A stretch of DNA of 64,000 nucleotides. It comes from Ectothiorhodospira lacustris (GTDB lineage Bacteria > Pseudomonadota > Gammaproteobacteria > Ectothiorhodospirales > Ectothiorhodospiraceae). Shown here piece by piece: positions 1 to 64,000 of the stretch. Location: positions 248,001 through 312,000 of the forward strand of contig NZ_JAJNQN010000002.1 of the NCBI RefSeq assembly GCF_022227845.1. Reading direction: 5' to 3'. The number at the start of each line of letters is the position of its first letter. Within the stretch, counting starts at the first letter, position 1. The notes under the pieces were generated by a model. It ran no database searches. It saw only the letters and a list, made by a program, of their open reading frames with translations, and was not told where the DNA came from. Made by a program: the position numbers and the translations under genes.

Positions 1-2
1 GC

Positions 3-296
3 GATACACCCCGGGAACATCTGATCACGACGGCGGTGCAGCAACGCCCCAGATTTGTGGCCCTCTCGGTGACCCTGATCAGCAACATCCATGAAGCCCG
101 ATGTACCATCGAATACCTGCGGCAGGCCCTTGGACATGGCAGCACCACCCGCATCCTGATCGGTGGGCAGGCATTTCTCATGGCCCCCCGCCTGGCCGCA
201 TCCGTGGGGGCGGATGCTCTCCTGGAAAGTTGTGATGCGGCGGTCCGATGGGCACGAACCCTGGAGGCGGAAACCGATGAACCCACCAGTACTTGA
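3..296 (+). CDS. Cobalamin (B12)-binding domain protein, AerR/PpaA-like, C-terminal part
   Basis: The gene is open from the first in-frame base, so its 5' part lies outside the window; about 97 residues are visible. They match the C-terminal half of a Rossmann-like B12-binding domain: a beta strand VALSVTL, a helix with EARCTIEYLR, the glycine-rich strand ILIGGQAF, and the closing ADALLESCDAAVRWA helix. Cobalamin proteins of this kind (AerR/PpaA in purple bacteria) sense light or vitamin status and modulate PpsR/CrtJ control of photosynthesis genes. The part that would hold the cobalamin-ligating histidine is missing, so the AerR label is inference. Its stop overlaps the next gene by 20 bases, which suggests coupled translation with the cyclase. 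It could instead be a methyltransferase-type corrinoid domain. Confidence 0.7.
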   Translation, partial: DTPREHLITTAVQQRPRFVALSVTLISNIHEARCTIEYLRQALGHGSTTRILIGGQAFLMAPRLAASVGADALLESCDAAVRWARTLEAETDEPTST

Positions 297-1281
297 CCCC
301 ACCCTGCAGCCTGAACTGGCCCGAGCACTTCACAGCTATGTCATGGAATCCGGTCGCCTGGTGGTAGTGGAAGTGGACAGTGACGGCCGAATCAGGGATG
401 CCAATGTCACGTTCCGCTCCCGCTTTGCCGGGTTTGCGGATGTGCGCGGCGAATCCCTGTCCCGGTTCCTGGCCAGCGGCGACGAGATCCCCGACATCGA
501 ACCGGGACTTGCCCACCGCACTGCCATCGCCCGGATATTCAATACCGTCATGGGGGGAGAAAACTACCTGTTCCATGCCTATCCGCTCAACGCCCACACA
601 CTACTGATCGGGGAGCCAGCCAAGACGGAAGACAGCGACGTGATCGGCCGCATGGGCAGCCTGGCGCTGGAAATGTCCCGCCTGGTCAGGGATCTTCGCA
701 AGGCCAATCACGACCTGGCCATGGCCAACGAGCTGAATCAGCAACTGGCCCGCACCGACGCGCTGACGCACCTGGCCAATCGCCGGTATTTCATGGAGCG
801 CCTTCAACAGGGCGTGGTCCAGGCTCAGAGTCGCCAGCATGCCCTGTCCATCCTGATGATGGACCTGGATCATTTCAAGCAGATCAACGACAGTTTCGGT
901 CATTCCACCGGTGATGCGGTGCTGGCCGCCTTTGCGGAGCTGCTGCGCGCGCTGGTCAGGATTTCAGACCTGCCCGGGCGACTGGGGGGAGAGGAATTCG
1001 GACTTTACATGTTTGACGCCCATCGCCACGTAGCCGCGGCGGTGGCAGAACGCATCCGGGCAAGTACTTGGGAGCTTCGTCCCAGCGGGCTGGACCATCG
1101 GCTCGGTGTCAGTATCGGTATCGCCATGCTTGAGCCCGAAGAAGATGCGGAGGCACTGATGAGACGGGCCGATGCCGCGCTTTATCAAGCCAAGAATCAG
1201 GGCCGTAATCGGATCGTCATCGCAGGACCGGGGGCGGAGCAGGCGGCCGGCCGGGAAGAGAATGCATCAGGGAAGGAGTGA
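277..1281 (+). CDS. Diguanylate cyclase, PAS-like sensor plus GGDEF
   Basis: A 334-residue protein predicted to make c-di-GMP from two GTP. Residues about 20-125 look like a PAS fold, followed by a helical linker (about 130-165) and a GGDEF domain. The active-site motif is GGEEF at 237-241. The inhibitory RxxD site is present five residues before it (RISD, 228-231), so product feedback should work. No membrane segment is seen, so the enzyme is probably cytosolic. I chose the ATG at 277 because GGAGG lies nine bases upstream and it overlaps the B12-protein stop; a longer reading from 163 lacks such support. The overlap suggests the B12 protein and the cyclase act in one light- or cobalamin-responsive pathway, which is inference. 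Confidence 0.9.
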   Translation: MNPPVLDPTLQPELARALHSYVMESGRLVVVEVDSDGRIRDANVTFRSRFAGFADVRGESLSRFLASGDEIPDIEPGLAHRTAIARIFNTVMGGENYLFHAYPLNAHTLLIGEPAKTEDSDVIGRMGSLALEMSRLVRDLRKANHDLAMANELNQQLARTDALTHLANRRYFMERLQQGVVQAQSRQHALSILMMDLDHFKQINDSFGHSTGDAVLAAFAELLRALVRISDLPGRLGGEEFGLYMFDAHRHVAAAVAERIRASTWELRPSGLDHRLGVSIGIAMLEPEEDAEALMRRADAALYQAKNQGRNRIVIAGPGAEQAAGREENASGKE

Positions 1282-1382
1282 CATGACCGACCGCACAGAC
1301 CGCGGACGATAAAAATGTTCAGGAAGGGGGTTGCAATACCCGAGAGAATTGGTCAGTATTAGATCCAGACTCCCAAACGGAA

Positions 1383-1470
1383 GGTGGAGGAGCCTGGCGG
1401 TTCTCCGAATGATTGGCCTCTGCAAAAGTCACAATCATTCGTCGATCGAACCGACAGGTACTCCTCCACC
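1383..1470. other. Long interrupted hairpin downstream of the antenna genes
   Basis: Four nested arms pair almost end to end: 1383-1392 with 1461-1470 (10 bp), 1393-1396 with 1455-1458, 1398-1403 with 1448-1453, and 1406-1415 with 1432-1441 (10 bp), leaving a 16-base loop. About 30 base pairs form in 88 bases. On the minus strand it lies just after the antenna beta gene, so it could protect the antenna mRNA 3' end. No run of T follows, so it does not look like a simple intrinsic terminator. Confidence 0.75.
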
Positions 1471-1486
1471 TGCACTGCTAGTGCAG
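1470..1486. other. Small perfect hairpin 3' of antenna beta gene
   Basis: CTGCACT and AGTGCAG form a perfect 7-bp stem around GCT. It directly abuts the long hairpin and may be part of the same 3' mRNA structure. Confidence 0.6.
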
Positions 1487-1500
1487 TACCGCTACTGCAA

Positions 1501-1523
1501 AGACCTTCTTAGTAGAAGGGTCT
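1501..1523 (-). other. Hairpin overlapping the antenna beta stop codon
   Basis: AGACCTTCT pairs with AGAAGGGTCT with one bulged base. The stem includes the last codons and stop of the beta gene. It is the first of three stacked hairpins at the 3' end of the antenna transcript. Confidence 0.5.
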
Positions 1524-1649
1524 CCACATGAACACCAGGAAGTGAGCGGCGGCAGCCAGAACCATGAACACCGTGAAGGTGGTCTTGAACTGCTCGTGGA
1601 ATTCCTTGGCTTGTTCTTCGGTCAGACCGGAGATGCTGTTGTCATTCAT
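1509..1649 (-). CDS. Light-harvesting antenna beta polypeptide
   Basis: A 46-residue single-span membrane protein that binds bacteriochlorophyll in the LH1/LH2 ring. It shows the beta signature: GLTEEQAKEFHEQF at the N-terminus with His18 (the -18 position), a hydrophobic span, the pigment-ligating His36 in AAAAHF, and the C-terminal WRPFY. In LH1 beta chains the end is usually WRPW; here the Trp at +9 from His36 is Phe. The ATG follows AGAGGA seven bases upstream. The gene starts 14 bases after the alpha gene stop and is co-transcribed with it. The alpha-then-beta order is the reverse of usual puf and puc operons. Whether this is an LH1 or LH2 type chain cannot be settled from sequence alone. 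Confidence 0.93.
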   Translation of the reverse strand: MNDNSISGLTEEQAKEFHEQFKTTFTVFMVLAAAAHFLVFMWRPFY

Positions 1650-1663
1650 GATCTAGTCCTCTC

Positions 1664-1864
1664 TTACTCGGAAGCTTCGACGGCGCTGGCGTCAAAGGTC
1701 AGCGGGTTGTAGCTGTCGTTGGCGTACACGAAGGCGTGGACAGCCAGGGCAACGACCAGAACAGCCATCAGAATGGGCATCAGCCAGGTGCCGGGATTGA
1801 CCACCAGCCACAGCTTCCAGTCGTCTTTGGGGTTGCTGGGCTTGCTTGCTCTGTATTCGCTCAT
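1664..1864 (-). CDS. Light-harvesting antenna alpha polypeptide
   Basis: A 66-residue single-span membrane protein that pairs with the beta chain to bind bacteriochlorophyll and carotenoid. It has the alpha signature DDWKLWLVVNP before the span and the pigment-ligating His43 in ALAVHAF; the VVNP stretch is more LH2-like than LH1-like. The usual hydrogen-bond donors after the histidine are altered: +11 is Pro, +13 Thr and +14 Phe rather than Trp or Tyr. The ATG has GAGGG eight bases upstream. It is the first gene of a two-gene operon under a promoter with PpsR-type boxes. No reaction-centre genes are adjacent, so this is an accessory antenna locus. Confidence 0.93.
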   Translation of the reverse strand: MSEYRASKPSNPKDDWKLWLVVNPGTWLMPILMAVLVVALAVHAFVYANDSYNPLTFDASAVEASE

Positions 1865-2072
1865 TGATATTACCCTCTTGGTTTAAGCACGGATCCCTCT
1901 CGAGATCCGAACGTTCTTGCAAACATCAACTTCCGATGCAGCCCCGTCACGGTTCAGGGCCGGAAACCGGATCCTTGAAACCAACCGTAAGACTCGCTCT
2001 CCCGAATCCAACGCTCCGTCAGTCCCGATAATCCTGCATGGCTGACCTGCATGGCAGGGGCCGTAGTCAGGG

Positions 2073-2116
2073 TGTAAGTCTAGGCTGACGCGGCGGGATG
2101 TCAAGGTTTCGATACA
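2073..2116. promoter_or_regulatory. Tandem PpsR/CrtJ-type operator boxes
   Basis: Box 1 is TGT-N12-ACA at 2099-2116 and box 2 is TGT-N12-ACG at 2073-2090, with exactly 8 bases between them. PpsR/CrtJ, the aerobic repressor of photosynthesis genes, is known to bind two TGT-N12-ACA palindromes spaced about 8 bp apart. Box 1 covers the -35 and box 2 the -10 of the antenna promoter, an arrangement that would block RNA polymerase when oxygen is present. Confidence 0.7.
2077..2104 (-). promoter_or_regulatory. Sigma70-type promoter of the antenna operon
   Basis: On the minus strand TTGACA (2099-2104) and TAGACT (2077-2082) are separated by 16 bases. Transcription would start near 2070, giving a leader of about 205 bases before the alpha gene. 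Both elements sit inside the PpsR-type boxes. Confidence 0.6.
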
Positions 2117-2153
2117 GGCGGAAGCCCAGGAAAGACTCAAGACTCACAAAAGC

Positions 2154-2167
2154 TTGACCCGGGTCAA
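2154..2167. promoter_or_regulatory. FNR/CRP-family-like palindrome
   Basis: A perfect 14-bp palindrome with half-sites TTGAC and GTCAA around CCGG, close to the FNR consensus TTGAT-N4-ATCAA. Its centre is about 90 bases upstream of the predicted antenna transcription start, near a usual class I activator position. It could also act on radC on the other strand. The function is inference. Confidence 0.45.
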
Positions 2168-2291
2168 CGAGTGAAGGCGTGAGGCAGCGGATCCGAGGGC
2201 CTGATACGGATGGACAGCATCCGCCGGGGCAGGTCATGATGCCTGCTCCCCCAGGACACCGGACTGTCCGATCCGCACAAGGAGGTCAAGC

Positions 2292-2963
2292 ATGCCCATT
2301 ACCGACTGGCCCGCATCCGAACGCCCCCGGGAAAAACTCATCGCCCGGGGCTCCGCCGCCCTTTCCGACGCCGAACTGCTGGCCATCTTCCTGCGCACCG
2401 GCGTGGCGGGCCGCACCGCCGTGGACCTGGCCCGGGATCTGCTCACCCGCTTTGGGGGCCTGCGCGCCCTGCTGCAGGCGGAGCGCAAGGACTTCTGTGC
2501 CGCCCACGGCCTGGGAGAAGCCAAATATGCCCAGCTCCAGGCCGTACTGGAGATGGGAAGACGACACCTGTCCGAGACGCTCCAGCGGGGCGATGCCATC
2601 ACCAGCCCGGAGCATACCCGGCGCTATCTGAGCGCCCGCCTGCGGGATTATCCCTTCGAGGTCTTTGCCTGCCTGTTTCTGGACAATCGCCACCGGGTCA
2701 TCGCTTTTGAGGAACTCTTCCGGGGCACCATCGACGGCGCCAGCGTCCACCCCCGGGAAGTGGTGCGGCGCGCCCTGGCCCACAATGCGGCGGCCGTCAT
2801 CCTGAGCCACAATCATCCATCGGGGATCGCCGAACCTTCGCGGGCGGATGAGGCCATCACCCGGCGCCTGCAGGAGGCCCTGGGACTGATCGACGTGCGG
2901 GTACTGGATCACATCATCGTCGGCGACGAACTGGTGTCGCTGGCGGAGCGCGGCGTGATCTGA
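2292..2963 (+). CDS. radC: RadC family JAMM-domain protein
   Basis: A 223-residue protein with an N-terminal helix-hairpin-helix-like part (about 1-95) and a C-terminal MPN/JAMM domain. The metal-binding motif HNHPSG followed by PSRAD is intact, as is the conserved EELFRGT segment. RadC was named for a repair phenotype later assigned to recG; the family's biochemical role is still unsettled, so only the fold is certain. The length is normal for chromosomal radC. The ATG at 2292 follows AAGGAGG. It stands alone on the plus strand between the antenna operon and an ABC exporter. Confidence 0.93.
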
Positions 2964-3052
2964 GACGACTTATCCATAGTCTTTTCAGAGCTTTGATGAG
3001 GCGAGAAAGGTTTAAGATAGGCCCGCCTCAAGGTCAGTCAAGGAACAGGGTC

Positions 3053-4876
3053 GTGTCCGAACATGAAACCGAACTGAGCAATCGCCCCACCAGCCGCAAT
3101 CTGCGCGTGCTGGGGCGATTGCTGGGCTTTGCCAGACCCCACATGGGCCGCATCATGGCCGCAGTCGTGGCACTGGTGGCGGGTTCCGGAGCCGTGCTGG
3201 CATTCGGGGCCGTGCTGCGCCTGGTGATCGATCAGGGACTGACCGCCGGCGATGCCGCCGCCCTGGATCAGGCCCTGATGTTCTTGCTTGGCGTGGTGCT
3301 GCTCATGGCTGCCGCGGTCTCGGTGCGTATGTACCTGGTCACCTGGATCGGCGAACGAGTGGTGGCGGATCTGCGCCGGGCAGTGTTCAACAAGGTGCTG
3401 CGCCTGGATCCTGCCTTTTTCGAGGTCACCCGCACCGGTGAAGTCATCTCCCGCCTGACCACGGACACCTCCCTGGTACAGGTGGTGGTGGGCTCCACCC
3501 TGGCCATCGCGGTGCGTAACCTGCTGCTGTTCTGCGGCGGCATGGTCATGCTGTTCATCACCAGCCCCAAACTGACCCTGGGGGTGCTGCTGGGGGTGCC
3601 GCTGATCACGGTGCCCGTCTGGATACTCGGCCGCCATGTGCGTCGCCTTTCCCGCCAGTCCCAGGACCGGGTAGCCGACATCAGCGCCTACATTGACGAA
3701 ACCCTCTACGGCATCCGCACCGTCCAGGCCTTCTGCCATGAAGCGGTGGACATACTGCGCTACGGCCGCCAGGTGGAACAGGCCTTTGACACCGCCATCC
3801 GGCGCACCCGTTTCAGTGCCCTGCTCAGCGGCACGGTGATGCTGCTGGTGTTCACCAGCATCAGCCTGGTGCTGTGGGTGGGCGGACACGACGTACTGGC
3901 CGGTCGCATGAGCAATGGGCAACTGGCGGCCTTTGTGTTCTATGCCGTGCTGGTGGCCGGTGCCGTGGGCGCCATCAGCGAAGTCATCGGCGAGCTGTTC
4001 CGGGCTGCCGGGGCGGCGGAACGCCTGATCGAACTGCTGGATACGGAACCCGCCATCACTCCGCCCACCCGGCCACGGGCGCTACCCGCCCCGGCCGTGG
4101 GCCGGGTGGAGCTGGAACGGGTGATGTTCCGCTATCCCTCCCGCCCTGAACCACCGGCCCTGGATGGGGTCTCGCTGACCCTTGATCCCGGCGAGAAAGT
4201 CGCCCTGGTAGGCCCCTCGGGTGCCGGCAAGTCCACCGTACTGCAACTGCTGCTGCGTTTCTATGATCCCGAATCCGGCCACATCCGCTTTGACGGGGTA
4301 GACCTTCGGGAAACCGACCCGGGCCAGTTGCGGGGACGCATGGCCCTCGTGCCCCAGGACGCGATCATCTTCGGCGCCGATGCCTGGGAAAACATCGCCT
4401 TCGGCATGGAGGGGGTAAGTCGGGAGCAGATTCGGCAGGCAGCGGACGCGGCCCATGCCAGCGAGTTCCTGGACCGCCTGCCGGAGGGCTTTTCCAGCCA
4501 TCTGGGAGAACGGGGTGTACGGCTGTCCGGCGGCCAGCGCCAGCGTATCGCCATTGCCCGCGCCATCTTGCGGGACCCGGCCCTGCTGCTGCTGGATGAG
4601 GCCACCAGCGCCCTGGATGCGGAAAGCGAACGACTCGTCCAGGAGGCCCTGGAACACCTGATGGAGGGGCGCACCACCCTAATCATCGCCCACCGCCTGG
4701 CCACAGTGCGCAAGGCGGACCGGATCGTGGTCATGGACCAGGGCCGGATCGCAGCCGTCGGTACCCACGATGAGCTGGTGGCCCAGGGCGGCCTTTACGC
4801 CCGGCTGGCCGCCCTGCAGTTCCGGGAGGGATTCCCGGCGCCGACGGAGCCGGGCCGGCGAACCGGCACCGGCTAA
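3053..4876 (+). CDS. ABC exporter, fused permease and ATPase (MsbA-like)
   Basis: A 607-residue half-transporter expected to work as a homodimer in the inner membrane. The N-terminal half (about 30-330) holds six membrane segments of the ABC exporter type; the C-terminal half is the ATPase, with Walker A GPSGAGKST near residue 387, signature LSGGQRQR, Walker B LLLLDEATSALD and a switch histidine in IIAHRL. The substrate cannot be told; lipid, peptide or drug exporters all look like this. I place the start at the GTG at 3053, six bases after AAGGA; a longer ATG reading from 2993 would add 20 uncharacteristic residues. Confidence 0.88.
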   Translation: MSEHETELSNRPTSRNLRVLGRLLGFARPHMGRIMAAVVALVAGSGAVLAFGAVLRLVIDQGLTAGDAAALDQALMFLLGVVLLMAAAVSVRMYLVTWIGERVVADLRRAVFNKVLRLDPAFFEVTRTGEVISRLTTDTSLVQVVVGSTLAIAVRNLLLFCGGMVMLFITSPKLTLGVLLGVPLITVPVWILGRHVRRLSRQSQDRVADISAYIDETLYGIRTVQAFCHEAVDILRYGRQVEQAFDTAIRRTRFSALLSGTVMLLVFTSISLVLWVGGHDVLAGRMSNGQLAAFVFYAVLVAGAVGAISEVIGELFRAAGAAERLIELLDTEPAITPPTRPRALPAPAVGRVELERVMFRYPSRPEPPALDGVSLTLDPGEKVALVGPSGAGKSTVLQLLLRFYDPESGHIRFDGVDLRETDPGQLRGRMALVPQDAIIFGADAWENIAFGMEGVSREQIRQAADAAHASEFLDRLPEGFSSHLGERGVRLSGGQRQRIAIARAILRDPALLLLDEATSALDAESERLVQEALEHLMEGRTTLIIAHRLATVRKADRIVVMDQGRIAAVGTHDELVAQGGLYARLAALQFREGFPAPTEPGRRTGTG

Positions 4877-4893
4877 GCCCGCGGCCGGTTCGC
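4858..4893. terminator. Hairpin between convergent genes
   Basis: GCGAACCGGC (4858-4867) pairs with GCCGGTTCGC (4884-4893), a perfect 10-bp stem. It spans the stop of the ABC exporter and could end transcripts from both sides, although neither flank has a T run. Confidence 0.5.
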
Positions 4894-4902
4894 GCTACCC
4901 AC

Positions 4903-5793
4903 TCAGCCCCGGACCAACAACACGTCCGCGTCCTGAATCTGATGCACGACCCGGCGTGCTACACCGCCCAGCAGGGCATCCTGTAGGCGGTTGCGGCCGT
5001 GGGTACCCATCACCACCAGTTCGGCTTTGAATTCCTGCACGGCCCGCTCCAGCACGTCGGGCGCATACCCAAGACGCAGCTCGGCGGAGAGCTGCTCCGC
5101 CGACAGGCCGCAGCCGGCCAGGAAATCCTTCAGTTCCTGCTCCTGCTCGGCGCGCACTTCTTGCTTGATCCGCGCCACCTCGCTGGCCACCACCCGGTTA
5201 CGCAGCACCTGGTCCAGGGAATCCATATTGTAGGCATGCACCGCATGCAGGGTTTCGTCGGGTGAAAGGGCCGCGGCCAGGCGGAGGGCGCTACGGGTCC
5301 GCTCGGAATAATCCACCGGCACCACGATATGGCGGTAAGGCCCCTGTACCGGCTTCTTCACCACCAGGATGGGGCGATCGGCATGGTGGACCAGATTCTG
5401 GGTGGTGGTGCCCAGCAGGATCTCTTTGAAACTGCGCTGGCCGTGGGAGCCCACCACGATCAGGTCCGCCCCGAACTCGCGGGCCTCCGCCAGGATCTGC
5501 TTGTGCCCCTGACCCCGCACGCAGGAGACTTCCATGTCCAGGTCGTCAGCGGCACCCAGCGCCGTCATGCGCTCGACCATGGCCTGCTCCGTGGCCTGAA
5601 CCAGATCTTCCATCAGTAGGTCGGTATCGCCCCGCACCCGCTTGAGGACGGCCTCGTCCAGCATGGGTGCATGGATCACGTTGACCACCCGCAGCCGGGC
5701 CCCTTCCGAAGCGGCCAGCTGCAGGGCACGTCGGCCGGCGTTGTCAGCGCCGGCGGAAAGGTCGGTGGCAAACAGGATCTTGCTCAGCTTCAT
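4903..5793 (-). CDS. Universal stress protein, tandem UspA domains
   Basis: A 296-residue cytosolic protein with two UspA domains. Each ends with the ATP-binding loop G-2x-G-9x-G: GSHGQRSFKEILLGT in the first half and GTHGRNRLQDALLGG in the second; the second has Gly where Ser or Thr is usual. Tandem Usp proteins support survival in stress and often low-energy or anaerobic states. The start MKLSKILFATDLS is chosen because the family begins with this strand and GAGAGA lies upstream; an upstream ATG would add 18 unrelated residues. It is transcribed convergently with the ABC exporter and divergently from the MFS gene. Confidence 0.9.
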   Translation of the reverse strand: MKLSKILFATDLSAGADNAGRRALQLAASEGARLRVVNVIHAPMLDEAVLKRVRGDTDLLMEDLVQATEQAMVERMTALGAADDLDMEVSCVRGQGHKQILAEAREFGADLIVVGSHGQRSFKEILLGTTTQNLVHHADRPILVVKKPVQGPYRHIVVPVDYSERTRSALRLAAALSPDETLHAVHAYNMDSLDQVLRNRVVASEVARIKQEVRAEQEQELKDFLAGCGLSAEQLSAELRLGYAPDVLERAVQEFKAELVVMGTHGRNRLQDALLGGVARRVVHQIQDADVLLVRG

Positions 5794-6047
5794 CGTATCT
5801 CTCTCGTGCAGGACGTGGCTCTTTGCTGTCTCGGCGCGCCAGTCCACCCTGACATGGCACCGGTTGTATGGATTGTCGCACAGTTGTTGCCGGTGTCACG
5901 TGAATGGTGCGGGGCACCCGCTGCCACGGCATGGGGGATCATCGGCAATTGTCTTTTGCCAATCAGGAAAAGCCGGGGCTTGCAGTACAATGGCGGGACA
6001 GCCCCATCGCCCTTCCAGCGGCCTTGCGCCTGCGTCAGGAGCTTTTC

Positions 6048-7190
6048 TTGCATATCAGCCATCTCCTTATCGTGCAGTACTGCGCGATCCTGGTCTTTTC
6101 CTCCCTGTATGCCCCCCAGCCGCTGCTGCCCGTGCTGGCGGAAGCCTTTGCCGTCAGCGAGGCAAAGGCCTCGCTGCTGATTACCGTGGCCCTGCTGCCC
6201 CTGGCCATCGCCCCGGTGGCCTACGGTTTCCTGCTGCAGCGACTGTCCGCCAGACGCCTGCTGATCGGCGCCACCTGGCTGCTGGCCGTCACCCAGGTGG
6301 CGGTATATCTGGTCACCAGCTTTGAATTGCTGCTGGCCCTGCGCCTGGCGCAGGGGCTGATCATTCCCGCCATGCTCACCTCGCTGATGACCTACCTGGC
6401 CGCCAGCGCCGCGCCGGGTCAGATCGCCCGGGTGATGGCCATCTACATTGCCGCCAGTGTGCTGGGGGGCTTTCTGGGACGCATGATCTCCGGGCTGATC
6501 TCCACCCAGTTCGGCTGGCGCTGGTCTTTCCTGTTCCTGGCCGTGGCCATCGCCCTGTGCGCCCTGCTGCTGCAGCGCCTGAAGGCGGACCCGCCAGTGA
6601 GCTTCCAGCGCCTGGACCCGCGCACCATCCTGCAGGTCCTGCGGCAACCCAGCTTTCTGCGGCTTTACCTAGTGGTGTTCTGCGCCTTCGGCGCCTTCGC
6701 CTCGCTGCTCAACTTCCTGCCCTTCCGCCTGATGGAGTTGGGCACAGGGCTGAACGAGACCGGTATTGCCTTCATGTATGCGGGCTACCTGATGGGCGTC
6801 GTCACCTCCCTGCTCTCCCTGCGCATCGCCGATCATATCGGCGGCACCGTGAACACCATGCTGCTGGGCAGCGCGGTATTTCTGGCCGCCCTGCTGTTCT
6901 TCACGGGCTCACAGGTGTGGGTGATGTTCGTGGGGATGTTCGTGCTCTGCGCCGGCATGTTCCTGATCCATTCCCTGGCACCGGGGGTGCTCAATCAGGC
7001 CAGCGGCGAGCAACGGGGGGTGGTCAACGGACTGTATATTGCCTTTTACTATGCGGGAGGTACCACCGGGTCCTTCCTGCCGGGATTCCTGTATCACGGA
7101 CTGGGCTGGCATGTGTACCTGGGCGCGCTGGCCATGACCCTCTGCTTTGGAGGCTGGCTGCTCTGGACCTTGAGGCGCAGCGGCTTTTGA
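6048..7190 (+). CDS. Major facilitator superfamily transporter
   Basis: A 380-residue inner-membrane protein with about twelve hydrophobic segments, expected to be a drug or metabolite efflux proton antiporter. Segment one starts with HLLIVQYCAILVF and contains the SSLYAPQPLLP stretch typical of the YnfM/arabinose-efflux-like group; the conserved loop after segment two is QRLSARRLLIG. The ORF is open from an ATG at 5904, but residues before about 49 are not membrane-like. A TTG at 6048 follows AGGAG by six bases and begins just before the first span, so it is the preferred start. The substrate is unknown. Confidence 0.82.
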   Translation: MHISHLLIVQYCAILVFSSLYAPQPLLPVLAEAFAVSEAKASLLITVALLPLAIAPVAYGFLLQRLSARRLLIGATWLLAVTQVAVYLVTSFELLLALRLAQGLIIPAMLTSLMTYLAASAAPGQIARVMAIYIAASVLGGFLGRMISGLISTQFGWRWSFLFLAVAIALCALLLQRLKADPPVSFQRLDPRTILQVLRQPSFLRLYLVVFCAFGAFASLLNFLPFRLMELGTGLNETGIAFMYAGYLMGVVTSLLSLRIADHIGGTVNTMLLGSAVFLAALLFFTGSQVWVMFVGMFVLCAGMFLIHSLAPGVLNQASGEQRGVVNGLYIAFYYAGGTTGSFLPGFLYHGLGWHVYLGALAMTLCFGGWLLWTLRRSGF

Positions 7191-7237
7191 GACCCGGCCG
7201 GATCACCGAAACACCCCTGGAGGCACGAGGAGAAACG

Positions 7238-7675
7238 ATGAGCCAAGACACTGCCAAGCCATCCCGCAAGGGCCTGCCCCGCTGGGCCAGGCTGCTGATG
7301 ACACCCCTGATCCTGCTGGTGGCCGCCGCCCTGATCTGGAGCCAGTTGCCCAAGGGGGCCTACTCCACGGACCTGAACCGCATCGGCGACGGGCGCCCTG
7401 CCCTGGTACTCACCTATGACGCCTCGTTCCTGTCCGGCATGCGGGTGATGGGCTACATGGACGAGATCCGCGATGACTACATGCCGCAGGTCCACTTCCT
7501 GGTGGCCAACCTGGGCACGCCCGACGGTCGCAGCCTGGCGAATCGACATGGGGTACGCGACGGGGCCGTGCTGCTGTTTTCAGCCCAGGGCGCACTGGTG
7601 GAACAATTGCCGGCACCGGCCGATGCCGAAGCGCTGCGCCGGGCCCTGGACGGGGCCTTCATGGCGGCCCGGTAG
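7238..7675 (+). CDS. Membrane-anchored protein of unknown function, possibly thioredoxin-like
   Basis: A 145-residue protein with a basic N-terminus and one membrane anchor at about 17-38 (LLMTPLILLVAAALIW), then a soluble domain presumably in the periplasm. The domain has an alternating strand-helix pattern (PALVLTYDASF, VHFLVANLGT, DGAVLLFSAQGAL) that recalls thioredoxin folds, but it has no CXXC and no cysteine at all. The family is not recognised. The ATG follows AGGAG by six bases. It begins 47 bases after the MFS gene and is probably co-transcribed with it. Confidence 0.75.
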   Translation: MSQDTAKPSRKGLPRWARLLMTPLILLVAAALIWSQLPKGAYSTDLNRIGDGRPALVLTYDASFLSGMRVMGYMDEIRDDYMPQVHFLVANLGTPDGRSLANRHGVRDGAVLLFSAQGALVEQLPAPADAEALRRALDGAFMAAR

Positions 7676-7692
7676 GCACCCGTGCGGGGATT

Positions 7693-7711
7693 GGGGGCGC
7701 TTGACGCCCCC
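7693..7711. terminator. Hairpin between convergent genes
   Basis: GGGGGCG (7693-7699) and CGCCCCC (7705-7711) form a stem around CTTGA, in the 45-base gap between the 7238 gene and the IF-1 gene. It probably works on both strands. Confidence 0.55.
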
Positions 7712-7720
7712 GCGACCGGA

Positions 7721-7945
7721 TCAGTGCTTGTAGCGGTAGCTGATACGGCCCTTGGTGAGGTCGTAGGGAGACATCTCCAGCTTGACCTTGTCGCCGCTGA
7801 CCACGCGAATGCGGTAGCGGCGCATCTTGCCGGAGGCATAGGCCTGCACCTGCACGCCGTTCTCCAGTTCCACGCGAAAACGCTGATCAGGCATCACGTC
7901 GGTGACGGTGCCTTCCATCTCAATGAGATCTTCCTTATTGGACAT
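7721..7945 (-). CDS. infA: Translation initiation factor IF-1-like protein
   Basis: A 74-residue single OB-fold protein that matches IF-1 along its length: [49 protein letters not shown]-1 binds the ribosomal A site during initiation. It is more divergent than the usual copy (YRIRVV where NYIRIL is common, C-terminus RISYRYKH), so it may be a second paralog; whether the genome has another infA cannot be seen here. A likely -10 TATACT lies far upstream (8142-8147), implying a leader of about 190 bases. It is monocistronic and not in the usual clpA/aat neighbourhood. Confidence 0.9.
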
Positions 7946-8330
7946 AGGGGTACCTCTTTTCTGTCAGGCAGGACGAATGAGGGAATTACGGGTGCCCGGC
8001 CTGAGTGAATGTCAGCTCGGCCCACGGGGCCAGTGCTATGGGGTCGTGCGTCTGCCGGTGCAGCGCAGATAAGGTGGGGCAAGGCGATCTTGATGCCGCT
8101 TGACAGGCCTTGGTGCCCGTCGTTATGCCAAAGACCCGCGCAGTATACATGAATCCGGGCTTATTTTCAGGGGCTTACACGCGACCCCCTGAAAGGCCAC
8201 CGGACAGGGGCCTCGGCATTGAAATTAAGAAATGGCTAATATTCCCCGCTTCCTTTAAAGTAAGCCGCGTTTCATAGGCGCCGGAGTTCGGCTTCGGGCG
8301 CCGCCGGATCAACAACCCACGGGCCATCCG
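7946..8330. other. Divergent intergenic region between the IF-1 and TehA-like genes
   Basis: No gene was found in these 385 bases. On the minus strand TATACT (8142-8147) is a good -10 for the IF-1 gene. A 9-bp hairpin, TTTCAGGGG (8165-8173) with CCCCTGAAA (8186-8194), lies just upstream. The last 80 bases are locally AT-richer and should hold the promoter of the TehA-like gene, but no clear -35/-10 pair was identified. Confidence 0.4.
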
Positions 8331-9287
8331 ATGACATCACAACCGAGACTGCCGCACTTCCCTGTCGCCTGGTTCGCCATGATCATGGGCCTGCTGGGCT
8401 TCGCCATCGTCTGGGACCGGGCCGATGCCCTGCTGGCCGTCCCCCCGGTCATCGGTGATGCCCTGAGGATGCTTGCAGTGGCGGCCATGCTGGCGGTGGC
8501 GGCACTCTATCTGACCAAGCTGGTTCGCTACCGGGAGGCCGTAATCAAGGAACTCAACCACCCTGTCAAGCGCAACTTCTTCGCCACCATCTCCATCAGC
8601 CTGATCCTGCTGTCCATCGCCTTTCTGGAGGATGCGCCCCGCCTCTCCCTGGCGCTCTGGTCCGCGGGCGCGGCACTGCACCTGGCGTTCACCCTGTACG
8701 TGATGTCGGTATGGATCAATCACAACAGCTTTCAGATCCAGCACATGAACCCGGCCTGGTTCATCCCCGTGGTGGGTAACATCCTGGTGCCGGTCGCCGG
8801 AGTGCACCATGCCAGCCCGGAAATTTCCTGGCTGTTCTTCAGCATCGGCCTGGTGTTCTGGATCGTGCTGCTGACCATCGTGTTCTACCGGGTGATCTTC
8901 CACGATCCACTGCCGGAGAGGCTGGTCCCCACCCTGTTCATCCTGGTGGCGCCGCCGGCCGTAGGCTTCATTTCCTACCTGAGCCTGACCGACAGCCTGG
9001 ATCCCTTTGCCCGGGTGCTGTTCTACACCGGCCTGTTCCTGACCCTGCTGCTGTTCTCCCTGGTGGGTCGATTCGGACGCCTGAAGTTCTTCATCTCCTG
9101 GTGGGCCTATTCATTCCCCATGGCGGCCATGACCCTGGCGGCCATCAAGATGCACGGCCTGACCGGCGATCCCTTCCATTACGTGATCGGCGTGGTCATG
9201 ATCGGCGTGCTCACCTTCATCATCGGCGCCCTGCTGATCCGCACGGGCATCGCGATCAGACGCCGGGAGATCTGCGTCGAGGAATGA
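8331..9287 (+). CDS. SLAC1/TehA family anion channel or transporter
   Basis: A 318-residue protein with about ten membrane segments, the size and layout of TehA, a homotrimeric anion channel homologue. Family-typical stretches are visible: MIMGLLGFAIVWDRA in the first span, NHPVKRNFFATISIS, and HMNPAWFIPVVGNILVP. TehA was named for tellurite resistance at high dose; related proteins pass nitrate, chloride or dicarboxylates, so the natural substrate is open. It ends ten bases before the UPF0251 gene, which runs toward it. Confidence 0.88.
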   Translation: MTSQPRLPHFPVAWFAMIMGLLGFAIVWDRADALLAVPPVIGDALRMLAVAAMLAVAALYLTKLVRYREAVIKELNHPVKRNFFATISISLILLSIAFLEDAPRLSLALWSAGAALHLAFTLYVMSVWINHNSFQIQHMNPAWFIPVVGNILVPVAGVHHASPEISWLFFSIGLVFWIVLLTIVFYRVIFHDPLPERLVPTLFILVAPPAVGFISYLSLTDSLDPFARVLFYTGLFLTLLLFSLVGRFGRLKFFISWWAYSFPMAAMTLAAIKMHGLTGDPFHYVIGVVMIGVLTFIIGALLIRTGIAIRRREICVEE

Positions 9288-9296
9288 TCCGGCACC

Positions 9297-9602
9297 TCAT
9301 TCCGGCGGCCCTGCCTGCGGGACATCCGCCATCTCGATCCGGATGGCCTTGCCCTGCAGCAGGGCCTCGGAGACCTTTTTGCGGGCAGAGTCCAGCATGC
9401 GGGAAAACGTGCTGCGGGACACCCCCATACTGTCCGCCGCATCCGCCTGATAGCGGCCTTCCAGGTCCGCCAGACGCAGGGCTTCCACCTCCTCCAGCGC
9501 CAGCACGACTTCCTCCAGATCCCGCAGCGGGATGCCGGCCGGCTTGAAGTAGGTACAGTCGGGACGACAGGTGATCCGGCGTGGACCGCGTGGCCTTGGC
9601 AT
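9297..9602 (-). CDS. UPF0251/DUF134 family DNA-binding protein
   Basis: A 101-residue protein with a sigma-like helix-turn-helix: EEVEALRLADLEGRYQADAAD followed by MGVSRSTFSRMLDSARKKV, the recognition helix. Before it lies a short cysteine pair (ITCRPDCTYFKPAGIP) typical of the family and possibly metal-binding. UPF0251 genes are often neighbours of NifX/NifB-like dinitrogenase-cofactor family genes, as here, where the partner is divergent. It probably controls the shared 80-base intergenic region, where ATATGCGCAT occurs twice. The signal it senses is unknown. Confidence 0.87.
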   Translation of the reverse strand: MPRPRGPRRITCRPDCTYFKPAGIPLRDLEEVVLALEEVEALRLADLEGRYQADAADSMGVSRSTFSRMLDSARKKVSEALLQGKAIRIEMADVPQAGPPE

Positions 9603-9640
9603 GGGCTGCTCCGTGATGGATGCTTGTATCTATTATGGTC

Positions 9641-9690
9641 ATATGCGCATAATTGGCCACGAATCATGATGGAGAAACCAATATGCGCAT
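9641..9690. repeat. Repeated ATATGCGCAT in the UPF0251/NifX-like divergent region
   Basis: ATATGCGCAT occurs at 9641-9650 and again at 9681-9690, 40 bases apart. The first copy contains the palindrome TATGCGCATA (9642-9651). The second includes the start codon of the NifX-like gene, so part of the match could be chance from coding. The pair is a candidate operator for the UPF0251 regulator. Confidence 0.35.
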
Positions 9691-10036
9691 TGCCGTGACG
9701 AGCCAGAATTTTCGCACCATCACCGGTCATGCGGGCAAGTGCCGGCGCTTTCTGGTCTTCGGACCGGGCGCGGCGGATGCCCCGGAGGAATTGCAACGCC
9801 TGGATCTGCCCATGGAGATGGCCCTGCACGAACACCGGGGACAATCGCATCCGCTCTTCGAGTTGGGGCTCACGGATCTGGTCACCCAGGGGGCCGGCCC
9901 CGGCTTCATGCGGCGCCTGGCGGCTCAGGGTATTCGGGTACACGTGACCAGCGCCACGGACCCGACCTCCGCGGTGCGCAGTCTGCTGGCAGGAGAGCCC
10001 CTGCCGCAGCCACTGGAGGGGGCCTGTCGGCATTGA
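9683..10036 (+). CDS. NifX/NifB-like dinitrogenase iron-molybdenum cofactor family protein
   Basis: A 117-residue single-domain protein of the family that binds Fe-S or FeMo cofactor precursors. Visible features are the opening strand MRIAVTSQNF, the TGHAGKCRRFLVF segment with the HAG motif, and the closing GIRVHVTSATDPTSAVRSLL. It contains both a free cysteine near residue 20 and one near the C-terminus. Not all members serve nitrogenase; many accompany a UPF0251 regulator, as here. The ATG follows GGAG. An ABC1-kinase remnant begins right after its stop. Confidence 0.85.
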   Translation: MRIAVTSQNFRTITGHAGKCRRFLVFGPGAADAPEELQRLDLPMEMALHEHRGQSHPLFELGLTDLVTQGAGPGFMRRLAAQGIRVHVTSATDPTSAVRSLLAGEPLPQPLEGACRH

Positions 10037-10299
10037 AGCGCCCACCGGGCGGCGCTGGAAGATGACCGGGATACCCTGCACGAGGCATGCGCCACCCAGG
10101 GCCTTATGATTTTGGTGCCTCGGACCTGTTCGAGCGGGTCTATCACCGCGGCCGCGAACTGTTCCTGGACGACCGCTTCCGCAATACACCAGTCCCCGGC
10201 ACCCTGTTCCTGCACCGCAAATTCATGGGTACCTTTATGCTGTGCAGGCAGCTGCGGGCACGGGTGGATATCGGCCGGATGCTGGCAGATCACCTCTGA
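10037..10299 (+). pseudogene. Remnant of an ABC1/UbiB-type kinase
   Basis: Two pieces of an ABC1-family kinase C-terminus lie in different frames. From 10037 one frame reads HRAALEDDRDTLHEACATQG, like the helix that follows the kinase core. After about 10090 another frame reads PYDFGASDLFERVYHRG and then TLFLHRKFMGTFMLCRQLRARVDI, which is the conserved family C-terminus. The kinase core, KxGQ motif and ATP site are absent. So the gene has lost its 5' part and suffered an internal deletion with a frameshift. The second piece might still be read from the ATG at 10087 as a 70-residue peptide. Its end overlaps the convergent cyclase gene by ten bases. Confidence 0.6.
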
Positions 10300-11975
10300 T
10301 CCCGGGGCCGCTCGCGACGCGTCACCTTGATGCGATACATGGCCTCATCGGCCCGATTGAGCAAATCCTGGGGCTTATCTCCGGGCCGGGCCCTCGCCAC
10401 GCCGACGCTGCAGCCCACATTCACCATGTGTCCCTTGGCCTCAATGGGCAGGGAGATCTGCTCTTCCGCCCGCAAGGCCAGCTTGCGGGAATCGGGCCTT
10501 CTGCCATCGCTTTCCGAAAGCAGCAGGGCAAATTCGTCCCCCCCCAGGCGGGCCGCGATATCCTCACCACGCACCAGGTTACGCAGGCGCTCCGCCACCA
10601 CCTGCAGCACGATGTCTCCCGCCTCATGCCCGAGACGGTCATTGACAGGCTTGAACCCATCCAGATCCAGATAGAGCAGCGTCAGATTGCCGTCCTTTTC
10701 GCGACGTCTCTCCATATGGCGCTCCAGCACTTCCATGAACCGGCGCCGGTTTATCAGTCCGGTGAGCGCGTCATTATTGGCAAGGTCGGCCAGCTTTTGC
10801 TGTGTGCGGCGACGATCCGCCACCTCCCGGCTCAGGTCCTGGGTGCGACGGATGATGATGCCGGCGGCCAAGTTGAAGGAGCGAGCCAGATCAGTGAACT
10901 CCCCCCATAATGGCTCCTTCACGAAGACGTTGCCCTGATGCTTTCGCAGAGCCTGTGTAGCCTGGGTCAGCAGACTCACCGGCCGTGAGATCATGCGCGT
11001 GAACGCCAGAGCCATGAGCAGACAGAGCGGCAGAACAAACAGCACCATCATCAGCAGCAACCGCATCTGTTCCCTGAACGCGGCCTTCAAAACCTGAAGG
11101 GACACGTAAACCACCACTTCCCCCAGATCATGCGTCAGGGGCAACGCTATCAGCAGATGGTCACAGACACGGAGCGGCCCGGCACCGGTGACGGACGGAA
11201 TCTCGCCTAGCGCACCGCAGATATCGAGATCCTGGTCGGAATCGATGCCGAAGATACGAGTGCCTTCCACACCGCTGCGCAACAGCAACAGGGTTTTTCC
11301 ACCCAGGTCCTCGTAAGGGAAGTCTTCCAGCAGGGTCAGCAGATCGTCCGCCAGCACCAGCAGGTGCAAGCTGCCGATCTCGTTGTCATTAAGTACCAGG
11401 GGGCCGTTGACCCAGAGCCTGGGTGGGCCGCCCTTGTCCGACCGGAAGACCTCGATACTGATCGCCGAGCCCTGCAGATAAGGCGGCTGTATGTCGACCT
11501 CATCCAGGCGCCCGGCATGGCGCACCCCCGTCACGGGATCGCCCTGGGCATCACGAATCCAGATCCCACCGAGTTTGTCCACGGGCGCCAGGGCATCCCG
11601 CAGGATGCGCTCGATGAGGCCGCGATGGACGGGTTCTCCGGTCTGCAGATAAGCCTGCAGGCTCAGGCGCATCTGGGTGCGGCTGGCCACCAGTTCCAGG
11701 TGATCGGTCATGCGCTCGAACTCCAGGTTCAGCCGCCGCTGCTGAACCTGGGCGACACGTTCCACGCCCGCTTTCGCAAGGGACAGGGTAAGCGCACGGG
11801 TATGGTGGTACTGCGCCAGGAACAGCAATCCCTGGGGAACCAGGGCCACCAGCAGAAACGCCATCAGCAACCGGGGTCGCAGTCCCAGGCCGCGCCACCG
11901 GCGACGCACCCTTGCACGGGGTGTTACAGGCTTTTCCTGCCGTCTGGTGTCATTGCCCTGACCGGCAAGTCCCAT
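10290..11975 (-). CDS. Membrane diguanylate cyclase with periplasmic sensor, HAMP and GGDEF
   Basis: A 561-residue protein: a first membrane span near residues 35-55, a large periplasmic sensing region (Cache-like, about 55-305), a second span (LLLMMVLFVLPLCLLMALAF), a HAMP linker with ISRPVSLLTQATQAL, a coiled segment and a C-terminal GGDEF domain. The active site GGDEF is at 478-482 and the RxxD feedback site (RGED) precedes it by five residues, so it should make c-di-GMP in response to an external signal. I chose the ATG at 11975 because AGGAG is eight bases upstream; the ORF is open 14 codons further. It is the second of three cyclases in this region. Confidence 0.9.
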   Translation of the reverse strand: MGLAGQGNDTRRQEKPVTPRARVRRRWRGLGLRPRLLMAFLLVALVPQGLLFLAQYHHTRALTLSLAKAGVERVAQVQQRRLNLEFERMTDHLELVASRTQMRLSLQAYLQTGEPVHRGLIERILRDALAPVDKLGGIWIRDAQGDPVTGVRHAGRLDEVDIQPPYLQGSAISIEVFRSDKGGPPRLWVNGPLVLNDNEIGSLHLLVLADDLLTLLEDFPYEDLGGKTLLLLRSGVEGTRIFGIDSDQDLDICGALGEIPSVTGAGPLRVCDHLLIALPLTHDLGEVVVYVSLQVLKAAFREQMRLLLMMVLFVLPLCLLMALAFTRMISRPVSLLTQATQALRKHQGNVFVKEPLWGEFTDLARSFNLAAGIIIRRTQDLSREVADRRRTQQKLADLANNDALTGLINRRRFMEVLERHMERRREKDGNLTLLYLDLDGFKPVNDRLGHEAGDIVLQVVAERLRNLVRGEDIAARLGGDEFALLLSESDGRRPDSRKLALRAEEQISLPIEAKGHMVNVGCSVGVARARPGDKPQDLLNRADEAMYRIKVTRRERPRDQR

Positions 11976-12109
11976 ATCAGCTGCTCCTGCGGGACGGGAT
12001 CCCATCTGCAATGGCACACAATAGCGCCGTCAGAGGCCGTTGCAAATCACCGTGAACCAACAAAAGACACGCCTGCCAAACCAGAGAGTCCCTCACGGAG
12101 CATCCGGTG

Positions 12110-12811
12110 ATGATCAAGACAAGACGTTCCCATGAACGCGGCCATGCCGATCACGGCTGGCTGCAGTCCCGTCACGCCTTCTCCTTCGCCGATTACCACG
12201 ACCCGGCGTGGATGGGCTGGGGCAATCTGCGCGTCATCAACGAAGACCATATCGCGGCGGGCGGCGGTTTCGATACCCACGGGCACCGGGACATGGAGAT
12301 CATCACCTACGTGATCAGCGGTGAACTGGCCCACCGGGACAGCCTGGGCAACGGCACCGCCATTCCCCCGGGCGATGTGCAGCGCATGAGCGCCGGCAGC
12401 GGCATCCGTCACAGCGAGTTCAATCACGCCCCGGACCGGGCCACCCACCTGCTGCAGATCTGGATCCTCCCCGACCGCAAGGGCATCCCGCCCAGCTACG
12501 AACAGAAACACTTTACTGACGAGGAAAAGCGCGGACAGCTACGCCTGCTGGCCTCACCGGACGGCGCCCAGGGCGCCGTGACCCTCCACGCGGATGCACG
12601 CCTGCTGGCAGGGCTGTTCGACGGGGCGGAACACGCCGAGTTGGACCTGGACCCGCAACGCAGATACTACGTGCATCTGGTCAAAGGTTCGCTCGCCGCC
12701 AATGCCCATCGCCTGGAGAGTGGGGACGCCCTGCTCCTGTCCGGGGAGACACAGCTTGTGCTGAGTGACGGCGACGCGGCCGAGGTGCTGGTGTTCGACC
12801 TGGCGGCCTGA
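12110..12811 (+). CDS. Pirin family protein (YhhW-like quercetinase)
   Basis: A 233-residue bicupin. The N-terminal cupin carries the metal ligands DTHGHRDMEII and a later HSEFNH segment, and the RMSAGSGIRHSE stretch is the pirin signature. Bacterial pirins of this size resemble E. coli YhhW, which can cleave quercetin in vitro; the physiological substrate is not known. The ATG is preceded by GGAG nine bases upstream; a GTG directly before it is an alternative start. The gene runs in the same direction as the SRPBCC and LOV genes that follow after 78 bases. Confidence 0.92.
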   Translation: MIKTRRSHERGHADHGWLQSRHAFSFADYHDPAWMGWGNLRVINEDHIAAGGGFDTHGHRDMEIITYVISGELAHRDSLGNGTAIPPGDVQRMSAGSGIRHSEFNHAPDRATHLLQIWILPDRKGIPPSYEQKHFTDEEKRGQLRLLASPDGAQGAVTLHADARLLAGLFDGAEHAELDLDPQRRYYVHLVKGSLAANAHRLESGDALLLSGETQLVLSDGDAAEVLVFDLAA

Positions 12812-12889
12812 AGGAATGCCCGCCTCGAACCTTTGTGATGCCAGCAGCTATACTCACCTTGGACAAGGGTTTCCGGAGACCGCCCGGCC

Positions 12890-13360
12890 ATGGTCAAGGC
12901 CCAGACGCGCACACTGATAAGACGCCCCCTGGAGCAAGTCTTTCGTTTCGTTGTCGAAGACTTCGTCACCAACTACCCGCGCTGGTCGCCCGAAGTGAAA
13001 AGTCTGCGGGTGCTCACCGATGGCCCCGTGCAAGTGGGCTGGACCGGCCGTCAAGTACGGGTGGATCAGGGGCGACGCACCGAGTCCGACTTCAGGGTGA
13101 TCGCGCTGGAACCGGGCCGGCAGGTGACCTTTCGTGGACTGAATGATCCCTATCGCATTGACTACCGGTTCGAACCCCGGGACCAGCACACCGAACTGCA
13201 CTTCAGTTTTGAGTTGGGGAAACTGAGCCTGCCCCTGCGCCCCTTCGAGAAACTCATCCGCCTGGCGGTGCAGGAAGGCACCGAGCGGACGGTACGCAAT
13301 CTCAAGGGGCTGGTCGAGGCGGAAATCGAGCCCCAGGCCCCCTCCCCCTCAGCGGCCTGA
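12890..13360 (+). CDS. SRPBCC/START-like domain protein
   Basis: A 156-residue protein with a polyketide-cyclase or START-like ligand-binding fold: an opening strand RTLIRRPLEQVFRFV, a long central sheet (VGWTGRQVRVDQGRRTES, RQVTFRGL, ELHFSFEL) and a long C-terminal helix ending RTVRNLKGLVEAEI. No catalytic residues can be assigned, and the ligand is unknown. It is followed after 35 bases by the LOV photoreceptor gene in the same orientation, so the two may form an operon. A role in carrying a hydrophobic ligand is only the family default. Confidence 0.82.
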   Translation: MVKAQTRTLIRRPLEQVFRFVVEDFVTNYPRWSPEVKSLRVLTDGPVQVGWTGRQVRVDQGRRTESDFRVIALEPGRQVTFRGLNDPYRIDYRFEPRDQHTELHFSFELGKLSLPLRPFEKLIRLAVQEGTERTVRNLKGLVEAEIEPQAPSPSAA

Positions 13361-13395
13361 AACCTGCCCTGTTCAACCTTCAGAGTCATCGCCCC

Positions 13396-13860
13396 ATGGA
13401 CTTCATTCCTGAAAAAGACGCCTCCGGCCTGATCCCTTCCGTACTCGCCCAGATTCTGGATACCTGCGTCAACGGCGTGACCCTTTCGGACCCGGATCTA
13501 CCTGACAACCCCATTGTCTACGCCAACACGGTGTTCGAGCACATGACCGGCTACACGCGGGCGGAAATCATTGGTCATAACTGCCGTTTTCTGCAGGGGG
13601 AGGACCGGGAGCAGCCGGCCATCGAGGCAATCCGCAAGGCGCTGACGGAAAGACGGGAGGTGGAAGTCACCCTGCGCAATTACCGCAAGGACGGCACCCT
13701 GTTCCATAACCGCCTGAACATCCGGCCCCTGTTCGACGCCTCCGGCAGACTGATCTATTTCCTGGGTGTGCAGTATGACGTCACCGACCTGGTGAATGCC
13801 CGGACCGAGGTGGCCCGACTGGAAGCCCTGCTCCGGCAGGGGGCTAGCCAGCCTGGCTGA
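13396..13860 (+). CDS. Short LOV blue-light photoreceptor
   Basis: A 154-residue stand-alone LOV domain that should bind FMN and form a cysteinyl adduct in blue light. The hallmark GHNCRFLQG is at 60-68 with the photoactive Cys63. The flavin-contact residues are present: Asn95 in NYRKDGT, Asn105 in HNRLNIRP, and Gln126 in FLGVQYDVT. Short helical extensions flank the core (residues 1-25 and 130-150), as in short LOV proteins, and no output domain is fused. It must therefore signal through a partner. Candidates are the PAS-PAS-GGDEF cyclase just downstream on the other strand and the SRPBCC protein upstream; this link is inference. Confidence 0.92.
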   Translation: MDFIPEKDASGLIPSVLAQILDTCVNGVTLSDPDLPDNPIVYANTVFEHMTGYTRAEIIGHNCRFLQGEDREQPAIEAIRKALTERREVEVTLRNYRKDGTLFHNRLNIRPLFDASGRLIYFLGVQYDVTDLVNARTEVARLEALLRQGASQPG

Positions 13861-13904
13861 AATACCTGCCCGGGCCATTCCAGCCCCTCTCCCCTCATCC
13901 CCAA

Positions 13905-13929
13905 CCCTTCTGCCCCAAGGGGAGAAGGG
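13905..13929 (+). terminator. Hairpin downstream of the LOV gene
   Basis: CCCTTCT then CCCC (13905-13916, one unpaired G) pairs with GGGG then AGAAGGG (13919-13929). It lies 44 bases after the LOV stop inside a pyrimidine-rich stretch of a type often seen between proteobacterial genes. It probably ends or stabilises the LOV transcript. Confidence 0.45.
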
Positions 13930-13961
13930 AGTGTCTGTGGACGAACCCGGATTCATGCGTC

Positions 13962-13981
13962 ATTCCCGCGCACGCGGGAAT
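13962..13981. repeat. Dispersed repeat ATTCCC-N8-GGGAAT
   Basis: A 20-bp inverted repeat with ATTCCC and GGGAAT arms, inner bases also pairing, and the flanks GTC and CCAGG. The same motif in the opposite orientation occurs at 34176-34195. It has the layout of the neisserial dRS3 element and of related intergenic repeats in other proteobacteria. Confidence 0.7.
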
Positions 13982-14278
13982 CCAGGCACTGATCGAGAAT
14001 CCTCGACCCCGCTTTCGCGGGAGTGTCGGCACAGGACAGGTACTTGAGCCGCCCCCTAAACTGTGGACAAAACTGTGGATGTCATGTCGATACCCTGATC
14101 ACCTTCGGGCACCGACGCCATGACAGTAAACAGAACAAAAAAATATAGCATTGATTTAAAAAGACTAAACCACTCAACACTCAAAGACTTCCGACCGCGG
14201 GAAAGGCGATCCCGAGCCAAGGCCAACCATGGCAAGCCTGTGCATAACTGCCCCTGAAATAACAGGCCCGGACGAATC
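13982..14278. other. Intergenic region with DnaA-box-like 9-mers
   Basis: No gene was found. TGTGGACAA (14062-14070), TGTGGATGT (14074-14082) and TGTGCATAA (14239-14247) resemble DnaA boxes but none is perfect. A short AT-rich stretch lies near 14130-14165. It separates the LOV gene from the convergent PAS-PAS-GGDEF gene. Confidence 0.3.
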
Positions 14279-15607
14279 TCAGGTGATGGCAGGAATGCTG
14301 ACAACCTGGTTTCTTCCCTGATGCTTGGCCTGGTATAGGGCCAGGTCCGCACGTCGCAACAGATCATCGGGATGACGATCCGAAGACTGACAATGGGTCA
14401 GGCCGAAGCTGGCCGTAACACCAAACGGGACATCCCTCGCACCGCTCAGCCGGATGGCCGCCACGTCCGCCCGGATCTCCTCCCCCAGCCAGAAAGCCTG
14501 GTCCAGCAAGGTATCCGGCAGGAAGATCACGAACTCCTCGCCCCCCAGACGCGCCGAGACATCCGTGCGGCGCAAACGCGCTTTAAGGATGCCTGCGAAG
14601 GCGATCAGGACCTCATCGCCCTTGGCATGACCGTGCCGGTCGTTGATGGCCTTGAACTTATCCAGGTCCACCATGATCAGGCAGAACGGGGAGGCTGTCC
14701 TGCCGAACCGGTCCAACTCCCGGGATACCACGTCGAAAAAATAGCGCCGGTTGAACAGACCGGTCAGGGCATCGCGGATGCTCATTTCCCGCAGTTCTTG
14801 TTCCAGTTGCTTCTGGCGGGTGATGTCCATGACCAGACCATGCCAGAGGGTTCCCCCTTCAGGGGTCCGTTCCGGGGTGGACTGCCCATGCAGCCAGCGA
14901 ACATCTCCGTTCACGCAGACCCGGTAATCAACGCTCCAGAACGTCTGCGTACGCTCCGACGCTTCGACACTCTGCATCACCCGTTCGACGTCATCGGGAT
15001 GAAAGACGTTCAGCAGCCTGTCCAGATCATTCTCCACATCCCCGGGATCGACACCAAAGAGATCCCGCATCTGATGGCTGGCATAGGGTATGCGATAACG
15101 CCCGTCGGCACGGCGTTCAAACTGATAGATCATGCCTGGCGCCACCTCGGCGATCTTGCGCAATGTTTCTTCCACCTTCTGCTGTCGGGTGATGTCCAGC
15201 GCGGCACCGGCAATGTGCCTTAGCCGCCCCTCCTTGAAGACTTTGCGGCAGGTATCCTCAACCCAGATGTAACTGCCTTCGTGGGTCATGATCCGATAAC
15301 GACGGTTAAGATCCCGGGTTGAATCCCCCTGTAGCCAGACCTCGAATTGAGCCAGGGTGGGCGCCACGTCATCGGGATGCACAAGATGGAACCACCCCCC
15401 GGAGGCGGTGAGTTTCTCGTCATCGATACGCAGGAACAGGCGTAGATTGGGTGAAATGTACTCGATGCGGTAAGGAGGGACGGCTTCGGTGTAATAAACC
15501 ACGGCCGGAGACAGCCGGAGTATCTCGTCCAGCATCGCTGGGAGGCCGGAAGAATCCGTCGGTTTGCTGTCTTCGGCGTCGAACGAGGCGTTCACCGGGG
15601 TTGCCAA
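14279..15607 (-). CDS. Diguanylate cyclase, PAS-PAS-GGDEF
   Basis: A 442-residue soluble protein with two PAS domains, each followed by the typical PAC ending (GAALDITRQQ near 140 and GLVMDITRQK near 270), and a C-terminal GGDEF domain. The active site is GGEEF at 355-359, with the RxxD feedback site (RRTD) five residues before it. It should make c-di-GMP under control of a cytosolic signal; no chromophore-ligating residue stands out in the PAS domains. The start is a TTG with a purine-rich AAGGTGG upstream. It faces the short LOV gene across a 418-base gap, which makes light input through that protein possible but unproven. Confidence 0.92.
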   Translation of the reverse strand: MATPVNASFDAEDSKPTDSSGLPAMLDEILRLSPAVVYYTEAVPPYRIEYISPNLRLFLRIDDEKLTASGGWFHLVHPDDVAPTLAQFEVWLQGDSTRDLNRRYRIMTHEGSYIWVEDTCRKVFKEGRLRHIAGAALDITRQQKVEETLRKIAEVAPGMIYQFERRADGRYRIPYASHQMRDLFGVDPGDVENDLDRLLNVFHPDDVERVMQSVEASERTQTFWSVDYRVCVNGDVRWLHGQSTPERTPEGGTLWHGLVMDITRQKQLEQELREMSIRDALTGLFNRRYFFDVVSRELDRFGRTASPFCLIMVDLDKFKAINDRHGHAKGDEVLIAFAGILKARLRRTDVSARLGGEEFVIFLPDTLLDQAFWLGEEIRADVAAIRLSGARDVPFGVTASFGLTHCQSSDRHPDDLLRRADLALYQAKHQGRNQVVSIPAIT

Positions 15608-15738
15608 GAGAGATCCACCTTAAGAGGGAACCACGAATTTACCTTAGCAGATTTGCCGACATGGTAAGGCACATCATTCAAACCCTACCTGCCCCGCCCC
15701 TCACCGGTCAGGGGCGGAACAACCACCTTGCCCGTGTC

Positions 15739-17409
15739 TCAGGCCTGGCGCAGCCAGGCCAGCGACAGCATCCCCAACCCCGCAACGCCGGTGAGCCAGG
15801 CCAGCCAGGGCGCGCCCATCACCGCCGGTAGCGTCGGCGCCAGGGTCAGGACCAGCACGGCGCAGATCAGCAAACTACCCCCGGCCACTGCGAGGATGGC
15901 GGCCCGGTTACCCTCCCTGACCTCCGCCCGCAGGGCCTTGAACTGGGTCTTGTCCATGCCACGCACCCCCACGCCGCGGGCCTGAAGTCGCAGGGCCTCA
16001 TGGATCAGACCCGGCATGTCCGGGGCCTTTTCCAGGATCAGGGGCAGATTGCGCCGCAGGCCCTTGACCAGGGCCCGCACCCCCACCTGCTCGTCCATCC
16101 AGCGCTGGATGAAGGGGCGAGCGGTCTGCCACAGGTCCAGCTCCGGATAGAGATCCCGGCCCATGCCTTCGATGTTGAGCAGGGTCTTTTCCAGCAACAC
16201 CAACTGGGGCTGGACCTCCATGTTGAAGCGCCGAGCGGTCTGGAACAGGCGCACCAGTACGTAACCGAAGGAGATGTCCTTGAGGGGCTTTTCGAAAATG
16301 GGTTCACACACGGTGCGGATGGCCGCCTCCAGCTCCGTGATCCGCACATCCGGCGGCACCCAGCCGGACTCCACGTGCAGCTCCGCCACCCGGGCATAGT
16401 CCCGATTGAAGAAGGCGTAGAAGTTCTCCGCCAGATAGCGCTGATCCGCCGGCGACAGGGTACCGACGATGCCGAAATCCACCGCCAGATAGCTGGGGTC
16501 CGCCGGGTCGGAGACATCGATGAAGATGTTGCCCGGGTGCATGTCCGCATGGAAAAAGTTGTGGCGGAACACCTGGGTGAAGAAGATCTCCACGCCCCGC
16601 TCCGCCAGCAGCTTCAGGTCCACTCCCAGGGCCTTGAGGGTGGCCACGTCGGATACCGGCACCCCCTGGATGCGCTCCATCACCATCACGTCCTTGCGGC
16701 AGTAATCCCAAAACACCTCGGGCATGTAAAGGACGTTGGAATTCTCGAAGTTGCGACGGATCTGAGAGGCATTGGCGGCCTCCCGCAGCAGGTCCAGTTC
16801 GTCCAGGATGGTCTGCTCGTACTCGGCGACCACCTCCACCGGGCGCAGCCGCTTCCCCTCGGGCCAGTAGCGCTCCGTCAGCTCGGCGATGACGTACATG
16901 AGCTCCACGTCCCGACGAATGGCCTTCTCGATGTTGGGCCGCACCACCTTGACCACCACCCGGCGGCCGTCATGAAGCACCGCCCCATGCACCTGAGCGA
17001 TGGAGGCGGAGGCCATCGGGGCCTCCTCGAAGGCGGCAAACAGGCTCTCGATGGGACGCCCCAGGGATTTCTCGATGATGGCCCGGGCCTGCTCATTGGG
17101 GAACGGCGGCACCCGGTCCTGGAGCTTGGCCAGCTCCATGGCGATATCCTCGGGCAGCAGGTCACGCCGGGTGGAGATCATCTGGCCGAACTTGATGAAG
17201 ATGGGGCCGAGATCTTCCAGTGCGCGGCGAATCCGCTCGCCGCGACCGTAGGGCACGGTACGGAACCAGTTCCACGGGCCCAGATAGCGCAAAAAGCGCA
17301 CGGAGCGCAGCAGACGGATCGTCAGCACCACGTCATCCAGCCCATGGCGGATGAGGACGCGATTGATGGTAATCAGTCGAAGCAACTGGGAGGGGTGCAG
17401 GTGACGCAT
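15739..17409 (-). CDS. ubiB: UbiB, ubiquinone biosynthesis ABC1-family ATPase
   Basis: A 556-residue protein of the ABC1/ADCK atypical kinase family, needed for ubiquinone assembly and probably for moving lipid intermediates. The family markers are present: KFGQMISTR with the inhibitory KxGQ motif, the alanine-rich loop [10 protein letters not shown] in place of a glycine-rich loop, [15 protein letters not shown] and VDFGIVG. Two membrane spans at the C-terminus (about 505-550) anchor it. It follows ubiJ by 18 bases and forms the end of a ubiE-ubiJ-ubiB group, the usual gammaproteobacterial arrangement. Confidence 0.96.
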
Positions 17410-17427
17410 CGAGTGTCCTGAGTGTTC

Positions 17428-18054
17428 TTATCGCTGGGCCCGTGCCCGGGCTTGTTCCAGGCGCTGGATACGCGCCTGGAGGCGGTCTGCGTCGCTGCGC
17501 AGACGGTCCACCTCGTCCATGAAGACCTCCACCTCGCCCCGGGTGGGCAGGCTGCGGGTCTCTTCCTGCAGGTATTCCTTCACATCCAGGCGCAGGGATT
17601 CACGGCTGCGTTGCAGCCAGACCGACAGTCCGCGCCACGCCTCACCGGCACGGTGGGCCACCAGATCCCCGGTGATGCCGGACAGCAGCTCTTCCCAGTC
17701 CAGATCCACCTGACGCAACAGGTCGCTGAACCGGCGGGCCAGCTGGGGGTCGCCGATCACGTTGACCCCCTCCGGCAACCGGGCGCCGGGCTCGCCCGCC
17801 ATCAGGATCGCCAGCGTGGCGGGAGCGCCGCTGATGGTCACCCCCGGTTCACCGTCATACTGCCCCAGCACCTGCAGGTACTCCTGTGCCGGCACGAAGT
17901 AAAGGCACAGATCAACGCCGGTGACCTGCAGCGCCACCACCCCGCCCCGCAGGGCTGTCAGGCGCTCGTCGCTATGTGGATCCAGCGCCAGGTAACGACG
18001 GATGGCCCGCTCCAGCAGGGCCGTGACCAGGGTCGGCGGTGTAGGCATGGGCAT
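17428..18054 (-). CDS. ubiJ: UbiJ, ubiquinone biosynthesis accessory factor
   Basis: A 208-residue protein with an N-terminal SCP2 lipid-binding domain (about 10-120; LQVTGVDLCLYFVPAQ, GAPATLAILMAG) and a C-terminal coiled coil (about 170-205; VDRLRSDADRLQARIQRLEQ). UbiJ is part of the soluble Ubi complex and binds the lipid tail of intermediates. Its place between ubiE and ubiB supports the assignment more strongly than sequence alone, as the family is divergent. Confidence 0.9.
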   Translation of the reverse strand: MPMPTPPTLVTALLERAIRRYLALDPHSDERLTALRGGVVALQVTGVDLCLYFVPAQEYLQVLGQYDGEPGVTISGAPATLAILMAGEPGARLPEGVNVIGDPQLARRFSDLLRQVDLDWEELLSGITGDLVAHRAGEAWRGLSVWLQRSRESLRLDVKEYLQEETRSLPTRGEVEVFMDEVDRLRSDADRLQARIQRLEQARARAQR

Positions 18055-18081
18055 CTCTCCCGTGGGGCCGGACCCGCGGCG

Positions 18082-18831
18082 CTAGAGCTTGTAGCCCTTG
18101 TGCAGCGCCACGATGCCGCCGGTCAGGTTGTGGTAATCGCAGCGCTCGAAACCGGCCGTCTGCATCATCTGCTTCAGGGTCTCCTGATCCGGGTGCATGC
18201 GGATGCTCTCCGCCAGATAACGGTAGCTGTCCGCATCCCCCGCCACCATCTTGCCCATCAGCGGCAGGGCCTTGAAGCTGTAGACGTCATAGACCGACTG
18301 CAGCGGCTTGGTGGTGGGCTGGGAGAACTCCAGCACCAGCAGTTTGCCGCCGGGGCGCAGCACCCGCAGCATGGAGCGCAGGGCGGCATTCTTGTCGGTG
18401 ACATTGCGCAGCCCGAAGGCGATGGTGATGAGATCGAAATAGTCGTCCGGATAGGGCAGGCATTCCGCATTGCCCTGGACATAGTTGATGTTGCCCACCA
18501 GCCCCTCGTCCACTAGCCGGGCGCGGCCACAGGACAGCATGGAGGCGTTGATGTCGCACAGTACCACCTGCCCGGTGGGGCCGACGATACGGGAGAAACG
18601 AGAGGTCAGGTCGCCGGTGCCGCCGGCCAGGTCCAGGATCTTCTGCCCGGGGCGGGCGGCGGCCACCTCAATGGTGAAACGCTTCCAGACCCGGTGAATG
18701 CCCATGGACATGAGGTCATTCATGAGGTCGTAGCGGCCGGCCACGGAATGGAATACCTGTCCCACCCGTTTGACCTTGTCCTTCACCGGCACACGTTCGT
18801 AGCCGAAATCAGTGGTGTTGTCGTCGGACAT
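18082..18831 (-). CDS. ubiE: UbiE, demethylmenaquinone/2-polyprenyl-benzoquinol methyltransferase
   Basis: A 249-residue SAM-dependent methyltransferase that adds the C-methyl group in ubiquinone and menaquinone synthesis. Diagnostic stretches are [22 protein letters not shown], the SAM loop [10 protein letters not shown], and FGLRNVTDK and LEFSQP further on; it ends [12 protein letters not shown]. The start at [14 protein letters not shown] matches the family; an in-frame upstream extension to 18900 would add 23 unrelated residues and run into the DUF971 gene. Confidence 0.97.
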
Positions 18832-18845
18832 GCATGCTCCCGTTG

Positions 18846-19202
18846 TCAGCCTTGGCGCTGGTGGCCGGCAGCCTCCAGTCGCTCCAGATATGTCTGCCAC
18901 ATCCGGGCCTGATCGACGCCCAGATGATAGAGGTAATTCCAGTCGTAGATGCCGGTGTCGTGTCCATCCGAGAACACCAGCTTGATACCGTAGTTGCCCA
19001 CCGGTTCGATGCCGGTGATGGTCACGTCTTCCTTGCCCACCTGCAGGACCTCCTGCCCGGGACCATGGCCGGTCACCTCGGCGGAAGGGGAGTGTACCCG
19101 CAGGAATTCGCAGCTGAGCCGATGGGCCTCATCATCGGCGTAGACCATTTCCAGCATTCGTGCCTGCCGATGCAGGCGGATATCGGTCGGGCGATGCTTC
19201 AT
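18846..19202 (-). CDS. DUF971 family protein
   Basis: A 118-residue protein matching the DUF971 domain, also found at the N-terminus of gamma-butyrobetaine hydroxylases: [23 protein letters not shown] and [26 protein letters not shown] are characteristic. Genes of this family commonly sit between hslU and ubiE in gammaproteobacteria, as here, and some members are linked to iron-sulfur protein assembly. The role of this stand-alone form is not established. It begins 22 bases after hslU. Confidence 0.9.
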
Positions 19203-19224
19203 GGGCGCGTGCCTCCCGCGGTCG

Positions 19225-20565
19225 TCACAGGATATAGCGGCTCAGATCCTCGTCCTGCACCAGTTCACCCAGGCGCTCACTCACATAGGCGGCATCGATG
19301 ACCAGGGGGCTGCTGCAGTCCGGGGCCTCGAAGGAGATCTTCTCCAGCACCCGCTCGATCACCGTGTGCAGGCGGCGGGCACCGATGTTTTCGGTACGCT
19401 CGTTCACCTGGAAGGCGATCTCGCCCAGACGGCGCACACCGTCCTCGGTGAATTCCACGGTGACACCCTCGGTAGCCAGCAGGGCCGCATACTGCTCGGT
19501 GAGGGAGGCACGGGGCTCGGTGAGGATGCGCACGAAGTCCTCGGTGGTGAGGGCCTCCAGCTCCACCCGGATGGGCAGGCGCCCCTGCAGCTCCGGAATC
19601 AGGTCCGAGGGCTTGGCCAGATGGAAGGCACCGGAGGCGATGAACAGGATGTGGTCGGTATGCACTGAACCGAACTTGGTGGAGACGGTGCAGCCTTCCA
19701 CCAGGGGCAAAAGGTCCCGCTGCACCCCTTCCCGGGAGACGTCGGCACCGCTGTATTCACCGCGGCGCACCACCTTGTCGATCTCGTCGAGGAAGACGAT
19801 GCCGTTCTGCTCCACATGGGAGACGGCCCGCAGCTTGATGTCGTCCTCATTCACCAGACGGGCGGCCTCCTCGTCGGTGATGAGCTTGAAGGCCTCGGCG
19901 ATCTTGAGCTTGCGGGTGCGGGTACGCTGCCCGCCCAGGTTCTGGAACAGGCCTTGCAGCTGGTTGGCCATGTCTTCCATCCCCGGCGGGGTCATGATCT
20001 CCACCCCCGGCGGCAGGGCCTGGACCTGGATCTCGATCTCCTTGTCGTCCAGCTTGCCTTCCCGCAGGCGTTTGCGGAATTTCTGCCGGGTCTCGGAATC
20101 GGCACCGCGAGACGGGGTGTCGTCGGCCATGAAGCCGCCGCTGCCGCGCGGCGGCGGCAGCAGGGCGTCCAGGATGCGTTCCTCGGCGGCCTCCTCGGCC
20201 CGGTGGCGCATCTTGTCCATCTCCTGCTCCCGCAGCATCTTCACGGCGGCGTCCACCAGGTCGCGAATGATGGATTCCACGTCCCGGCCCACGTAGCCCA
20301 CCTCGGTGAACTTGGTGGCCTCCACCTTGATGAAAGGGGCATTGGCCAGGCGGGCCAGACGGCGGGCGATCTCGGTCTTGCCCACGCCGGTGGGGCCGAT
20401 CATGAGGATGTTCTTGGGGGTGACCTCACGGGCCAGGGCCGCGGGCAGCTGCTGGCGGCGCCAGCGGTTGCGCAGGGCAATGGCCACTGCCTTCTTGGCG
20501 GCATCCTGACCGACGATGAAACGGTCCAGTTCCTGAACGATTTCGCGGGGGGTCATTTCAGTCAT
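19225..20565 (-). CDS. hslU: HslU, ATPase subunit of the HslUV protease
   Basis: A 446-residue AAA+ unfoldase that feeds substrates to HslV. It starts [20 protein letters not shown] and has Walker A GPTGVGKT (57-64), the pore motif GYVG, the I-domain in the middle, Walker [10 protein letters not shown], and the C-terminal tail ending in LSRYIL that docks into HslV and activates it. The length is normal. It follows hslV by 49 bases and is co-transcribed with it. Confidence 0.98.
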
Positions 20566-20614
20566 GGCACATCTCTTTACGCTGACAAAGGGGCTGTGAT
20601 CGGACGGGGCCTGA

Positions 20615-21148
20615 TCACAGCTCCTCGATGGTCAGGTGATGATTGGTGTAGATGCAGATATCGGCGGCGATGCTGAGAGACTTTTCAGTGATCTCCCGGG
20701 CCGACAGCTGGGTATTCTCGTACAGGGCACGGGCAGCGGACTGGGCGAACGGGCCGCCGGAGCCGATGGCGATGATGCCGTCTTCCGGCTCGATCACGTC
20801 ACCATTGCCGGAAATGATCAGGGAGTTGTCCCTGTCGGCCACCGCCAGCAGGGCTTCCAGACGACGCAGGGAACGCTCGGTGCGCCAGTCCTTGGCCAGT
20901 TCCACGGCGGCCCGCAGCAGGTTGCCGCTGTATTTTTCCAGCTTGCCCTCGAAACGCTCGAACAGGGTGAAGGCATCGGCGGTGCCCCCGGCAAAACCGG
21001 CCACCACCCGATCATGGTGCAGGCGACGGACCTTGCGGGCATTGCCCTTCATGATGGTATTGCCCAGAGAGACCTGACCATCCCCACCGAGGGCGACCTG
21101 CCCATTACGGCGCACGGAGACGATGGTGGTACCGCGGAACTGTTCCAA
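20615..21148 (-). CDS. hslV: HslV, threonine protease subunit of HslUV
   Basis: A proteasome-like peptidase of 177 residues. The catalytic N-terminal threonine after processing is Thr7 in [19 protein letters not shown] and [16 protein letters not shown] are family hallmarks. I chose a TTG start at 21148 because GAGGAG lies seven bases upstream and LEQFRGTT matches the MEQFRGTT start of many homologues. A GTG five codons earlier sits inside that ribosome-binding site and is less likely. Confidence 0.97.
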
Positions 21149-21226
21149 GGGGAAACTCCTCACGTCTTGATGCCGACGACTGAGGGGGCATTGTAACGGA
21201 ACTCGGGCGCGAGGGGAGACGGCCGG

Positions 21227-22159
21227 TCAGGAGTTTTGCTTTTGGCGCCGCGCCCGGGGATGGGCGGCATCATAGACCTGGGCCAGGTGCTGGTAATCCA
21301 GATGGGTGTAGATCTGCGTGGTACCGATGTCCGCATGCCCCAGCAGTTCCTGCACCGCCCGCAGATCCTGGGACGACTCCAGCATGTGGCTGGCAAAGGA
21401 GTGGCGCAGCAGGTGAGGATGCACATGCCGCTCCAGCCCCTGAGCCAGGGCACGGCGGGCCATGCGCTTCTGAATGGCGCGAGGGGTCAGGCGCCGTCCA
21501 TGGCGGGCCACGAACAGCGCCGGCTCGTCCACCGCGGCCCACTGGGCACGTACCCGCAACCACGCCGCCAGCGCCTCCCGGGCCTTGCGGCCCACCGGCA
21601 CCTGGCGCACCTTGCGGCCCTTGCCCAGTACCCGCACCATGCCGTCGGCCAGATCCAGCTGGGTGCAGTCCAGAGAGGTCAGCTCCGACAGCCGCAGCCC
21701 CGAGGAATAGAACAGCTCCAGAATTGCCCGATCCCGTAGCGCCGGCAGGCTGTCGCCGGGAATCTCCACCAACCGTCCGACTTCCTCCACGTCCAGCACC
21801 TCGGGCAGCTTGCGAGGGGTCTTGGGCGCCCTCACCCCCTGGGCCGGATTGGCCCCCACCACACCTTCGCGGATGAGGTAATTAAAGAACCCCCGCACAG
21901 AGGACAGCAGCCGCTGCAGACTGCGCCCGGAGGCCCCGGCCCGATGGCGGGCCGCCACCAGGGCACGAATGTCATGGACGGTCACGTGGGACCAGTCCGA
22001 GTCCGGCTCGGCACTGCGGAAAGGGACATGCCCCCGCAGCACCATGAGGTCCCGGCGATAATTGCTCACCGTATGGGGGGAATAGGCCCGCTCACGGGCC
22101 AGATGGCCCAGATAGGCCTGGATACGGCGATCCGTCAGGGCGGCCTCGGGGGCGTTCAT
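21227..22159 (-). CDS. xerC: XerC tyrosine recombinase
   Basis: A 310-residue site-specific recombinase that with XerD resolves chromosome dimers at dif. The N-terminal core-binding domain spans about 1-105. The catalytic residues are all present: Arg156 (GLRLSE), Lys180, His249 and Arg252 (HPHLLRHSFASH), His275 (LLGHADIGTTQIY) and Tyr284. The length and the dapF-DUF484-xerC order, a classical gammaproteobacterial arrangement, support XerC over XerD or an integrase. Its ATG overlaps the DUF484 stop. Confidence 0.95.
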   Translation of the reverse strand: MNAPEAALTDRRIQAYLGHLARERAYSPHTVSNYRRDLMVLRGHVPFRSAEPDSDWSHVTVHDIRALVAARHRAGASGRSLQRLLSSVRGFFNYLIREGVVGANPAQGVRAPKTPRKLPEVLDVEEVGRLVEIPGDSLPALRDRAILELFYSSGLRLSELTSLDCTQLDLADGMVRVLGKGRKVRQVPVGRKAREALAAWLRVRAQWAAVDEPALFVARHGRRLTPRAIQKRMARRALAQGLERHVHPHLLRHSFASHMLESSQDLRAVQELLGHADIGTTQIYTHLDYQHLAQVYDAAHPRARRQKQNS

Positions 22160-22869
22160 CCCGTGGCCAAACGATGGCCCACTGCATGGGAGAGGATCTC
22201 GCCCAGATAATCCAGGAACAGGGTACCCATGCCGGGATGGAAGCGGGCGCCATCCTGACTGCCCAGTCCCAGCACGCCCAGGGGGCGGGTACCCTCCATC
22301 AGGGGTACGGCAACGGCGGACTGCAGGGACAGATCCTCATCCTCGGGGAACAGGGCCTTGAACTGGACAGCGGACAGGCGTCCGCACAGGGGACGACGGG
22401 TCTCGAACAGCTTGTCGAAGCTGCGCATGGCCGCATCATCGGAGGCCGTGAAGTGCAGGCCCTTCTGCGGATCACCGCACAGGCGCACCACCACCGCATC
22501 GGCCCGGAATTCGTTGCGCAACTGCTCTTGGGTGGTGGCCAGCACCGCATCCAGGCTGTCCGCCTCCATGAGCCCCAGGGCCAGCTGATGCAGGCGCTGA
22601 CTCAGGCGCTCGTTTTCCCGCGCCACCTGCACCAGGTCCATGAGTTTGCGCTCCAACCCCCGGTTACGCTCCCGCAGCAGCCCGATCTGACGCTCGATCA
22701 GGGAGACCGCGTCCCCGCAGGGGTGGGGTACACGCATCACCTCCAGCAGGGCAAGGTGACGTTCGAAGAAATCAGGACGGGCCATCAGATAGGACTCAAC
22801 GACCGCTTCGGACAGGGTCTCGTCGGACAGGGCCTCGCTCGCGAGAGCCCCCTTGTCGGATATGCTCAT
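22156..22869 (-). CDS. DUF484 family protein (GAF-like)
   Basis: A 237-residue protein of the DUF484 family, which lies between dapF and xerC in many gammaproteobacteria. It has an N-terminal helical part with [28 protein letters not shown], a coiled coil with [20 protein letters not shown], and a GAF-like C-terminal domain (about 100-235; [23 protein letters not shown]). The function is unknown. Its start overlaps the dapF stop as ATGA, so translation is coupled. Confidence 0.93.
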
Positions 22870-23699
22870 AGTTCGATGGTACCCGTAAAGACCGAGGTGG
22901 CGGGACCGGTCATGAAGACCGGGTCGTCTTCGCGACCCGCCCACTGTATCACAAGCCGGCCGCCCGGCAGATCCACGTCCACCCGGGCCTCCAGCAGACC
23001 CTGGATACGACCGGCCACGACTGCGGCACAGGCGCCAGTGCCGCAGGCCAGGGTCTCACCGGCACCACGCTCGTAGACCCGCAGGCGAACATGGGTGGGA
23101 GACACCACCTCCATGAAACCGGCATTCACTCGCCGGGGAAATCGGGGATGTCCCTCAATGGCTGGCCCCAGCCGGGCCACCGCTGCGGTCTGCACGTTAT
23201 CCACCCGCAGCACCGCGTGGGGATTGCCCATGGAGACGGCGCCGATTTCCAGGGTCTGATCATTCACTGCCAGGCTGTACCAGGGCGCCGCCTTGTCGGC
23301 CTCGAAGGGGATCTCCCAGGGCGCCAGCCGCGGGGGGCCCATATCCACGGTCACCTGCCCGTCCGCCTCCACCTGCAGGGTAATGATTCCTGCGGCGGTC
23401 TCCACGGGAACCCGAGTCTCCCGGGTCAACCCCTGGTCCCGGACAAACACGGCAAAGCAGCGGGCGCCGTTGCCGCACTGCTCCACCTCGTTGCCATCGG
23501 CATTGAAGATGCGGTAGCGGAAGGCCGCCCGGCCCGGATCGGACGGCGGTTCCACCATCAGCACCTGATCGCAGCCTACGCCCAGACGTCGATGGGCCAG
23601 GAACCGGACGTGGTCCGGCGTGAGACTGACCTGCTGGCGCACACCATCGATGACGACAAAGTCGTTGCCCAGGCCATGCATTTTCGTGAATCGGATCAT
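22866..23699 (-). CDS. dapF: Diaminopimelate epimerase
   Basis: A 277-residue enzyme that converts LL- to meso-diaminopimelate for lysine and peptidoglycan. It has the family start [15 protein letters not shown], the first catalytic cysteine in EQCGNGARC (Cys75) and the second in [10 protein letters not shown]. Two ATGs lie side by side at the start; I give the second, the first would add one Met. The usual partners lptM and lysA are not next to it here but about 16 kb to the right. Confidence 0.97.
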
Positions 23700-23818
23700 C
23701 ATGGTGGTGAGATTAAAGGCTTGTCGGGCTGCTGGGAAGCACTTGAGCAGGGCAAAAAGGTGACGCCCGCCCTCAATTTTGTCACCCTGTAAAAAGGCCC
23801 GGATCGAGGGAGTTTCCC

Positions 23819-24817
23819 ATGACTGCATTCGCCCCCCTGCCTCACCGCCAGACCCCGGACGGCAGTCTGCGCCGGGTCGGTGTCGAACTGGAGATGGCCG
23901 ACATCTCTCTGGATGCCATCGCCGCGATCATCATCGACTGTTTCGGCGGCAAACAGCACCGCCATTCCCCGTTCGAGCATGAGATCACCGGTACCCGCCT
24001 CGGCGACTTCCAGCTGGAGCTGGACAGCAGCCTGCTCAAGCGCCGTGAATATCTGGATTATCTGGAAAACATGGGTGTGTCGGTGGATCGGGACGCGGAA
24101 CCCGGCACCCTGGAACACACCCTGGCCGGGGTGGCGGGCCTCATCGTCCCTCACGAGGTGGTCGCCCCGCCCATCCCCCACGATACCCTGCCGGAACTGG
24201 ACCACCTGCGGGCACGTCTGCAGGCGGCCGGGGCCAAGGGCACACACGCCTCCCTGGTCTATGCCTTCGGCCTGCAGCTCAATCTGGAACTGGCCCGGCA
24301 TGATGCAGACTATATCCTGCGACACCTGCAGGCCTTCCTGCTGCTTAATGACTGGCTGCTGGAAGAGGCACAGACCGACCTCTCCCGACGCCTGACGCCT
24401 TTCGTGGAACCGTTTCCGGCGAAATGGGGGCAACGCATCCTACGGCCGGACTATGCCCCGGATCTTGAACAGCTCATCGACGATTACCTCACGGACAACC
24501 CCACCCGCAACCGTCCCCTGGACATGCTCCCCCTGTTCGCCCATCTGTCCCCAGGGCGGATCGAGGCCGCACCGGTGGAACACCACCTGATCCGGCCCCG
24601 GCCCACCTTCCATTATCGCCTGCCGGACTGCCGGATCGACGAGCCGGACTGGAACCTAAGCATGCCCTGGAACGGCTGGGTGGCGGTGGAACGTCTGGCG
24701 GCAGATCCGCAGCGACTCATGGCCGTGGCCCGGGCGTACCTGGACCGACCGGATGAAACCCTGGCGGATAAGGGGCGCCGCTGGGCCACCCAGGTGAGCG
24801 ACTGGCTGAGGAGGTAA
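23819..24817 (+). CDS. Putative amidoligase enzyme
   Basis: A 332-residue protein of the amidoligase_2 group of the glutamine-synthetase/ATP-grasp-like COOH-NH2 ligases. The N-terminal strand [13 protein letters not shown] and [14 protein letters not shown] carry the metal- and ATP-binding acidic residues, and [18 protein letters not shown] carries a conserved histidine and asparagine. Such enzymes join a carboxylate to an amine; substrates are mostly unknown. It is two bases from a class-I amidotransferase gene, a pairing described for this family in comparative genomics. The ATG follows GGGAG. Confidence 0.85.
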
Positions 24818-24819
24818 AC

Positions 24820-25602
24820 ATGGCACGAAAACCACGCATCGGCGTCACTGGTCCCGACCAAGGGGGCATGGCAGCCTGGCTGATGACCGCATGGTGCATC
24901 CTGCGCGCCGGCGGCCGACCGGTGCGGATCACCCCCACCCGTCCCCATGACGGCAGCGAGCTGGATGGCCTGGTGATCGGCGGCGGCGCCGACGTGGATC
25001 CGGGCCTTTACGGTCAGGATCCGCTGAGTCTGATGAAGGAAATCGAGGCCACTGAACGCAGGGGACGACAGCGACTACTGGGGTTCGTCCTCTATCCCCT
25101 GCTGTGGCTGCTGCGGCGAACCCTGTTCACCCGTCTGGAAGGCGAAGATCAGGGCCGAGACCGGCTGGAAGAAGCCCTGATCCGAATGGCCCGCGAGCGC
25201 GGCCTGCCGCTGCTGGGCATCTGCCGAGGCATGCAGCTGCTGAATGTGGTCCATGGCGGCACGCTGCACCAGGAACTGAGCGGTTTCTACCAGGAGTGCC
25301 CGCAGGTGCGCAGCATCCTGCCCCGCAAACAGGTGGTCCTGGAGCCGGGTTGCCGCCTGGCACAGCTGGCGGGTCCAACCCCTCTGGCGGTGAATGCCCT
25401 GCACAATCAGGCGGTGGATCGGCTGGGAACAGGGGTCATCATCGCCGCCCGGGAACCCAGCGGCGTGGTCCAGGCCATTGAGGTCGGAGGCGAGCCGATG
25501 CTGATCGGGGTACAGTGGCACCCGGAGTTCCTGCCCCACAAGGACCGGCATCAGGCCCTGTTCCGGGGGTTGGTGGCAGCCGCCGGGGCCGGCGGCCCTT
25601 GA
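24820..25602 (+). CDS. Class-I glutamine-amidotransferase-like hydrolase (peptidase C26)
   Basis: A 260-residue protein of the gamma-glutamyl-gamma-aminobutyrate hydrolase family. The catalytic triad is intact: Cys135 in LLGICRGMQ, His234 and Glu236 in QWHPEF; GGGADVDPGLYG near 54-65 is also typical. Residues 86-98 (LLGFVLYPLLWLL) form an unusual hydrophobic insertion that could touch the membrane. It should cleave a gamma-glutamyl or similar isopeptide bond, perhaps reversing or supplying ammonia for the preceding amidoligase. Its AGGAGG ribosome-binding site lies inside the amidoligase end, so the two are coupled. Confidence 0.88.
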   Translation: MARKPRIGVTGPDQGGMAAWLMTAWCILRAGGRPVRITPTRPHDGSELDGLVIGGGADVDPGLYGQDPLSLMKEIEATERRGRQRLLGFVLYPLLWLLRRTLFTRLEGEDQGRDRLEEALIRMARERGLPLLGICRGMQLLNVVHGGTLHQELSGFYQECPQVRSILPRKQVVLEPGCRLAQLAGPTPLAVNALHNQAVDRLGTGVIIAAREPSGVVQAIEVGGEPMLIGVQWHPEFLPHKDRHQALFRGLVAAAGAGGP

Positions 25603-25680
25603 TCTTGGCCGGCACCGGGTCCAAGATTGAACCCATGGATGTATTCGGCGGCATGACCGTCATCACAGGGAGAAGATGCC

Positions 25681-26133
25681 ATGGAGGCAGCTCAGGTGAA
25701 CCCCACCCGGCCGATGGTGCCGGCCACGATGGAGCCGGTCGGCCCCTTCATTCTCGCCCGGGTCCTGGAGGCCCAGTCCGGTGAAGCCCGCTGGGTGGAA
25801 TGTCCGGACGGCGCCACCCTGGCCCCCATGGCCCATGCGCAGGGCGTACCCGCCCTACGGCCGGGGGACCGGGTCCTGGTCCTGACCCAGACCACCACCG
25901 GCCCCATCGTCCTCGACCGCCTGCGGCGTCATGGTGAAGCCCCCCCCTGTACCGGGCTCACGGAACGGGACGGTCGGGTCCATCTGCGTGCGGAACAGGG
26001 TCTCTACCTACGCTGCGGCGCCGCCTCCATCAGTCTCGACCCGGAAGGACGCATGGAGATGCGCGGGCGGGAGCTGCACGGCATCATGGCGCGGGTGATG
26101 CACTTCCTCGCGGCCCGCATTCATTTCAACTGA
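25681..26133 (+). CDS. DUF6484-like type VI secretion accessory protein
   Basis: A 150-residue protein with a beta-rich central part resembling the OB/gp5-like region of VgrG-type proteins (ILARVLEAQSGEARWVEC, LRPGDRVLVLTQ, GPIVLDRL) followed by RVHLRAEQGLYLRCG and a helix ending VMHFLAARIHF. I assign it to the DUF6484/DUF3540-like group that accompanies DUF2169 proteins in type VI secretion gene sets. It probably helps load an effector or spike protein. It opens a four-gene run with tight spacing. The family call is from pattern memory and is moderate. Confidence 0.65.
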   Translation: MEAAQVNPTRPMVPATMEPVGPFILARVLEAQSGEARWVECPDGATLAPMAHAQGVPALRPGDRVLVLTQTTTGPIVLDRLRRHGEAPPCTGLTERDGRVHLRAEQGLYLRCGAASISLDPEGRMEMRGRELHGIMARVMHFLAARIHFN

Positions 26134-26142
26134 GTCATCACC

Positions 26143-27267
26143 ATGGCTTGCCCCCTTTGGCATGACCATGAACGGCTGGCCGGCCAGTGCTACCGGATGC
26201 TGCGCCATTACCGTGCCCTGGCCTGCACCCCGGCCACGCCCCTGGCCCGTCTGGAGCGGCGTCTGCTGGCCCACTGGATGCTGCTGGCACAGGACCCGTC
26301 GTCGGTTTGCCCGGACGATCACGGCGACCAGGCCCACTTCACCCGCTGCGCCGCCCGCTGGCTCTCCCGGTGGCCGCCCGCACCGGACGAAGTCTGTCGG
26401 TCATTGCTGGATCATCCCGGGCATCCCTGGGGCTGGCTTCTGGAACACCTACCGCCGGAACAACCTCGCCCCTGGCTTGAGGCCCTGGCGGCATGTCCGC
26501 CCCTCAGTCACCGGCGTTGGCGGGTGGCCGCACACCTGGTTACACCCGCCCCGGAACTCTGCCCGGCCCGCGCCCCTGAGGATCCTGATGAGGCCCTGGC
26601 GGCCCTGCGCTGGGGCGCCGACGCCCCATGGGCACCGGAGACCTGGTTCAGGAACCTGGATACGAGTCTGCCGCCCGAAGCCCTTTGCTGGCAACTGCGC
26701 GGCGGTCTGATTCGGGGCCTGCTTGCACCGTCGCTGGTGAAGGCTCACGCGGCGGTGCTGGCCGGATCCACCCCGGGACTGCATCTGCTGGGAGCCGGCG
26801 GTCTGCCGCAGGTCCTGCCTCGACTGCTGGAGGCCCTGCCCGAACACCCGGCCGCCGCCTGGGGGCTGGCGCTGCACGGGACCCGTACCGCCACGGAAGC
26901 CCTGATCAGCGCCCTTGCCGATCCCCGGACCCTGCCCCACGCGTTGCCGGCCTTCGAGGCGCTAAGCGGCCTGACACTACCCGGGACCCAAGGTCCGCGC
27001 CCCCTGTCCACACCGTCTCCCCATGCTCAAGCCATGGCCTGGTGGCGACAGGTCCACCGCGCCGGACTGGCCGCGCACCCATTGTGGCAGGGGCGGCCAC
27101 GCAGCCATGGGAAGCTGCTGGACTGGCTCGAAGACCATACCGGACAGGCGCTGGACGGCCCGCAGCTGCTGCTGTCGCTGGGCCTGGGCCGCCCCGTAGG
27201 CATGCCACAGGATGGCTGGCAGGATCGGCGGCGACAGACCCTGAGACAGGTCCGCCCCCATGCTTGA
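26143..27267 (+). CDS. TIGR02270-like HEAT-repeat protein, type VI secretion associated
   Basis: A 374-residue protein rich in Ala, Leu, Pro and Trp with helical repeats like HEAT motifs (LHLLGAGGLPQVLPRLLEAL, AAWGLALHGTRTATEALISAL, ALPAFEALSGL). This layout matches the TIGR02270 group, found next to DUF2169 proteins in type VI loci. It has no membrane segment and no visible active site, so it is likely a scaffold or adaptor. Its start lies nine bases after the DUF6484 stop with no good ribosome-binding site, which suggests coupling. Its end overlaps the next gene by eight bases. Confidence 0.65.
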   Translation: MACPLWHDHERLAGQCYRMLRHYRALACTPATPLARLERRLLAHWMLLAQDPSSVCPDDHGDQAHFTRCAARWLSRWPPAPDEVCRSLLDHPGHPWGWLLEHLPPEQPRPWLEALAACPPLSHRRWRVAAHLVTPAPELCPARAPEDPDEALAALRWGADAPWAPETWFRNLDTSLPPEALCWQLRGGLIRGLLAPSLVKAHAAVLAGSTPGLHLLGAGGLPQVLPRLLEALPEHPAAAWGLALHGTRTATEALISALADPRTLPHALPAFEALSGLTLPGTQGPRPLSTPSPHAQAMAWWRQVHRAGLAAHPLWQGRPRSHGKLLDWLEDHTGQALDGPQLLLSLGLGRPVGMPQDGWQDRRRQTLRQVRPHA

Positions 27268-28117
27268 ACTGTGCAACCACAGTCCCTGGGCCGCAGGCCT
27301 GTTCCCCGGCTGGGACCGCGACGGAAAGGGCCGGTATACCCTGGTCATCAAGCGTACTCACCGGTTTTTTTCTTCACGGGAAGAGCCGGAACCCCTGCAT
27401 CCCCCTGCCCCGCTGATCACCGCCGACACCTATCAGGGTGAGCCGGGCGACAGCCCCCTGCTGCGGGCCACGGAGGCCGTCCCCTTCAAACAGGGGACCG
27501 ATGTCCTGATCACCGGCCTGGACGGACTCCTGGGTGGCAGGGGCGCACGCGCGCTGAGGCTGCTCCTGAGCCGTGAAGGCCGGGTACTGCTGGACAAGAC
27601 CCTGCACCGACAGCGGCCGGAGTCCCGGCGCCGTGACTGGCTACGCCCCTGGACCGGGCATGCATCGCACGCCCCGGGGCCGGGTCCCGTGCCCGGCCAC
27701 GCCGCCCCTCAGACCCGGACGCTGCTCGGACTGACACCCCTGCCGACCCGACTCATGACCCTGCCCTTTCAGGGACCTCTGCCCGCCGATACCTTCAATC
27801 AGGCACCGCTCGATCAACGACTGGCGCAACCCCTTACGGGCCATGAAACCCTGACGCTGCAACCGATCCCGGACGGTACGGAATCCGAGCACTTCAGACT
27901 CAGGCTGACGGCCGAGACCATCGGTGCATGGTGGGTTCGAGGTCGGAGCATGAAGCCCCTGACCCCGGTCTGCGACACCCTCTGGCTGGACGGGGATGCC
28001 GGCCTGGTGCATCACATTCACCGGGCCGGGATACCTGCCGATGCCGTCGATGGCGGCCGGGGCTGGATCCTGGTGGGACATCGGGACCATCCCCTGCACC
28101 GGACGCCCGCAGCATGA
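27260..28117 (+). CDS. DUF2169 domain protein, type VI secretion effector-loading factor
   Basis: A 285-residue protein that opens with LELCNHSPWAAGLFPGWDRDGKGRYTLVIKRTHRF, the start pattern of DUF2169. Further markers are PFKQGTDVLITG near residue 75 and the closing GRGWILVGHRD. DUF2169 proteins accompany PAAR or spike genes in type VI loci and are thought to help mount effectors. No PAAR gene follows here; instead a ketosynthase-like gene starts in overlap (ATGA) with its stop. Confidence 0.72.
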   Translation: MLELCNHSPWAAGLFPGWDRDGKGRYTLVIKRTHRFFSSREEPEPLHPPAPLITADTYQGEPGDSPLLRATEAVPFKQGTDVLITGLDGLLGGRGARALRLLLSREGRVLLDKTLHRQRPESRRRDWLRPWTGHASHAPGPGPVPGHAAPQTRTLLGLTPLPTRLMTLPFQGPLPADTFNQAPLDQRLAQPLTGHETLTLQPIPDGTESEHFRLRLTAETIGAWWVRGRSMKPLTPVCDTLWLDGDAGLVHHIHRAGIPADAVDGGRGWILVGHRDHPLHRTPAA

Positions 28118-29235
28118 GCAAGCCCCAGCACCTTTACCTGCGACTGCACACCCCTCGCCTGTGGACGGCCGCCGGTGGAGATCACCTGGCTTTGTGGGCG
28201 GCGGCACGGGCCGGGATGGGGACACAGCAGTTTTCCGATCACCTGGCGGCACTCATGGCCGGGGGGGATCACCCCCGGGGACGCATACGGGTATCTCCGG
28301 CCCTTGAGGGCATGCCGGACAGCCGTGACCGTGTCCGGCGGATGCTGGCGCACGCGCTGCAAGATCCCTTGCCGGCGGACTGCACGGTGCTCTGGCCCTG
28401 CCGACCCGACACCCTGGAGCATCCCTGGCTGGCGCCGGAACGGATCTGGGACTGGATGGGCAAGGCGGCACTCCGGCACCCGCGAACCCGGCTGCAGATC
28501 GTGTTACTGGAAGGTTCCGCCGTAGGCCTCATGGACAGGGCACTGGCAGCACTGCACCAGGAACCGGACCATCACTGGGTACTGGGTTGCGTGGACAGCC
28601 TGTTGATACCGGAGATGCTGTCGGCGCTCCCGGCAGCAGGCAGAACACCGGCCTGGGACGAAGCCGATGGCCTGGTGCCGGGAGAAGCGGCGGTCTTCAT
28701 GCCCGTCTCCCTGTCTGCGGGTGGTCACCAGGTCCGTGCCTGGGATACATGCCCCGAGCCCCGCGATGTCGATCCCGAGGGTGGCGAATTTCTGGCCTGG
28801 GCCATGGCCCTGCACAGCAGCCTGGAACAGGCAAGCCTGGATGCCTTCGCACTGGACGGCGTGGTCCTGCCGGGCAATCCGGACAGGCATGCCGCCATGG
28901 AATGGTACGGTTGCCACGCCAGGGTCTGGCCGCTAAGGAATACCCACCCCCCCGAGGGATCGACCGGGCCGGAGCATCCCATACCCGACGGACTCCTGCC
29001 TCCCATCATGGACCTGGGGGCCGTGCTGGGACATGCAGGCGCCGCCCAGTACCTGCTGCAACTGGCGCTGGGCATGGGCTGGATGGAGGCCGCCCGCCGC
29101 CTGGCGGCCCGGGGGTGCGGCGGGCCGCTGCGGTCGGTGGCAATCCTGGATCGGCCGTTGACGGAGGAACGAGGTGTCGCAATTCTGGAAGTGACCCGGT
29201 GCGCGGACCCGGCCCACGGACAGCCTGAGTCCTAA
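28114..29235 (+). CDS. Beta-ketoacyl-synthase-like (thiolase-fold) protein in a type VI locus
   Basis: A 373-residue protein resembling the ketosynthase-like proteins seen in type VI secretion islands. The stretch [22 protein letters not shown] followed by [14 protein letters not shown] corresponds to the conserved region after the active-site cysteine in ketosynthases, and [20 protein letters not shown] to the C-terminal glycine-rich part. The usual nucleophile context (TACSSS) is absent, so it is probably not catalytic. It starts as ATGA on the DUF2169 stop and ends overlapping the convergent msrA by four bases. Its role in secretion is not known. Confidence 0.65.
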
Positions 29236-29897
29236 ACCGCCCGCTCAAGGTCAGAGGAGTTCCAACGGGGGCATGTCACCCCGGTGCCGCCAAGACCACA
29301 ATAGCCATCGGGATTCTTGGCCAGGTACTGCTGATGATATGCCTCGGCAAAATAGAAGATCGGAGCAGACAGGATCTCGGTGGTGATATCGCCCAGGGCG
29401 CGGGCCTTGAGGGCCGCCTGGAACACGGACCGGGAGTGTTCCGCCGGCTCCGCCTGCCGGGTGCCATGGGTATAGATGCCCGAGCGGTACTGGGTGCCCA
29501 GGTCATTGCCCTGGCGCATGCCTTGGGTGGGGTCGTGGGATTCCCAGAAGGTCCTGAGCAGATCGGCATAACTGATCCGAGCGGGATCAAAGACCACCTG
29601 AACCACTTCGTTATGACCCGTCATGCCGCTGCAGACCTCCCGGTAGGTGGGGTTGGGCGTGAAGCCGCCAGCATAGCCCACCGCCGTGCTGTAGACGCCG
29701 GCCAGCCCCCAGAACCGGCGCTCAGCACCCCAGAAACAGCCCATGCCAAACAGGGCCGTTTCCATATCCTCGGGAAAAGGGGGCTTGAGGGGGGTGCCCA
29801 GGACATGGTGGTGTTCGGGTACCGGCATGGCCTCCTGCCGTCCTGGCAGGGCCTGCTCCGGCGCAGGTAGGGCGGTCTTGCGCAGAAAGGAAAACAT
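29232..29897 (-). CDS. msrA: Peptide methionine-S-sulfoxide reductase A
   Basis: A 221-residue enzyme that repairs S-methionine sulfoxide in proteins using thioredoxin. The catalytic motif is [13 protein letters not shown]; later [28 protein letters not shown] and the resolving-cysteine tail [12 protein letters not shown] are typical. The N-terminal 45 residues are a polar extension seen in E. coli-type MsrA, with no clear signal peptide. I start at MFSFLRK (29897); an in-frame ATG 12 codons upstream is less likely. Confidence 0.95.
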
Positions 29898-29968
29898 CTC
29901 GGCACACCTCGGGAACGGGATATGCCGCATCATAGTTGATATTTTTACTCAGGAAAACAAGCGGCCAC

Positions 29969-30493
29969 TCAAAAAGGATCCGGGGACTCAGGTTCTGACT
30001 TTGGCTTCGGGCCTGGAATCAGACTCAGGTGACGGGTATCAATCCGTGGCTCGGGCACATCACGGGGTTCACCCAGGGTCGCCCCGGGCTCAGCCAGGGT
30101 CAGGCCGGACAAGTCGACATCCAGGTCCGGTGTCGGCACCCGGTCACTCAGATCGGTCCCCGGCGGCGCCAGGGTCAGCTCCGGTGCCTGGATGGCGGTG
30201 GACGCAAGCCCGATCATCGCAGCAGGGGTGTCATCCAGCGCATCGGCCGCCGGTTCGGCGGCACACGCCATGATCCGGGCCGTCGCACCGGCTTCGCGCA
30301 GCAGTTCAAGATAACGCCGGGCGGTCGCCTCATCCACCCCTTTCTTGACCACCACCGGCTTGCCGGCCAGCATCCCCTCCACCCGGGCTTCCGGCACCCG
30401 GAACAGGGTCGCCAACCTGGCCTTGACGGTGGCCACATCCACGCCCTCCATGGGCTTGCCGGTCACGGCCACCAGATAGGCCCTGTCCACCAT
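29969..30493 (-). CDS. Conserved small N-terminal domain protein with disordered tail
   Basis: A 174-residue protein in two parts. Residues 1-75 form a compact alpha/beta domain (YLVAVTGKPMEGVDVATVKARLATLF, RVEGMLAGKPVVVKKGVDEATARRYLELLREAGATARI) that recurs before varied domains in gammaproteobacterial proteins. Residues 90-174 are rich in Pro, Asp and Leu with repeats such as PDLDVDLSGLTLAEPGATLGEP and appear disordered. The function is unknown. A strong AAGGAGGTG ribosome-binding site precedes the ATG. Confidence 0.7.
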   Translation of the reverse strand: MVDRAYLVAVTGKPMEGVDVATVKARLATLFRVPEARVEGMLAGKPVVVKKGVDEATARRYLELLREAGATARIMACAAEPAADALDDTPAAMIGLASTAIQAPELTLAPPGTDLSDRVPTPDLDVDLSGLTLAEPGATLGEPRDVPEPRIDTRHLSLIPGPKPKSEPESPDPF

Positions 30494-30540
30494 CGCGCAC
30501 CTCCTTTTTTCGATTCAGCGCAACACCGCCTCCTCCGTGA

Positions 30541-30578
30541 CCAAGGATCGGCCCCCCCGGGAGGGGGCCGATCCTTGG
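30541..30578 (-). terminator. Perfect hairpin after the TRAP permease gene
   Basis: CCAAGGATCGGCCCCC and its exact complement make a 16-bp stem around CCGGGA. It starts ten bases after the permease stop on the minus strand. A T run does not follow, so it may be Rho-assisted or may protect the mRNA end. Confidence 0.7.
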
Positions 30579-30587
30579 CAAAACGAC

Positions 30588-32750
30588 TCAGGCGTCGACG
30601 GCTGGCTCAGGCGGCTTGCCCTTCGCCATCCTGCGCTGCCACAGGAACAGAACCACGGCCAGCCCCAGACCCAGCAGGTCGGTAAGCAGATCCCCGGAGA
30701 TGGCCATCAGCGCACCGGCAAACAGCAGCACGCGGACGGGCCATCCCGCCGCCCCGAAGAACCAGCCCTGCGCCGCACCCGCGAGCATGAATACACCCAC
30801 CATCGCGGTGGCAAAGCTCTGGGCAATCTCCGTCCATTCGCCTTCCATCAGCAAGGCCGGATGATAGAAGAAGATGAACGACACAATGAAGGCGGCCAGG
30901 CCCACCTTGAAGGCGGTCACCGAGGTTCGCATGGGCTCTGAGCCCGCGATGGCTGCCCCCGCATAGGCCGCCAGGGCCACCGGCGGCGTGATGGCGGACA
31001 TCACCGCAAAGTAGAACACGAAGAAGTGCGCCACCAGCGGGGCCACGCCCATCTGGATCAAGCCCGGGGCCACCACCGATGCCGCCACGGCATAGGCCGC
31101 CGTGGTGGGCATGCCCATGCCCAGCAGCACGGAAATGCACATGGCGAACAGCAGGGCCAGCAGCTGGCTGTTCTCGGCTACGCCCAGGAGCAGCGAGGAG
31201 AACCGCAGACCGACCCCGGTCAGGCCGATCACACCGACGATGATCCCGGCGCAGGCACAGACGGCAATCAACTGGATGGACATCCGGGCCGCCAGTTCCA
31301 GAGCGCGGGCGGAGCCGAACAGCCCGAGGCGGAACGGAGTCAGCCAGCTCACCACCACGGCACTCATCAGGGCCACCGTGCCGGCGCGAATGACCGAGTA
31401 CCCCATGAACAGGGCACCGATGAGGATGATGATGGGAGCGAACAGATAGACCTGCCGCAGCAACTTGCCGATCTGGGGCAGGTCCTTGGAGGGCAGACCC
31501 TTCATGCCGGTCTTGGCCGCTTCCATGTCCACCATGAAGTAGACGGAGGCAAAGTACAGCAGGGCCGGGATCAGGGCGGCAATGATCAGGTCGGTGTAGG
31601 GAATCCCCGTCACCTCCGCCATGATGAAGGCCCCCGCCCCCATCACCGGCGGCATGATCTGGCCACCGGTGGAAGCCGCCGCCTCAATGGCACCGGCACT
31701 GCGAGGCTTGTAGCCCACCCGTTTCATGAGGGGGATGGTCAGGGAGCCGGTGGCCACCACGTTACCTGCGGAAGTGCCGTTGATCATGCCCATCAGACCA
31801 CTGGCAAACACCGCCACCTTGGCCGGACCACCGCGGGCACGACCGGCGGCGGCAAAGGCGAAGTTCACGAAGTAGTCACCCACCTTTGAGGCCTGCAGGA
31901 AGGCGGCAAAGGCGATGAACAACACGATATAGGTGGAGGACACCGCCGTGGTGGGGCCGAGAATACCGTTGTCCGTATAGATGTACGTGATGAAACGGTC
32001 GGCATCGTAGCCGCTGTGCTCCAGGACACCCGGCAGCCAGGGACCGACGAAACCGTAGAGGATGAAGATACCGGCGATGACCACCAAGGCCATGCCGGCC
32101 ACCCGCCGGGTCAGTTCCAGGATCAGCAGGATACCGGCCGTGGCCACCCAGAAATCGGTCTGCGCAGGCATCACGCCCATGCGGAACTGCAGGACATCCA
32201 GATTGAACAGCAGGTAGGCACAGACCGAGATGCTCCCCGCCATCAGAGACCAGTCATACCAGCCGATGCGGTCGGAACGGGGCTTGAACATCCACGCAAA
32301 GACAATCCCCAGCACAACGCTGGCCAACAGCGCCCAGCTAAAGGTGTGGAATATCCACTCAGGCAGACTGTAGGTGTCGTGGCCCAGGCGCAGTTTCATA
32401 TACATCGCGATGGCCATGGCCACCAGGGCATAGAGGGCTAACCCCACGGTGAGCACCATGGGCAGCAGTTCCAGGACCCATCGTCGTTTTCGGGGATCTG
32501 CCGGCGGCACACAGGCAGCCACGATGGCAAAACCGATCACCAGGGCACCCGCCACGTGGACGATGCGAAAAGCCCAGGTTTCCATCGGGATGACGTTGAG
32601 AACCAGGAGGTGGAAACTGGTATAGGTCAGACCAAGGAGGAACAACAGCAACTTTTGCCAGCGGGTGAGATTGCGCTGGGATGACATGCCCTCTTCGGCA
32701 TCGGCAAGGGACGCAGCATCAATAGGGCCCGATTTTTCGGAGCTCGTCAT
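30588..32750 (-). CDS. TRAP transporter fused permease (DctQM-type, TAXI system)
   Basis: A 720-residue polytopic membrane protein with roughly 18-20 spans. The N-terminal part (about 25-200) corresponds to the small permease, the rest to the large DctM-like permease with GMINGTSAGNVVATGSLTIPLMKRVGYKP, AAASTGGQIMPPVMGAGAFIMAE and the second half repeat LLGMGMPTTAAYA. Such fused permeases pair with a TAXI-type binding protein, which is encoded just upstream. Transport is driven by a sodium or proton gradient; candidate substrates include dicarboxylates and glutamate. The start MTSSEKSG is used, with MSSQRN 21 codons on as an alternative. Confidence 0.94.
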   Translation of the reverse strand: MTSSEKSGPIDAASLADAEEGMSSQRNLTRWQKLLLFLLGLTYTSFHLLVLNVIPMETWAFRIVHVAGALVIGFAIVAACVPPADPRKRRWVLELLPMVLTVGLALYALVAMAIAMYMKLRLGHDTYSLPEWIFHTFSWALLASVVLGIVFAWMFKPRSDRIGWYDWSLMAGSISVCAYLLFNLDVLQFRMGVMPAQTDFWVATAGILLILELTRRVAGMALVVIAGIFILYGFVGPWLPGVLEHSGYDADRFITYIYTDNGILGPTTAVSSTYIVLFIAFAAFLQASKVGDYFVNFAFAAAGRARGGPAKVAVFASGLMGMINGTSAGNVVATGSLTIPLMKRVGYKPRSAGAIEAAASTGGQIMPPVMGAGAFIMAEVTGIPYTDLIIAALIPALLYFASVYFMVDMEAAKTGMKGLPSKDLPQIGKLLRQVYLFAPIIILIGALFMGYSVIRAGTVALMSAVVVSWLTPFRLGLFGSARALELAARMSIQLIAVCACAGIIVGVIGLTGVGLRFSSLLLGVAENSQLLALLFAMCISVLLGMGMPTTAAYAVAASVVAPGLIQMGVAPLVAHFFVFYFAVMSAITPPVALAAYAGAAIAGSEPMRTSVTAFKVGLAAFIVSFIFFYHPALLMEGEWTEIAQSFATAMVGVFMLAGAAQGWFFGAAGWPVRVLLFAGALMAISGDLLTDLLGLGLAVVLFLWQRRMAKGKPPEPAVDA

Positions 32751-32804
32751 GGGGAGGATCTTCTGAACGTACAGGTTGAGTCAGCCGGTTTTCCGGATAA
32801 AACA

Positions 32805-32833
32805 CTTTGGGCCGCGCTCGGCGCGGCCCAAAG
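32805..32833 (-). terminator. Hairpin between TRAP binding protein and permease genes
   Basis: CTTTGGGCCGCGC and GCGCGGCCCAAAG make a perfect 13-bp stem around TCG. It lies in the 118-base gap after the binding-protein gene. Such internal hairpins often give higher expression of the binding protein than the permease by partial termination or mRNA protection. Confidence 0.7.
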
Positions 32834-32868
32834 CAGTGAACCTTTCCGGGTTCTCGATCAGTCCTCGA

Positions 32869-33867
32869 TCAGTCCTTGTACTCGGGCGGAATCAGGTGCT
32901 CGGGCACCTCAATGCCTTTTTCCTTGTAGTAGCGCACCGCACCCGGGTGGAACCACATGAAGGTGTTGTGCACCATGTTCTCGGCGAGGGTTTCCTCGGC
33001 AGAGCGGTGGATGGTCACCATGCGATCGTTGTTGTCCAGCACCGCCTTCATGACCTCATAGACGAAGGACTCCGGCATGTTCTTGCTGGCAATACCGAAG
33101 TTCCACAGGGCCACGGTGGGCTGCTCTTCAGTCACGGAGCGATAGGTGTTGGCAGGGATGACGAAGCGGCTCACCGGATGATTCTCGGTGATTTTGGCGA
33201 TCTCTTCCTCATTGAGGGAGAAGATATTCACCGGCTGCTGGGCCTCGATCTGGCTGAAGGCGGAGATCGGCACACCGGCAGCGAAGGCGAAGGCGTCCAG
33301 CATGCCGTCCTGCACCTGACCCACTTGGTCGGCGGCGCCGCCGTAACGGACGCGCACGTTCAGACCCAGGTCACTGAAGAAACGAGGCCAGAACACGCTG
33401 GCGGTACCGCCGCGGGGACCCACGCCAACGCGTTTGCCGTCCAGATCGGCGATGCTGCTGATACCGGAGCGCTTCAGCGCCACCACCTGCAGGGGGGTCT
33501 GGTACATGGGAAAGAGGGCGCGGACATCACGGGTCTGCAGACCACGGGCCACTTCCAGCTCGCCGTCCCAGCCTTCGCGGGCCGGACCCATGGTGGTCAT
33601 GCCGAATTCCAGGCGACCCTGGTGCACCAGCACCATATTCTGGGTCGGACCGCCGGTCACTTCGGCGGAGGCGTTGACGCCCACCATTTCCTGAATCAGG
33701 CCGCCCCAACCGGCACCGTAGATGAAGTAAGTCCCACCCTGGGATGCCGTGCCGATGTTGACCGAATTCGGCCACCCGGTACGATCCTGTGCCGATACCG
33801 CTCCCGCGGTCATCAGCATGCAGCTCAGGGCGGCAACACCCGCCCAGCGGAAATAACTTCTCAACAT
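32869..33867 (-). CDS. TAXI family TRAP transporter solute-binding protein
   Basis: A 332-residue periplasmic binding protein. A signal peptide with a hydrophobic core (WAGVAALSCMLMTAGAVSA) ends at about residue 26. The mature part begins with VNIGTASQGGTYFIYGAGWGGLIQE, the TAXI hallmark, followed by SSIADLDGKRVGVGPRGGTA. It delivers substrate to the fused permease encoded downstream. The ATG has GGAGGAG upstream. The ligand cannot be predicted; TAXI proteins are linked to glutamate and other organic acids. Confidence 0.94.
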   Translation of the reverse strand: MLRSYFRWAGVAALSCMLMTAGAVSAQDRTGWPNSVNIGTASQGGTYFIYGAGWGGLIQEMVGVNASAEVTGGPTQNMVLVHQGRLEFGMTTMGPAREGWDGELEVARGLQTRDVRALFPMYQTPLQVVALKRSGISSIADLDGKRVGVGPRGGTASVFWPRFFSDLGLNVRVRYGGAADQVGQVQDGMLDAFAFAAGVPISAFSQIEAQQPVNIFSLNEEEIAKITENHPVSRFVIPANTYRSVTEEQPTVALWNFGIASKNMPESFVYEVMKAVLDNNDRMVTIHRSAEETLAENMVHNTFMWFHPGAVRYYKEKGIEVPEHLIPPEYKD

Positions 33868-34132
33868 GGCAACACTCCTCCTGGGAGTATGGGCAACCTT
33901 CGAGGGCTACCTGGGATGTCTTGCTTGATGGTTTGAGATCTTCTGGGCCATCCCGAGAGACCGCCATGTCCCAGCCGGCCAAGCCCGTTCCCGAAGATAG
34001 CATAGACCGCAGGAGGATTTTCACGCTGAAGTAAGATTCCGTTGACATCGGTCGGCATCAGCACCTTGCCCGACATGGCGGAACTGTATGGGAAGCAATC
34101 CGGGAAAGCGCTGAAAAAGCCCCTTGCCGCCA
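33868..34132. other. Upstream region of the TRAP operon
   Basis: No gene was found. The region should hold the minus-strand TRAP promoter, but no convincing -35/-10 pair was identified. It ends in the repeat cluster at about 34133. Confidence 0.3.
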
Positions 34133-34254
34133 CGCTCGCGAATGCGGGAGTCCAGGATTTTCAGTCTGTTACTGGATTCCCGCTTGCGCGGGAATGACGG
34201 CGATTCGATCAGGGCTGCATTACCACCGTCCTGGAATTCCGCTTGGGCGGGAAT
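34133..34254. repeat. Cluster of ATTCCC-N8-GGGAAT-type repeats
   Basis: One perfect copy lies at 34176-34195 (flanks CTGG and GACGG) and a degraded copy, one C short, at 34236-34254. Part of a third copy (GCGGGAGTCCAGG) lies near 34144-34156. The perfect copy is the inverted form of the repeat at 13962-13981. The cluster fills the gap between the TRAP operon and the CHAD gene. Confidence 0.65.
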
Positions 34255-34288
34255 GACTTATTCGGGTCATCCCCAAGCGCCGAATTCC

Positions 34289-35293
34289 TTAGTCATCCGC
34301 GGCGGGATTGGCGCTGATTTGCTGCAATTGGGCCACGGCGGCGGCCAGATGCTCCAGAAAACGGGCGCCCTCTCCTTCCGTGAGCTTCGCCCGCAGCCGG
34401 GACATCAGGTGCTCATGTCGATCGTGAAGCTCCCGGGCCAGGCTCATGAGTCCGGCCCTCTCATCCTGACGGCGGGCGGCTTCCACGTCCGGATGGTCGG
34501 GACTCAGCGTGAGTGAAAGGTCGATCAGTCGTCGCAGCCGCTCGGCCCCGGCCTCCTCGGAGGCCTGACCCAACTCCTGGGAAAAAACCTGAATGTCATG
34601 GATCTCCCCCATCAGGTTCTGCATGTCTTTGAGTTCACGGATCAGCTCCTTGCCCCCGTCCAGTTCCGCCGCCACCGGCTCCAGTAGATAGCGCAGGCGC
34701 TTGCCCTTGATACGGGCCTGATGCACCGCCTCGTCCGCCTCACCGTCATCCCCCGCCACCCGCAGCAGGTGCCGACGAAAATCCTCCGCAGACTCCAGCA
34801 GCCGTGCGGCGGTGACGGCACCAAAGGGCGGACTCTCATCATCACGAATCAGGTCCAGCCGCTCATGCATCCGCTTGTGCAGGCGCCCAAGGGCATCGGG
34901 CAGGGTTTCGTGCAGATCCTGATACTCTTCCTGCAGCCGCTGCTCCAGGCGTCCCATCATCCACTGGTAGCCGGGCCGTTGGTGGGATTTCACCTGGCCG
35001 CGCTGCTGTTCCATCCAGGCAATCTGTACCTCCGTGTCCCGGGCCGGACCCGTCCCGGCGGCCAGCTCCTTCACCCGGCGACGCAGTTTTTTCGGTAACC
35101 AGGACTTCACGAAGGTCTTGTGCGCCGCCAGCAGACTGCGCAATCGCCGCAGAGCCACGCGAAAATCATGCAGGGCTTCCGTATCCTGCGGGTCCGACAG
35201 CCGCTGGGCGGCCTGGGCGGCCTGATCGAGATACTTTCGAGCCAGATCACGCACCACGCGGGCCGCAGGCTGGATCGCCAGACTTTCTTTCAT
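34289..35293 (-). CDS. CHAD domain protein
   Basis: A 334-residue all-helical protein covering a whole CHAD domain. It shows the two conserved histidine-arginine patterns, EALHDFRVALRRLRSLLAAHK near residue 40 and EAVHQARIKGKRLRYLLEP near residue 190. CHAD domains bind inorganic polyphosphate and are often found on polyphosphate granules. No CYTH triphosphatase domain is fused or adjacent. The gene is monocistronic. Its link to polyphosphate is family knowledge rather than visible context. Confidence 0.9.
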   Translation of the reverse strand: MKESLAIQPAARVVRDLARKYLDQAAQAAQRLSDPQDTEALHDFRVALRRLRSLLAAHKTFVKSWLPKKLRRRVKELAAGTGPARDTEVQIAWMEQQRGQVKSHQRPGYQWMMGRLEQRLQEEYQDLHETLPDALGRLHKRMHERLDLIRDDESPPFGAVTAARLLESAEDFRRHLLRVAGDDGEADEAVHQARIKGKRLRYLLEPVAAELDGGKELIRELKDMQNLMGEIHDIQVFSQELGQASEEAGAERLRRLIDLSLTLSPDHPDVEAARRQDERAGLMSLARELHDRHEHLMSRLRAKLTEGEGARFLEHLAAAVAQLQQISANPAADD

Positions 35294-35407
35294 GAATCAC
35301 CGTTCATCCAATGGTCAATAAGCGCCGCCATTAACGCCGATGTAGATGACATTTCAATGAACCCGGTGGCAAGGACCGACCATAGGGCACTCCCCTATGC
35401 ATGGACT

Positions 35408-35443
35408 CCTGTGGGAGCGGGCCTGCCCGCGAACGGGCAGGCC
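35408..35443. repeat. REP-like palindrome
   Basis: GGCCTGCCCG (35420-35429) and CGGGCAGGCC (35434-35443) form a perfect 10-bp stem with a CGAA loop. The lead-in CCTGTGGGAGCGGGC resembles the REP sequences of Pseudomonas. It lies between the CHAD and DoxX genes, downstream of DoxX on the minus strand. Confidence 0.55.
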
Positions 35444-35450
35444 ACGGACA

Positions 35451-35894
35451 TTACCGCCGAAACACGCTGTCCACACTGAAACGCCCGGCACCGGCAAACA
35501 GGAACGCCACCATCACCGCGCCGTAGAGCAGAGACAGCTCCTTGCCGGAACCACCCGCGGCAAAGACCGGGTCACCCCCATGGGCGATGAAGGCCGCCAC
35601 CATCATGGCGCCCAGGATGGCGGCCGCCGAAGCCCGGGTCAGCAGTCCCGCCGCCAGCAACAGCCCCCCCACCGCCTCCGCCAATCCCGCCAGCCAGGCA
35701 AAGAACAGGGGGGATGAAAACCCCAGGCTCTCCACGAACCCCACAAAGCCCGCGGACGGGGGTAATTTGTCCAGGCCATGCCCGAAGGCCATCATCAGGC
35801 CGGCCGCTACCCGCAACACCGTCATGCCCGCATCGGCGAGGGCGGAAGCGGGGGTGGTACCGCCGAAAAGCAGGGTCTGGCTGTTGAACTGCAT
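35451..35894 (-). CDS. DoxX family membrane protein
   Basis: A 147-residue protein with four membrane spans. DoxX features are TVLRVAAGLMMAFGHGLDKLP in the first span, FFAWLAGLAEAVGGLLLAAGLLTR in the second, and AAILGAMMVAAFIAHGGDP. The family includes thiosulfate:quinone oxidoreductase subunits and redox-stress proteins, but most members are uncharacterised. The start MQFNSQTLLFG follows AGGAG; the ORF is open for 27 more codons upstream without family resemblance. Confidence 0.87.
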   Translation of the reverse strand: MQFNSQTLLFGGTTPASALADAGMTVLRVAAGLMMAFGHGLDKLPPSAGFVGFVESLGFSSPLFFAWLAGLAEAVGGLLLAAGLLTRASAAAILGAMMVAAFIAHGGDPVFAAGGSGKELSLLYGAVMVAFLFAGAGRFSVDSVFRR

Positions 35895-36130
35895 GAATCT
35901 GAGTCTCCTTATTGGATCTTGTGAAGGCATTGACCACGAAACGGCGGGGCGGCGGAACCGACGGACGCATATCACCGACGAATGCCGCCCCCTCCGGGTC
36001 CGTGGGCACTACACTGAAGGACAGGAAGGATCCGCTGAACATCGTGATCCGTTCCTGAAGGGGTTTGGTGTCATTTTGCACCGATTCGTTCCATGCACAC
36101 ACAAGTCAAGAAGAGATTTGGGGGAAACAC

Positions 36131-36793
36131 ATGCACAACCAAGGAATGTCCCGCCCCGCCCTGGCCGGCACCCTGGCCATGGCACTGCTCGCCGCCGGCA
36201 CGACGGCCGCGGCCGACTCCCGCTTCGGGATGGCGGCCAAGGTGGGGACCACCGGCCTGGGCCTGGAAGGCACGGTCGTGCTGAGCGAGCGGGTAAACCT
36301 GCGGGCCGGCCTGTACGGCTTTGACTACAGCAAGGACTTCGAAGAGGAAGGCATCGACTACGACGGTGACCTGAAGCTGCGCAGCGCGGCCCTGCTGGCG
36401 GACTGGCATCCCTTCGGCGGCAATTTCCGGGTGAGCGCCGGGGCCTATCACAATGGCAACGAACTCAAGGGGAAGGCGGACGGCAGTCTGGACATCGGTG
36501 ATAACACGTATGACGCCAGCCTCGACGCCACCATCGACTGGCGCTCCTTTGCCCCCTATGTGGGGATCGGCTACGGCAACGCCATCCGCGGCAGCCGCTG
36601 GTCCTTCGCCATGGATGCCGGGGTGATGTTCACGGGGTCGCCGGATGTGCGGTTGAGGGGGCAGGTCAGTGATCCAGCCTTGGAGGACGCCTTCAACGAC
36701 GACCTCAAGCGTGAAGAAGACAGCCTCAAGGACGAACTCGATGACCTGAAATACTGGCCCGTCCTGAGCCTGGGCCTATCTTACCGCTTCTGA
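36131..36793 (+). CDS. Outer-membrane beta-barrel protein
   Basis: A 220-residue protein with a signal peptide (LAGTLAMALLAAGTTAAA, cut near residue 28) and alternating amphipathic strands typical of a small barrel: FGMAAKVGTTGLGLEGTV, NLRAGLYGFDYSKDF, FRVSAGAYHNGN, FAPYVGIGYGNAI, WSFAMDAGVMF, and the final LSLGLSYRF with a C-terminal phenylalanine recognised by the Bam complex. An acidic insertion (about 180-205) lies before the last strand. The function is unknown. The ATG follows a GGGGGA run. Confidence 0.85.
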   Translation: MHNQGMSRPALAGTLAMALLAAGTTAAADSRFGMAAKVGTTGLGLEGTVVLSERVNLRAGLYGFDYSKDFEEEGIDYDGDLKLRSAALLADWHPFGGNFRVSAGAYHNGNELKGKADGSLDIGDNTYDASLDATIDWRSFAPYVGIGYGNAIRGSRWSFAMDAGVMFTGSPDVRLRGQVSDPALEDAFNDDLKREEDSLKDELDDLKYWPVLSLGLSYRF

Positions 36794-36821
36794 TCCACCG
36801 GTCGCGTGGGGGGTGATCGCC

Positions 36822-38882
36822 TCAACCCACGCGACCATATTCCTCCGCCCCGCTCAGCCAGCGCCGGATCAGCGGCTCCACATGGTCGGGGTGGTCCCGC
36901 ATCAGCCGGGCCGCCGCCGCCTTCACCGTGTCCAGCAGATCCTGATCCCGGACGATCTCGGCAATGCGAAACTGCATCATCCCCGTCTGCCGGGTGCCCA
37001 GCACCTCCCCCGGCCCCCGCAACTCCAGATCGATACGGGCAATCTCGAACCCGTCGGTGGTGGCCCTCAGAGCCTCCAGGCGGCGCTGGGCGGTGTCCGA
37101 CAGAGGGGGGCGGTAGAGCAGCACGCAGGCGCTTTCCGCCGTACCCCGCCCCACCCGACCCCGCAACTGATGCAACTGGGCCAGGCCCAGACGCTCGGCA
37201 TTCTCGATGATCATGAGGGAGGCATTGGGCACGTCCACCCCCACCTCGATCACCGTGGTGGCCACCAGCAATTGCAGCTCACCGGCCTTGAAAGCGGCCA
37301 TCACCGCCTCCTTCCCCCGGGGCTTCATGCGCCCATGCACCAGCCCCACCCGGAGCCCCGCCAGGGCCTCCTGCAGCTGGGCATAGGTGTCTTCGGCCGC
37401 CTGGGCCTGCAGGGCCTCGGATTCCTCGATCAGGGTGCAGACCCAGTAAGCCTGCCGCCCCTGGCCGATGGCATGGTGGATGCGTTCCACCACCTCCGCC
37501 CGGCGGGCATCGCTCACCGCCACGGTCTTCACCGGGGTACGCCCCGGCGGCAGCTCGTCAATGACCGAATAGTCCAGGTCGGCGTAGGCGGTCATGGCCA
37601 GGGTGCGGGGGATGGGGGTGGCGGTCATGATCAGCTGATGGGGCAGACGGCCGTCCCGGGCACCCTTCTCCCGCAGGGCCATGCGCTGATGCACACCGAA
37701 TCGGTGCTGTTCGTCCACGATCACCAGGGCCAGGTCCTCGAAGCTCACCTCGTCCTGGAACAGGGCGTGGGTGCCCACCGCCACCCGGGCGGTACCCTCG
37801 GCCAGGGCCGCCAGGGCCTCCCGGCGGGGCCGTACCCCCTGCCTACCGGAGAACCAGGCCACTGGGATGTCCAGCGGTGCCAGCAGGGTACGAAAGTTGT
37901 GGTGGTGCTGTTCCGCCAGGATCTCCGTGGGCGCCATCACCGCGGCCTGATGACCGGCCTCCACCGCGTGCAGGCAGGCGGCCACCGCCACCAGGGTCTT
38001 GCCCGAACCCACGTCCCCCTGTACCAGCCGCAGCATGGGACTGGGCCGCGCCATGTCCCGCTCCAGCTCCCGGATCACCCGGTTCTGGGCACCGGTCAGG
38101 ACAAACGGCAGGGACCGTCGCAACCGGCCGAGCAGATTGCCGTCCACCCGTATCACCGGCGCGGACCGGGCGGTGGTGCGGGTGCGCAGGCGGTACAGGC
38201 TCAAGTGATGGGCCACCAGTTCCTCGAAGGCCAGACGCCGCTGGGCGGGGTGACGGCCCGCCAGCAGTGCCGCCACGGAGACGTCCGGCGGTGGCCGATG
38301 CACGGTGCGCAGGGCCGATTCCAGATCCGGCAAGCCGGCGGCATCCAGCACCCCCGGCGGTAGCCAGTCCGGCAGGTGTTCCAGGCGGGCCAGGGCCTCG
38401 TCGGTGAGACGGCGCAGGCTGATCTGATGCAGCCCTTCCGTGGTGGGATAGACGGGAGTGAGGCAATTCTCCACCGGAGCCGAGTCATCCTGGATTACCC
38501 GGTACTCCGGGTGCACCATCTCCAGCCCCTGCCGACCGCCACGCACTTCGCCAAAGCAGCGCAGCCGCACCCCGCGCACCAGGTTGTGCTGCTGGGCGGC
38601 CGAGAAATGGAAAAATCGCAGATTGAGGGCACCGGTGCCGTCGGCCAGACGCAGGATCAGCATGCGTCGGCTGCGGGACTGGACCTCGGTGAGGGCGATC
38701 TCCCCTTCCACCACTGCCTCGTCTCCGGGGCGCAGACCGGCAACGGGCAGGACCCGGGTACGGTCCTGGTAACGCAGGGGTAGATGGAACAGCAGGTCGG
38801 TCAGGGTGTGGATGCCCAGCTTTTCCAGCCGGGCCGCCTGTTTCGGGCCGACGCCCTTGAGACTGGTGACGGGTTCGGTCAT
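36822..38882 (-). CDS. recG: ATP-dependent DNA helicase RecG
   Basis: A 686-residue branch-migration helicase for stalled forks and Holliday junctions. The N-terminal wedge domain begins SLKGVGPKQAARLEKLGI; helicase motifs are LRLVQGDVGSGKTLVA (motif I), LALVIVDEQHRFGVHQR (motif II, DEQH), LIMTATPIPRTLA (III) and the C-terminal GLVHGRMKP, TTVIEVGVDVPNA and QLRGRVGRG. It lies downstream of ridA on the same strand, a common pairing in this class. Confidence 0.97.
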   Translation of the reverse strand: MTEPVTSLKGVGPKQAARLEKLGIHTLTDLLFHLPLRYQDRTRVLPVAGLRPGDEAVVEGEIALTEVQSRSRRMLILRLADGTGALNLRFFHFSAAQQHNLVRGVRLRCFGEVRGGRQGLEMVHPEYRVIQDDSAPVENCLTPVYPTTEGLHQISLRRLTDEALARLEHLPDWLPPGVLDAAGLPDLESALRTVHRPPPDVSVAALLAGRHPAQRRLAFEELVAHHLSLYRLRTRTTARSAPVIRVDGNLLGRLRRSLPFVLTGAQNRVIRELERDMARPSPMLRLVQGDVGSGKTLVAVAACLHAVEAGHQAAVMAPTEILAEQHHHNFRTLLAPLDIPVAWFSGRQGVRPRREALAALAEGTARVAVGTHALFQDEVSFEDLALVIVDEQHRFGVHQRMALREKGARDGRLPHQLIMTATPIPRTLAMTAYADLDYSVIDELPPGRTPVKTVAVSDARRAEVVERIHHAIGQGRQAYWVCTLIEESEALQAQAAEDTYAQLQEALAGLRVGLVHGRMKPRGKEAVMAAFKAGELQLLVATTVIEVGVDVPNASLMIIENAERLGLAQLHQLRGRVGRGTAESACVLLYRPPLSDTAQRRLEALRATTDGFEIARIDLELRGPGEVLGTRQTGMMQFRIAEIVRDQDLLDTVKAAAARLMRDHPDHVEPLIRRWLSGAEEYGRVG

Positions 38883-38934
38883 GACGCTATCCGCTTGATT
38901 CCTTTCCCGATGATGCCATGTCCCTGGCCATGAT

Positions 38935-38961
38935 GGCCCCTCCCCCCCTGGAGGAGGGGCC
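38935..38961 (-). terminator. GC-rich hairpin between ridA and recG
   Basis: GGCCCCTCC (38935-38943) pairs with GGAGGGGCC (38953-38961) in the gap between ridA and recG, just after the ridA stop. It probably reduces read-through into recG. Confidence 0.55.
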
Positions 38962-38972
38962 GCCGGATTCCG

Positions 38973-39356
38973 TCAGGACAGATCCATGATCCCGTCCATC
39001 TCCACCTGGGCGTCCTTGGGCAGGCTGGCAACGCCGATGGCGGCACGGGCCGGATAGGGCTCGTGGAAGTATTCGGCCATGACCTGGTTCACGGTGGGGA
39101 AATGGGTCAGGTCGGTCAGGAAGACATTGAGCTTGACCATATCGTCCAGGGTGCCACCGGCGGCTTCGGCCACGGCCTGCAGGTTGTCGAATACCCGGCG
39201 GATCTGGGCCTCGATGGGGCCTGCCACCATGTCCATGGTCTCGGGCACCAGGGGGATCTGGCCGGACAGGTAGACGGTGGACCCCACCCGCACGGCCTGG
39301 GAGTAGGTGCCGATGGCCTGCGGGGCCTTGTCGGTGGCGATGATTTCACGGGACAT
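38973..39356 (-). CDS. ridA: RidA family reactive intermediate/imine deaminase
   Basis: A 127-residue trimeric enzyme that hydrolyses toxic enamine and imine intermediates made by PLP enzymes. It starts [22 protein letters not shown] and has the signature [21 protein letters not shown] with the catalytic arginine, preceded by [14 protein letters not shown]. The ATG follows AAGGAA; an upstream ATG adding 12 residues is less likely. Its neighbour upstream is lysA, itself a PLP enzyme. Confidence 0.96.
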
Positions 39357-39388
39357 GAAAGATTCCTTCTGGTCGTCGATGTGGAGGA

Positions 39389-40636
39389 TCAACCGGGCAG
39401 CAGCGTTTCCCCGGCCAGGAGTTCGTCCAGGGTCTGGCGGCGATGGATCAGCCAGTCCCGGTCCCCGTCCACCATTACCTCCGCAGGCCGGGGACGGGTG
39501 TTGTAGTTGGAACTCATGGTGAAGCCGTAGGCCCCGGCGGATCGCACCGCCAGCAGGTCTGCGGCTACCAGGTCGAGGGTTCGCTCCTTGCCCAGGAAAT
39601 CCCCGGTTTCGCAGACCGGACCCACCACGTCATAAGGGATGCCCTCGCCGCCCCGGGGACGCACCGGCACGATGTCCATCCACGCGCTGTAGAGGGAGGG
39701 CCGGATGAGATCGTTCATGGCCGCGTCCACGATGGCAAAGTGCTTGTGGCGGGTGGGCTTGAGGTATTCCACCCGGGTGAGCAGCACCCCGGCATTGCCG
39801 GCGATGGCCCGGCCGGGTTCTACCAGGATCTCGTAATGGGTATCCCGCAGCACCTCCAGCATGGCCCGGGCATACGCTTCGGGCAGGGGCGGATGCTCGT
39901 CCCGGTAACGGATTCCCAGCCCGCCCCCCAGATCCAGATGATGGAGCCGGATGCCCTCGCCCTCCAGGGTCCGGGCCAGGTGCAGGACCCGGCGCAAGGC
40001 GTCCACGAAGGGTTCCAGGCGGGTAAGCTGGGAACCGATGTGACAGTCGATGCCGATGATGTTCAGGTGCGGCAGTGCCGCGGCCCGCCGATAGAGATCC
40101 AGGGCATCGGCCACGTCCACGCCGAACTTGTTTTCCTTCAGCCCGGTGGAGATGTAGGGATGGGTCTGGGCATCCACGTCCGGATTGACCCGCAGGGACA
40201 CCGGCGCCGTCACCCCCAGGGCACCGGCCTCGGCATTGAGGCGCTCCAGTTCCGCCGCCGATTCCACGTTGAAGCAGCGGATGCCCAGTTCCAGGGCACG
40301 GCGCATCTCGTCGGTCCGCTTGCCCACGCCGGAGAAGACCACCTTGCCCGGATCACCGCCGGCCCGCACCACCCGCTCCAGTTCGCCGACGGAGACGATG
40401 TCGAACCCGGACCCGAGCCGGGCCAGCAGGTTGAGTACCGCCAGACTGGAATTGGCCTTCACCGCATAGCACACCAGATGGGGATGATCCCCCAGGGCGC
40501 GATCAAACGCGTGCCAGTGACGCTCCAGGGTGGCCCGGGAATAGACGTAAAGCGGCGTTCCGTGACGCTGCGCCAGCTCTTCCAGGCTCAGGTCCTCGGC
40601 ATGCAGGACCCCGTTGTGATAGTTGAAATGATCCAT
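39389..40636 (-). CDS. lysA: Diaminopimelate decarboxylase
   Basis: A 415-residue fold-III PLP enzyme making L-lysine from meso-diaminopimelate. The PLP lysine is in [13 protein letters not shown] near residue 60; other markers are [43 protein letters not shown], and [14 protein letters not shown] with the active-site cysteine. It follows lptM by 57 bases, the usual lptM-lysA arrangement, and precedes ridA. Confidence 0.97.
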
Positions 40637-40693
40637 GGAGGTGTATGTCCGTCGCGACGCGACATGGAATGGAACAAGGTCGGAAACGCGGTC

Positions 40694-40825
40694 TCAGTCC
40701 GCCGCGCGACGCTCTTCCTGGGGCAGGTAGAGGTCGCCTTTCTGGCCGCAACTGGCCAGCATGCTGGCGGTGCCCAGTACCACGACCACGCCGATCAGCA
40801 TCAGGTTGGACCAGCAAAAGCGCAT
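40694..40825 (-). CDS. lptM: LptM-type small lipoprotein
   Basis: A 43-residue lipoprotein (formerly YifL). It has a short signal with lipobox LASC and then the conserved motif GQKGDLYLP. LptM binds the LptD/LptE translocon and helps LptD mature. The ATG follows GAGGAA. A likely -10 TATCAT lies upstream on the minus strand near 40862-40867. In many gammaproteobacteria the order is lptM-lysA-dapF; here lysA is kept but dapF is elsewhere. Confidence 0.9.
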   Translation of the reverse strand: MRFCWSNLMLIGVVVVLGTASMLASCGQKGDLYLPQEERRAAD

Positions 40826-40879
40826 GGGGGGGTTCCTCAATCTTTGCACAGGCAACCCGCATGATAGCATCGGGCGGGA

Positions 40880-41380
40880 TCACCCGACTTCATAGCGGAT
40901 CTTCACGATCTCGTAATGCTGCTCCCCCGCCGGGGTCTGCACCTTGACCTCGTCATCCAGGGCCTTGCCGAGCAGGGCGCGGGCCACGGGAGAATCCAGA
41001 CTGATCCAGCCCCGGTCCGGATCGAACTCGTCGGCACCCACGATACGGTATTCCACCTCCCGGTCCGCTTCGTCCAGCAACGTCACCCAGGCACCGAAAT
41101 AGACCTTGCCCCGGTCGGCCGGCGGCTCGCGCACCACCTTGAGGCCGGGCAGGCGCTTCTGCAGGTAACGAATCCGCCGATCGATCTCCCGCAGTTCCTT
41201 CTTGCGGTAGATGTATTCCGCATTTTCCGAGCGGTCGCCTTCCGCAGCGGCGGCGGCCAGATGACGGGTGACATCGGCGCGGCGGCCCCACAGGCCCGAC
41301 AGCTCTGCATCCAGAACAGCATAGCCCTGGGGCGTGATATGGGGCGAGGATCGGGGTGCGGGTGGGCGCCAGCGGCTCAT
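40880..41380 (-). CDS. greB: Transcription elongation factor GreB
   Basis: A 166-residue factor that rescues backtracked RNA polymerase. The N-terminal coiled coil (about 15-80) has the tip acidic pair in [24 protein letters not shown], with the GreB-type YIYRKKEL stretch. The C-terminal FKBP-like domain has [10 protein letters not shown] and [20 protein letters not shown]. The start [12 protein letters not shown] is normal for GreB; the open frame continues far upstream but the added residues are antisense to the phosphodiesterase gene. Confidence 0.95.
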
Positions 41381-41500
41381 GGGCTCAAGGATCCGTCGTA
41401 AGACATCCCCACAGCATACAACGCCTTGACGGGGAGCGGGATTTGCATGGTGGTCCGCCCTCTGTCTACCATCAACTGAATACCCCTCCGGGACAACCCC

Positions 41501-42655
41501 ATGCAGACACCCGATTACCAGGGTCATTGCCTGGCCAATCTGATGACCTCCCTGATCAGCGGCCTGGGCGGCACGCCCTCCTGTCACGGTCCCCTGCGTG
41601 CCCTGCCCCCCGAGGAAGTAGGCCGGCATCGCCATGTGGTCCTGGTGGTGGTGGATGGACTGGGTGACGGGTTCCTGAAGACCCGCCCCGCCCCGTTCCT
41701 CAACGGGCATCGCCGCGCCGGCATCCATGCCGTCTTTCCCACCACCACGGCCACCGGGATCACCACCTTCATCACCGGCGATGCCCCGGCCCAGCATGGC
41801 CTCACCGGCTGGCATGTGCATTTTCGTGAGCTGGGCACGGTACTGGCGGTACTGCCCGGCAAACCCCGCTACGGCGGAAGCGGGTATGATCGGGTGGAAG
41901 GCCTGGATGTCCTGAAGTGGCTGGGCCATGACGTCACCTTCAACCGCATCCCGGTTTCCAGCACCATGGTGGCCCCCAACAAGATCGCCAACACCCCCTT
42001 CAACAAGGCCCACAGGGGCAGGGCCCGGCTGCTGCCCTTCAGCAGCCTGCAGGACATGGTGAACCGGGTGGAACAGACGGTGAAGGGCCGGCACGGCAAC
42101 CGGTATGTCTATGCCTACTGGTCGGAACTGGACAGTCTCGGCCATTACCACGGCCCCGACGCCCCCCAGACCCGCAAGCACCTGGAGGAAGTCGACCGGG
42201 CCCTGGCAAACCTGGCCGCCCGCCTGGCGGGGACCGACACCCTGCTGATCATCACCGCCGACCACGGCATGACGGCGGTGGAACACCGACTGATACTGGC
42301 GGACCATCCCGAGATCGCCGACTGTCTGACCCTGCCCCTGTGCGGTGAGCCGCGGGTGGCCTGGGCCTATGTGCGCCATGGCCGGCATGAGCGGTTCGAA
42401 CGGCTGGTCAGGGAACGGCTGGGTCATGCCTGCACCCTGCGCCCCAGCGCGGAACTGCTGGAAGAAGGCTGGTTCGGCCCGGGCACGCCCCACCCCGAGC
42501 TGTCCGCGCGGATCGGGGACTATGCCCTGCTGATGCAGCCGGGGTGGATCGTCTCGGACCGGTTGCTGACGGAAAAACCCTTCGACATGAAGGGGGTGCA
42601 CGGAGGTCTGACGCCCGAGGAACTGGAAGTCCCACTGGTGGTGACGGTCTGCTGA
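41501..42655 (+). CDS. Alkaline phosphatase/phosphodiesterase superfamily protein
   Basis: A 384-residue protein of the type I phosphodiesterase/nucleotide pyrophosphatase fold. It has [13 protein letters not shown] with the first metal-binding aspartate, then [25 protein letters not shown] where the threonine nucleophile is expected, [20 protein letters not shown] and the final metal histidine in GVHGGLT. No signal peptide is seen, so it should be cytosolic. It probably hydrolyses a phosphodiester or nucleotide; the substrate is unknown. Confidence 0.88.
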
Positions 42656-42707
42656 GCGGGGTGACCGTGCTATCATCGCCGGTCACCCACTGGAACAGGA
42701 CACCGCC

Positions 42708-43007
42708 ATGTCAGAAGCCCCCAACCTGTTCGACAGCGCCGCCAGCCAGACCGTGGAACTGGCCAATCGCCTGAGCGACGGCGACCCCCAGGCCGACCTG
42801 TGGGAGATTGCCGACGGTTTGCTGGCGGGCGCGGTTCACTACTGGCTGTATACACGCCAGCCCTGCGGCGACCCCCGCTGTGAGCAGTGCGCCACCATCA
42901 GCACGGCCGAGGAACGCCTTGCGGTCATGCTCAAGGATCTGGAAGAGTACGCCCGGGACAGCGATTATTTCCATTCACCCACGGACGTGAATGTGGGCAG
43001 GGCCTGA
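42708..43007 (+). CDS. Hypothetical protein with C-terminal cysteine cluster
   Basis: A 99-residue acidic, mostly helical protein of unknown family. The first half is amphipathic (AASQTVELANRLSDGDPQADLWEIADGLLAGAVHYWLYTRQ); the middle carries PCGDPRCEQCATI, three cysteines in a CX4CX2C pattern that might bind a metal. It starts 52 bases after the phosphodiesterase gene with no strong ribosome-binding site and ends at a bidirectional terminator. Codon use and base composition look like the neighbours, so it is probably a real gene. Confidence 0.65.
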   Translation: MSEAPNLFDSAASQTVELANRLSDGDPQADLWEIADGLLAGAVHYWLYTRQPCGDPRCEQCATISTAEERLAVMLKDLEEYARDSDYFHSPTDVNVGRA

Positions 43008-43015
43008 AGATGCCA

Positions 43016-43043
43016 CATGCCCCTCTCCCCGGAGAGGGGCATG
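43016..43043. terminator. Bidirectional terminator hairpin
   Basis: CATGCCCCTCTCC and its exact complement form a 13-bp stem with CC between the arms, in the 37-base gap between convergent genes. Confidence 0.8.
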
Positions 43044-43044
43044 A

Positions 43045-44328
43045 TCATCCCGGTAGCCGGATCTCCACCCGGGCGCCCCCCAGGGCCTCCGACGTCCCGA
43101 TGGTCAGACGCCCCTCGTAGGCACTGACGATCTCGTTCACCACCGCCAGACCGATCCCCTGTCCCGGCACTCCTTCGTCCAGGCGCCCACCCCGAGCCAG
43201 GATGGCCGGAACCTGATCCGCAGGGATGCCGGGGCCGTCGTCCTCCACCCGCAGTACCAGCCATCGCCCTTCTGTCGCCGACGATACCCTGACCCGGCTG
43301 CGGCCGTATTTCCAGGCGTTATCCATGAGGTTGCCCAGCAGCTCCATCAGATCCCCCTCGTTACCCCGGAAACGGCTGTCGGCTGATACGTCATCGAAAA
43401 AGACCACCCCCTTGTCGGGATAGACCTTGTCCAGGGTCCGGCCCAGACGCTGCACCAGCGATGCCACTGCCATGGGAGCGGCCAGGGCCCGGTGGCCGGC
43501 GGTGGCCGCTCGCTGCAACTGATAGGCCACGATCCGGTCCATGCGTTCCAGTTGTTCAAGATCATGCCGCCGGTCTTCGTCATGACGGGATTCCAGGCTG
43601 CCCCGCAGGACCGCCAGCGGGGTCTTGAGGCTATGGGCCAGATCCGCCAGGCCATCACGGTAACGCGCCAGCTGGGCACGCTCCTGTCGCAGCAGATCAT
43701 TCAGGTTATCCGTCAGAGCCTTGAGTTCCACCGGATAGCGCCCGGTCAGAGCACTCTGCTCTCCCTGCTCCATGGCGCGCAGTTCCCGCGCCACCCGGCG
43801 CAGCGGAATCAGGCCCAGATACAGGGCCAGGGACTGGGCCGCCAGCAGCAGCACCGCCAGCACCGCCAGCCAGCCCCACAGGCTGCGCCGGTAAGTACGC
43901 AGCTGGGCTTCAAGGCCGGAACGGTCCTCGCTCAGGGTGAAGGTCAGGGGCACCACGCCGCCGGGCGTCTCCCAGTCCACGGTCATGCGGGCCACGAAGG
44001 CGCGGTCATCCGGTTGCAGTCCGTAGGTTCCCAGGGCCGAAGGGGACCGCCACAGGGTTCTGCCGAGGTCATCGCCGACACGGGCATGGAGTCCGGAATC
44101 CGGCAGCATGAGTCGGGATTCGGGCAGGCGCTCCGGCAGGCTGACCCGACCGGCCGGGTCCACTTCAGCCGCACCCATCAACAGGAACAGCTGGGCCTGC
44201 AGACGCTCTTCCACCGCATAGACGGCACTGTCCCGGAATGCACGATCCAGAGCCAGGGCGGTCACGACGGCGAAGACCGCCACCACCAGGGCGGCGATCA
44301 GACTCACCCGCAGGGTCAGGGAGTTCAT
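43045..44328 (-). CDS. PhoQ-like sensor histidine kinase
   Basis: A 427-residue inner-membrane kinase with two spans (about 7-28 and 152-172) flanking a periplasmic sensor of about 120 residues, a HAMP linker (IPLRRVARELRAMEQG), and the kinase core. The phosphorylated histidine is His232 in LADLAHSLKTPL, the N-box is NLMDNAWKYGRS, and the ATP lid has DDGPGIP and GQGIGLAVV. The H-box SLKTPL is typical of PhoQ-type kinases. Its start overlaps the response-regulator stop. The signal is unknown; the PepSY partner suggests a periplasmic cue. Confidence 0.92.
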   Translation of the reverse strand: MNSLTLRVSLIAALVVAVFAVVTALALDRAFRDSAVYAVEERLQAQLFLLMGAAEVDPAGRVSLPERLPESRLMLPDSGLHARVGDDLGRTLWRSPSALGTYGLQPDDRAFVARMTVDWETPGGVVPLTFTLSEDRSGLEAQLRTYRRSLWGWLAVLAVLLLAAQSLALYLGLIPLRRVARELRAMEQGEQSALTGRYPVELKALTDNLNDLLRQERAQLARYRDGLADLAHSLKTPLAVLRGSLESRHDEDRRHDLEQLERMDRIVAYQLQRAATAGHRALAAPMAVASLVQRLGRTLDKVYPDKGVVFFDDVSADSRFRGNEGDLMELLGNLMDNAWKYGRSRVRVSSATEGRWLVLRVEDDGPGIPADQVPAILARGGRLDEGVPGQGIGLAVVNEIVSAYEGRLTIGTSEALGGARVEIRLPG

Positions 44329-45011
44329 GTCTCCTGGTCGGGAGGCAGGGCCAGACGGTACCCCCGCCCGCGCAGGGTCTCGATAGGACTGAGTCGGCTC
44401 TCCGGGTCCAGCTTGCGACGCAGGCGCCCGATGAGCACCTCCAGCACGTTGCTGTCCCGGTCCTCGTCATGGGGGTAGAGGTAGTCGGTGAGACTCTGCT
44501 TGGAGATCACCTGACCGGGATGCCGGGCCAGATGTTCCAGTAGACGGTATTCAAACGTGGTCAGACTGACCGATTGCCCGGCCATGGTCACGGTCTGGGC
44601 CTGGGTATCGAGCACCAGCGGCCCGAAGGCAAGCCGGCCATCCGGTCTCCCCGCGGCCCGCCGCGCCAGTGCCCGGAGACGGGCGATCAGTTCTTCCATG
44701 TGAAAGGGCTTGACCAGATAATCATCCGCACCGGCCTCCAGGCCTTCCACCTTTTCCTGCCACTGCCCGCGGGCGGTCAGGATCAGGATGGGCAAACGCC
44801 GTCCCGCGGCCCGTGCCTGGCGGATCACCTCAAGGCCGGGCAAACCGGGTAGGCCCAGATCCACCACCGCCGCATCGGCCGGATACTCCAGCAACCGATA
44901 AAGACCGTCGCGCCCGTCGCCGCTGGTATCCACCATCCAGCCTTCCTGCTCCAGTCGTTCCCTGAGCCGGGTCTGCAGCGCGGTTTCATCCTCGATGACC
45001 ACCACCCGCAT
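44325..45011 (-). CDS. PhoP-like response regulator, OmpR family
   Basis: A 228-residue regulator with a receiver domain (MRVVVIEDETALQ, phosphorylated Asp51 in VVDLGLPGLPG, KPF loop lysine near 101) and a winged-helix DNA-binding domain (LTTFEYRLLEHLARHPGQVISKQSL, NVLEVLIGRLRRKL, IETLRGRGYRL). It overlaps the kinase start and follows the PepSY gene by four bases, forming one operon. Target genes cannot be told from this window. Confidence 0.93.
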   Translation of the reverse strand: MRVVVIEDETALQTRLRERLEQEGWMVDTSGDGRDGLYRLLEYPADAAVVDLGLPGLPGLEVIRQARAAGRRLPILILTARGQWQEKVEGLEAGADDYLVKPFHMEELIARLRALARRAAGRPDGRLAFGPLVLDTQAQTVTMAGQSVSLTTFEYRLLEHLARHPGQVISKQSLTDYLYPHDEDRDSNVLEVLIGRLRRKLDPESRLSPIETLRGRGYRLALPPDQET

Positions 45012-45015
45012 GGGC

Positions 45016-45354
45016 TTACCGCCACTCACCGGTGACGGCATCCACCAGGATGTTCCGCACCCGCTGATCGTCGGTGAGGATGCGGATACGATGCACCCGG
45101 CGACCGTTCTGGGTCTGGGTCTCCGCCGACAGGACCCGCCCCCCGGTGCCGGCCTGGACCAGGGCCACGGCTTCATCAAGAGACAGTTCGCTTGACTGTT
45201 CCTGCACCGGAAACAGAAAAGCGGCGCGGGACGACTCCACCAAAGTGGCGGCACCCGCCGGGAAGGCCATTGACAGTGACAACGCCAGGCACGGCCACAA
45301 TCCAGAACCTTTGGCCGGGATCAGGGCATGGCGATGGCGGGTCCAGTGCTGCAT
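45016..45354 (-). CDS. PepSY domain periplasmic protein
   Basis: A 112-residue secreted protein with a signal peptide (WPCLALSLSMAFPAGAA, cut near residue 36) and one PepSY domain (LSLDEAVALVQAGTGGRVLSAETQ, RRVHRIRILTDDQRVRNILVDAVTGEW). Single PepSY proteins often precede PhoP/PhoQ-like pairs and may modulate the sensor. It is the first gene of the pepSY-regulator-kinase operon. Confidence 0.88.
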   Translation of the reverse strand: MQHWTRHRHALIPAKGSGLWPCLALSLSMAFPAGAATLVESSRAAFLFPVQEQSSELSLDEAVALVQAGTGGRVLSAETQTQNGRRVHRIRILTDDQRVRNILVDAVTGEWR

Positions 45355-45383
45355 GAGTGCGAGTGTACCAGTAGCCGTTGGCA

Positions 45384-45416
45384 GGGTCAGGCCCCTGGGA
45401 GCATGGGTCCTGACCC
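45384..45416 (-). terminator. Hairpin after the Gly/Tyr-rich secreted protein gene
   Basis: GGGTCAGG (45384-45391) pairs with CCTGACCC (45409-45416) in the gap between the Gly/Tyr-rich gene and the PepSY gene. It probably separates the two transcripts. Confidence 0.5.
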
Positions 45417-45442
45417 GGGCGGGACCGATCCTGAAACGAGGG

Positions 45443-45808
45443 TCAGAAGCGGTAACGATAATTGACGTTCACGTCCACCCGCCCACCGGCATCACGATGA
45501 TGAACGGGGTATGGAGGCGGCGGCGGCCGGTAATGGCTCCGGTAATGGCCCGGTCCCCGCTGCGGGACACGGGCATCCCGATACCCCTGGCGATAGCCGT
45601 CCTGATAACCGACGCCGTAACCCTGCCGATAGCCATGGGCAGATGCCCAGGGCGGCGGGCCACCCCTGGACACGGGCTGCATGTGAGACGGTGGTACTTG
45701 GTGACCAGGATGCCAGGTATGCCCCGGCCCGGCCTGCACGGCCATGGGCAACAGCAACAGTCCACCGACTGCACCCAGGACCCACACACTGCGGATAAAA
45801 GGCTTCAT
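45443..45808 (-). CDS. Secreted Gly/Tyr/Pro/His-rich protein
   Basis: A 121-residue protein with a signal peptide (VWVLGAVGGLLLLPMAVQA, cut near residue 26) and a low-complexity mature part: HTWHPGHQVPPSHMQP, then repeated GYRQGYGVGYQDGYRQGY and HYRSHYRPPPPPYP, ending DVNVNYRYRF. The ending recalls outer-membrane-associated proteins but there is no barrel. It could be a surface or metal-binding protein; the function is unknown. The ATG follows AGGAG. Three GYxQGY-like repeats may be worth noting as a structural feature. Confidence 0.75.
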   Translation of the reverse strand: MKPFIRSVWVLGAVGGLLLLPMAVQAGPGHTWHPGHQVPPSHMQPVSRGGPPPWASAHGYRQGYGVGYQDGYRQGYRDARVPQRGPGHYRSHYRPPPPPYPVHHRDAGGRVDVNVNYRYRF

Positions 45809-45964
45809 GATTGTAATCTCCTCTGCTGGAGGGTTCCGGACCGGTCCCGGACTTGCGGACCGGCCGTCGCCGGTGTCCGACGATGGCTCCATTGATACGC
45901 TCCACCCCCTGAATGGTGCCTGAACCTCTCGTCATGAAGCCGTGAATCAGGTATACAAAGGGGC

Positions 45965-46354
45965 ATGGATAGCATCGGCTGGATCATCATCAGTCTCATC
46001 ACCCTGTTCCTGCTGGGACAGTTCGCCCTCGTCTATCGCACCCGCGGCATGCAGGGGCGGCCGGCCCCGGACCTGAGTAATCTGATCAGTGAGGAACAAA
46101 AGGCCCACGAGACCCTGTACTTCTACTTTCACAGCCCCCGTTGCGGCATGTGCAAGGAGGTATCGACCATCCTTGATCCCCTCATGTCCGAGCGGACCGA
46201 TATCATCGACATCGACGTGAGCCGTCGCCCGGACATGGCCCGGCGCTTCAAGGTCATGGGCACCCCGACCCTCATGCGGATCCGTGACGGTCGTATCGAG
46301 AAGGTGCTCATGGGCACCCGCAATGAAGAGATCGTACGCGCCTTCATCGGCTGA
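45965..46354 (+). CDS. Membrane-anchored thioredoxin-like protein
   Basis: A 129-residue protein with an N-terminal span (WIIISLITLFLLGQFALVY) and a thioredoxin fold. The active-site motif is RCGMCKEV (CXXC) and the cis-proline loop is MGTPTLMRI. The orientation of the anchor (short N-terminus, basic residues after the span) suggests the thioredoxin domain lies in the cytoplasm, though this is uncertain. It is followed by a small DUF2288 gene after 22 bases. Confidence 0.85.
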   Translation: MDSIGWIIISLITLFLLGQFALVYRTRGMQGRPAPDLSNLISEEQKAHETLYFYFHSPRCGMCKEVSTILDPLMSERTDIIDIDVSRRPDMARRFKVMGTPTLMRIRDGRIEKVLMGTRNEEIVRAFIG

Positions 46355-46376
46355 ACACGCCCCTGCAGGAACCCTC

Positions 46377-46679
46377 ATGCATCAAGACCCCGCCACACTG
46401 CGCGCCCATCTGCAAGGTGAAATGGGCGCCATAACCTGGCCTGAATTGCAGCCCCATTTCGCCCGCGGTGCCCTGTTGGCGGTTACCGATCCCCTGGACC
46501 TGCTGGAAGCCGCCATGGCCCTGGTTCAGGATGACAAGGCCACCGTAGAGGCCTGGCTCAAGGCCGGCACCCTACAGCAACCCGATATCGATCACGCCCG
46601 CGGCTGGGAGCACCGCCAACCCCGGTTCCAGGCCGTGGTGATCGCACCCTGGGTACTGGTCAAGGAATCCACTCCCTGA
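46377..46679 (+). CDS. DUF2288 family protein
   Basis: A 100-residue protein with the DUF2288 pattern: LRAHLQGEMGAITWPELQPHFARGALLAV, LDLLEAAMALVQDDKATVEAWLKAGTL and QPRFQAVVIAPWVLVKE. No function is known for the family, which is common in gammaproteobacteria and cyanobacteria. I start at the ATG at 46377, 22 bases after the thioredoxin stop; the open frame reaches further back but into that gene. Confidence 0.85.
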   Translation: MHQDPATLRAHLQGEMGAITWPELQPHFARGALLAVTDPLDLLEAAMALVQDDKATVEAWLKAGTLQQPDIDHARGWEHRQPRFQAVVIAPWVLVKESTP

Positions 46680-46756
46680 CGTCCCGCCCATCCTGCGGTT
46701 CGTCCCGTGATCCGTTATCATCGGGGTTTGTAACCTCTTTACAGGAGGAGGCAACC

Positions 46757-47146
46757 ATGATGCAGCTCAGCCCCCGCTTCGTCTGCGGGATCATCAGCCA
46801 CGCTCGGGAATTCCATGCCCAGGAAGACGTAATGTTTCCGGAGGAACCCGACAACCAGAACGATGGCTGGATCGACGAGGCCCTGGCGGAACACGCGGAC
46901 AACCCGGTGTATCTGGAGATCAAGAACACCATCGACGAATTGGAACCGGAACTGCAGGCCAACCTGGTGGCCCTCATGTGGCTGGGCCGGGGTGACTACA
47001 CCGAGGACGAATGGGACGCAGCCCTGGAAGAGGCCAAGGACAACTGGACACCTCGTACCGCCGATTATTTGCTGGCCACCCCCATGGGAGCCGACTATCT
47101 GGCCGAAGGGCTGGCCATGTTGGGCCATTCCTGCGAGGACGAATAG
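46757..47146 (+). CDS. DUF3775 family protein
   Basis: A 129-residue acidic protein with the DUF3775 layout: an opening LSPRFVCGIISHAREFHAQEDV, then NTIDELEPELQANLVALMWLGRGDY and a C-terminal TPRTADYLLATPMGADYLAEGLAML. It was originally noted as a small protein of unknown function in proteobacteria; the role remains unknown. The ATG at 46757 follows AGGAGG, which makes the start secure. A DinB gene follows after 19 bases. Confidence 0.87.
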   Translation: MMQLSPRFVCGIISHAREFHAQEDVMFPEEPDNQNDGWIDEALAEHADNPVYLEIKNTIDELEPELQANLVALMWLGRGDYTEDEWDAALEEAKDNWTPRTADYLLATPMGADYLAEGLAMLGHSCEDE

Positions 47147-47165
47147 CAGGGATCCACGACCCACC

Positions 47166-47672
47166 ATGGACATCCTCTACAGCATGCGCCTGCAGGCGCG
47201 CTTCAACCGCTGGTCCAATACCCGGATCCTGGATTACTGTGACGACCTGCGCGACGAAGAGCGCAAGCACGAGATCTCGGGGCCGCAGGCTTGGTCGATT
47301 CATGGCCTGCTCAACCAGATGCTGCTGCGTGACCGGATCTGGCTCGGGCGCATGCTGAACAAACCCTACGTCCACCGCACCCCGGACCAGGTGCTCTATA
47401 CCGAATATGCCCTGCTGCGGACCGAGCGCCTGCGGACCGACAGCGAGATCATGAATTTCGTGCAGAACCTGGCTTACCCCAACCTGGACCGACAGATCAG
47501 CTTCCGCCACGAGCGAAGCCAGCGGGACTGCACCCTGCTGCTGGGGGACTGCCTGCTCAGCATGCTGCATCATCAATCCCTGCAGCGGGGTCGGATGACC
47601 GTCCTGCTGTCCCAACTCGGCGTGTCCATGGGTCCCATGGATATCAGTGCCATGCCCGGCATCGTCGAGTAA
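47166..47672 (+). CDS. DinB family protein
   Basis: A 168-residue four-helix protein of the DinB/YfiT metal-binding superfamily. The first helix is YSMRLQARFNRWSNTRILDY, the first metal histidine is in SIHGLLNQMLLRDRIW, and the second region is MLHHQSLQRGRMTVLLSQLG. DinB-like proteins include thiol-dependent transferases and DNA-damage-induced genes; the substrate here is unknown. It starts 19 bases after the DUF3775 stop and precedes the aspartoacylase-like gene in the same direction. Confidence 0.88.
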   Translation: MDILYSMRLQARFNRWSNTRILDYCDDLRDEERKHEISGPQAWSIHGLLNQMLLRDRIWLGRMLNKPYVHRTPDQVLYTEYALLRTERLRTDSEIMNFVQNLAYPNLDRQISFRHERSQRDCTLLLGDCLLSMLHHQSLQRGRMTVLLSQLGVSMGPMDISAMPGIVE

Positions 47673-47704
47673 ACCCCGTTACATCATCCTTTCAGGTACG
47701 TTCC

Positions 47705-48685
47705 ATGACCGATCTCCCGACCCTGATCCGCTCCGTCACCTATCATGGCCTGGAGCCGGGTGGGCGGCTCATCGTGCTGGGTGCGGTGCATGGCAACGAG
47801 ACCTGCGGCACCCGGGGCATCGAGCGGGTGATGGCGGAACTGGACAGCGGGAAGCTGACCCTGGACCGTGGCCTGGTGACCTTCGTACCCGTCACCAATC
47901 CCCTGGCTTTCCAGCTCGGACAGCGCATGGGGGACCGCAACCTCAACCGCAACTTCCGCATCAGTGACACGCCGCTGGATTTTGAGGATCGTATTGCCAA
48001 CCGCCTGGGGCCCCTGCTGGCCCGGCATGACGTACTGCTGGACCTGCACTCCTTCCATACCCCGGGAGAGCCCTTCGTCATGCTGGGTCCTCGGGACAAT
48101 GCCGGCGAGCTGGAGCCCTTCACCCACGCCGCCGAAGAGGAGGCGCTGGCCCGGCGCCTGGGAGCCCGGCGCATCGTCGAGGGCTGGCTGGACACCTATG
48201 CCCGCGGCGTAGCCCGGCGCCTGCGCAATCCCAATGCAGACCTGCGGGCGCAGATGCTCAGCACCGACCCCAGCTACGGCATCGGCACCACCGAGTTCAT
48301 GCGCGCCGGGGGTGGTTATGCCCTCACCCTGGAATGTGGTCAGCACGAGGCCCCGGAGGCGCCCGCGGTGGCCTATCAGGCCATTATCAATACCCTCGCC
48401 CACCTGCAACTGGTGGACAGCCTGCCGGCGGCGCCCCCGGGGCAGGGCCTGGAAGTACTGAAGCTGGTGGAGGTGATCGATCGGGATCACCCGGAAGACC
48501 GGTTCTCCCGGGACTGGACCAGTTTCGATCCGATCCGCAAGGGGGATGAGATCGGTCGACGCCATGACGGCACCTCGGTGTCGGCACCGGCGGACGGCTT
48601 CATCGTCTTCCCCAACCCCAATGCCCTGCCGGGCAACGAGTGGTTCTATCTGGCCGAAGCCAGCGAACGGATGAGAACGGTCTAA
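47705..48685 (+). CDS. Succinylglutamate desuccinylase/aspartoacylase family protein
   Basis: A 326-residue zinc amidohydrolase. The zinc ligands are HGNE (GAVHGNETCG) and DLHSFH, and RNLNRNF with the catalytic glutamate in LTLECGQHE are in place. A C-terminal beta domain follows from about 250. It should remove an acyl group from an amino acid or related amide; without arginine-catabolism neighbours the AstE role is not supported. Its stop overlaps the convergent atpC-like gene by four bases. Confidence 0.88.
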   Translation: MTDLPTLIRSVTYHGLEPGGRLIVLGAVHGNETCGTRGIERVMAELDSGKLTLDRGLVTFVPVTNPLAFQLGQRMGDRNLNRNFRISDTPLDFEDRIANRLGPLLARHDVLLDLHSFHTPGEPFVMLGPRDNAGELEPFTHAAEEEALARRLGARRIVEGWLDTYARGVARRLRNPNADLRAQMLSTDPSYGIGTTEFMRAGGGYALTLECGQHEAPEAPAVAYQAIINTLAHLQLVDSLPAAPPGQGLEVLKLVEVIDRDHPEDRFSRDWTSFDPIRKGDEIGRRHDGTSVSAPADGFIVFPNPNALPGNEWFYLAEASERMRTV

Positions 48686-49146
48686 CCGCCGTTGCGCTTG
48701 CCACGCTTCTTGCGCGCCTTCTCCACCACCGCCAGCTGAGCCATGGCCTGCAGCAGGACCGCGTGGGCCTCGTCGCGGTCGGTGTAAAGCACGCTGTTCT
48801 GCATGATGTCCTCCGCCCGGCACTTGGCCTCGTGGGCAGCCTCCTCGTCGATATCCTCGCAGCGCATGGCCGTGTCCGCCAGCACGATCACCCCGCCGGG
48901 CTGGACTTCCAGCATGCCCCCGGAGACATAGAGGTACTCTTCTTCCCCGGACCCGACCGGAATGAAACGTACGACGCCCGGAAGGATAGGCGTCAGCAGC
49001 GCCGAATGACGGGGAAAGACCCCCAACTCACCGTTGACGCCCATGATGCAGACCTGGTGGACCTCTCCGGAATACAGTCGTTCCTCGGCACTGACGATAT
49101 CCAGAATCATGGTGGCGCCGTTGCGCGGCATGCTCGACACGGTCAC
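48682..49146 (-). CDS. atpC: Orphan ATP synthase epsilon subunit
   Basis: A 154-residue homologue of the F1 epsilon subunit: ILDIVSAEERLYSGEVHQVCIMGVNGELGVFPRHSALL, then EEYLYVSGGMLEVQPGGVIVLADTA, and a C-terminal helical hairpin with a basic tail (KKRGKRNGG). Normally epsilon controls rotary ATPase hydrolysis and is encoded at the end of the atp operon. Here no other atp gene is near. The start is a GTG overlapping the stop of the preceding kinase-like gene as GTGA, so the two are coupled. It may be a second copy that regulates something else. Confidence 0.88.
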   Translation of the reverse strand: MTVSSMPRNGATMILDIVSAEERLYSGEVHQVCIMGVNGELGVFPRHSALLTPILPGVVRFIPVGSGEEEYLYVSGGMLEVQPGGVIVLADTAMRCEDIDEEAAHEAKCRAEDIMQNSVLYTDRDEAHAVLLQAMAQLAVVEKARKKRGKRNGG

Positions 49147-49856
49147 GGTCTGCTGCTCCCCCTGGGTGCGTGTGCGGGTCGGGACAGACCCACATCCTTC
49201 ATCGCCGACAGGATCATGGTAGCCACCTTGTCCCAATCATGGAGCTTGTCGGTATTGATGGTCAGGTCGAACTGGGTCGGATCATTGGTACGTCGCTGGA
49301 TCAGACTCCAGAGAAACTGCTGACGCTGCTGGTTGATGGTTTCCACCTTTTCCCGGGCTTCATCTTCGGATAACCCCTCCTTCTCGGCGACTCGCCGAGC
49401 ACAATGCCGCGGGGAGCCGCAGATCCGTACGCGGAAAGCCGCCCGGTCGCGCAGGAACACGTGCCCCCCGCGGCCCATGATCACTCCCCCCTCCGCGCTG
49501 ATGGCCAACAGGACATTCACCAATGCCTTGCGGTAGGTACTCATGAAGTAGGCGTCTCCGGACAGCACCGAATAGACCCAGGTGCTCTTCCAAGCCGATA
49601 CCTTTTCATCCAGTTCCCTGAGCAATTCCTGATCCTGTTCCGTGTGCTTGGCCAGCCGCTCCAGCAGGACCTCATCGAAATAGGATACTTTGAGTTCGCG
49701 GGCCAGTATCATGGCGATCTCCTCCCCCCCCGCTCCGTAGTCACGGGCCATGGCCACCAGCGGCATGGCACCGGGGCCGCCACGACCTGAAGTATCCTTG
49801 TCATAGGTCTGCGACCGGATGTAACGCTGGATGAGATCATTCACATCATGCTGCAT
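49143..49856 (-). CDS. Cytidylate kinase-like family protein
   Basis: A 237-residue protein of the cytidylate-kinase-2 family. The P-loop is altered: ARDYGAGGEEIA replaces the usual GxxGxGKS/T. It keeps VIMGRGGHVFLRD, the arginine-rich lid GSPRHCARRVAEKEGLSEDEAREKVE and FDLTINTDK. Such proteins probably phosphorylate a nucleoside or related substrate but are not the housekeeping Cmk. It overlaps the orphan epsilon gene (GTGA), and it is divergent from the CBS/DUF294 gene. Confidence 0.82.
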   Translation of the reverse strand: MQHDVNDLIQRYIRSQTYDKDTSGRGGPGAMPLVAMARDYGAGGEEIAMILARELKVSYFDEVLLERLAKHTEQDQELLRELDEKVSAWKSTWVYSVLSGDAYFMSTYRKALVNVLLAISAEGGVIMGRGGHVFLRDRAAFRVRICGSPRHCARRVAEKEGLSEDEAREKVETINQQRQQFLWSLIQRRTNDPTQFDLTINTDKLHDWDKVATMILSAMKDVGLSRPAHAPRGSSRP

Positions 49857-50047
49857 GCGGGGCACCTTCAGTCAGTCTCCGGATGTCCTCCCATGTTACT
49901 CGGCTTGACATGAACAAAACCATCAGCCCGGCCAGGCACCGTACATAAACCGGGACCGGCATCGCCTCTAATCACCTGCGGCAAGCCCCCCAGCAGCGTC
50001 TATCTACCCAAAATGCCGGCCAGGGTTCCGGCGAAGGACAATCGAGC

Positions 50048-51490
50048 ATGAACGACGAGAACCAATTCTTTCGCCCCGTGGGCGAGATCTGCCAGCGTCA
50101 GGTGGTGACCTGCCGGCCCGGCGAAGGGCTCGTTGATGTGGTAAAAGTAATGAAGGAGAAGAACATCTCCAGCGTGGTGGTCTGCGATGACGCCGGTGCC
50201 CCCATCGGCATCATCACGGACCGGGACCTGAGGAACAAGGTGGTGCCGTCGGGACGTGACCCGGTTTCCTTCAAGGTCGCGGACGTGATGAACAGCCCCC
50301 TGACCACCATCCGTGAAGAAGACGTACTCTACGAGGCGCTGTACCGGATGTCACGGCAACACATCCACCGCCTGGTGGTGGTGGATGATGACGGCGCCCT
50401 CAACGGGATCATCACCGACACGGACATCCTGCGCATGCAGAATCACTCACCCCATCAACTGGTACGGGACATCGAGAAGGCCGGGACGCCCGAGGACCTC
50501 AAGGTCCTGCACACCCGGATTCAGGATCTGGTGGTGCGACTCAGCGGCACCACCACCGGTATCCAGGACCTGGTCAAGCTCATCGCCCATCTCAATGACC
50601 AGATCCTGCTGCGCCTGATCCACTTGGTCAGGGAGAGCCACTTCCCCGATCTGCCCAAGGGTTTTGCCTTTGTGGTGATGGGCAGCGAAGGTCGCAGTGA
50701 GCAGACCCTGTCCACCGACCAGGATAATGCCATCGTCCATGCCGACGATCTCTCTGATGACGAGATCAAGCGGATCGAAGCCTTTTCCAAGGTGCTCATC
50801 GATCACCTCATCGAGATCGGTGTCCCCCCCTGCCCCGGCGGCATCATGGCCAGCAATCCTGCCTGGCGGCGCAGCCTGTCCGGCTGGTACAAGGAGTTGG
50901 ACCAATGGCTCACCACCCCCAGCCCCCAGAACATCCCCAATGTGAGCATGTTCGCCGACATCCGCACCCTTTACGGCGATGCCTCCCTAGAGCGCAAACT
51001 CAAGGCCCACATCTACCACCGTCTGGCGGAAAACCGACTGTTCATCATGCGCATGGCGGAGAACATGATCCGTTTCGCCCCACCCCTGGGCTGGCTGGGC
51101 AAGATCAAGACCGGTACCCAGGGCGCACCCCGGGGGGAAGTGGACCTGAAGAAGGGCGGCATCTTCGCCATCACCGACGGCATCAAGGCCCTCGCGCTGG
51201 AGCTGAACGCCCTGGACGGCGGCACCCACCAGCGCCTCAAGGCTTTGGTGAAACAGGGGGTGCTGAAGCAGGATCAGGCCGGGGATCTGCAGGAAAGCTT
51301 TGATTTTCTGGTGCTGATGCGCCTGCGTGCCCAGGTCCGATCCGTGGAACGGGGCAACAAGCCGGACAACTGTGCGGCCCTGCAGCAGCTGAGCCAGATG
51401 GAGCAGGTGAAACTGAAGATCGCCTTCGAGGATGTCAGCAAGTTCCAGAGCTTCATCAGCGGCCACTTCAACCTCAACCTGCTGCGCTGA
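50048..51490 (+). CDS. CBS-domain plus DUF294 nucleotidyltransferase-like protein
   Basis: A 480-residue cytosolic protein. Residues about 10-130 form a CBS pair (GIITDRDLRNK, GIITDTDILRM) that would bind adenine nucleotides. A nucleotidyltransferase domain follows (VVMGSEGRSEQTLSTDQDNAI, with the metal-binding Asp pair), then a DUF294 C-terminal domain. This set resembles the GlnD-like PII-modifying enzymes and suggests an adenylate-sensing nucleotidyltransferase; the target is unknown. It starts 191 bases from the divergent kinase-like gene. Confidence 0.9.
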   Translation: MNDENQFFRPVGEICQRQVVTCRPGEGLVDVVKVMKEKNISSVVVCDDAGAPIGIITDRDLRNKVVPSGRDPVSFKVADVMNSPLTTIREEDVLYEALYRMSRQHIHRLVVVDDDGALNGIITDTDILRMQNHSPHQLVRDIEKAGTPEDLKVLHTRIQDLVVRLSGTTTGIQDLVKLIAHLNDQILLRLIHLVRESHFPDLPKGFAFVVMGSEGRSEQTLSTDQDNAIVHADDLSDDEIKRIEAFSKVLIDHLIEIGVPPCPGGIMASNPAWRRSLSGWYKELDQWLTTPSPQNIPNVSMFADIRTLYGDASLERKLKAHIYHRLAENRLFIMRMAENMIRFAPPLGWLGKIKTGTQGAPRGEVDLKKGGIFAITDGIKALALELNALDGGTHQRLKALVKQGVLKQDQAGDLQESFDFLVLMRLRAQVRSVERGNKPDNCAALQQLSQMEQVKLKIAFEDVSKFQSFISGHFNLNLLR

Positions 51491-51506
51491 CGGCCGGGCT
51501 GACCGG

Positions 51507-52451
51507 ATGCCCTCCCCCCCACCCGCCCAGCCCCCCGTCGCCACCTATTCCATTGTGGCGCGTGACCCTACCAGCGGTCAGCTCGGTGTGGCGGTGCAGT
51601 CCCACCACTTTGCCGTGGGCAGCGTCGCCCCCTTCGCCAGGGCGGGCGTGGGTGCCGGCACCATACAGTCCTTTGCCAAGCTCATCTATGCCGCCGAAGG
51701 CCTGCGCCTGATGCGGGACGGCGCCAGTGCCGGCGAAGCCCTGCGCCGACTGCTGGCCCGGGACCACCACATGGATTACCGCCAGGCCGCCATGATCGAC
51801 ACCCGGGGCGACGTGGTGGTCCATACCGGCCGCCTGTGCATCGACGAGGCAGGTCACTGCCTGGGGGATGAGTACGCGTGCCTTGGCAACATGCTGCTCA
51901 ATGACGGCACCTGGGCGGCCATGGGAAGGGCCTACGAGGCCGCCGAAGGTGATTTTCCCCATCGCCTGATCAGTGCCCTGGAGGCCGCCCAGGCCAAGGG
52001 CGGCGACCTGCGAGGACGACGTTCCGCCGCCATGATGGTGGTCAGCGGCAAGGCCACCGGAGACCCGGCCCAGGACACCATCCTGGACCTGCGGGTGGAG
52101 GACCACCCCACCCCCGTCCGAGAGCTGAAGCGCCTTGTCATCCTCAAGGAAGCCTACGAATTCAATACCCTGGGTGGGCATCACCTGCGGCATGGGGAAT
52201 ACGATAGAGCCATCCAGGCCTTCACCCGTGCCGAGGCACTGGCCCCGGAAGAGGATGAACTCATCTTCTGGCGATCCGTGGCCCTGATCAACGCCGGCCA
52301 TGAAGCCGAGGCCCGGGCACTGCTCGGGGCGCTGTTCCAGCGCGCCCCTCACTGGTCCCTGCTCCTGAAAAGGGTGGCAAAAAGCTGCTTTTTACCCGAT
52401 GATCCGGCGCTGATCGAGCGGCTGCTCCCACCGCAAGACGGCACGCCCTGA
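51507..52451 (+). CDS. DUF1028 Ntn-hydrolase-like protein with TPR-like tail
   Basis: A 314-residue protein. Residues about 10-220 are a DUF1028 domain: ATYSIVARDPTSGQLGVAVQSHHFAVGSVAPFARAGVG, with VDHPTPV near the end. DUF1028 proteins have an Ntn-hydrolase-like fold and lack a secretion signal here. Residues 225-300 add tetratricopeptide-like helices (HHLRHGEYDRAIQAFTRAEALAPEEDELIFWRSVALINAGHEAEARALL). The substrate is unknown. It starts 16 bases after the CBS/DUF294 stop and is probably co-transcribed. Confidence 0.88.
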   Translation: MPSPPPAQPPVATYSIVARDPTSGQLGVAVQSHHFAVGSVAPFARAGVGAGTIQSFAKLIYAAEGLRLMRDGASAGEALRRLLARDHHMDYRQAAMIDTRGDVVVHTGRLCIDEAGHCLGDEYACLGNMLLNDGTWAAMGRAYEAAEGDFPHRLISALEAAQAKGGDLRGRRSAAMMVVSGKATGDPAQDTILDLRVEDHPTPVRELKRLVILKEAYEFNTLGGHHLRHGEYDRAIQAFTRAEALAPEEDELIFWRSVALINAGHEAEARALLGALFQRAPHWSLLLKRVAKSCFLPDDPALIERLLPPQDGTP

Positions 52452-52508
52452 GGCGTACCCCGACCACGATCATCCTGCTCCCCTGCCATATCCTGAGCAC
52501 GTCAAGGC

Positions 52509-53267
52509 ATGACATTCGGTACTGAAGAAATCCTCATCGCCCTGCTGGTCACCCTGATCGCCGGCCTGGTCCATGGCGCCTTCGGGCTGGGGTTCCCGAT
52601 GATCGCCACCCCCATCCTGGCACTGATCACCGACGTCAAGACCGCCATTTTGCTCACCCTGGCCCCCAATATCGCGGTCAACGTCTGGAGTCTGGTGCGG
52701 GGCGGCAACTGGCTCAACAGCGTGAGCCGGTTCTGGCCGGTGGCCATGTGGATGCTGGTGGGATCGGCGCTGGGCACCCTGGTATTGGTGGCCATGGACC
52801 CCAACCCCTTCCGTCTGCTGCTGGCGGCCACGGTGGTGCTCTACCTGGTGTCCGACCGCATCAAGCGTATCGACTGGCGCTGGATCGGGCGTCATCCCCG
52901 TGCCAGTGGTGCCGGGGCCGGGTTGCTGGGAGGCCTGCTGGGGGGCACCGTAAACGTCGGTGGCCCGGTGATGATGATCTATTTCCTGGAACTGCGACTC
53001 GCACCGGTGGTGTTGGTCCAGGCCATCAACCTGTGCTTCCTGCTGGGCAAGGGGACCCAGGCCATCACCTTCGCCTTCCTCGGCATGCTGGGGCTGGACC
53101 TGCTGCTGATCTCCCTGCCCCTGGGCATTGCCGCCCTGATCGGATTGCGCGGCGGCATGTGGATACGGGAGAGGGTGGCGGCGGAGACCTATCGGGGGTG
53201 GCTCAAAGCTCTGCTGTGGGTATTGTGCATCCTGCTGGTGGTCCAATTTTTCCGCGAGTTGGGATGA
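52509..53267 (+). CDS. Sulfite exporter TauE/SafE family protein
   Basis: A 252-residue inner-membrane protein with eight spans. TauE/SafE features include LVTLIAGLVHGAFGLGFPMIATPILALITDVKTAI in the first repeat and GLLGGTVNVGGPVMMIYFLEL in the second. Members export sulfite, sulfoacetate or other organic anions. For a purple sulfur bacterium, export of an oxidised sulfur compound is a reasonable guess. It ends at a bidirectional terminator. Confidence 0.9.
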   Translation: MTFGTEEILIALLVTLIAGLVHGAFGLGFPMIATPILALITDVKTAILLTLAPNIAVNVWSLVRGGNWLNSVSRFWPVAMWMLVGSALGTLVLVAMDPNPFRLLLAATVVLYLVSDRIKRIDWRWIGRHPRASGAGAGLLGGLLGGTVNVGGPVMMIYFLELRLAPVVLVQAINLCFLLGKGTQAITFAFLGMLGLDLLLISLPLGIAALIGLRGGMWIRERVAAETYRGWLKALLWVLCILLVVQFFRELG

Positions 53268-53284
53268 CCAAGGGATTGACCAAG

Positions 53285-53330
53285 GGATGGCCCCCGGAAG
53301 ACGCCATGCAAAACGCTCCGGGGGCCATCC
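53285..53330. terminator. Bidirectional terminator hairpin
   Basis: GGATGGCCCCCGGA (53285-53298) and TCCGGGGGCCATCC (53317-53330) make a perfect 14-bp stem around 18 bases, in the gap between convergent TauE and phasin genes. Confidence 0.75.
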
Positions 53331-53339
53331 TGACGAAAA

Positions 53340-53816
53340 TCACATCTTTTCCTGATCCTTTTTGACGGACATGTCCTTGAGTTCCTGCAACAGTTCCCGG
53401 AAGCGCTGATCAAGCCGCTCCATAGCCGATTCCTGGGCCAGCCGCATGGACTCAAAGGTCTCCCGGGTATGACTGCTCATGCGGTCATAAACCTTGCCCA
53501 CCATCTCTACTTGTTTCACCGGCAGATCATCCTGTTTTGACTCGCCTATGGCACGGGTCATTTCCGTGGTCTCGTTCATGGCCTGGGCCAGCATCTCCGT
53601 CTGACGCCTCATCAGGGACTCACTGCTTTCCATCATCGCCCGATTGGCCGCCATCATGGCTTCCACATTCCTTTTCTGCACCTCCATCAATGCGGACATG
53701 TCCATGTGCGGGATCTTGAACTGCTTCATGAACTCGTTCATCTGATCCATGTAGCGCTGCGGATCCATGAGTCTCATCAGCTCGGACATATCGAACGGGT
53801 TTTTCTCTTGCGGCAT
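53340..53816 (-). CDS. Phasin family protein
   Basis: A 158-residue Met- and Gln-rich, all-helical protein without membrane spans, typical of a phasin that coats polyhydroxyalkanoate granules: YMDQMNEFMKQFKIPHMDM, SALMEVQKRNVEAMMAANRAMMESSESLMRRQTEMLAQAMNE, and a C-terminal coiled coil. Its promoter should lie in the AT-rich gap upstream. No PHA synthase gene is visible, so the role is inferred from the fold and composition. Confidence 0.85.
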   Translation of the reverse strand: MPQEKNPFDMSELMRLMDPQRYMDQMNEFMKQFKIPHMDMSALMEVQKRNVEAMMAANRAMMESSESLMRRQTEMLAQAMNETTEMTRAIGESKQDDLPVKQVEMVGKVYDRMSSHTRETFESMRLAQESAMERLDQRFRELLQELKDMSVKKDQEKM

Positions 53817-54192
53817 GGCTGCGATCTCCTTCTCTGGTTGCAGGGTGGATGCAAGGCTGACCCTCCATCGCTAGAGCTTAGCCTAACGCATCGGGTCCGC
53901 GTGAGGGTCCTGGCCCATTTTCACGGAAAAACAGATTGTCATCGGCGTGTGGCAACACTGTGGATAAGCTGTTTCGAACCCGTGAATAAACTTCATCCAC
54001 AAACTTATCCACAATCCATACACATTTTCCGCGAAGGTTTCCCCTACGGTTCCACACAACGCATTCTGTGTACAACTTGTTGAAAAATTTAATATTTAAC
54101 GTTTTTTTCCCCTGCAGACCCCCGCCCTTATTATTGTTATTTAAAAGATTTTTAAAAAATTGATAGTAAAGGCACACCGCTTCATCCACACC
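53817..54192. other. AT-rich region with DnaA boxes (origin-like)
   Basis: No gene was found. Two perfect DnaA boxes in inverted orientation (TGTGGATAA at 53959-53967, TTATCCACA at 54005-54013) and two near matches TCATCCACA (53993-54001 and 54182-54190) flank two very AT-rich runs (about 54083-54110 and 54127-54170). The base composition differs sharply from the GC-rich surroundings. This is the layout of a bacterial origin or of a DnaA-bound regulatory region. The same stretch must also contain the phasin promoter. Confidence 0.5.
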
Positions 54193-56253
54193 TCAGGCGC
54201 CATTCTGGGAAATGCGATCCGCATCCATACGAATGGTCTCGGCTTCGATCCGGACCTCCCGACCCTGGATCACGACATCGCCACCGGCGGTGATCCGAAT
54301 GCCGGCCATACCATCACCGATCTGTATTCCGCCGGCCGCAGTTTTCCACAGCATTTCCCCCATCACGTGAAATCCCGCATCTCCCTGAAGAACGCGGCAT
54401 CGGAGATGCCCCTGTTCCGAGACCAGTTCAAGATCGTTGGCAGAGTTGAGTGTCATGGCGCCCTCACTGCGCTGCAGAAAATCCCCCTGTCGCGCCAGCA
54501 ATTGAAGGTTTTCTCCCGCCTCCAGCAACAGGTTGTCTGCCGCCTGATGACGGATCTCTCCGGATTCCGTGATCAACAAGGCGTCTCCCTGTACCTCGAC
54601 CTTCTGATCACCCCCGATCTCCACCTGCTGATCGGCACCGATTTTCAGGTGCATGGCCCTGCCCGAGAGCCAGTGCATTTCTCCGTGGCGGCTTTCCAGA
54701 ATCAGCCTGTGGGCATCCTGTGTGGCATCCAGGGTGAGGTGCAGATCCCCGTCCCGGGTGGCCAGCCGGAGTTGTTCGTTCCCGGTCCGGTCGTCTAGGC
54801 AGAGTTCGTTACCTGCCGGGGTACGCAACAGATTCTGCCCGGGGTTATCTGCGTTGACGGGAGAAGGCTGATCACGATTGGGCAAGGCACCAAGGATCAC
54901 AGGACGGTGAGGATCACTGTTTTCAAACCCCACCAGCACTTCGGTGCCGGGGTGCAGCGGAAAATGAAACCCCCCGCCACCAGGGGCTGCATAGGGGGTC
55001 AGCAGCCGCACCGGTGCACTGGCTTCAGCCACGGCATGGGCACCACCGTCAAAGTCAAAGCGCAGCCAATAACGACCCTGGTCATCCAGCAGGGGACCCT
55101 CACCAGGATTTCCATCCACCCGTGCCGCCAGACGGCCATGGACACGATGAGGCCGATAACGGGGCCGGAAGGGCTGTTCCAGGGGCAGAAGATCCACCTT
55201 CACCCGCAGATCCGGTGTGTGTCCGCCTGTCCCCCCCATGGGCAATGCGTGGGCCTGGGTTGCGTCCAGATCCACACGGACGATCACGTAGACGCGATTG
55301 AAGTCCTGACCGGGATAACCCGCGACGGACAGCCGTTGACCGGGTTCCAGGTCGGTACAGTCCGTGAGGATGCGGACTTGAAGGCGGTCGCACTCCAGAG
55401 CCTGCAGGCGCAGCTGCGCCAACCTTTCTCCTTCGCGAAGTTGGTGAAACCCCGTTCCCCAGTGTTCTTCCTTGCCGGCACCCGGCAGATCACCATTGCT
55501 GCGGACATGGACGGGGGCCGGCGTCCCCGGTTGATCGGGATCGTGATCCCGCAGTGTGATCGATGTCGGTAACAGCCGGGTCCTGGGCATGAGCCGATGA
55601 ATGGTGTGGAAACCACGGACCTCGCCCTTCAGAGGCTCGTAGCGCAGTGTTCGCATCTCGCCCTCAGCTGCCCTGCGAGAATCGTCCGAAATCACCAGGA
55701 CGGCCTTCTCAGCGCCCTGTTCGAAGCGATAATGCAACCCTTCGAAAGCCATGAGGCGAGACAGGAAGGCAAGATCATCTTCGTCCACCTGGGCGATGAA
55801 GGGGCGGACGGGATACCCCTCACCGCAAACCATGCGCCAGTCCCCCGGGCGCCAGCCGTGGCCGATCAGGACGCGCTCCAGGACCTGCGGTACGGTCAGG
55901 CGAGTGAAGACCCGCTGATGGCGGGAGCGGGCCAAGGGGCCCAAGGGAGATTCCAGGTGCACCCGCTGGCAGTGGTGGCCCGCGGGTCCGCTCTCGAGGT
56001 CATCCAGCCCGGTGATGATGCCGTGGACGGACCGCGTCCTCCCGCCCGGCATGAGGGCGGCACGACATCCCAGAACGAACGCAGAAGACAAAGGCACCGT
56101 TGCAAGGCAGTCCACGGTGATCCGATAGGACCTGGACAGACCGTAGTCGCGCCAGCTGAGCGTGAGGACCTCCGGCTGCGGTTCGGGACAGGTCGGGATC
56201 TTCAGTCGGTGACGTAGAGGCATCGGGGGTTGCGGCGGCGCGGTGTTCAGCAT
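54193..56253 (-). CDS. vgrG: VgrG, type VI secretion spike protein
   Basis: A 686-residue protein forming the trimeric tip of the type VI needle. The N-terminal gp27-like part has LTVPQVLERVLIGHGW and FLSRLMAFEGLHYRFE, a gp5 OB-fold follows around DDQGRYWLRFDFDGG and VRLLTPYA, with GTEVLVGFENSDPHRPVILG, and a C-terminal beta-helix of short repeats (KIGADQQVEIGGDQKVEVQGD) ends in EAETIRMDADRISQNGA. No effector domain is fused. It overlaps tssG by seven bases and is the last gene of the visible operon. Confidence 0.95.
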   Translation of the reverse strand: MLNTAPPQPPMPLRHRLKIPTCPEPQPEVLTLSWRDYGLSRSYRITVDCLATVPLSSAFVLGCRAALMPGGRTRSVHGIITGLDDLESGPAGHHCQRVHLESPLGPLARSRHQRVFTRLTVPQVLERVLIGHGWRPGDWRMVCGEGYPVRPFIAQVDEDDLAFLSRLMAFEGLHYRFEQGAEKAVLVISDDSRRAAEGEMRTLRYEPLKGEVRGFHTIHRLMPRTRLLPTSITLRDHDPDQPGTPAPVHVRSNGDLPGAGKEEHWGTGFHQLREGERLAQLRLQALECDRLQVRILTDCTDLEPGQRLSVAGYPGQDFNRVYVIVRVDLDATQAHALPMGGTGGHTPDLRVKVDLLPLEQPFRPRYRPHRVHGRLAARVDGNPGEGPLLDDQGRYWLRFDFDGGAHAVAEASAPVRLLTPYAAPGGGGFHFPLHPGTEVLVGFENSDPHRPVILGALPNRDQPSPVNADNPGQNLLRTPAGNELCLDDRTGNEQLRLATRDGDLHLTLDATQDAHRLILESRHGEMHWLSGRAMHLKIGADQQVEIGGDQKVEVQGDALLITESGEIRHQAADNLLLEAGENLQLLARQGDFLQRSEGAMTLNSANDLELVSEQGHLRCRVLQGDAGFHVMGEMLWKTAAGGIQIGDGMAGIRITAGGDVVIQGREVRIEAETIRMDADRISQNGA

Positions 56254-57131
56254 GGGTGTCGATCTCCCCGTTCGATGCCGGAAATCGGTTGCTGCGGCAG
56301 GGGGATCAGGCGTGCTTCATGGGAACCCCGGCATTCGCCCAGTGGCGTGCTCAAACCCAGATAGAGATCACCGTTACCCAGGCCCCGTGGTTGCTCCGGT
56401 GTCATTTGCATTACCGGTTGGAACGGGGTGAACGGCCCCAGATAGGCCCGGATCTCCCGGGTAAGTCCGACACGTCCCGCGTACAGCGCGACGGCCTGGC
56501 CGGGTGTCAGGGGACCGATGAGGATGCGTAATCCCTCGGGGACTCGGACTTCTTCTCCAAGGGCCGCATCCCGGCCCAGGCAGGTACCGTCGAGGGAGCC
56601 CAGGCGGGTGGTCTCGGGTAGGGGGCGCCGACAGTAACGGAAGGTATGGAGGGTCACTTCTAGCCCCGTCATTCCCAGGTGGTCCAGCATCCGCATGATC
56701 CTGGCCTTCAGGCCCGGTGCCGTGGGCATCCCTGATGGCTTCAATGCGTCCAGATAGCGCAGCAAGGGAGGCGGCGCCTCCATGCACGTGAACAGATAGG
56801 CTCTTGGCGTCCGCCAGGTCGCCAGCAGCAGTTGATGAAAACGCCGATCGAAGAGATCCAGGAAGGCGCGTAGGGCCTCCGCATCAGGGTCCTGACGGCA
56901 GAGACCTTCCAGGTCTTCCAGCGGCAAGGGAGACAGGGGACCCCGGAGGCCCGGAAAAACGGTTTCGATCCTGTGAACTGCCCCTTCCCGTTGAGCACGG
57001 CGCACGGGGGTGGCGGGGAAGTCCAGATCGGCACTGGTGATGGCTGACGGGGGCCTTTCAGCGGACATCGTCAGGATTCGTAGCAGTTCCGGCAGCCCGA
57101 AGGCATGATATGGGTGAGTCGGCAGGCTCAT
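56247..57131 (-). CDS. tssG: TssG, type VI baseplate subunit
   Basis: A 294-residue baseplate wedge protein (DUF1305/ImpH family). It opens HAFGLPELLRIL and has HRIETVFPGLRGPLSPLPLEDL, DLFDRRFHQLLL, LGRDAALGEEVRVPEGLRILIGPL and a C-terminal TPLGECRGSHEARLI. TssG binds TssF in the wedge around the VgrG hub. Its ATG overlaps the tssF stop. The family is divergent, but position between tssF and vgrG supports the call. Confidence 0.93.
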   Translation of the reverse strand: MSLPTHPYHAFGLPELLRILTMSAERPPSAITSADLDFPATPVRRAQREGAVHRIETVFPGLRGPLSPLPLEDLEGLCRQDPDAEALRAFLDLFDRRFHQLLLATWRTPRAYLFTCMEAPPPLLRYLDALKPSGMPTAPGLKARIMRMLDHLGMTGLEVTLHTFRYCRRPLPETTRLGSLDGTCLGRDAALGEEVRVPEGLRILIGPLTPGQAVALYAGRVGLTREIRAYLGPFTPFQPVMQMTPEQPRGLGNGDLYLGLSTPLGECRGSHEARLIPLPQQPISGIERGDRHPC

Positions 57132-58915
57132 TGCGGTATGGGTGGGTGATCAGGGGGTGCGGGCCAAGTGATGTCCTGGCCGCCGGGGCGAGCCTTGAGG
57201 CGCAGGCGGACCCCCTGATGAATGGGGGCCTGCATTGACAGGGCAAAGGCCAGTACCTGTCCCAGCAAAGCTGCTTCCGCCCTGCCGGCAAAGACCGCGA
57301 GATCGACGGCCAGGGTGAGCGCTTGCCCGACGTGCAATGCACCCCGGCGCCAGCGGGTGAAAGGGATCGCTTCCAGGTCCAGGATGCCTGTCGGCAGCTT
57401 CCGCCGGAGCGGGTCTCGGGTCCAGTCCAGCATGTCCAGCCACTGGCTCAGGTCTTCAGTGGACCGTAGACCGCCCTGCTGCATGGAAACCTGCCTGATC
57501 AGGGTCCAGCGCCAGTCCCCCCGAGTTGGAGGCGGATAGAGCCGACCGGGCCTGGACAAGGCGGAGATGCTCAGGCCGGTACCAGGATCACGCACGGCCT
57601 CAAGCGGAGTTCCGGCCGCGATATGGTCATGGGGATAGTGGCCGTTGTGGGCCAGCACCCGGCAGGACAGGGTTTCGTGGCGAGGGGCTTGTGCCGGGTC
57701 CAGTCCCAGCCGGATGCGGGTATGACCGGTCACGTCGGTGTGCACCAGGGGCTCATAGCCTCCCTGCTCGACTTCCGGCAGGGTTTCGGAAAACATCAGC
57801 GGATACCGCCGCCGCTGTCCGGTGACGGAGTCCATCCCCTGCACCTGTTCCACCCGGTAGATCTGCAGGGATTCCGGCCGGCGGTTGTCCACGGTCAGCG
57901 GATATTCAGCTCGCCGTGGGTCCCTTACCAGAGGCTCGGCATCCTGCTCGAAGAGGTTGACCGCTGCCACACAATGAAGGCGCAGGGCGTGACGGTAGCG
58001 TGAGGGAGAGCCGGGCAGTCTGCGTCCGAGGACAATCCCCAGACGGAACCGGCGGGTGTTGCGGGGCAGCTGCCAGCTTTGGCCAAGGTGCAGGGTGATG
58101 AAACGGAACCGGTCTTTGAAATGGAAAAAATCCTGCAGCAGATTGAATCCTGGAAAGGCCGTTTCCCGGAATTCAGGCCTTACTCCGTATTGCCAAAGGG
58201 CGTAGGAAGGGTGGATGCCGGCCTGGTCGCCGAAGGCCATTTCACGAATGCCCTGCGACGGATCTTCCAGTAGATGCACCGAGTCGGTGGCGGTCACCAG
58301 GTGATCCAGCAGGGACATGTCCGCATCGCCGTCTTCGGGCACATGCAGATCCAGCGCCGTGGGCAAGGGTTGGTCCGGATCATGGGGTTCGTGCAGCGCC
58401 AGATCCAGGATCAAGCACCCGCCCTTTATCCCCTCACGGCGATACTCGACGGCCTCCAGATGCACGGGTTGGAAGGTGACCGGCCAGAGGGTCCGGAAAC
58501 GGCAGCACGTTTGCTCGGCCCCCACCGGTGGACTCTGCACCAGAGTACCGGCCGAGAGGGTGAATGCCTGTCGGCGCCGATGTTGCTGCGCCAGTTGCAG
58601 TACCGTACAGGCCGGATACGGACGCAGGGCCTCGGGTCTGAGGCGGGTGAGCAGCCCTGCGCAGACGTCCGGCTGCTCTTCATCCAGCCGCTGCCGGATG
58701 AGGGCGGCAAGAAAGGCCATACCCTGGAACAGCCGCTCCACACGGGGGTCTCTGGTCCGCGGATCATCCAGGCTGAGGGCGTGCGCCTGGTGCGGATAGG
58801 CCCTTGCAAACTCGGCCGCCGCTTCGGTCAAAAGCAGCAATTCTTCGTCGAAATGCCCCTTGAGGCCCGCACCGGGTGTGGTCAACGGGGCAAACAGGTC
58901 CTGTGAGTCTTGCAT
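57128..58915 (-). CDS. tssF: TssF, type VI baseplate subunit
   Basis: A 595-residue baseplate wedge protein (DUF879/ImpG family). Markers are FDEELLLLTEAAAEFARAYPHQAHAL near the start, DPRVERLFQGMAFLAALIRQRLDEE and the later PFTRWRRGALHVGQALTLAVDLAVF. The start MQDSQDLF follows AAGGA; an in-frame ATG 30 codons further upstream overlaps the hcp end and is unlikely. It overlaps tssG. No tssE is found in the 71-base gap to hcp. Confidence 0.94.
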   Translation of the reverse strand: MQDSQDLFAPLTTPGAGLKGHFDEELLLLTEAAAEFARAYPHQAHALSLDDPRTRDPRVERLFQGMAFLAALIRQRLDEEQPDVCAGLLTRLRPEALRPYPACTVLQLAQQHRRRQAFTLSAGTLVQSPPVGAEQTCCRFRTLWPVTFQPVHLEAVEYRREGIKGGCLILDLALHEPHDPDQPLPTALDLHVPEDGDADMSLLDHLVTATDSVHLLEDPSQGIREMAFGDQAGIHPSYALWQYGVRPEFRETAFPGFNLLQDFFHFKDRFRFITLHLGQSWQLPRNTRRFRLGIVLGRRLPGSPSRYRHALRLHCVAAVNLFEQDAEPLVRDPRRAEYPLTVDNRRPESLQIYRVEQVQGMDSVTGQRRRYPLMFSETLPEVEQGGYEPLVHTDVTGHTRIRLGLDPAQAPRHETLSCRVLAHNGHYPHDHIAAGTPLEAVRDPGTGLSISALSRPGRLYPPPTRGDWRWTLIRQVSMQQGGLRSTEDLSQWLDMLDWTRDPLRRKLPTGILDLEAIPFTRWRRGALHVGQALTLAVDLAVFAGRAEAALLGQVLAFALSMQAPIHQGVRLRLKARPGGQDITWPAPPDHPPIPQ

Positions 58916-58986
58916 TGCGTTTCCTTGCCGCGCCGAATTCATGCCTGGACCCGGTTCCAATGGGTCCAGGCGGGCTGATGCCTGAT

Positions 58987-59472
58987 TCAGCGATTTTCCA
59001 CCCATGAGTCCTGGAACTCGATGTTGCCGTCCACGTAGGTCCAGGTAATGCGTCCATAGCGTAGGGCAACCTGCTCCAGGTGGGGGTAGCGTTCCTTATC
59101 CAGTTCCTTGACGTTGTGCATCACCGGTTTGACCGAGGTCACCTTCACATCTTCCAGGCGGTGGCGGAAGTACTCCCGCTCCGAACCGCTGTCATCGATG
59201 CGGTACCAGCTGATGACCACTTCCTTGAGGGTCTGGCCATTACTGCAGGCCTTGTAAAGATAGGGGGATACCTTGTCGAAGGTCTTGGTAAAGCGCAGGG
59301 GCTCATGCTTTCGGGTACCGGTCAGGGCGCCCGTATCCGAATCGGTGGGGATGCGGATCTCGTGATCGAGTTGCAGCACTTCCACCGTGTGGCGGCGCCC
59401 CGTGATCTGTACCGGACCTTCCACGAGGGCACCCTGGTCGTCACGCAGGCTCATATAGGCGGGAATCGGCAT
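58987..59472 (-). CDS. hcp: Hcp, type VI secretion tube protein
   Basis: A 161-residue protein forming the hexameric inner tube. It begins MPIPAYMSLRDDQGALVEGPVQ and has HTVEVLQLDHEIRIP, HEPLRFTKTFDKVSPYLYKACSNGQTLKEVVISWYR, and DSWVENR at the end. A tube protein at this place after tssC is usual. It probably shares the tssABC promoter or has its own, which cannot be seen. Confidence 0.96.
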   Translation of the reverse strand: MPIPAYMSLRDDQGALVEGPVQITGRRHTVEVLQLDHEIRIPTDSDTGALTGTRKHEPLRFTKTFDKVSPYLYKACSNGQTLKEVVISWYRIDDSGSEREYFRHRLEDVKVTSVKPVMHNVKELDKERYPHLEQVALRYGRITWTYVDGNIEFQDSWVENR

Positions 59473-59523
59473 GTGGCACTGTCTCCTTGTCAGGGTTGTC
59501 GGCTATCCATGGCAATGTGCGTT

Positions 59524-61050
59524 TCAGTCCCGGGATCGGGGCATCCGGGCCAGCAGGGAGAGGCGAACGTCCACCCCCTCGATCTGGAAATGGGGCATGA
59601 CCTGGAGGGTCACGGCGTAGAAGCCCGGGTTTTCCGGAATCTCCTCCACGGTCACCCGACCATCCCGCAGGGGATGGGTGGCCACCAGAGCCGGGTCCGG
59701 GTTGCGCATGCGGGTCACCAGGCCCTGCAGCCATTGGTTCAGTTCATCTTCCAGGGTCTGACGGGATTTGGCGGCACCGATGTTTTCCCGCTGCAGGATC
59801 TTCAGGTAGTGGGAGATCCGGGAAACCAGAAACACGTAGGGTAAACGGGCATTGATGCGGCAGTTGGCGGTAGCCTGCGCACCGCTGTATTCCATCGGTT
59901 TCTGCACCGAGTTGGCGGAAAAGAAGCAGGCAAAGTCCCGGTTCTTGTAATAGCTCAGGGGGATGAAACCCAGCTTCGCATATTCCAGTTCGCGGGTTTC
60001 GGAGATGAGAAATTCCGTGGGCATGCGGGTCTGCAGGCCATGCCCCAGGTCCACCTGATGCAGGGGCAGATCGCTGACCCGTCCGCCCGATTCCGGGCCC
60101 CGGATGTTCACTGCCCAACCATGCAGTCGGAAACTCTCCGCCATGTTGGCGCCAAAGGCGAACGCGGCGTTGCCCCACAGATATTTCCCGGCATCCTCAC
60201 CACTGACGTCTTCCCGGTAGCACAGCCCCCGGGCGGGTCGGTCATTACCCCAGGGCGGACGCAGCAGAAAACGCGGTAAGGTCAGTCCCACGTAGCGGGC
60301 ATCCTGGGTTTCCCGGAAGGCATTCCAGCGAATGAAGGCAGCCTGCTCCATGTAGTTGGAGAGATCCTGGATACGAGGCAGGTCCGATGTCTGTGTCTTG
60401 CCGAAAAAGGCCGGACCCACCGCGCCGATGAAGGGGCAGTGGCAGGCGGCGCAGACCCGGGAGATCTCCCGCAGCAGGCCGATGTCCCGGGCGGTGTTGT
60501 CGAAATGGTAATCGGCAATGATGGTGGAGACAGGCTCACCGCCGGGGGTGTCGTACTCCTGCGTATAGAGCTGACGGTAAAGACCGCTGCGGACGGTATC
60601 CGGGGCATCCTCGAAGTCTTCCAGCAGTGCCTCCTTGCTCAGGTCCATCAGCTCCACTTTCACGTTGGCCCGGCGATCACAGCGATCCAGCAGGAACTGA
60701 AGACTTCGCCAGGCCGATTCCAGGGCCTGAAATTCGGGATGATGCAGCACCTCATCCAGTTGCCGGCCGATCCGCTCATCCAGGCTGGCGATCAGGGCAT
60801 CCACCAGAGTCTTATCGATGCGCTGTTCGCCCGGCTCGGAGTCTTCCAGCAATTGCAGCAAGACCCCGAGGGCGGCGGTCAAGCGGTCCCCCGGTGAGGT
60901 CTCGCTCAGGTGCAGGTCATCGCTGAAACGGTCCAGGTTGACCGCTTGCCGCAGGGGTTCCACATCCACAATGCGGCACAAACGCTGGTAGGGGCCGATC
61001 TGTTCCCGTGGGGTGAGGTGCGTCTGCTCGCCGACTTCCATGATGCTCAT
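59524..61050 (-). CDS. tssC: TssC, type VI sheath large subunit
   Basis: A 508-residue protein that with TssB forms the contractile sheath. Recognised stretches are VDALIASLDERIGRQLDEVLHHPEFQALESAWRSLQFLLDR, SKEALLEDFEDA, CHCPFIGAVGPAFFG, AYGFGANMAESFR-like AFAFGANMAESFRLHGW, and a C-terminal domain with NPGFYAVTLQVMPHFQIEGVDVRLSL. It overlaps the tssB stop as ATGA, so the two are translationally coupled, matching the 1:1 need in the sheath. Confidence 0.97.
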   Translation of the reverse strand: MSIMEVGEQTHLTPREQIGPYQRLCRIVDVEPLRQAVNLDRFSDDLHLSETSPGDRLTAALGVLLQLLEDSEPGEQRIDKTLVDALIASLDERIGRQLDEVLHHPEFQALESAWRSLQFLLDRCDRRANVKVELMDLSKEALLEDFEDAPDTVRSGLYRQLYTQEYDTPGGEPVSTIIADYHFDNTARDIGLLREISRVCAACHCPFIGAVGPAFFGKTQTSDLPRIQDLSNYMEQAAFIRWNAFRETQDARYVGLTLPRFLLRPPWGNDRPARGLCYREDVSGEDAGKYLWGNAAFAFGANMAESFRLHGWAVNIRGPESGGRVSDLPLHQVDLGHGLQTRMPTEFLISETRELEYAKLGFIPLSYYKNRDFACFFSANSVQKPMEYSGAQATANCRINARLPYVFLVSRISHYLKILQRENIGAAKSRQTLEDELNQWLQGLVTRMRNPDPALVATHPLRDGRVTVEEIPENPGFYAVTLQVMPHFQIEGVDVRLSLLARMPRSRD

Positions 61051-61583
61051 GGCTGATCTTCCTCTGAAGGTGCCGGATCCTGTGAGGGACCGGCCAGCGG
61101 TGTCAGGGTCTGTAGATCCCGATTCAATGCCGCCAGATCGTGACGATCGCGGATGATGCGTTCCAGTTCTCGACGGAAGGCTGCATTGTCCAGCATGCTG
61201 GACTTGAGTTCCCTGAGCAGGTTGCGCATCGCCAGGAGCCTGGCCAAAGGCTCGATGCGAGTGGCCACCGCTTCGGGTCGAAAGTCACGCATGTGCTGAA
61301 AGCACAGGGAGACGGGGATCTCACCACCTCCGGATTCCAGTTGGTTGGGGACCGTGAAACGGATCGCCGGCGCCAGGGTCTGCAATACGGCTTCCAGATT
61401 GTCACGGCTGACTTCCACCCGTGGGCGGTCCACCACCTTGCCTTGGGTCCGGCCGCGACTGAAGTCGCCGATGACCAACGCCTTGAAGGGCAGATCCACC
61501 CTTCGGGGGGAACCGTCGCCATCCACATCCAGGGTGATGTTCACCCTGGCCCTGGGGATTTCTTCCTGAAAACTGCCCGTCAT
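61047..61583 (-). CDS. tssB: TssB, type VI sheath small subunit
   Basis: A 178-residue sheath protein: MTGSFQEEIPRARVNITLDV, FKALVIGDFSRGRTQGKVVDRPRVEVSRDNLEAVL, and FRPEAVATRIEPLARLLAMRNLLRELKSSMLDNAAFRREL. It overlaps both tssA (ATGA) and tssC, giving a tightly coupled A-B-C unit. The tail ends with a short acidic stretch. Confidence 0.96.
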   Translation of the reverse strand: MTGSFQEEIPRARVNITLDVDGDGSPRRVDLPFKALVIGDFSRGRTQGKVVDRPRVEVSRDNLEAVLQTLAPAIRFTVPNQLESGGGEIPVSLCFQHMRDFRPEAVATRIEPLARLLAMRNLLRELKSSMLDNAAFRRELERIIRDRHDLAALNRDLQTLTPLAGPSQDPAPSEEDQP

Positions 61584-63094
61584 GTGAGGACTCCTGTCCG
61601 GTTGATGTCCAAGGGGGGATGTGTGCAGGCAGACTCAATAGCCGGCAAAGTCATGGCCTGGACTGGAGCGACGGCGCACAGACGCCGGGCACAGGCACGG
61701 GCCAAGGTGGGGTCCAGGGCCTTGGCGGTGGCATGCAAACGCCCCAGCAGGGCCGAGGCAATCTCAGGATCCCAGTCCAGCACGTGAGTCTGATCCAGCT
61801 GCCGATGCAAGTTCACCAGCACATCGTGGGCTACATCCCTGCGTCCTTGCCGCAGGGACAGGTCCGCCTGCAGCAGCCCCAGCCGGGCACGATCACGCAG
61901 GCTCATGGCCGGGATCCGGTTCAGAGTCTCCCAGTCCATGTCCGGGGGCAGATGGGGAGGAATGCAGTCCGAGAACGACTGGCCGGTGGTGTCAGCCGCC
62001 CCTGGGGGCACCGACATGGCGGCATTAACCGATGGAGATTCCGACAACCAGCGACGGGTGGCCTCGTCCATGAAGGGGCGTCCGTCCTCAAAGCACAGAG
62101 CTTCCAATTCCGGCAGACGCTTCAGCAACAGCCGTACCGATCCCTGCAGATAGGCGCCCAGTTCCGGTCGGTCCATCCCTTCGGTGGCCCTGGCAAGCCG
62201 GTATTGCAGATCCAGGGCCAGATGAAAACCCGGCTCAAAGAAGCACTCCATGCCGCGCCGGAAGGCGGCCGCCCAGTCACCGGCATTCAGGATGCTTTCC
62301 AATCCCTCCCAGCTTTCCGATCGGGGAGCTGGAATCCGCGTCACTCCCTGCCGCGCCGGAGGCAGACCCAGGCTGCCCCATCGGGCTGCCTGCGCCAGGG
62401 CGCAAGCCTGCAGTAGCTCGCCTTCGGCCAGGAGGTGATCATGGAAACCACGAACCCCTTCCAGCCAGGTGTCCGGATTGGCCGATGGCTCGAATCCCCT
62501 GCCCCGTTCCAGCGCTTCCGGTGCCTGTGCGGCCTGATCTTCGGCGGTGGAGGGCTGACAGTGATCGATCCACCGGCGCAGTACCCTGCAGGGCGGTGCG
62601 GCTCTTGTGCCTTCCGGATCCCTTGCCATGAGTTCCTGTTCCAGCTCGCCCATGGTTGCGTGCAGAGCCTTTGCCAGAGATGGCTCAGGCAGTGTCCGTC
62701 GATCCTGCAGCAGTCGTTCCAGACGCTCGTTGTCCAGCCAGGCCAAGGCCGCCCGGCGTCGTGCCAATGAGCGCGGATGACAGTGGTCCCAGTGGTTCCG
62801 GATCATGCCGTGGTAGAGTCTCAGCCCCGCCGCCAGGCCCTCCGGGCCATGGCGGGTGACCAGTGCCAGGAGCAGATAACCGGCGATCCGCAGATCCTTG
62901 GCCTGGGTATGAAGAAAATGGTTCCCCATCTCGATCAGATGGTCAAAATCAACGCCGTGCAGCTGTTCGATTTTTTCCCGTATGGCGATGAAGCCATCGT
63001 TGAATCGGGGATCTTCGTCACAGTTCATCTCACCGGGACCGGCGATGTCCTCAAGCCGTGTTCTCAGGTGGGCAGGCAACGGGGAGGGATCCAT
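61580..63094 (-). CDS. tssA: TssA, type VI assembly cap protein
   Basis: A 504-residue protein with an N-terminal ImpA_N domain (GEMNCDEDPRFNDGFIAIREKIEQLHGVDFDHLIEMGNHFL, DHCHPRSLARRRAALAWL) and a C-terminal VasJ-like domain of helical repeats (DRARLGLLQADLSLRQGRRDVAHDVLVNL). TssA primes and stabilises sheath assembly. The ATG start shares its A with the tssM stop (TGATG), so translation is coupled. The domain set marks the longer TssA type. Confidence 0.9.
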   Translation of the reverse strand: MDPSPLPAHLRTRLEDIAGPGEMNCDEDPRFNDGFIAIREKIEQLHGVDFDHLIEMGNHFLHTQAKDLRIAGYLLLALVTRHGPEGLAAGLRLYHGMIRNHWDHCHPRSLARRRAALAWLDNERLERLLQDRRTLPEPSLAKALHATMGELEQELMARDPEGTRAAPPCRVLRRWIDHCQPSTAEDQAAQAPEALERGRGFEPSANPDTWLEGVRGFHDHLLAEGELLQACALAQAARWGSLGLPPARQGVTRIPAPRSESWEGLESILNAGDWAAAFRRGMECFFEPGFHLALDLQYRLARATEGMDRPELGAYLQGSVRLLLKRLPELEALCFEDGRPFMDEATRRWLSESPSVNAAMSVPPGAADTTGQSFSDCIPPHLPPDMDWETLNRIPAMSLRDRARLGLLQADLSLRQGRRDVAHDVLVNLHRQLDQTHVLDWDPEIASALLGRLHATAKALDPTLARACARRLCAVAPVQAMTLPAIESACTHPPLDINRTGVLT

Positions 63095-64000
63095 CACGGA
63101 CTCCGACGGGGAAAGGGTGAACGGCTGAGGCGAAAATCCTGAAACAGGGTTTCGTGGATGAAGTTCTGGCGCCGGTCCGCCCGCAGGTGAAAGCGCAGTT
63201 CCAGGGGGGCATCACCCTCCCCCATGAGAGGCCAGCGGACGGTGTAGAGATGGCTGTCACTGTGCTCCCTGTCCATGTGTGCCGTGTGCAGCAGCCGGAA
63301 CAGGGCCCAGACGCCCTCCTCCCGGAACTCTCCCAGTGGACGGCCGCCATGGTCCACCGCCATCACCCTGGCACCTGGACTGCGGATGTCTCCCGGCCAG
63401 ACGAACTGGCGCCATTCCTGGGGCTCGTTGCGATAACGGTATTGCTGACCGTTGGTTTCAAACCGCATCTCGCTCAGCCCTGGATGAGGAATGGGATAGA
63501 GGTGAAATCCCAGGCGAGGCTCATCCCGCCCATCGGCAAACAGGGCGCTGGTAAGCCGACCGGCCCGCTCCAGATCGTGGAGAAATGCGCGGGAAAACCC
63601 GGGGCCGATGCCGATCCATTGCCGTGACTGCCAGCGTCCCTGGCGCTCCGTCAGGAAAGGGTCCAGGTGCTCCTGGGTAAAACGCCACAGGCGACCCCGT
63701 TCAGGGTGGATCAGGCCCACCAGATCCACCAGGGCGGCGTCTTCCCCCTGGGGGTGAAACGGAAAACGACCTGCCAGGCGATCCTGGTATCCATCGTGGA
63801 CCTGGCTCTGCCAGGTTTTTTCCAGATCCACGGCGGCCTGACGGATCACGGTGCGCCAACTTTCCTGCACAATGCTCTTCATCAACGGTGCCAGGGGCCG
63901 GCAACCGCTGTCTTTAGAGCCTGTGAGGCGAGGGATGGCCACCCAGGCCCGTTGCAGCGCCGTGCCGGATCCCTGTCCGGACAGCAGCGCGGCAGCGTGG
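63094..64000 (-). CDS. tssM: TssM, type VI inner-membrane complex protein, C-terminal part
   Basis: The last 301 residues of TssM (IcmF family) run to the window end; the N-terminal membrane and ATPase-like parts lie outside. Visible parts are IVQESWRTVIRQAAVDLEKTWQSQVHDGYQDRLAGRFPFHP and HPERGRLWRFTQEHLDPFLTERQGRW, followed by the C-terminal beta domain with EWRQFVWPGDIRSPGARVMA and GEFREEGVWALFRLLHTA. The periplasmic C-terminus contacts TssJ. The gene leads the visible operon and ends on the tssA start. Confidence 0.93.
   Translation of the reverse strand, partial: HAAALLSGQGSGTALQRAWVAIPRLTGSKDSGCRPLAPLMKSIVQESWRTVIRQAAVDLEKTWQSQVHDGYQDRLAGRFPFHPQGEDAALVDLVGLIHPERGRLWRFTQEHLDPFLTERQGRWQSRQWIGIGPGFSRAFLHDLERAGRLTSALFADGRDEPRLGFHLYPIPHPGLSEMRFETNGQQYRYRNEPQEWRQFVWPGDIRSPGARVMAVDHGGRPLGEFREEGVWALFRLLHTAHMDREHSDSHLYTVRWPLMGEGDAPLELRFHLRADRRQNFIHETLFQDFRLSRSPFPRRSP

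Follow-up and report, generated by a model that had tools for sequence, protein, structure and literature searches.

The window, a stretch of 64,000 nucleotides from Ectothiorhodospira lacustris, carries on its minus strand an antenna operon composed of an alpha gene and a beta gene, both matched by the Pfam LHC family. Upstream of the alpha gene lie a promoter overlaid by two boxes of the PpsR/CrtJ type and, farther away, an FNR-type box (Table 1). Twelve LHC matches are found in the genome as a whole. Contig C11 holds two LHC beta-alpha pairs, of which one lies downstream of bchC. Four further pairs are located on C12 (the pair in the window), on C49, and, twice, on C9. Because these four pairs stand apart from the C11 cluster with bchC, we term them LH2-type, a tentative label based on their position. 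The two pairs on C11 (L025 13327-13641 and L027 11416-11740) have equal scores, lie 37 kb apart, and are apparently an LH1 duplication.

Just 3' of the beta gene, positions 1340-1530 of the minus strand are predicted to fold into a very stable multi-hairpin RNA structure (-87.7 kcal/mol, z -6.9), which could possibly protect the mRNA or act as a terminator between the convergent genes. The convergent partner, at 1-1281 of the plus strand and L021 14169-16281, consists of a gene for a B12-binding protein with an overlapping GGDEF gene. Next to an LH2 operon, this pair was seen in the present window and at the orthologous G003 locus, and nowhere else. Its B12-binding protein distantly resembles the AerR/PpaA-like protein (27% identity). 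A search of the operon DNA against plasmid records yields no match. The label pucC at L029 7868-9310, where an NCBIfam match is absent, was given by eye.

Table 1. Antenna genes and putative regulatory elements in the window (positions count from the first nucleotide of the window).
Feature	Position	Strand	Remarks
FNR-type box TTGACCCGGGTCAA	2154..2167	-	palindrome; centre at -91.5 from the predicted start
Upstream PpsR/CrtJ-type box, TGT-N12-ACA	2099..2116	-	6/6 core bases; outer TGT 66/92/82% conserved (weighted) in 38 promoters
-35 hexamer TTGACA	2099..2104	-	invariant across 38 boxed promoters
Downstream PpsR/CrtJ-type box, cGT-N12-ACA	2073..2090	-	5/6 core bases; TGTCA and ACA ends 79-100% conserved (weighted)
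-10 hexamer TAGACT	2077..2082	-	16-base spacer; invariant across 38 boxed promoters
Predicted transcription start	2069	-	from the bchC coordinates in the available excerpts of PMC5362033, overlaid on the boxes
Antenna alpha gene	1664..1864	-	Pfam LHC, 48.5 bits
Antenna beta gene	1509..1649	-	Pfam LHC, 42.1 bits

A direct read of the plus strand gives TGTAAGTCTAGGCTGACG at 2073-2090 and TGTCAAGGTTTCGATACA at 2099-2116, separated by a gap of 8 bases (2091-2098). From box to box, the coding (minus) strand reads TGTATCGAAACCTTGACA-TCCCGCCG-CGTCAGCCTAGACTTACA, in which TGTATCGAAACCTTGACA corresponds to 2116-2099 and CGTCAGCCTAGACTTACA to 2090-2073. The ACA half of the upstream box is part of the -35 hexamer, and the downstream box encloses the -10. 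A mechanical promoter scan returns the same TTGACA/TAGACT pair with a score of 10/12, and in a simple scan of the minus strand between 1260 and 2300 TTGACA-N16-TAGACT is the sole promoter-like pair. The sequence-only reading that preceded this analysis had placed two PpsR-type boxes with 8-bp spacing over TTGACA-N16-TAGACT; its coordinates, letters, and overlap are all confirmed, and the start predicted here falls close to the position 2070 that it proposed. The FNR-type box was not mentioned there.

The single TGT-N12-ACA motif is not enriched in the window (5 occurrences vs 8.0 expected), and its 355 occurrences in the whole genome (3.28 Mb) are at chance level when compared with the 363 of a reversed control. 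The twin motif with up to two mismatches is likewise at chance across the genome, with 25 places vs 26 in the control. Since both are at chance, the bare motif and the two-mismatch pair were rejected as evidence. With no more than one mismatch the twin motif occurs at 8 places in the genome, about 1.6 being expected by chance according to a rough estimate from the single-motif rate. Six of these places fall on five photosynthesis promoters, and the other two lie inside unrelated coding frames. Paired sites are shared in this way by all four LH2 promoters of the genome and by bchC (TIGR01202, 451 bits); weaker sites with two mismatches occur near crtI- and crtE-like genes.

Matches to the alpha protein are present in 11 of the 144 genomes searched (the E. 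lacustris genome counted), ten of which belong to one genus and the eleventh, G013, to another genus of the same family. Of 44 upstream regions examined, one from G013:C4 was dropped because it lies within a tandem array, leaving 43 LH2 leader promoters from the eleven genomes. We call a promoter boxed if it scores at least 21 of 27 against TGT-N9-TTGACA-N8-TGTCAACGTAGACTTACA, a consensus derived from these same promoters. By this measure 38 of the 43 are boxed, with scores of 21-27, and the other five score 13-15. The boxed promoters share descent; their effective number is about 15 sequences.

The spacing was examined using the published 12 bases only, at gaps of 0-16 and within the 450 bp that precede the alpha start, a reach that leaves the first promoter of G013 (479 bp) outside. 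A gap of 8 yields at least 10 of 12 matches in 37 of the 43 promoters and at least 11 of 12 in 33, where shuffles give 0.9 and 0.0, respectively. A gap of 6 comes second, with 10 and 0 promoters at the same two thresholds, and every gap from 0 to 16 except 8 stays at or below 10 of 43 at the lower one. Within the 38 boxed promoters the best conserved positions are both hexamers together with the box ends TGT, TGTCA, and ACA; the 8-bp gap, its first base excepted, is poorly conserved.

A profile built from 33 promoters of relatives, with E. lacustris and G013 excluded, was run on 40 genomes. In the E. lacustris genome this out-of-sample profile yields exactly five matches at E <= 1. Four are the LH2 promoters, with values between 1.7e-12 and 2.6e-9, and the fifth, a weak one, is bchC (0.41). 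The match in G013 has an E-value of 4.7e-6, and the best match beyond the genus and G013 in any of the 40 genomes reaches 0.005. Under stricter filters, a survey of 369 genomes across the class finds profile matches at 1e-3 only in G000 and G001.

The sequence-only reading depended on the presence of ppsR, and the genome does encode it, with 527 bits against TIGR02040 (cut-off 275) and with PAS and HTH_8 domains. The HTH is conserved and closely resembles its counterpart in alphaproteobacterial PpsR; all 11 aligned sequences share its cysteine, Cys436. A gene for a B12-binding AerR/PpaA-like protein directly precedes ppsR. According to the available excerpts of PMC8877833, the genus typically has a ChlG-ppsR-ppaA-bchFNB cluster, and Ectothiorhodosinus mongolicus is without ppsR and ppaA. 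We detect ppsR in nine of the ten genomes of the genus, and all nine possess boxed LH2 promoters. In the tenth, G005, ppsR is not detected and the single LH2 promoter has no boxes. In G013 ppsR is not detected either, yet an 11/12 pair stands before the first LH2-type gene, ahead of a tandem LH2-type array (G013:C4, L050).

FNR-type boxes, counted at 7 or more of 8 core bases within 75 bp, occur in 27 of the 38 boxed promoters, and their centres in these 27 are confined to -80.5 to -82.5 and -91.5/-92.5. The boxed promoters hold 28 matches in total, one of them at another position, vs 1.2 expected from shuffles. Class I activation by FNR-family proteins needs positions one helical turn apart, and the two positions seen here, being one turn apart, fit that need. 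The consensus of these boxes has C/T and C/G at positions where the textbook FNR box has T and A. Eleven boxed promoters, among them the C9 alpha-beta promoter, have no FNR-type box and keep the twin boxes. Every one of the nine ppsR-bearing genomes has at least one promoter of this kind as well as boxed promoters with the FNR-type box. The E. lacustris genome encodes six Crp-type HTH genes and two proteins that, at 309 and 308 bits, score above the cut-off for Fnr. A strict TTGAYC-N2-GVTCAA pattern occurs at 8 places in this genome, three of them LH2 promoters, and at 0 in the reversed control. The FNR-type motif is also found before a hemerythrin-like operon (L130 2046-2059) and before an nnrS gene (L132 1995-2008). 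A nitric-oxide-type regulator is therefore also possible, and the sequences hint at a nitric-oxide or anaerobic regulon common to LH2, nnrS, and the hemerythrin-like operon. In three genomes a further FNR-type match lies 41 bp ahead of the bchC boxes. It was set aside because it falls partly within the last bases of the preceding reading frame, where coding conservation may explain it.

Set beside published systems, the promoter in the window adds a new case to an already known PpsR/CrtJ promoter design. In Rhodobacter capsulatus bchC, as given in the excerpts of PMC5362033, two TGT-N12-ACA palindromes footprinted with CrtJ (-4 to -21 and -30 to -47) lie over the -10 and -35, 8 bp apart by these coordinates. 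Unlike bchC, the promoter described here serves an LH2-type operon in a gammaproteobacterium, has cGT in its lower box and an FNR-type box at -91.5, and its sites are predicted from sequence. Adjacent PpsR pairs are likewise described in the available text of PMC4452267 for the antenna and carotenoid promoters pucB and crtI of Rubrivivax gelatinosus. That of crtI shares the gap of 8 and a second box cGT-N12-ACA with the window, whereas the antenna promoter pucB has a 9-bp gap, and 9-bp pairs bind PpsR redox-dependently. The same text records PpsR-bound promoters with single-base departures from the motif. Congregibacter litoralis is also a gammaproteobacterium with predicted tandem PpsR sites, 7 or 8 nt apart; it differs in being an aerobic phototroph whose sites, in the portion of PMC2654016 consulted, are predicted only in the photosynthesis gene cluster. 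Two motifs over the -35 and -10 are described for Dinoroseobacter bchF (excerpts of PMC10890935). Finally, the FnrL and PpsR network of Rhodobacter sphaeroides, in the part of PMC4263372 available, similarly places PpsR and an FNR-family activator on photosynthesis genes; here, in contrast, the distance between the FNR-type box and the PpsR pair takes either of two phased values, and LH2 paralogues with and without the box coexist. For PpsR sites on Ectothiorhodospira antenna promoters, we found no study in the open-licence literature. With the present case, the range of the bchC-type PpsR operator widens to include antenna genes of the LH2 type in a genus of purple sulfur bacteria.

Because the layout matches that of the published CrtJ-bchC promoter, occlusion of the -35 and -10 by PpsR is the best explanation of the twin boxes. 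Judged from sequence and comparison, we assign a probability of roughly 0.85 to the reading that the promoter drives an alpha-beta operon of the LH2 type and has paired PpsR/CrtJ operators over its -35 and -10, at which PpsR would repress by occlusion. PpsR bound to both operators would block RNA polymerase and turn antenna synthesis off. The signal would most likely be oxygen or redox, and the B12-binding AerR/PpaA-like protein whose gene adjoins ppsR would modulate it. Upon release or remodelling of PpsR, a strong sigma-70 promoter would fire from about position 2069, and an FNR-family activator at -91.5 would probably add anaerobic activation. The sequence-only reading had judged oxygen/light repression of the operon through PpsR likely. 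Its PpsR operator is well supported by the presence of ppsR, by conservation among paralogues and species, and by the bchC layout. Its oxygen/light part, which we still consider likely, is weaker than PpsR itself because the 8-bp pairs of Rubrivivax bind PpsR redox-independently (excerpts of PMC4452267).

Alternatively, the boxes may not be operators at all, and instead be by-products of a strong, conserved, ordinary sigma-70 promoter combined with the common descent of LH2 paralogues. TTGACA itself provides one ACA half, across the genome the single motif does not exceed chance, and the LH2 paralogues are closely related; G013, moreover, retains the block with ppsR not detected. Relatedness by descent, with its approximately 15 effective sequences, and the 11/12 pair of G013 also count against the PpsR explanation, as does the lack of the pair in four LH2 promoters of ppsR-bearing genomes. 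However, box ends outside the hexamers (TGT, TGTCA, ACA) are conserved and the 8-bp gap is not, the same pair sits on the unrelated bchC promoter, and some LH2 promoters without boxes still have TTGACA or TAGACT, all of which makes a by-product origin highly improbable.

Two further alternatives accept regulation and reassign its cause. It is possible, if on balance unlikely, that PpsR binds here in a role other than oxygen repressor, either redox-independently or by also activating together with the AerR/PpaA-like partner, giving light/B12-dependent or constitutive level control. The B12-binding AerR/PpaA-like gene adjoining ppsR fits such a role, as does R. capsulatus AerR, which extends CrtJ binding and relieves repression (excerpts of PMC5362033). 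The Rubrivivax crtI pair, with its 8-bp gap and cGT-N12-ACA, was bound equally by oxidised and reduced PpsR (excerpts of PMC4452267), a result that favours this alternative and counts against the PpsR explanation put forward above. Against it, the bchC promoter of R. capsulatus, also with an 8-bp pair, is aerobically repressed (excerpts of PMC5362033), and Cys436 is invariant. Less probable again is that an FNR-family activator at 2154-2167 exerts the main oxygen control and PpsR is secondary. The presence of TTGACCCGGGTCAA in the window, the two phased positions in 27 of 38 boxed promoters, the 28 matches where 1.2 are expected, the two Fnr proteins over the cut-off, and the same motif before nnrS and the hemerythrin-like operon all speak for this view. 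The eleven boxed promoters without an FNR-type box, with all nine ppsR-bearing genomes represented among them, and the departure of the consensus from the textbook T and A speak against it.

Repression by PpsR and the FNR-type box might together constitute a module of the genus, in which the twin PpsR operator over the core promoter and an FNR-family box near -81 or -92 recur on dispersed LH2 paralogues, alongside a second class of promoters that keep the PpsR pair without the activator box; we offer this tentatively, at slightly less than even odds. If true, each cell would hold LH2 antennas with different built-in responses to oxygen (or nitric oxide) under a common repressor. The 38 boxed promoters are natural variants available for gauging the effects of box quality, of the 8-bp gap, and of the FNR-type box on antenna control, and two genomes offer natural controls, G005 (ppsR and boxes both undetected) and G013 (ppsR undetected, boxes kept).

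The four LH2 promoters of ppsR-bearing genomes from which the twin boxes are absent (L052, L057, L072, and L073) mark, from their sequences, candidate PpsR-independent antennas. At the LH2 operon on C49 (L028 10423-10466; C49:85423-85466), a third box-like element with one mismatch lies upstream of the PpsR pair and keeps its 26-bp period.

Follow-up and report, generated by a model that had tools for sequence, protein, structure and literature searches.

The intergenic region between a phasin-family gene and a vgrG-like gene in the purple sulfur bacterium Ectothiorhodospira lacustris very probably represents a complete DnaA-dependent chromosomal origin of replication (oriC), which, as judged from sequence, would have been the main origin over evolutionary time and would have been displaced past the mnmE-yidC-rnpA-rpmH-dnaA block. 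This reading rests on the layout of DnaA boxes, homology to origins located between dnaA and dnaN, conservation across the genus, and coincidence with a switch in strand composition; from these observations we infer DnaA binding, unwinding, and firing at the site. Displacement from dnaA alone is an ordinary finding, which also applies to the oriC of E. coli; the presence of a second complete module, by contrast, is unusual.

Organization of the site

The window analysed here is a stretch of 64,000 nucleotides, corresponding to bases 248001-312000 of a 339,374-base contig (C12) in a draft genome of 3.28 Mb; unless otherwise indicated, coordinates refer to this window. Positions 53817-54192 (376 bases) are exactly the gap between the phasin and vgrG genes, and the two perfect and two one-mismatch DnaA boxes as well as the two AT-rich runs described in the initial annotation were all confirmed. 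The whole origin module, supported by profile matches (nhmmer), spans 53955..54190 on the plus strand; it opens with an inverted pair of DnaA boxes and weak boxes, followed by an AT-rich region, a GC-rich spacer, a trio-like repeat, and a second AT-rich region. The inverted pair consists of two perfect boxes, TTATCCACA, at 53959..53967 (minus strand) and 54005..54013 (plus strand); in the second of these, most columns are invariant across 14 aligned origins. A one-mismatch box, TCATCCACA, lies between them at 53993..54001 (plus strand), and a conserved weak box, ATCCATACACA, whose ACA end is invariant in the 14 aligned origins, directly follows at 54014..54024 (plus strand). AT-rich run I (about 54078..54108), where AT content in a 100-bp window reaches 0.73 (i.e., the top 0.01% of the contig), leads into a degenerate DnaA box with 3 mismatches, TTTTCCCCT, at 54105..54113 (plus strand), which is TTATCCA-like in many relatives. 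A 14-bp GC-rich spacer (54114..54127) then precedes a trinucleotide repeat that resembles DnaA-trios (lower strand 3'-AAT AAT AAC AAT AAA-5'; 54128..54142, minus strand), the CTTATTA core of which is strongly conserved in the aligned origins. This repeat stands at the start of AT-rich run II (about 54128..54171), which, judged by composition, probably forms the unwinding element together with run I. The second one-mismatch box, TCATCCACA at 54182..54190 (plus strand), is retained in close relatives only, and an additional TTTTCCACA was found at 54342, within vgrG.

The site is thus an intergenic DnaA-box cluster, and the top-scoring one of the 339-kb contig, with an AT-rich element, as defined by composition, adjoining the boxes. 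The clustering clearly exceeds what chance would give. Across the 3.28-Mb genome, there are 18 occurrences of TTATCCACA and 6 of a reversed control, and placing 18 boxes at random would yield about 0.006 pairs within 60 bp. The arrangement TGTGGATAA-N37-TTATCCACA is present at two places in the genome, namely at this site and between dnaA and dnaN, and the reversed control is found nowhere; eight Ectothiorhodospira genomes have an inverted pair with a 37-bp gap on the phasin side, among them G008, where the first box carries one mismatch. Equally AT-rich 100-bp windows are found at three places in the contig, i.e., at this site, at dnaA-dnaN, and at about 188 kb, the last of these being beside or in a 4-kb bin of low GC content (0.445). 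That bin (G000:C12:184000-188000, L023) is a low-GC patch in a contig of 64% GC and is perhaps a mobile element.

Some features fit an origin less well. Only two of the boxes are perfect, which counts against the oriC reading. A basal unwinding system (BUS) consists of a DnaA box, a spacer of at most 16 bp, and DnaA-trios. By the strict version of this definition, a box with at most 2 mismatches is located at most 16 bp from at least 3 DnaA-trios; the trio-like run at the site lies 14 bp from a box with three mismatches, and the strict arrangement was found only on the phasin side in E. shaposhnikovii DSM 243 (G002) and in the dnaA-dnaN copies of E. mobilis DSM 4180 (G001) and G008. The 376-bp gap contains a single GATC, at its edge, which makes control of the E. 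coli SeqA/Dam type unlikely.

If the site functions as the layout suggests, DnaA would bind the two high-affinity boxes of the inverted pair, with their 37-bp gap, together with the adjoining weaker boxes and would then spread across the AT-rich stretch toward the degenerate box and the trio-like repeat (54105-54142), where the duplex would open and helicase would be loaded for two forks.

Genomic neighbourhood

The left neighbour of the site is the phasin-family gene (53340..53816, minus strand; Pfam Phasin_2, E 5e-12), and the right neighbour is the vgrG-like gene (54193..56253, minus strand), with which, according to a Pfam domain scan, a type VI secretion block begins; the boxes hence lie upstream of the phasin start codon, and the 3' end of vgrG faces the site. 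The type VI block (window 54193-63942; L011:2258-4311), with Pfam matches to Phage_GPD, TssG, TssF, Hcp, VipB, VasJ, IcmF, VasE, and DotU, directly adjoins the origin and, in this genome, separates it from the mnmE-dnaA block. A vgrG-like sequence is also found next to the site in G006, G007, and G009, and E. mobilis carries a different gene there, which is thioesterase-like by its likeness to L011:6793-7314. The genes dnaA and dnaN, the location of which the initial annotation had proposed to check, are outside the window but share its contig, lying 25 kb to the right of the site, past the type VI block, mnmE, yidC, and the rnpA region. Adjacency to dnaA, dnaN, or mnmG, which is usual but not obligatory for an oriC, is therefore lacking at the site. 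A different contig carries mnmG, which in G007 lies at a distance of 117 kb; neither mnmG nor parB is adjacent to the site, which counts against the oriC reading, and the single ParB_N match in the genome is also located on another contig.

DnaA groups the genome studied here with E. shaposhnikovii, and the named relatives recovered in a search with the phasin all belong to Ectothiorhodospira; this search yields almost nothing outside the genus because the phasin is not part of the module. A second phasin paralogue, 42% identical, is encoded at G000:C49:48586-49044 (L036), with no perfect DnaA-box pair within 1.5 kb. Elsewhere in the window, 48682-49236 encodes an ATP synthase epsilon chain, the start region of which overlaps a cytidylate-kinase-like gene, with no other atp gene among the neighbours scanned, and 40880-42676 encodes a 598-aa ORF with a GreA/GreB domain pair at its C-terminal end only.

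Homology to origins between dnaA and dnaN

Two nhmmer profiles were used that contained no phasin-side copy of this genus. The first, based on dnaA-dnaN regions from eight Ectothiorhodospira genomes, matched 53957-54161 with 61.0 bits (E 6.4e-17), and the second, for which six genomes from other genera of the family supplied the dnaA-dnaN regions, matched 53959-54141 with 31.1 bits (E 1.1e-7); the latter has two matches on this contig, with the site scoring 31.1 bits and the dnaA-dnaN region 22.9 bits. The site is thus homologous to origins of its relatives (61 and 31 bits), a relationship that needed profiles to be revealed, since the best that ordinary blastn yielded between the site and the dnaA region was a 30-bit match (E 0.14). 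The aligned copies share, at closely similar spacing, the box pair, a CACA-like core, the AT-rich stretch, the TTATCCA-like box, a 14-15-bp spacer, and the CTTATTA trio-like core. The dnaA-dnaN origins of six genomes from two sister genera (including G015 and G023) carry the same box pair, weak boxes, and AT-rich stretch, and in these origins box, spacer, and CTTATTA trio-like core follow one another at a spacing similar to that at the site; the gap within the box pair is 37 bp in some and 48 bp in G023. While these sister-genus genomes have one copy, at dnaA-dnaN, the copy at the skew switch in the present genome lies 25 kb away from that position, past mnmE.

GC skew

A check of GC skew, as proposed in the initial annotation, favoured the site over dnaA. 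The minimum of cumulative GC skew in the 339-kb contig is at 55846 (C12:303846), 1.9 kb from the site. In 4-kb bins, skew is mostly negative for 304 kb, with a few bins zero or slightly positive, and every bin is positive in the remaining 35 kb; dnaA-dnaN, at 325-327 kb, falls well inside the positive part. A similar pattern was found in the complete genome G007 (3,550,080 bp), where the skew minimum is at 1,107,264, the box pair at 1,108,028 (i.e., 0.8 kb apart), and dnaA at 1,084,466; here, 400 kb around the site were read and the remainder was sampled in twenty 20-kb stretches rather than as a full cumulative curve. All six samples from 1.80-2.70 Mb were positive, those from 1.42-1.64 Mb were mixed and near zero, and those from 2.88 Mb round to 0.82 Mb were all negative, which places the opposite switch at around 2.7-2.9 Mb, roughly half the chromosome from the site. 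For six named loci that include the site, cumulative skew over a 14-20-kb stretch reaches its minimum 0.2-2.9 kb from it, and in this genome, G007, E. shaposhnikovii, E. marina, E. haloalkaliphila, and E. mobilis, the local switch goes with the phasin-side copy. The skew minimum thus coincides with the site on the contig and, locally, in relatives, which supports the option of a displaced oriC raised in the initial annotation.

In a 100-kb stretch of E. shaposhnikovii, the minimum (116,831) is between the copies, 2.2 kb from the phasin-side copy (114,633) and 6.9 kb from the dnaA-dnaN copy (123,722). As a control for confounding by gene orientation, third-codon skew was split by gene strand; for minus-strand genes of E. 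shaposhnikovii, it was -0.026 to the left, +0.095 between the copies, and +0.089 to the right. The interval between the copies hence sides with dnaN in E. shaposhnikovii, and in G007 it sides with the dnaA side, so that in both genomes the interval belongs to the arm that contains dnaA, which puts the switch at the phasin side. In the present genome, strand-controlled third-codon skew between the sites is only weakly positive (+0.021, 4919 sites) as compared to about zero in the left arm, which may reflect a recent arrival of the type VI genes in this interval. A 100-kb stretch of E. mobilis DSM 4180 has a deeper minimum at 81.7 kb, 63 kb away, such that only the local minimum fits the site; this deeper minimum may reflect a rearrangement. 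In the sister genera, used as an outgroup control, the local skew minimum of two genomes is about 17 and 47 kb from the sole origin module; the minima of G015 (-15.9 kb in record coordinates), G023 (+48 kb), and G013 are all away from any origin module next to dnaA, indicating that skew alone is imprecise there. Moreover, skew records history, and the site that currently fires could thus differ.

Copy number and evolution of the two modules

A sequence model of 154 positions, the training set of which comprised copies of both kinds (this site included), matched exactly two places in this genome, i.e., the site (86.6 bits) and dnaA-dnaN (86.4 bits). With the same model, two modules were found in 8 of 10 Ectothiorhodospira genomes and one in the other 2; where one contig carries both, they are 9-27 kb apart. 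Members of the family from other genera have exactly one match at E <= 0.1 in 33 of 37 genomes, the exceptions being one genome in which another match is marginal (E 0.046) and three genomes, all incomplete, with none. The position of dnaA was determined in six of these genomes, from two genera, and in all six the module adjoins it. In G013, from a third genus, the contig coordinates of the sole model match (G013:C4:1849680-1849791, E 3e-6) put it about 1.5 Mb away from dnaA.

The two Ectothiorhodospira genomes with one module differ in which copy they carry. E. magna (G004) has the dnaA-dnaN copy only, which is probably its sole origin, and its phasin contig contains neither a module nor an informative switch; the skew minimum of the 62-kb contig with dnaA-dnaN is 4 kb from the region. 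The dnaA-dnaN region of E. magna (G004 C20:43737-44333, L172-L175) contains eight perfect DnaA boxes and several with one mismatch, a density far above that in other species, which coincides with the absence of a phasin-side origin. In the DnaA tree, G005 forms the deepest of the branches assigned to Ectothiorhodospira; its single copy is flanked by mnmE and a TauE/SafE-like gene. This gene neighbourhood is the same as in the window, with the TauE-like gene replacing the phasin, and the dnaA-dnaN gap is only about 45 bp. In E. mobilis, which has both copies, the box pair at dnaA-dnaN is degraded.

Mean identity between species is 0.57 and 0.56 for the two copies, as compared to 0.47-0.55 between the two copies within a genome. 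On average, copies of the same kind are thus more alike between species than are the two copies of one genome, and the duplication hence looks older than most of the genus; the tree of copies is based on a short alignment and is weakly supported at depth. The position between dnaA and dnaN is probably ancestral, and the copy there would now be secondary or silent in this species. A tentative extension of these data is that most Ectothiorhodospira species might carry two complete homologous DnaA-dependent origins, 9-27 kb apart, which have been selected as functional since early in the genus, with the dominant one switching among species (on the phasin/mnmE side in most, and at dnaA-dnaN in E. 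magna).

Alternative explanations

Among other readings of these data, the most credible, although still doubtful, is that both modules fire, with the phasin-side module dominant and the dnaA-dnaN copy serving as an auxiliary or conditional origin. Eight of the ten genomes have retained both copies, which show about the same conservation between species and keep boxes, AT-rich region, and trio-like motif; their lower similarity within a genome also makes them appear separate since early in the genus. By contrast, there is a single skew switch near the pair, the dnaA-dnaN copy may be retained for regulation of dnaN or dnaA, and the box pair of this copy is degraded in E. mobilis. That the dnaA-dnaN copy is the sole active origin, with the phasin-side copy acting as a DnaA-titration (datA-like) or regulatory site, would agree with the single dnaA-dnaN module in the six sister-genus genomes checked and with the probable sole origin of E. 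magna; this is nevertheless improbable, as the local skew switch tracks the phasin-side copy in six Ectothiorhodospira genomes, G005 carries the mnmE-side copy only, its dnaA-dnaN gap being about 45 bp, and an AT-rich region for unwinding would not be required at a titration site.

The initial annotation had also raised a DnaA-controlled promoter and a plasmid or chromid origin, both of which fared poorly. The location of the boxes upstream of the phasin start codon would suit a promoter of the phasin gene, and type VI genes were considered as another target, yet vgrG faces the site with its 3' end, the module is kept in E. mobilis and G005 despite another far neighbour (in G005 next to a TauE-like gene rather than a phasin gene), and a promoter leaves unexplained both the skew switch and the approximately 200-bp homology to dnaA-dnaN origins; we consider this reading highly unlikely. 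An origin of a plasmid, chromid, or integrated replicon is the least plausible reading, to the point of being negligible: while the adjoining type VI genes could be mobile, the contig carries mnmE, yidC, dnaA, and dnaN, the orthologous site in G007 is on a 3.55-Mb chromosome, the ParB_N match is on another contig, and the module is homologous to dnaA-dnaN origins. This candidate was rejected given the chromosomal genes on the contig and since no replication initiator or parAB of its own was found beside the site among the neighbouring genes scanned.

Comparison to known origins

The preferred reading, a displaced main oriC, has a parallel in E. coli, where a DnaA-box origin with an AT-rich unwinding element is also located apart from dnaA. 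E. coli oriC adjoins mnmG, whereas the site described here does not. The separation of E. coli oriC from dnaA has been described previously (PMC8287927). For two origin sequences on one chromosome, a possible parallel is Pseudomonas aeruginosa; as summarized in PMC4403523 (citing Yee and Smith 1990; Jiang et al. 2006), two autonomously replicating elements are present on one chromosome, only one of which was reported to be essential in the laboratory. With this case in mind, one active and one silent module is a fair default for Ectothiorhodospira. Bipartite origins, such as those of Bacillus subtilis and Helicobacter pylori, similarly have two DnaA-box regions in the neighbourhood of dnaA; however, the halves of a bipartite origin share one unwinding element across a spacer gene, spanning up to about 2 kb in all (PMC4285127), whereas the copies described here each have all modules, including their own AT-rich region and trio-like motif, and are 9-27 kb apart (25 kb in this genome).

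Implications

A search of open-access literature, which leaves out most subscription journals, turned up no previous description of two origins in Ectothiorhodospira. While displaced origins are already known, the long-term retention of two homologous DnaA origins appears to be new. A genus with two alignable copies of one origin, and with species that are missing either copy, represents a natural series that lets one ask how origins move, whether a chromosome tolerates a second origin at a distance of 9-27 kb, and what directs DnaA to one of two homologous sites. Should just one of the two fire, the other copy would show for how long, and why, a silent origin persists.
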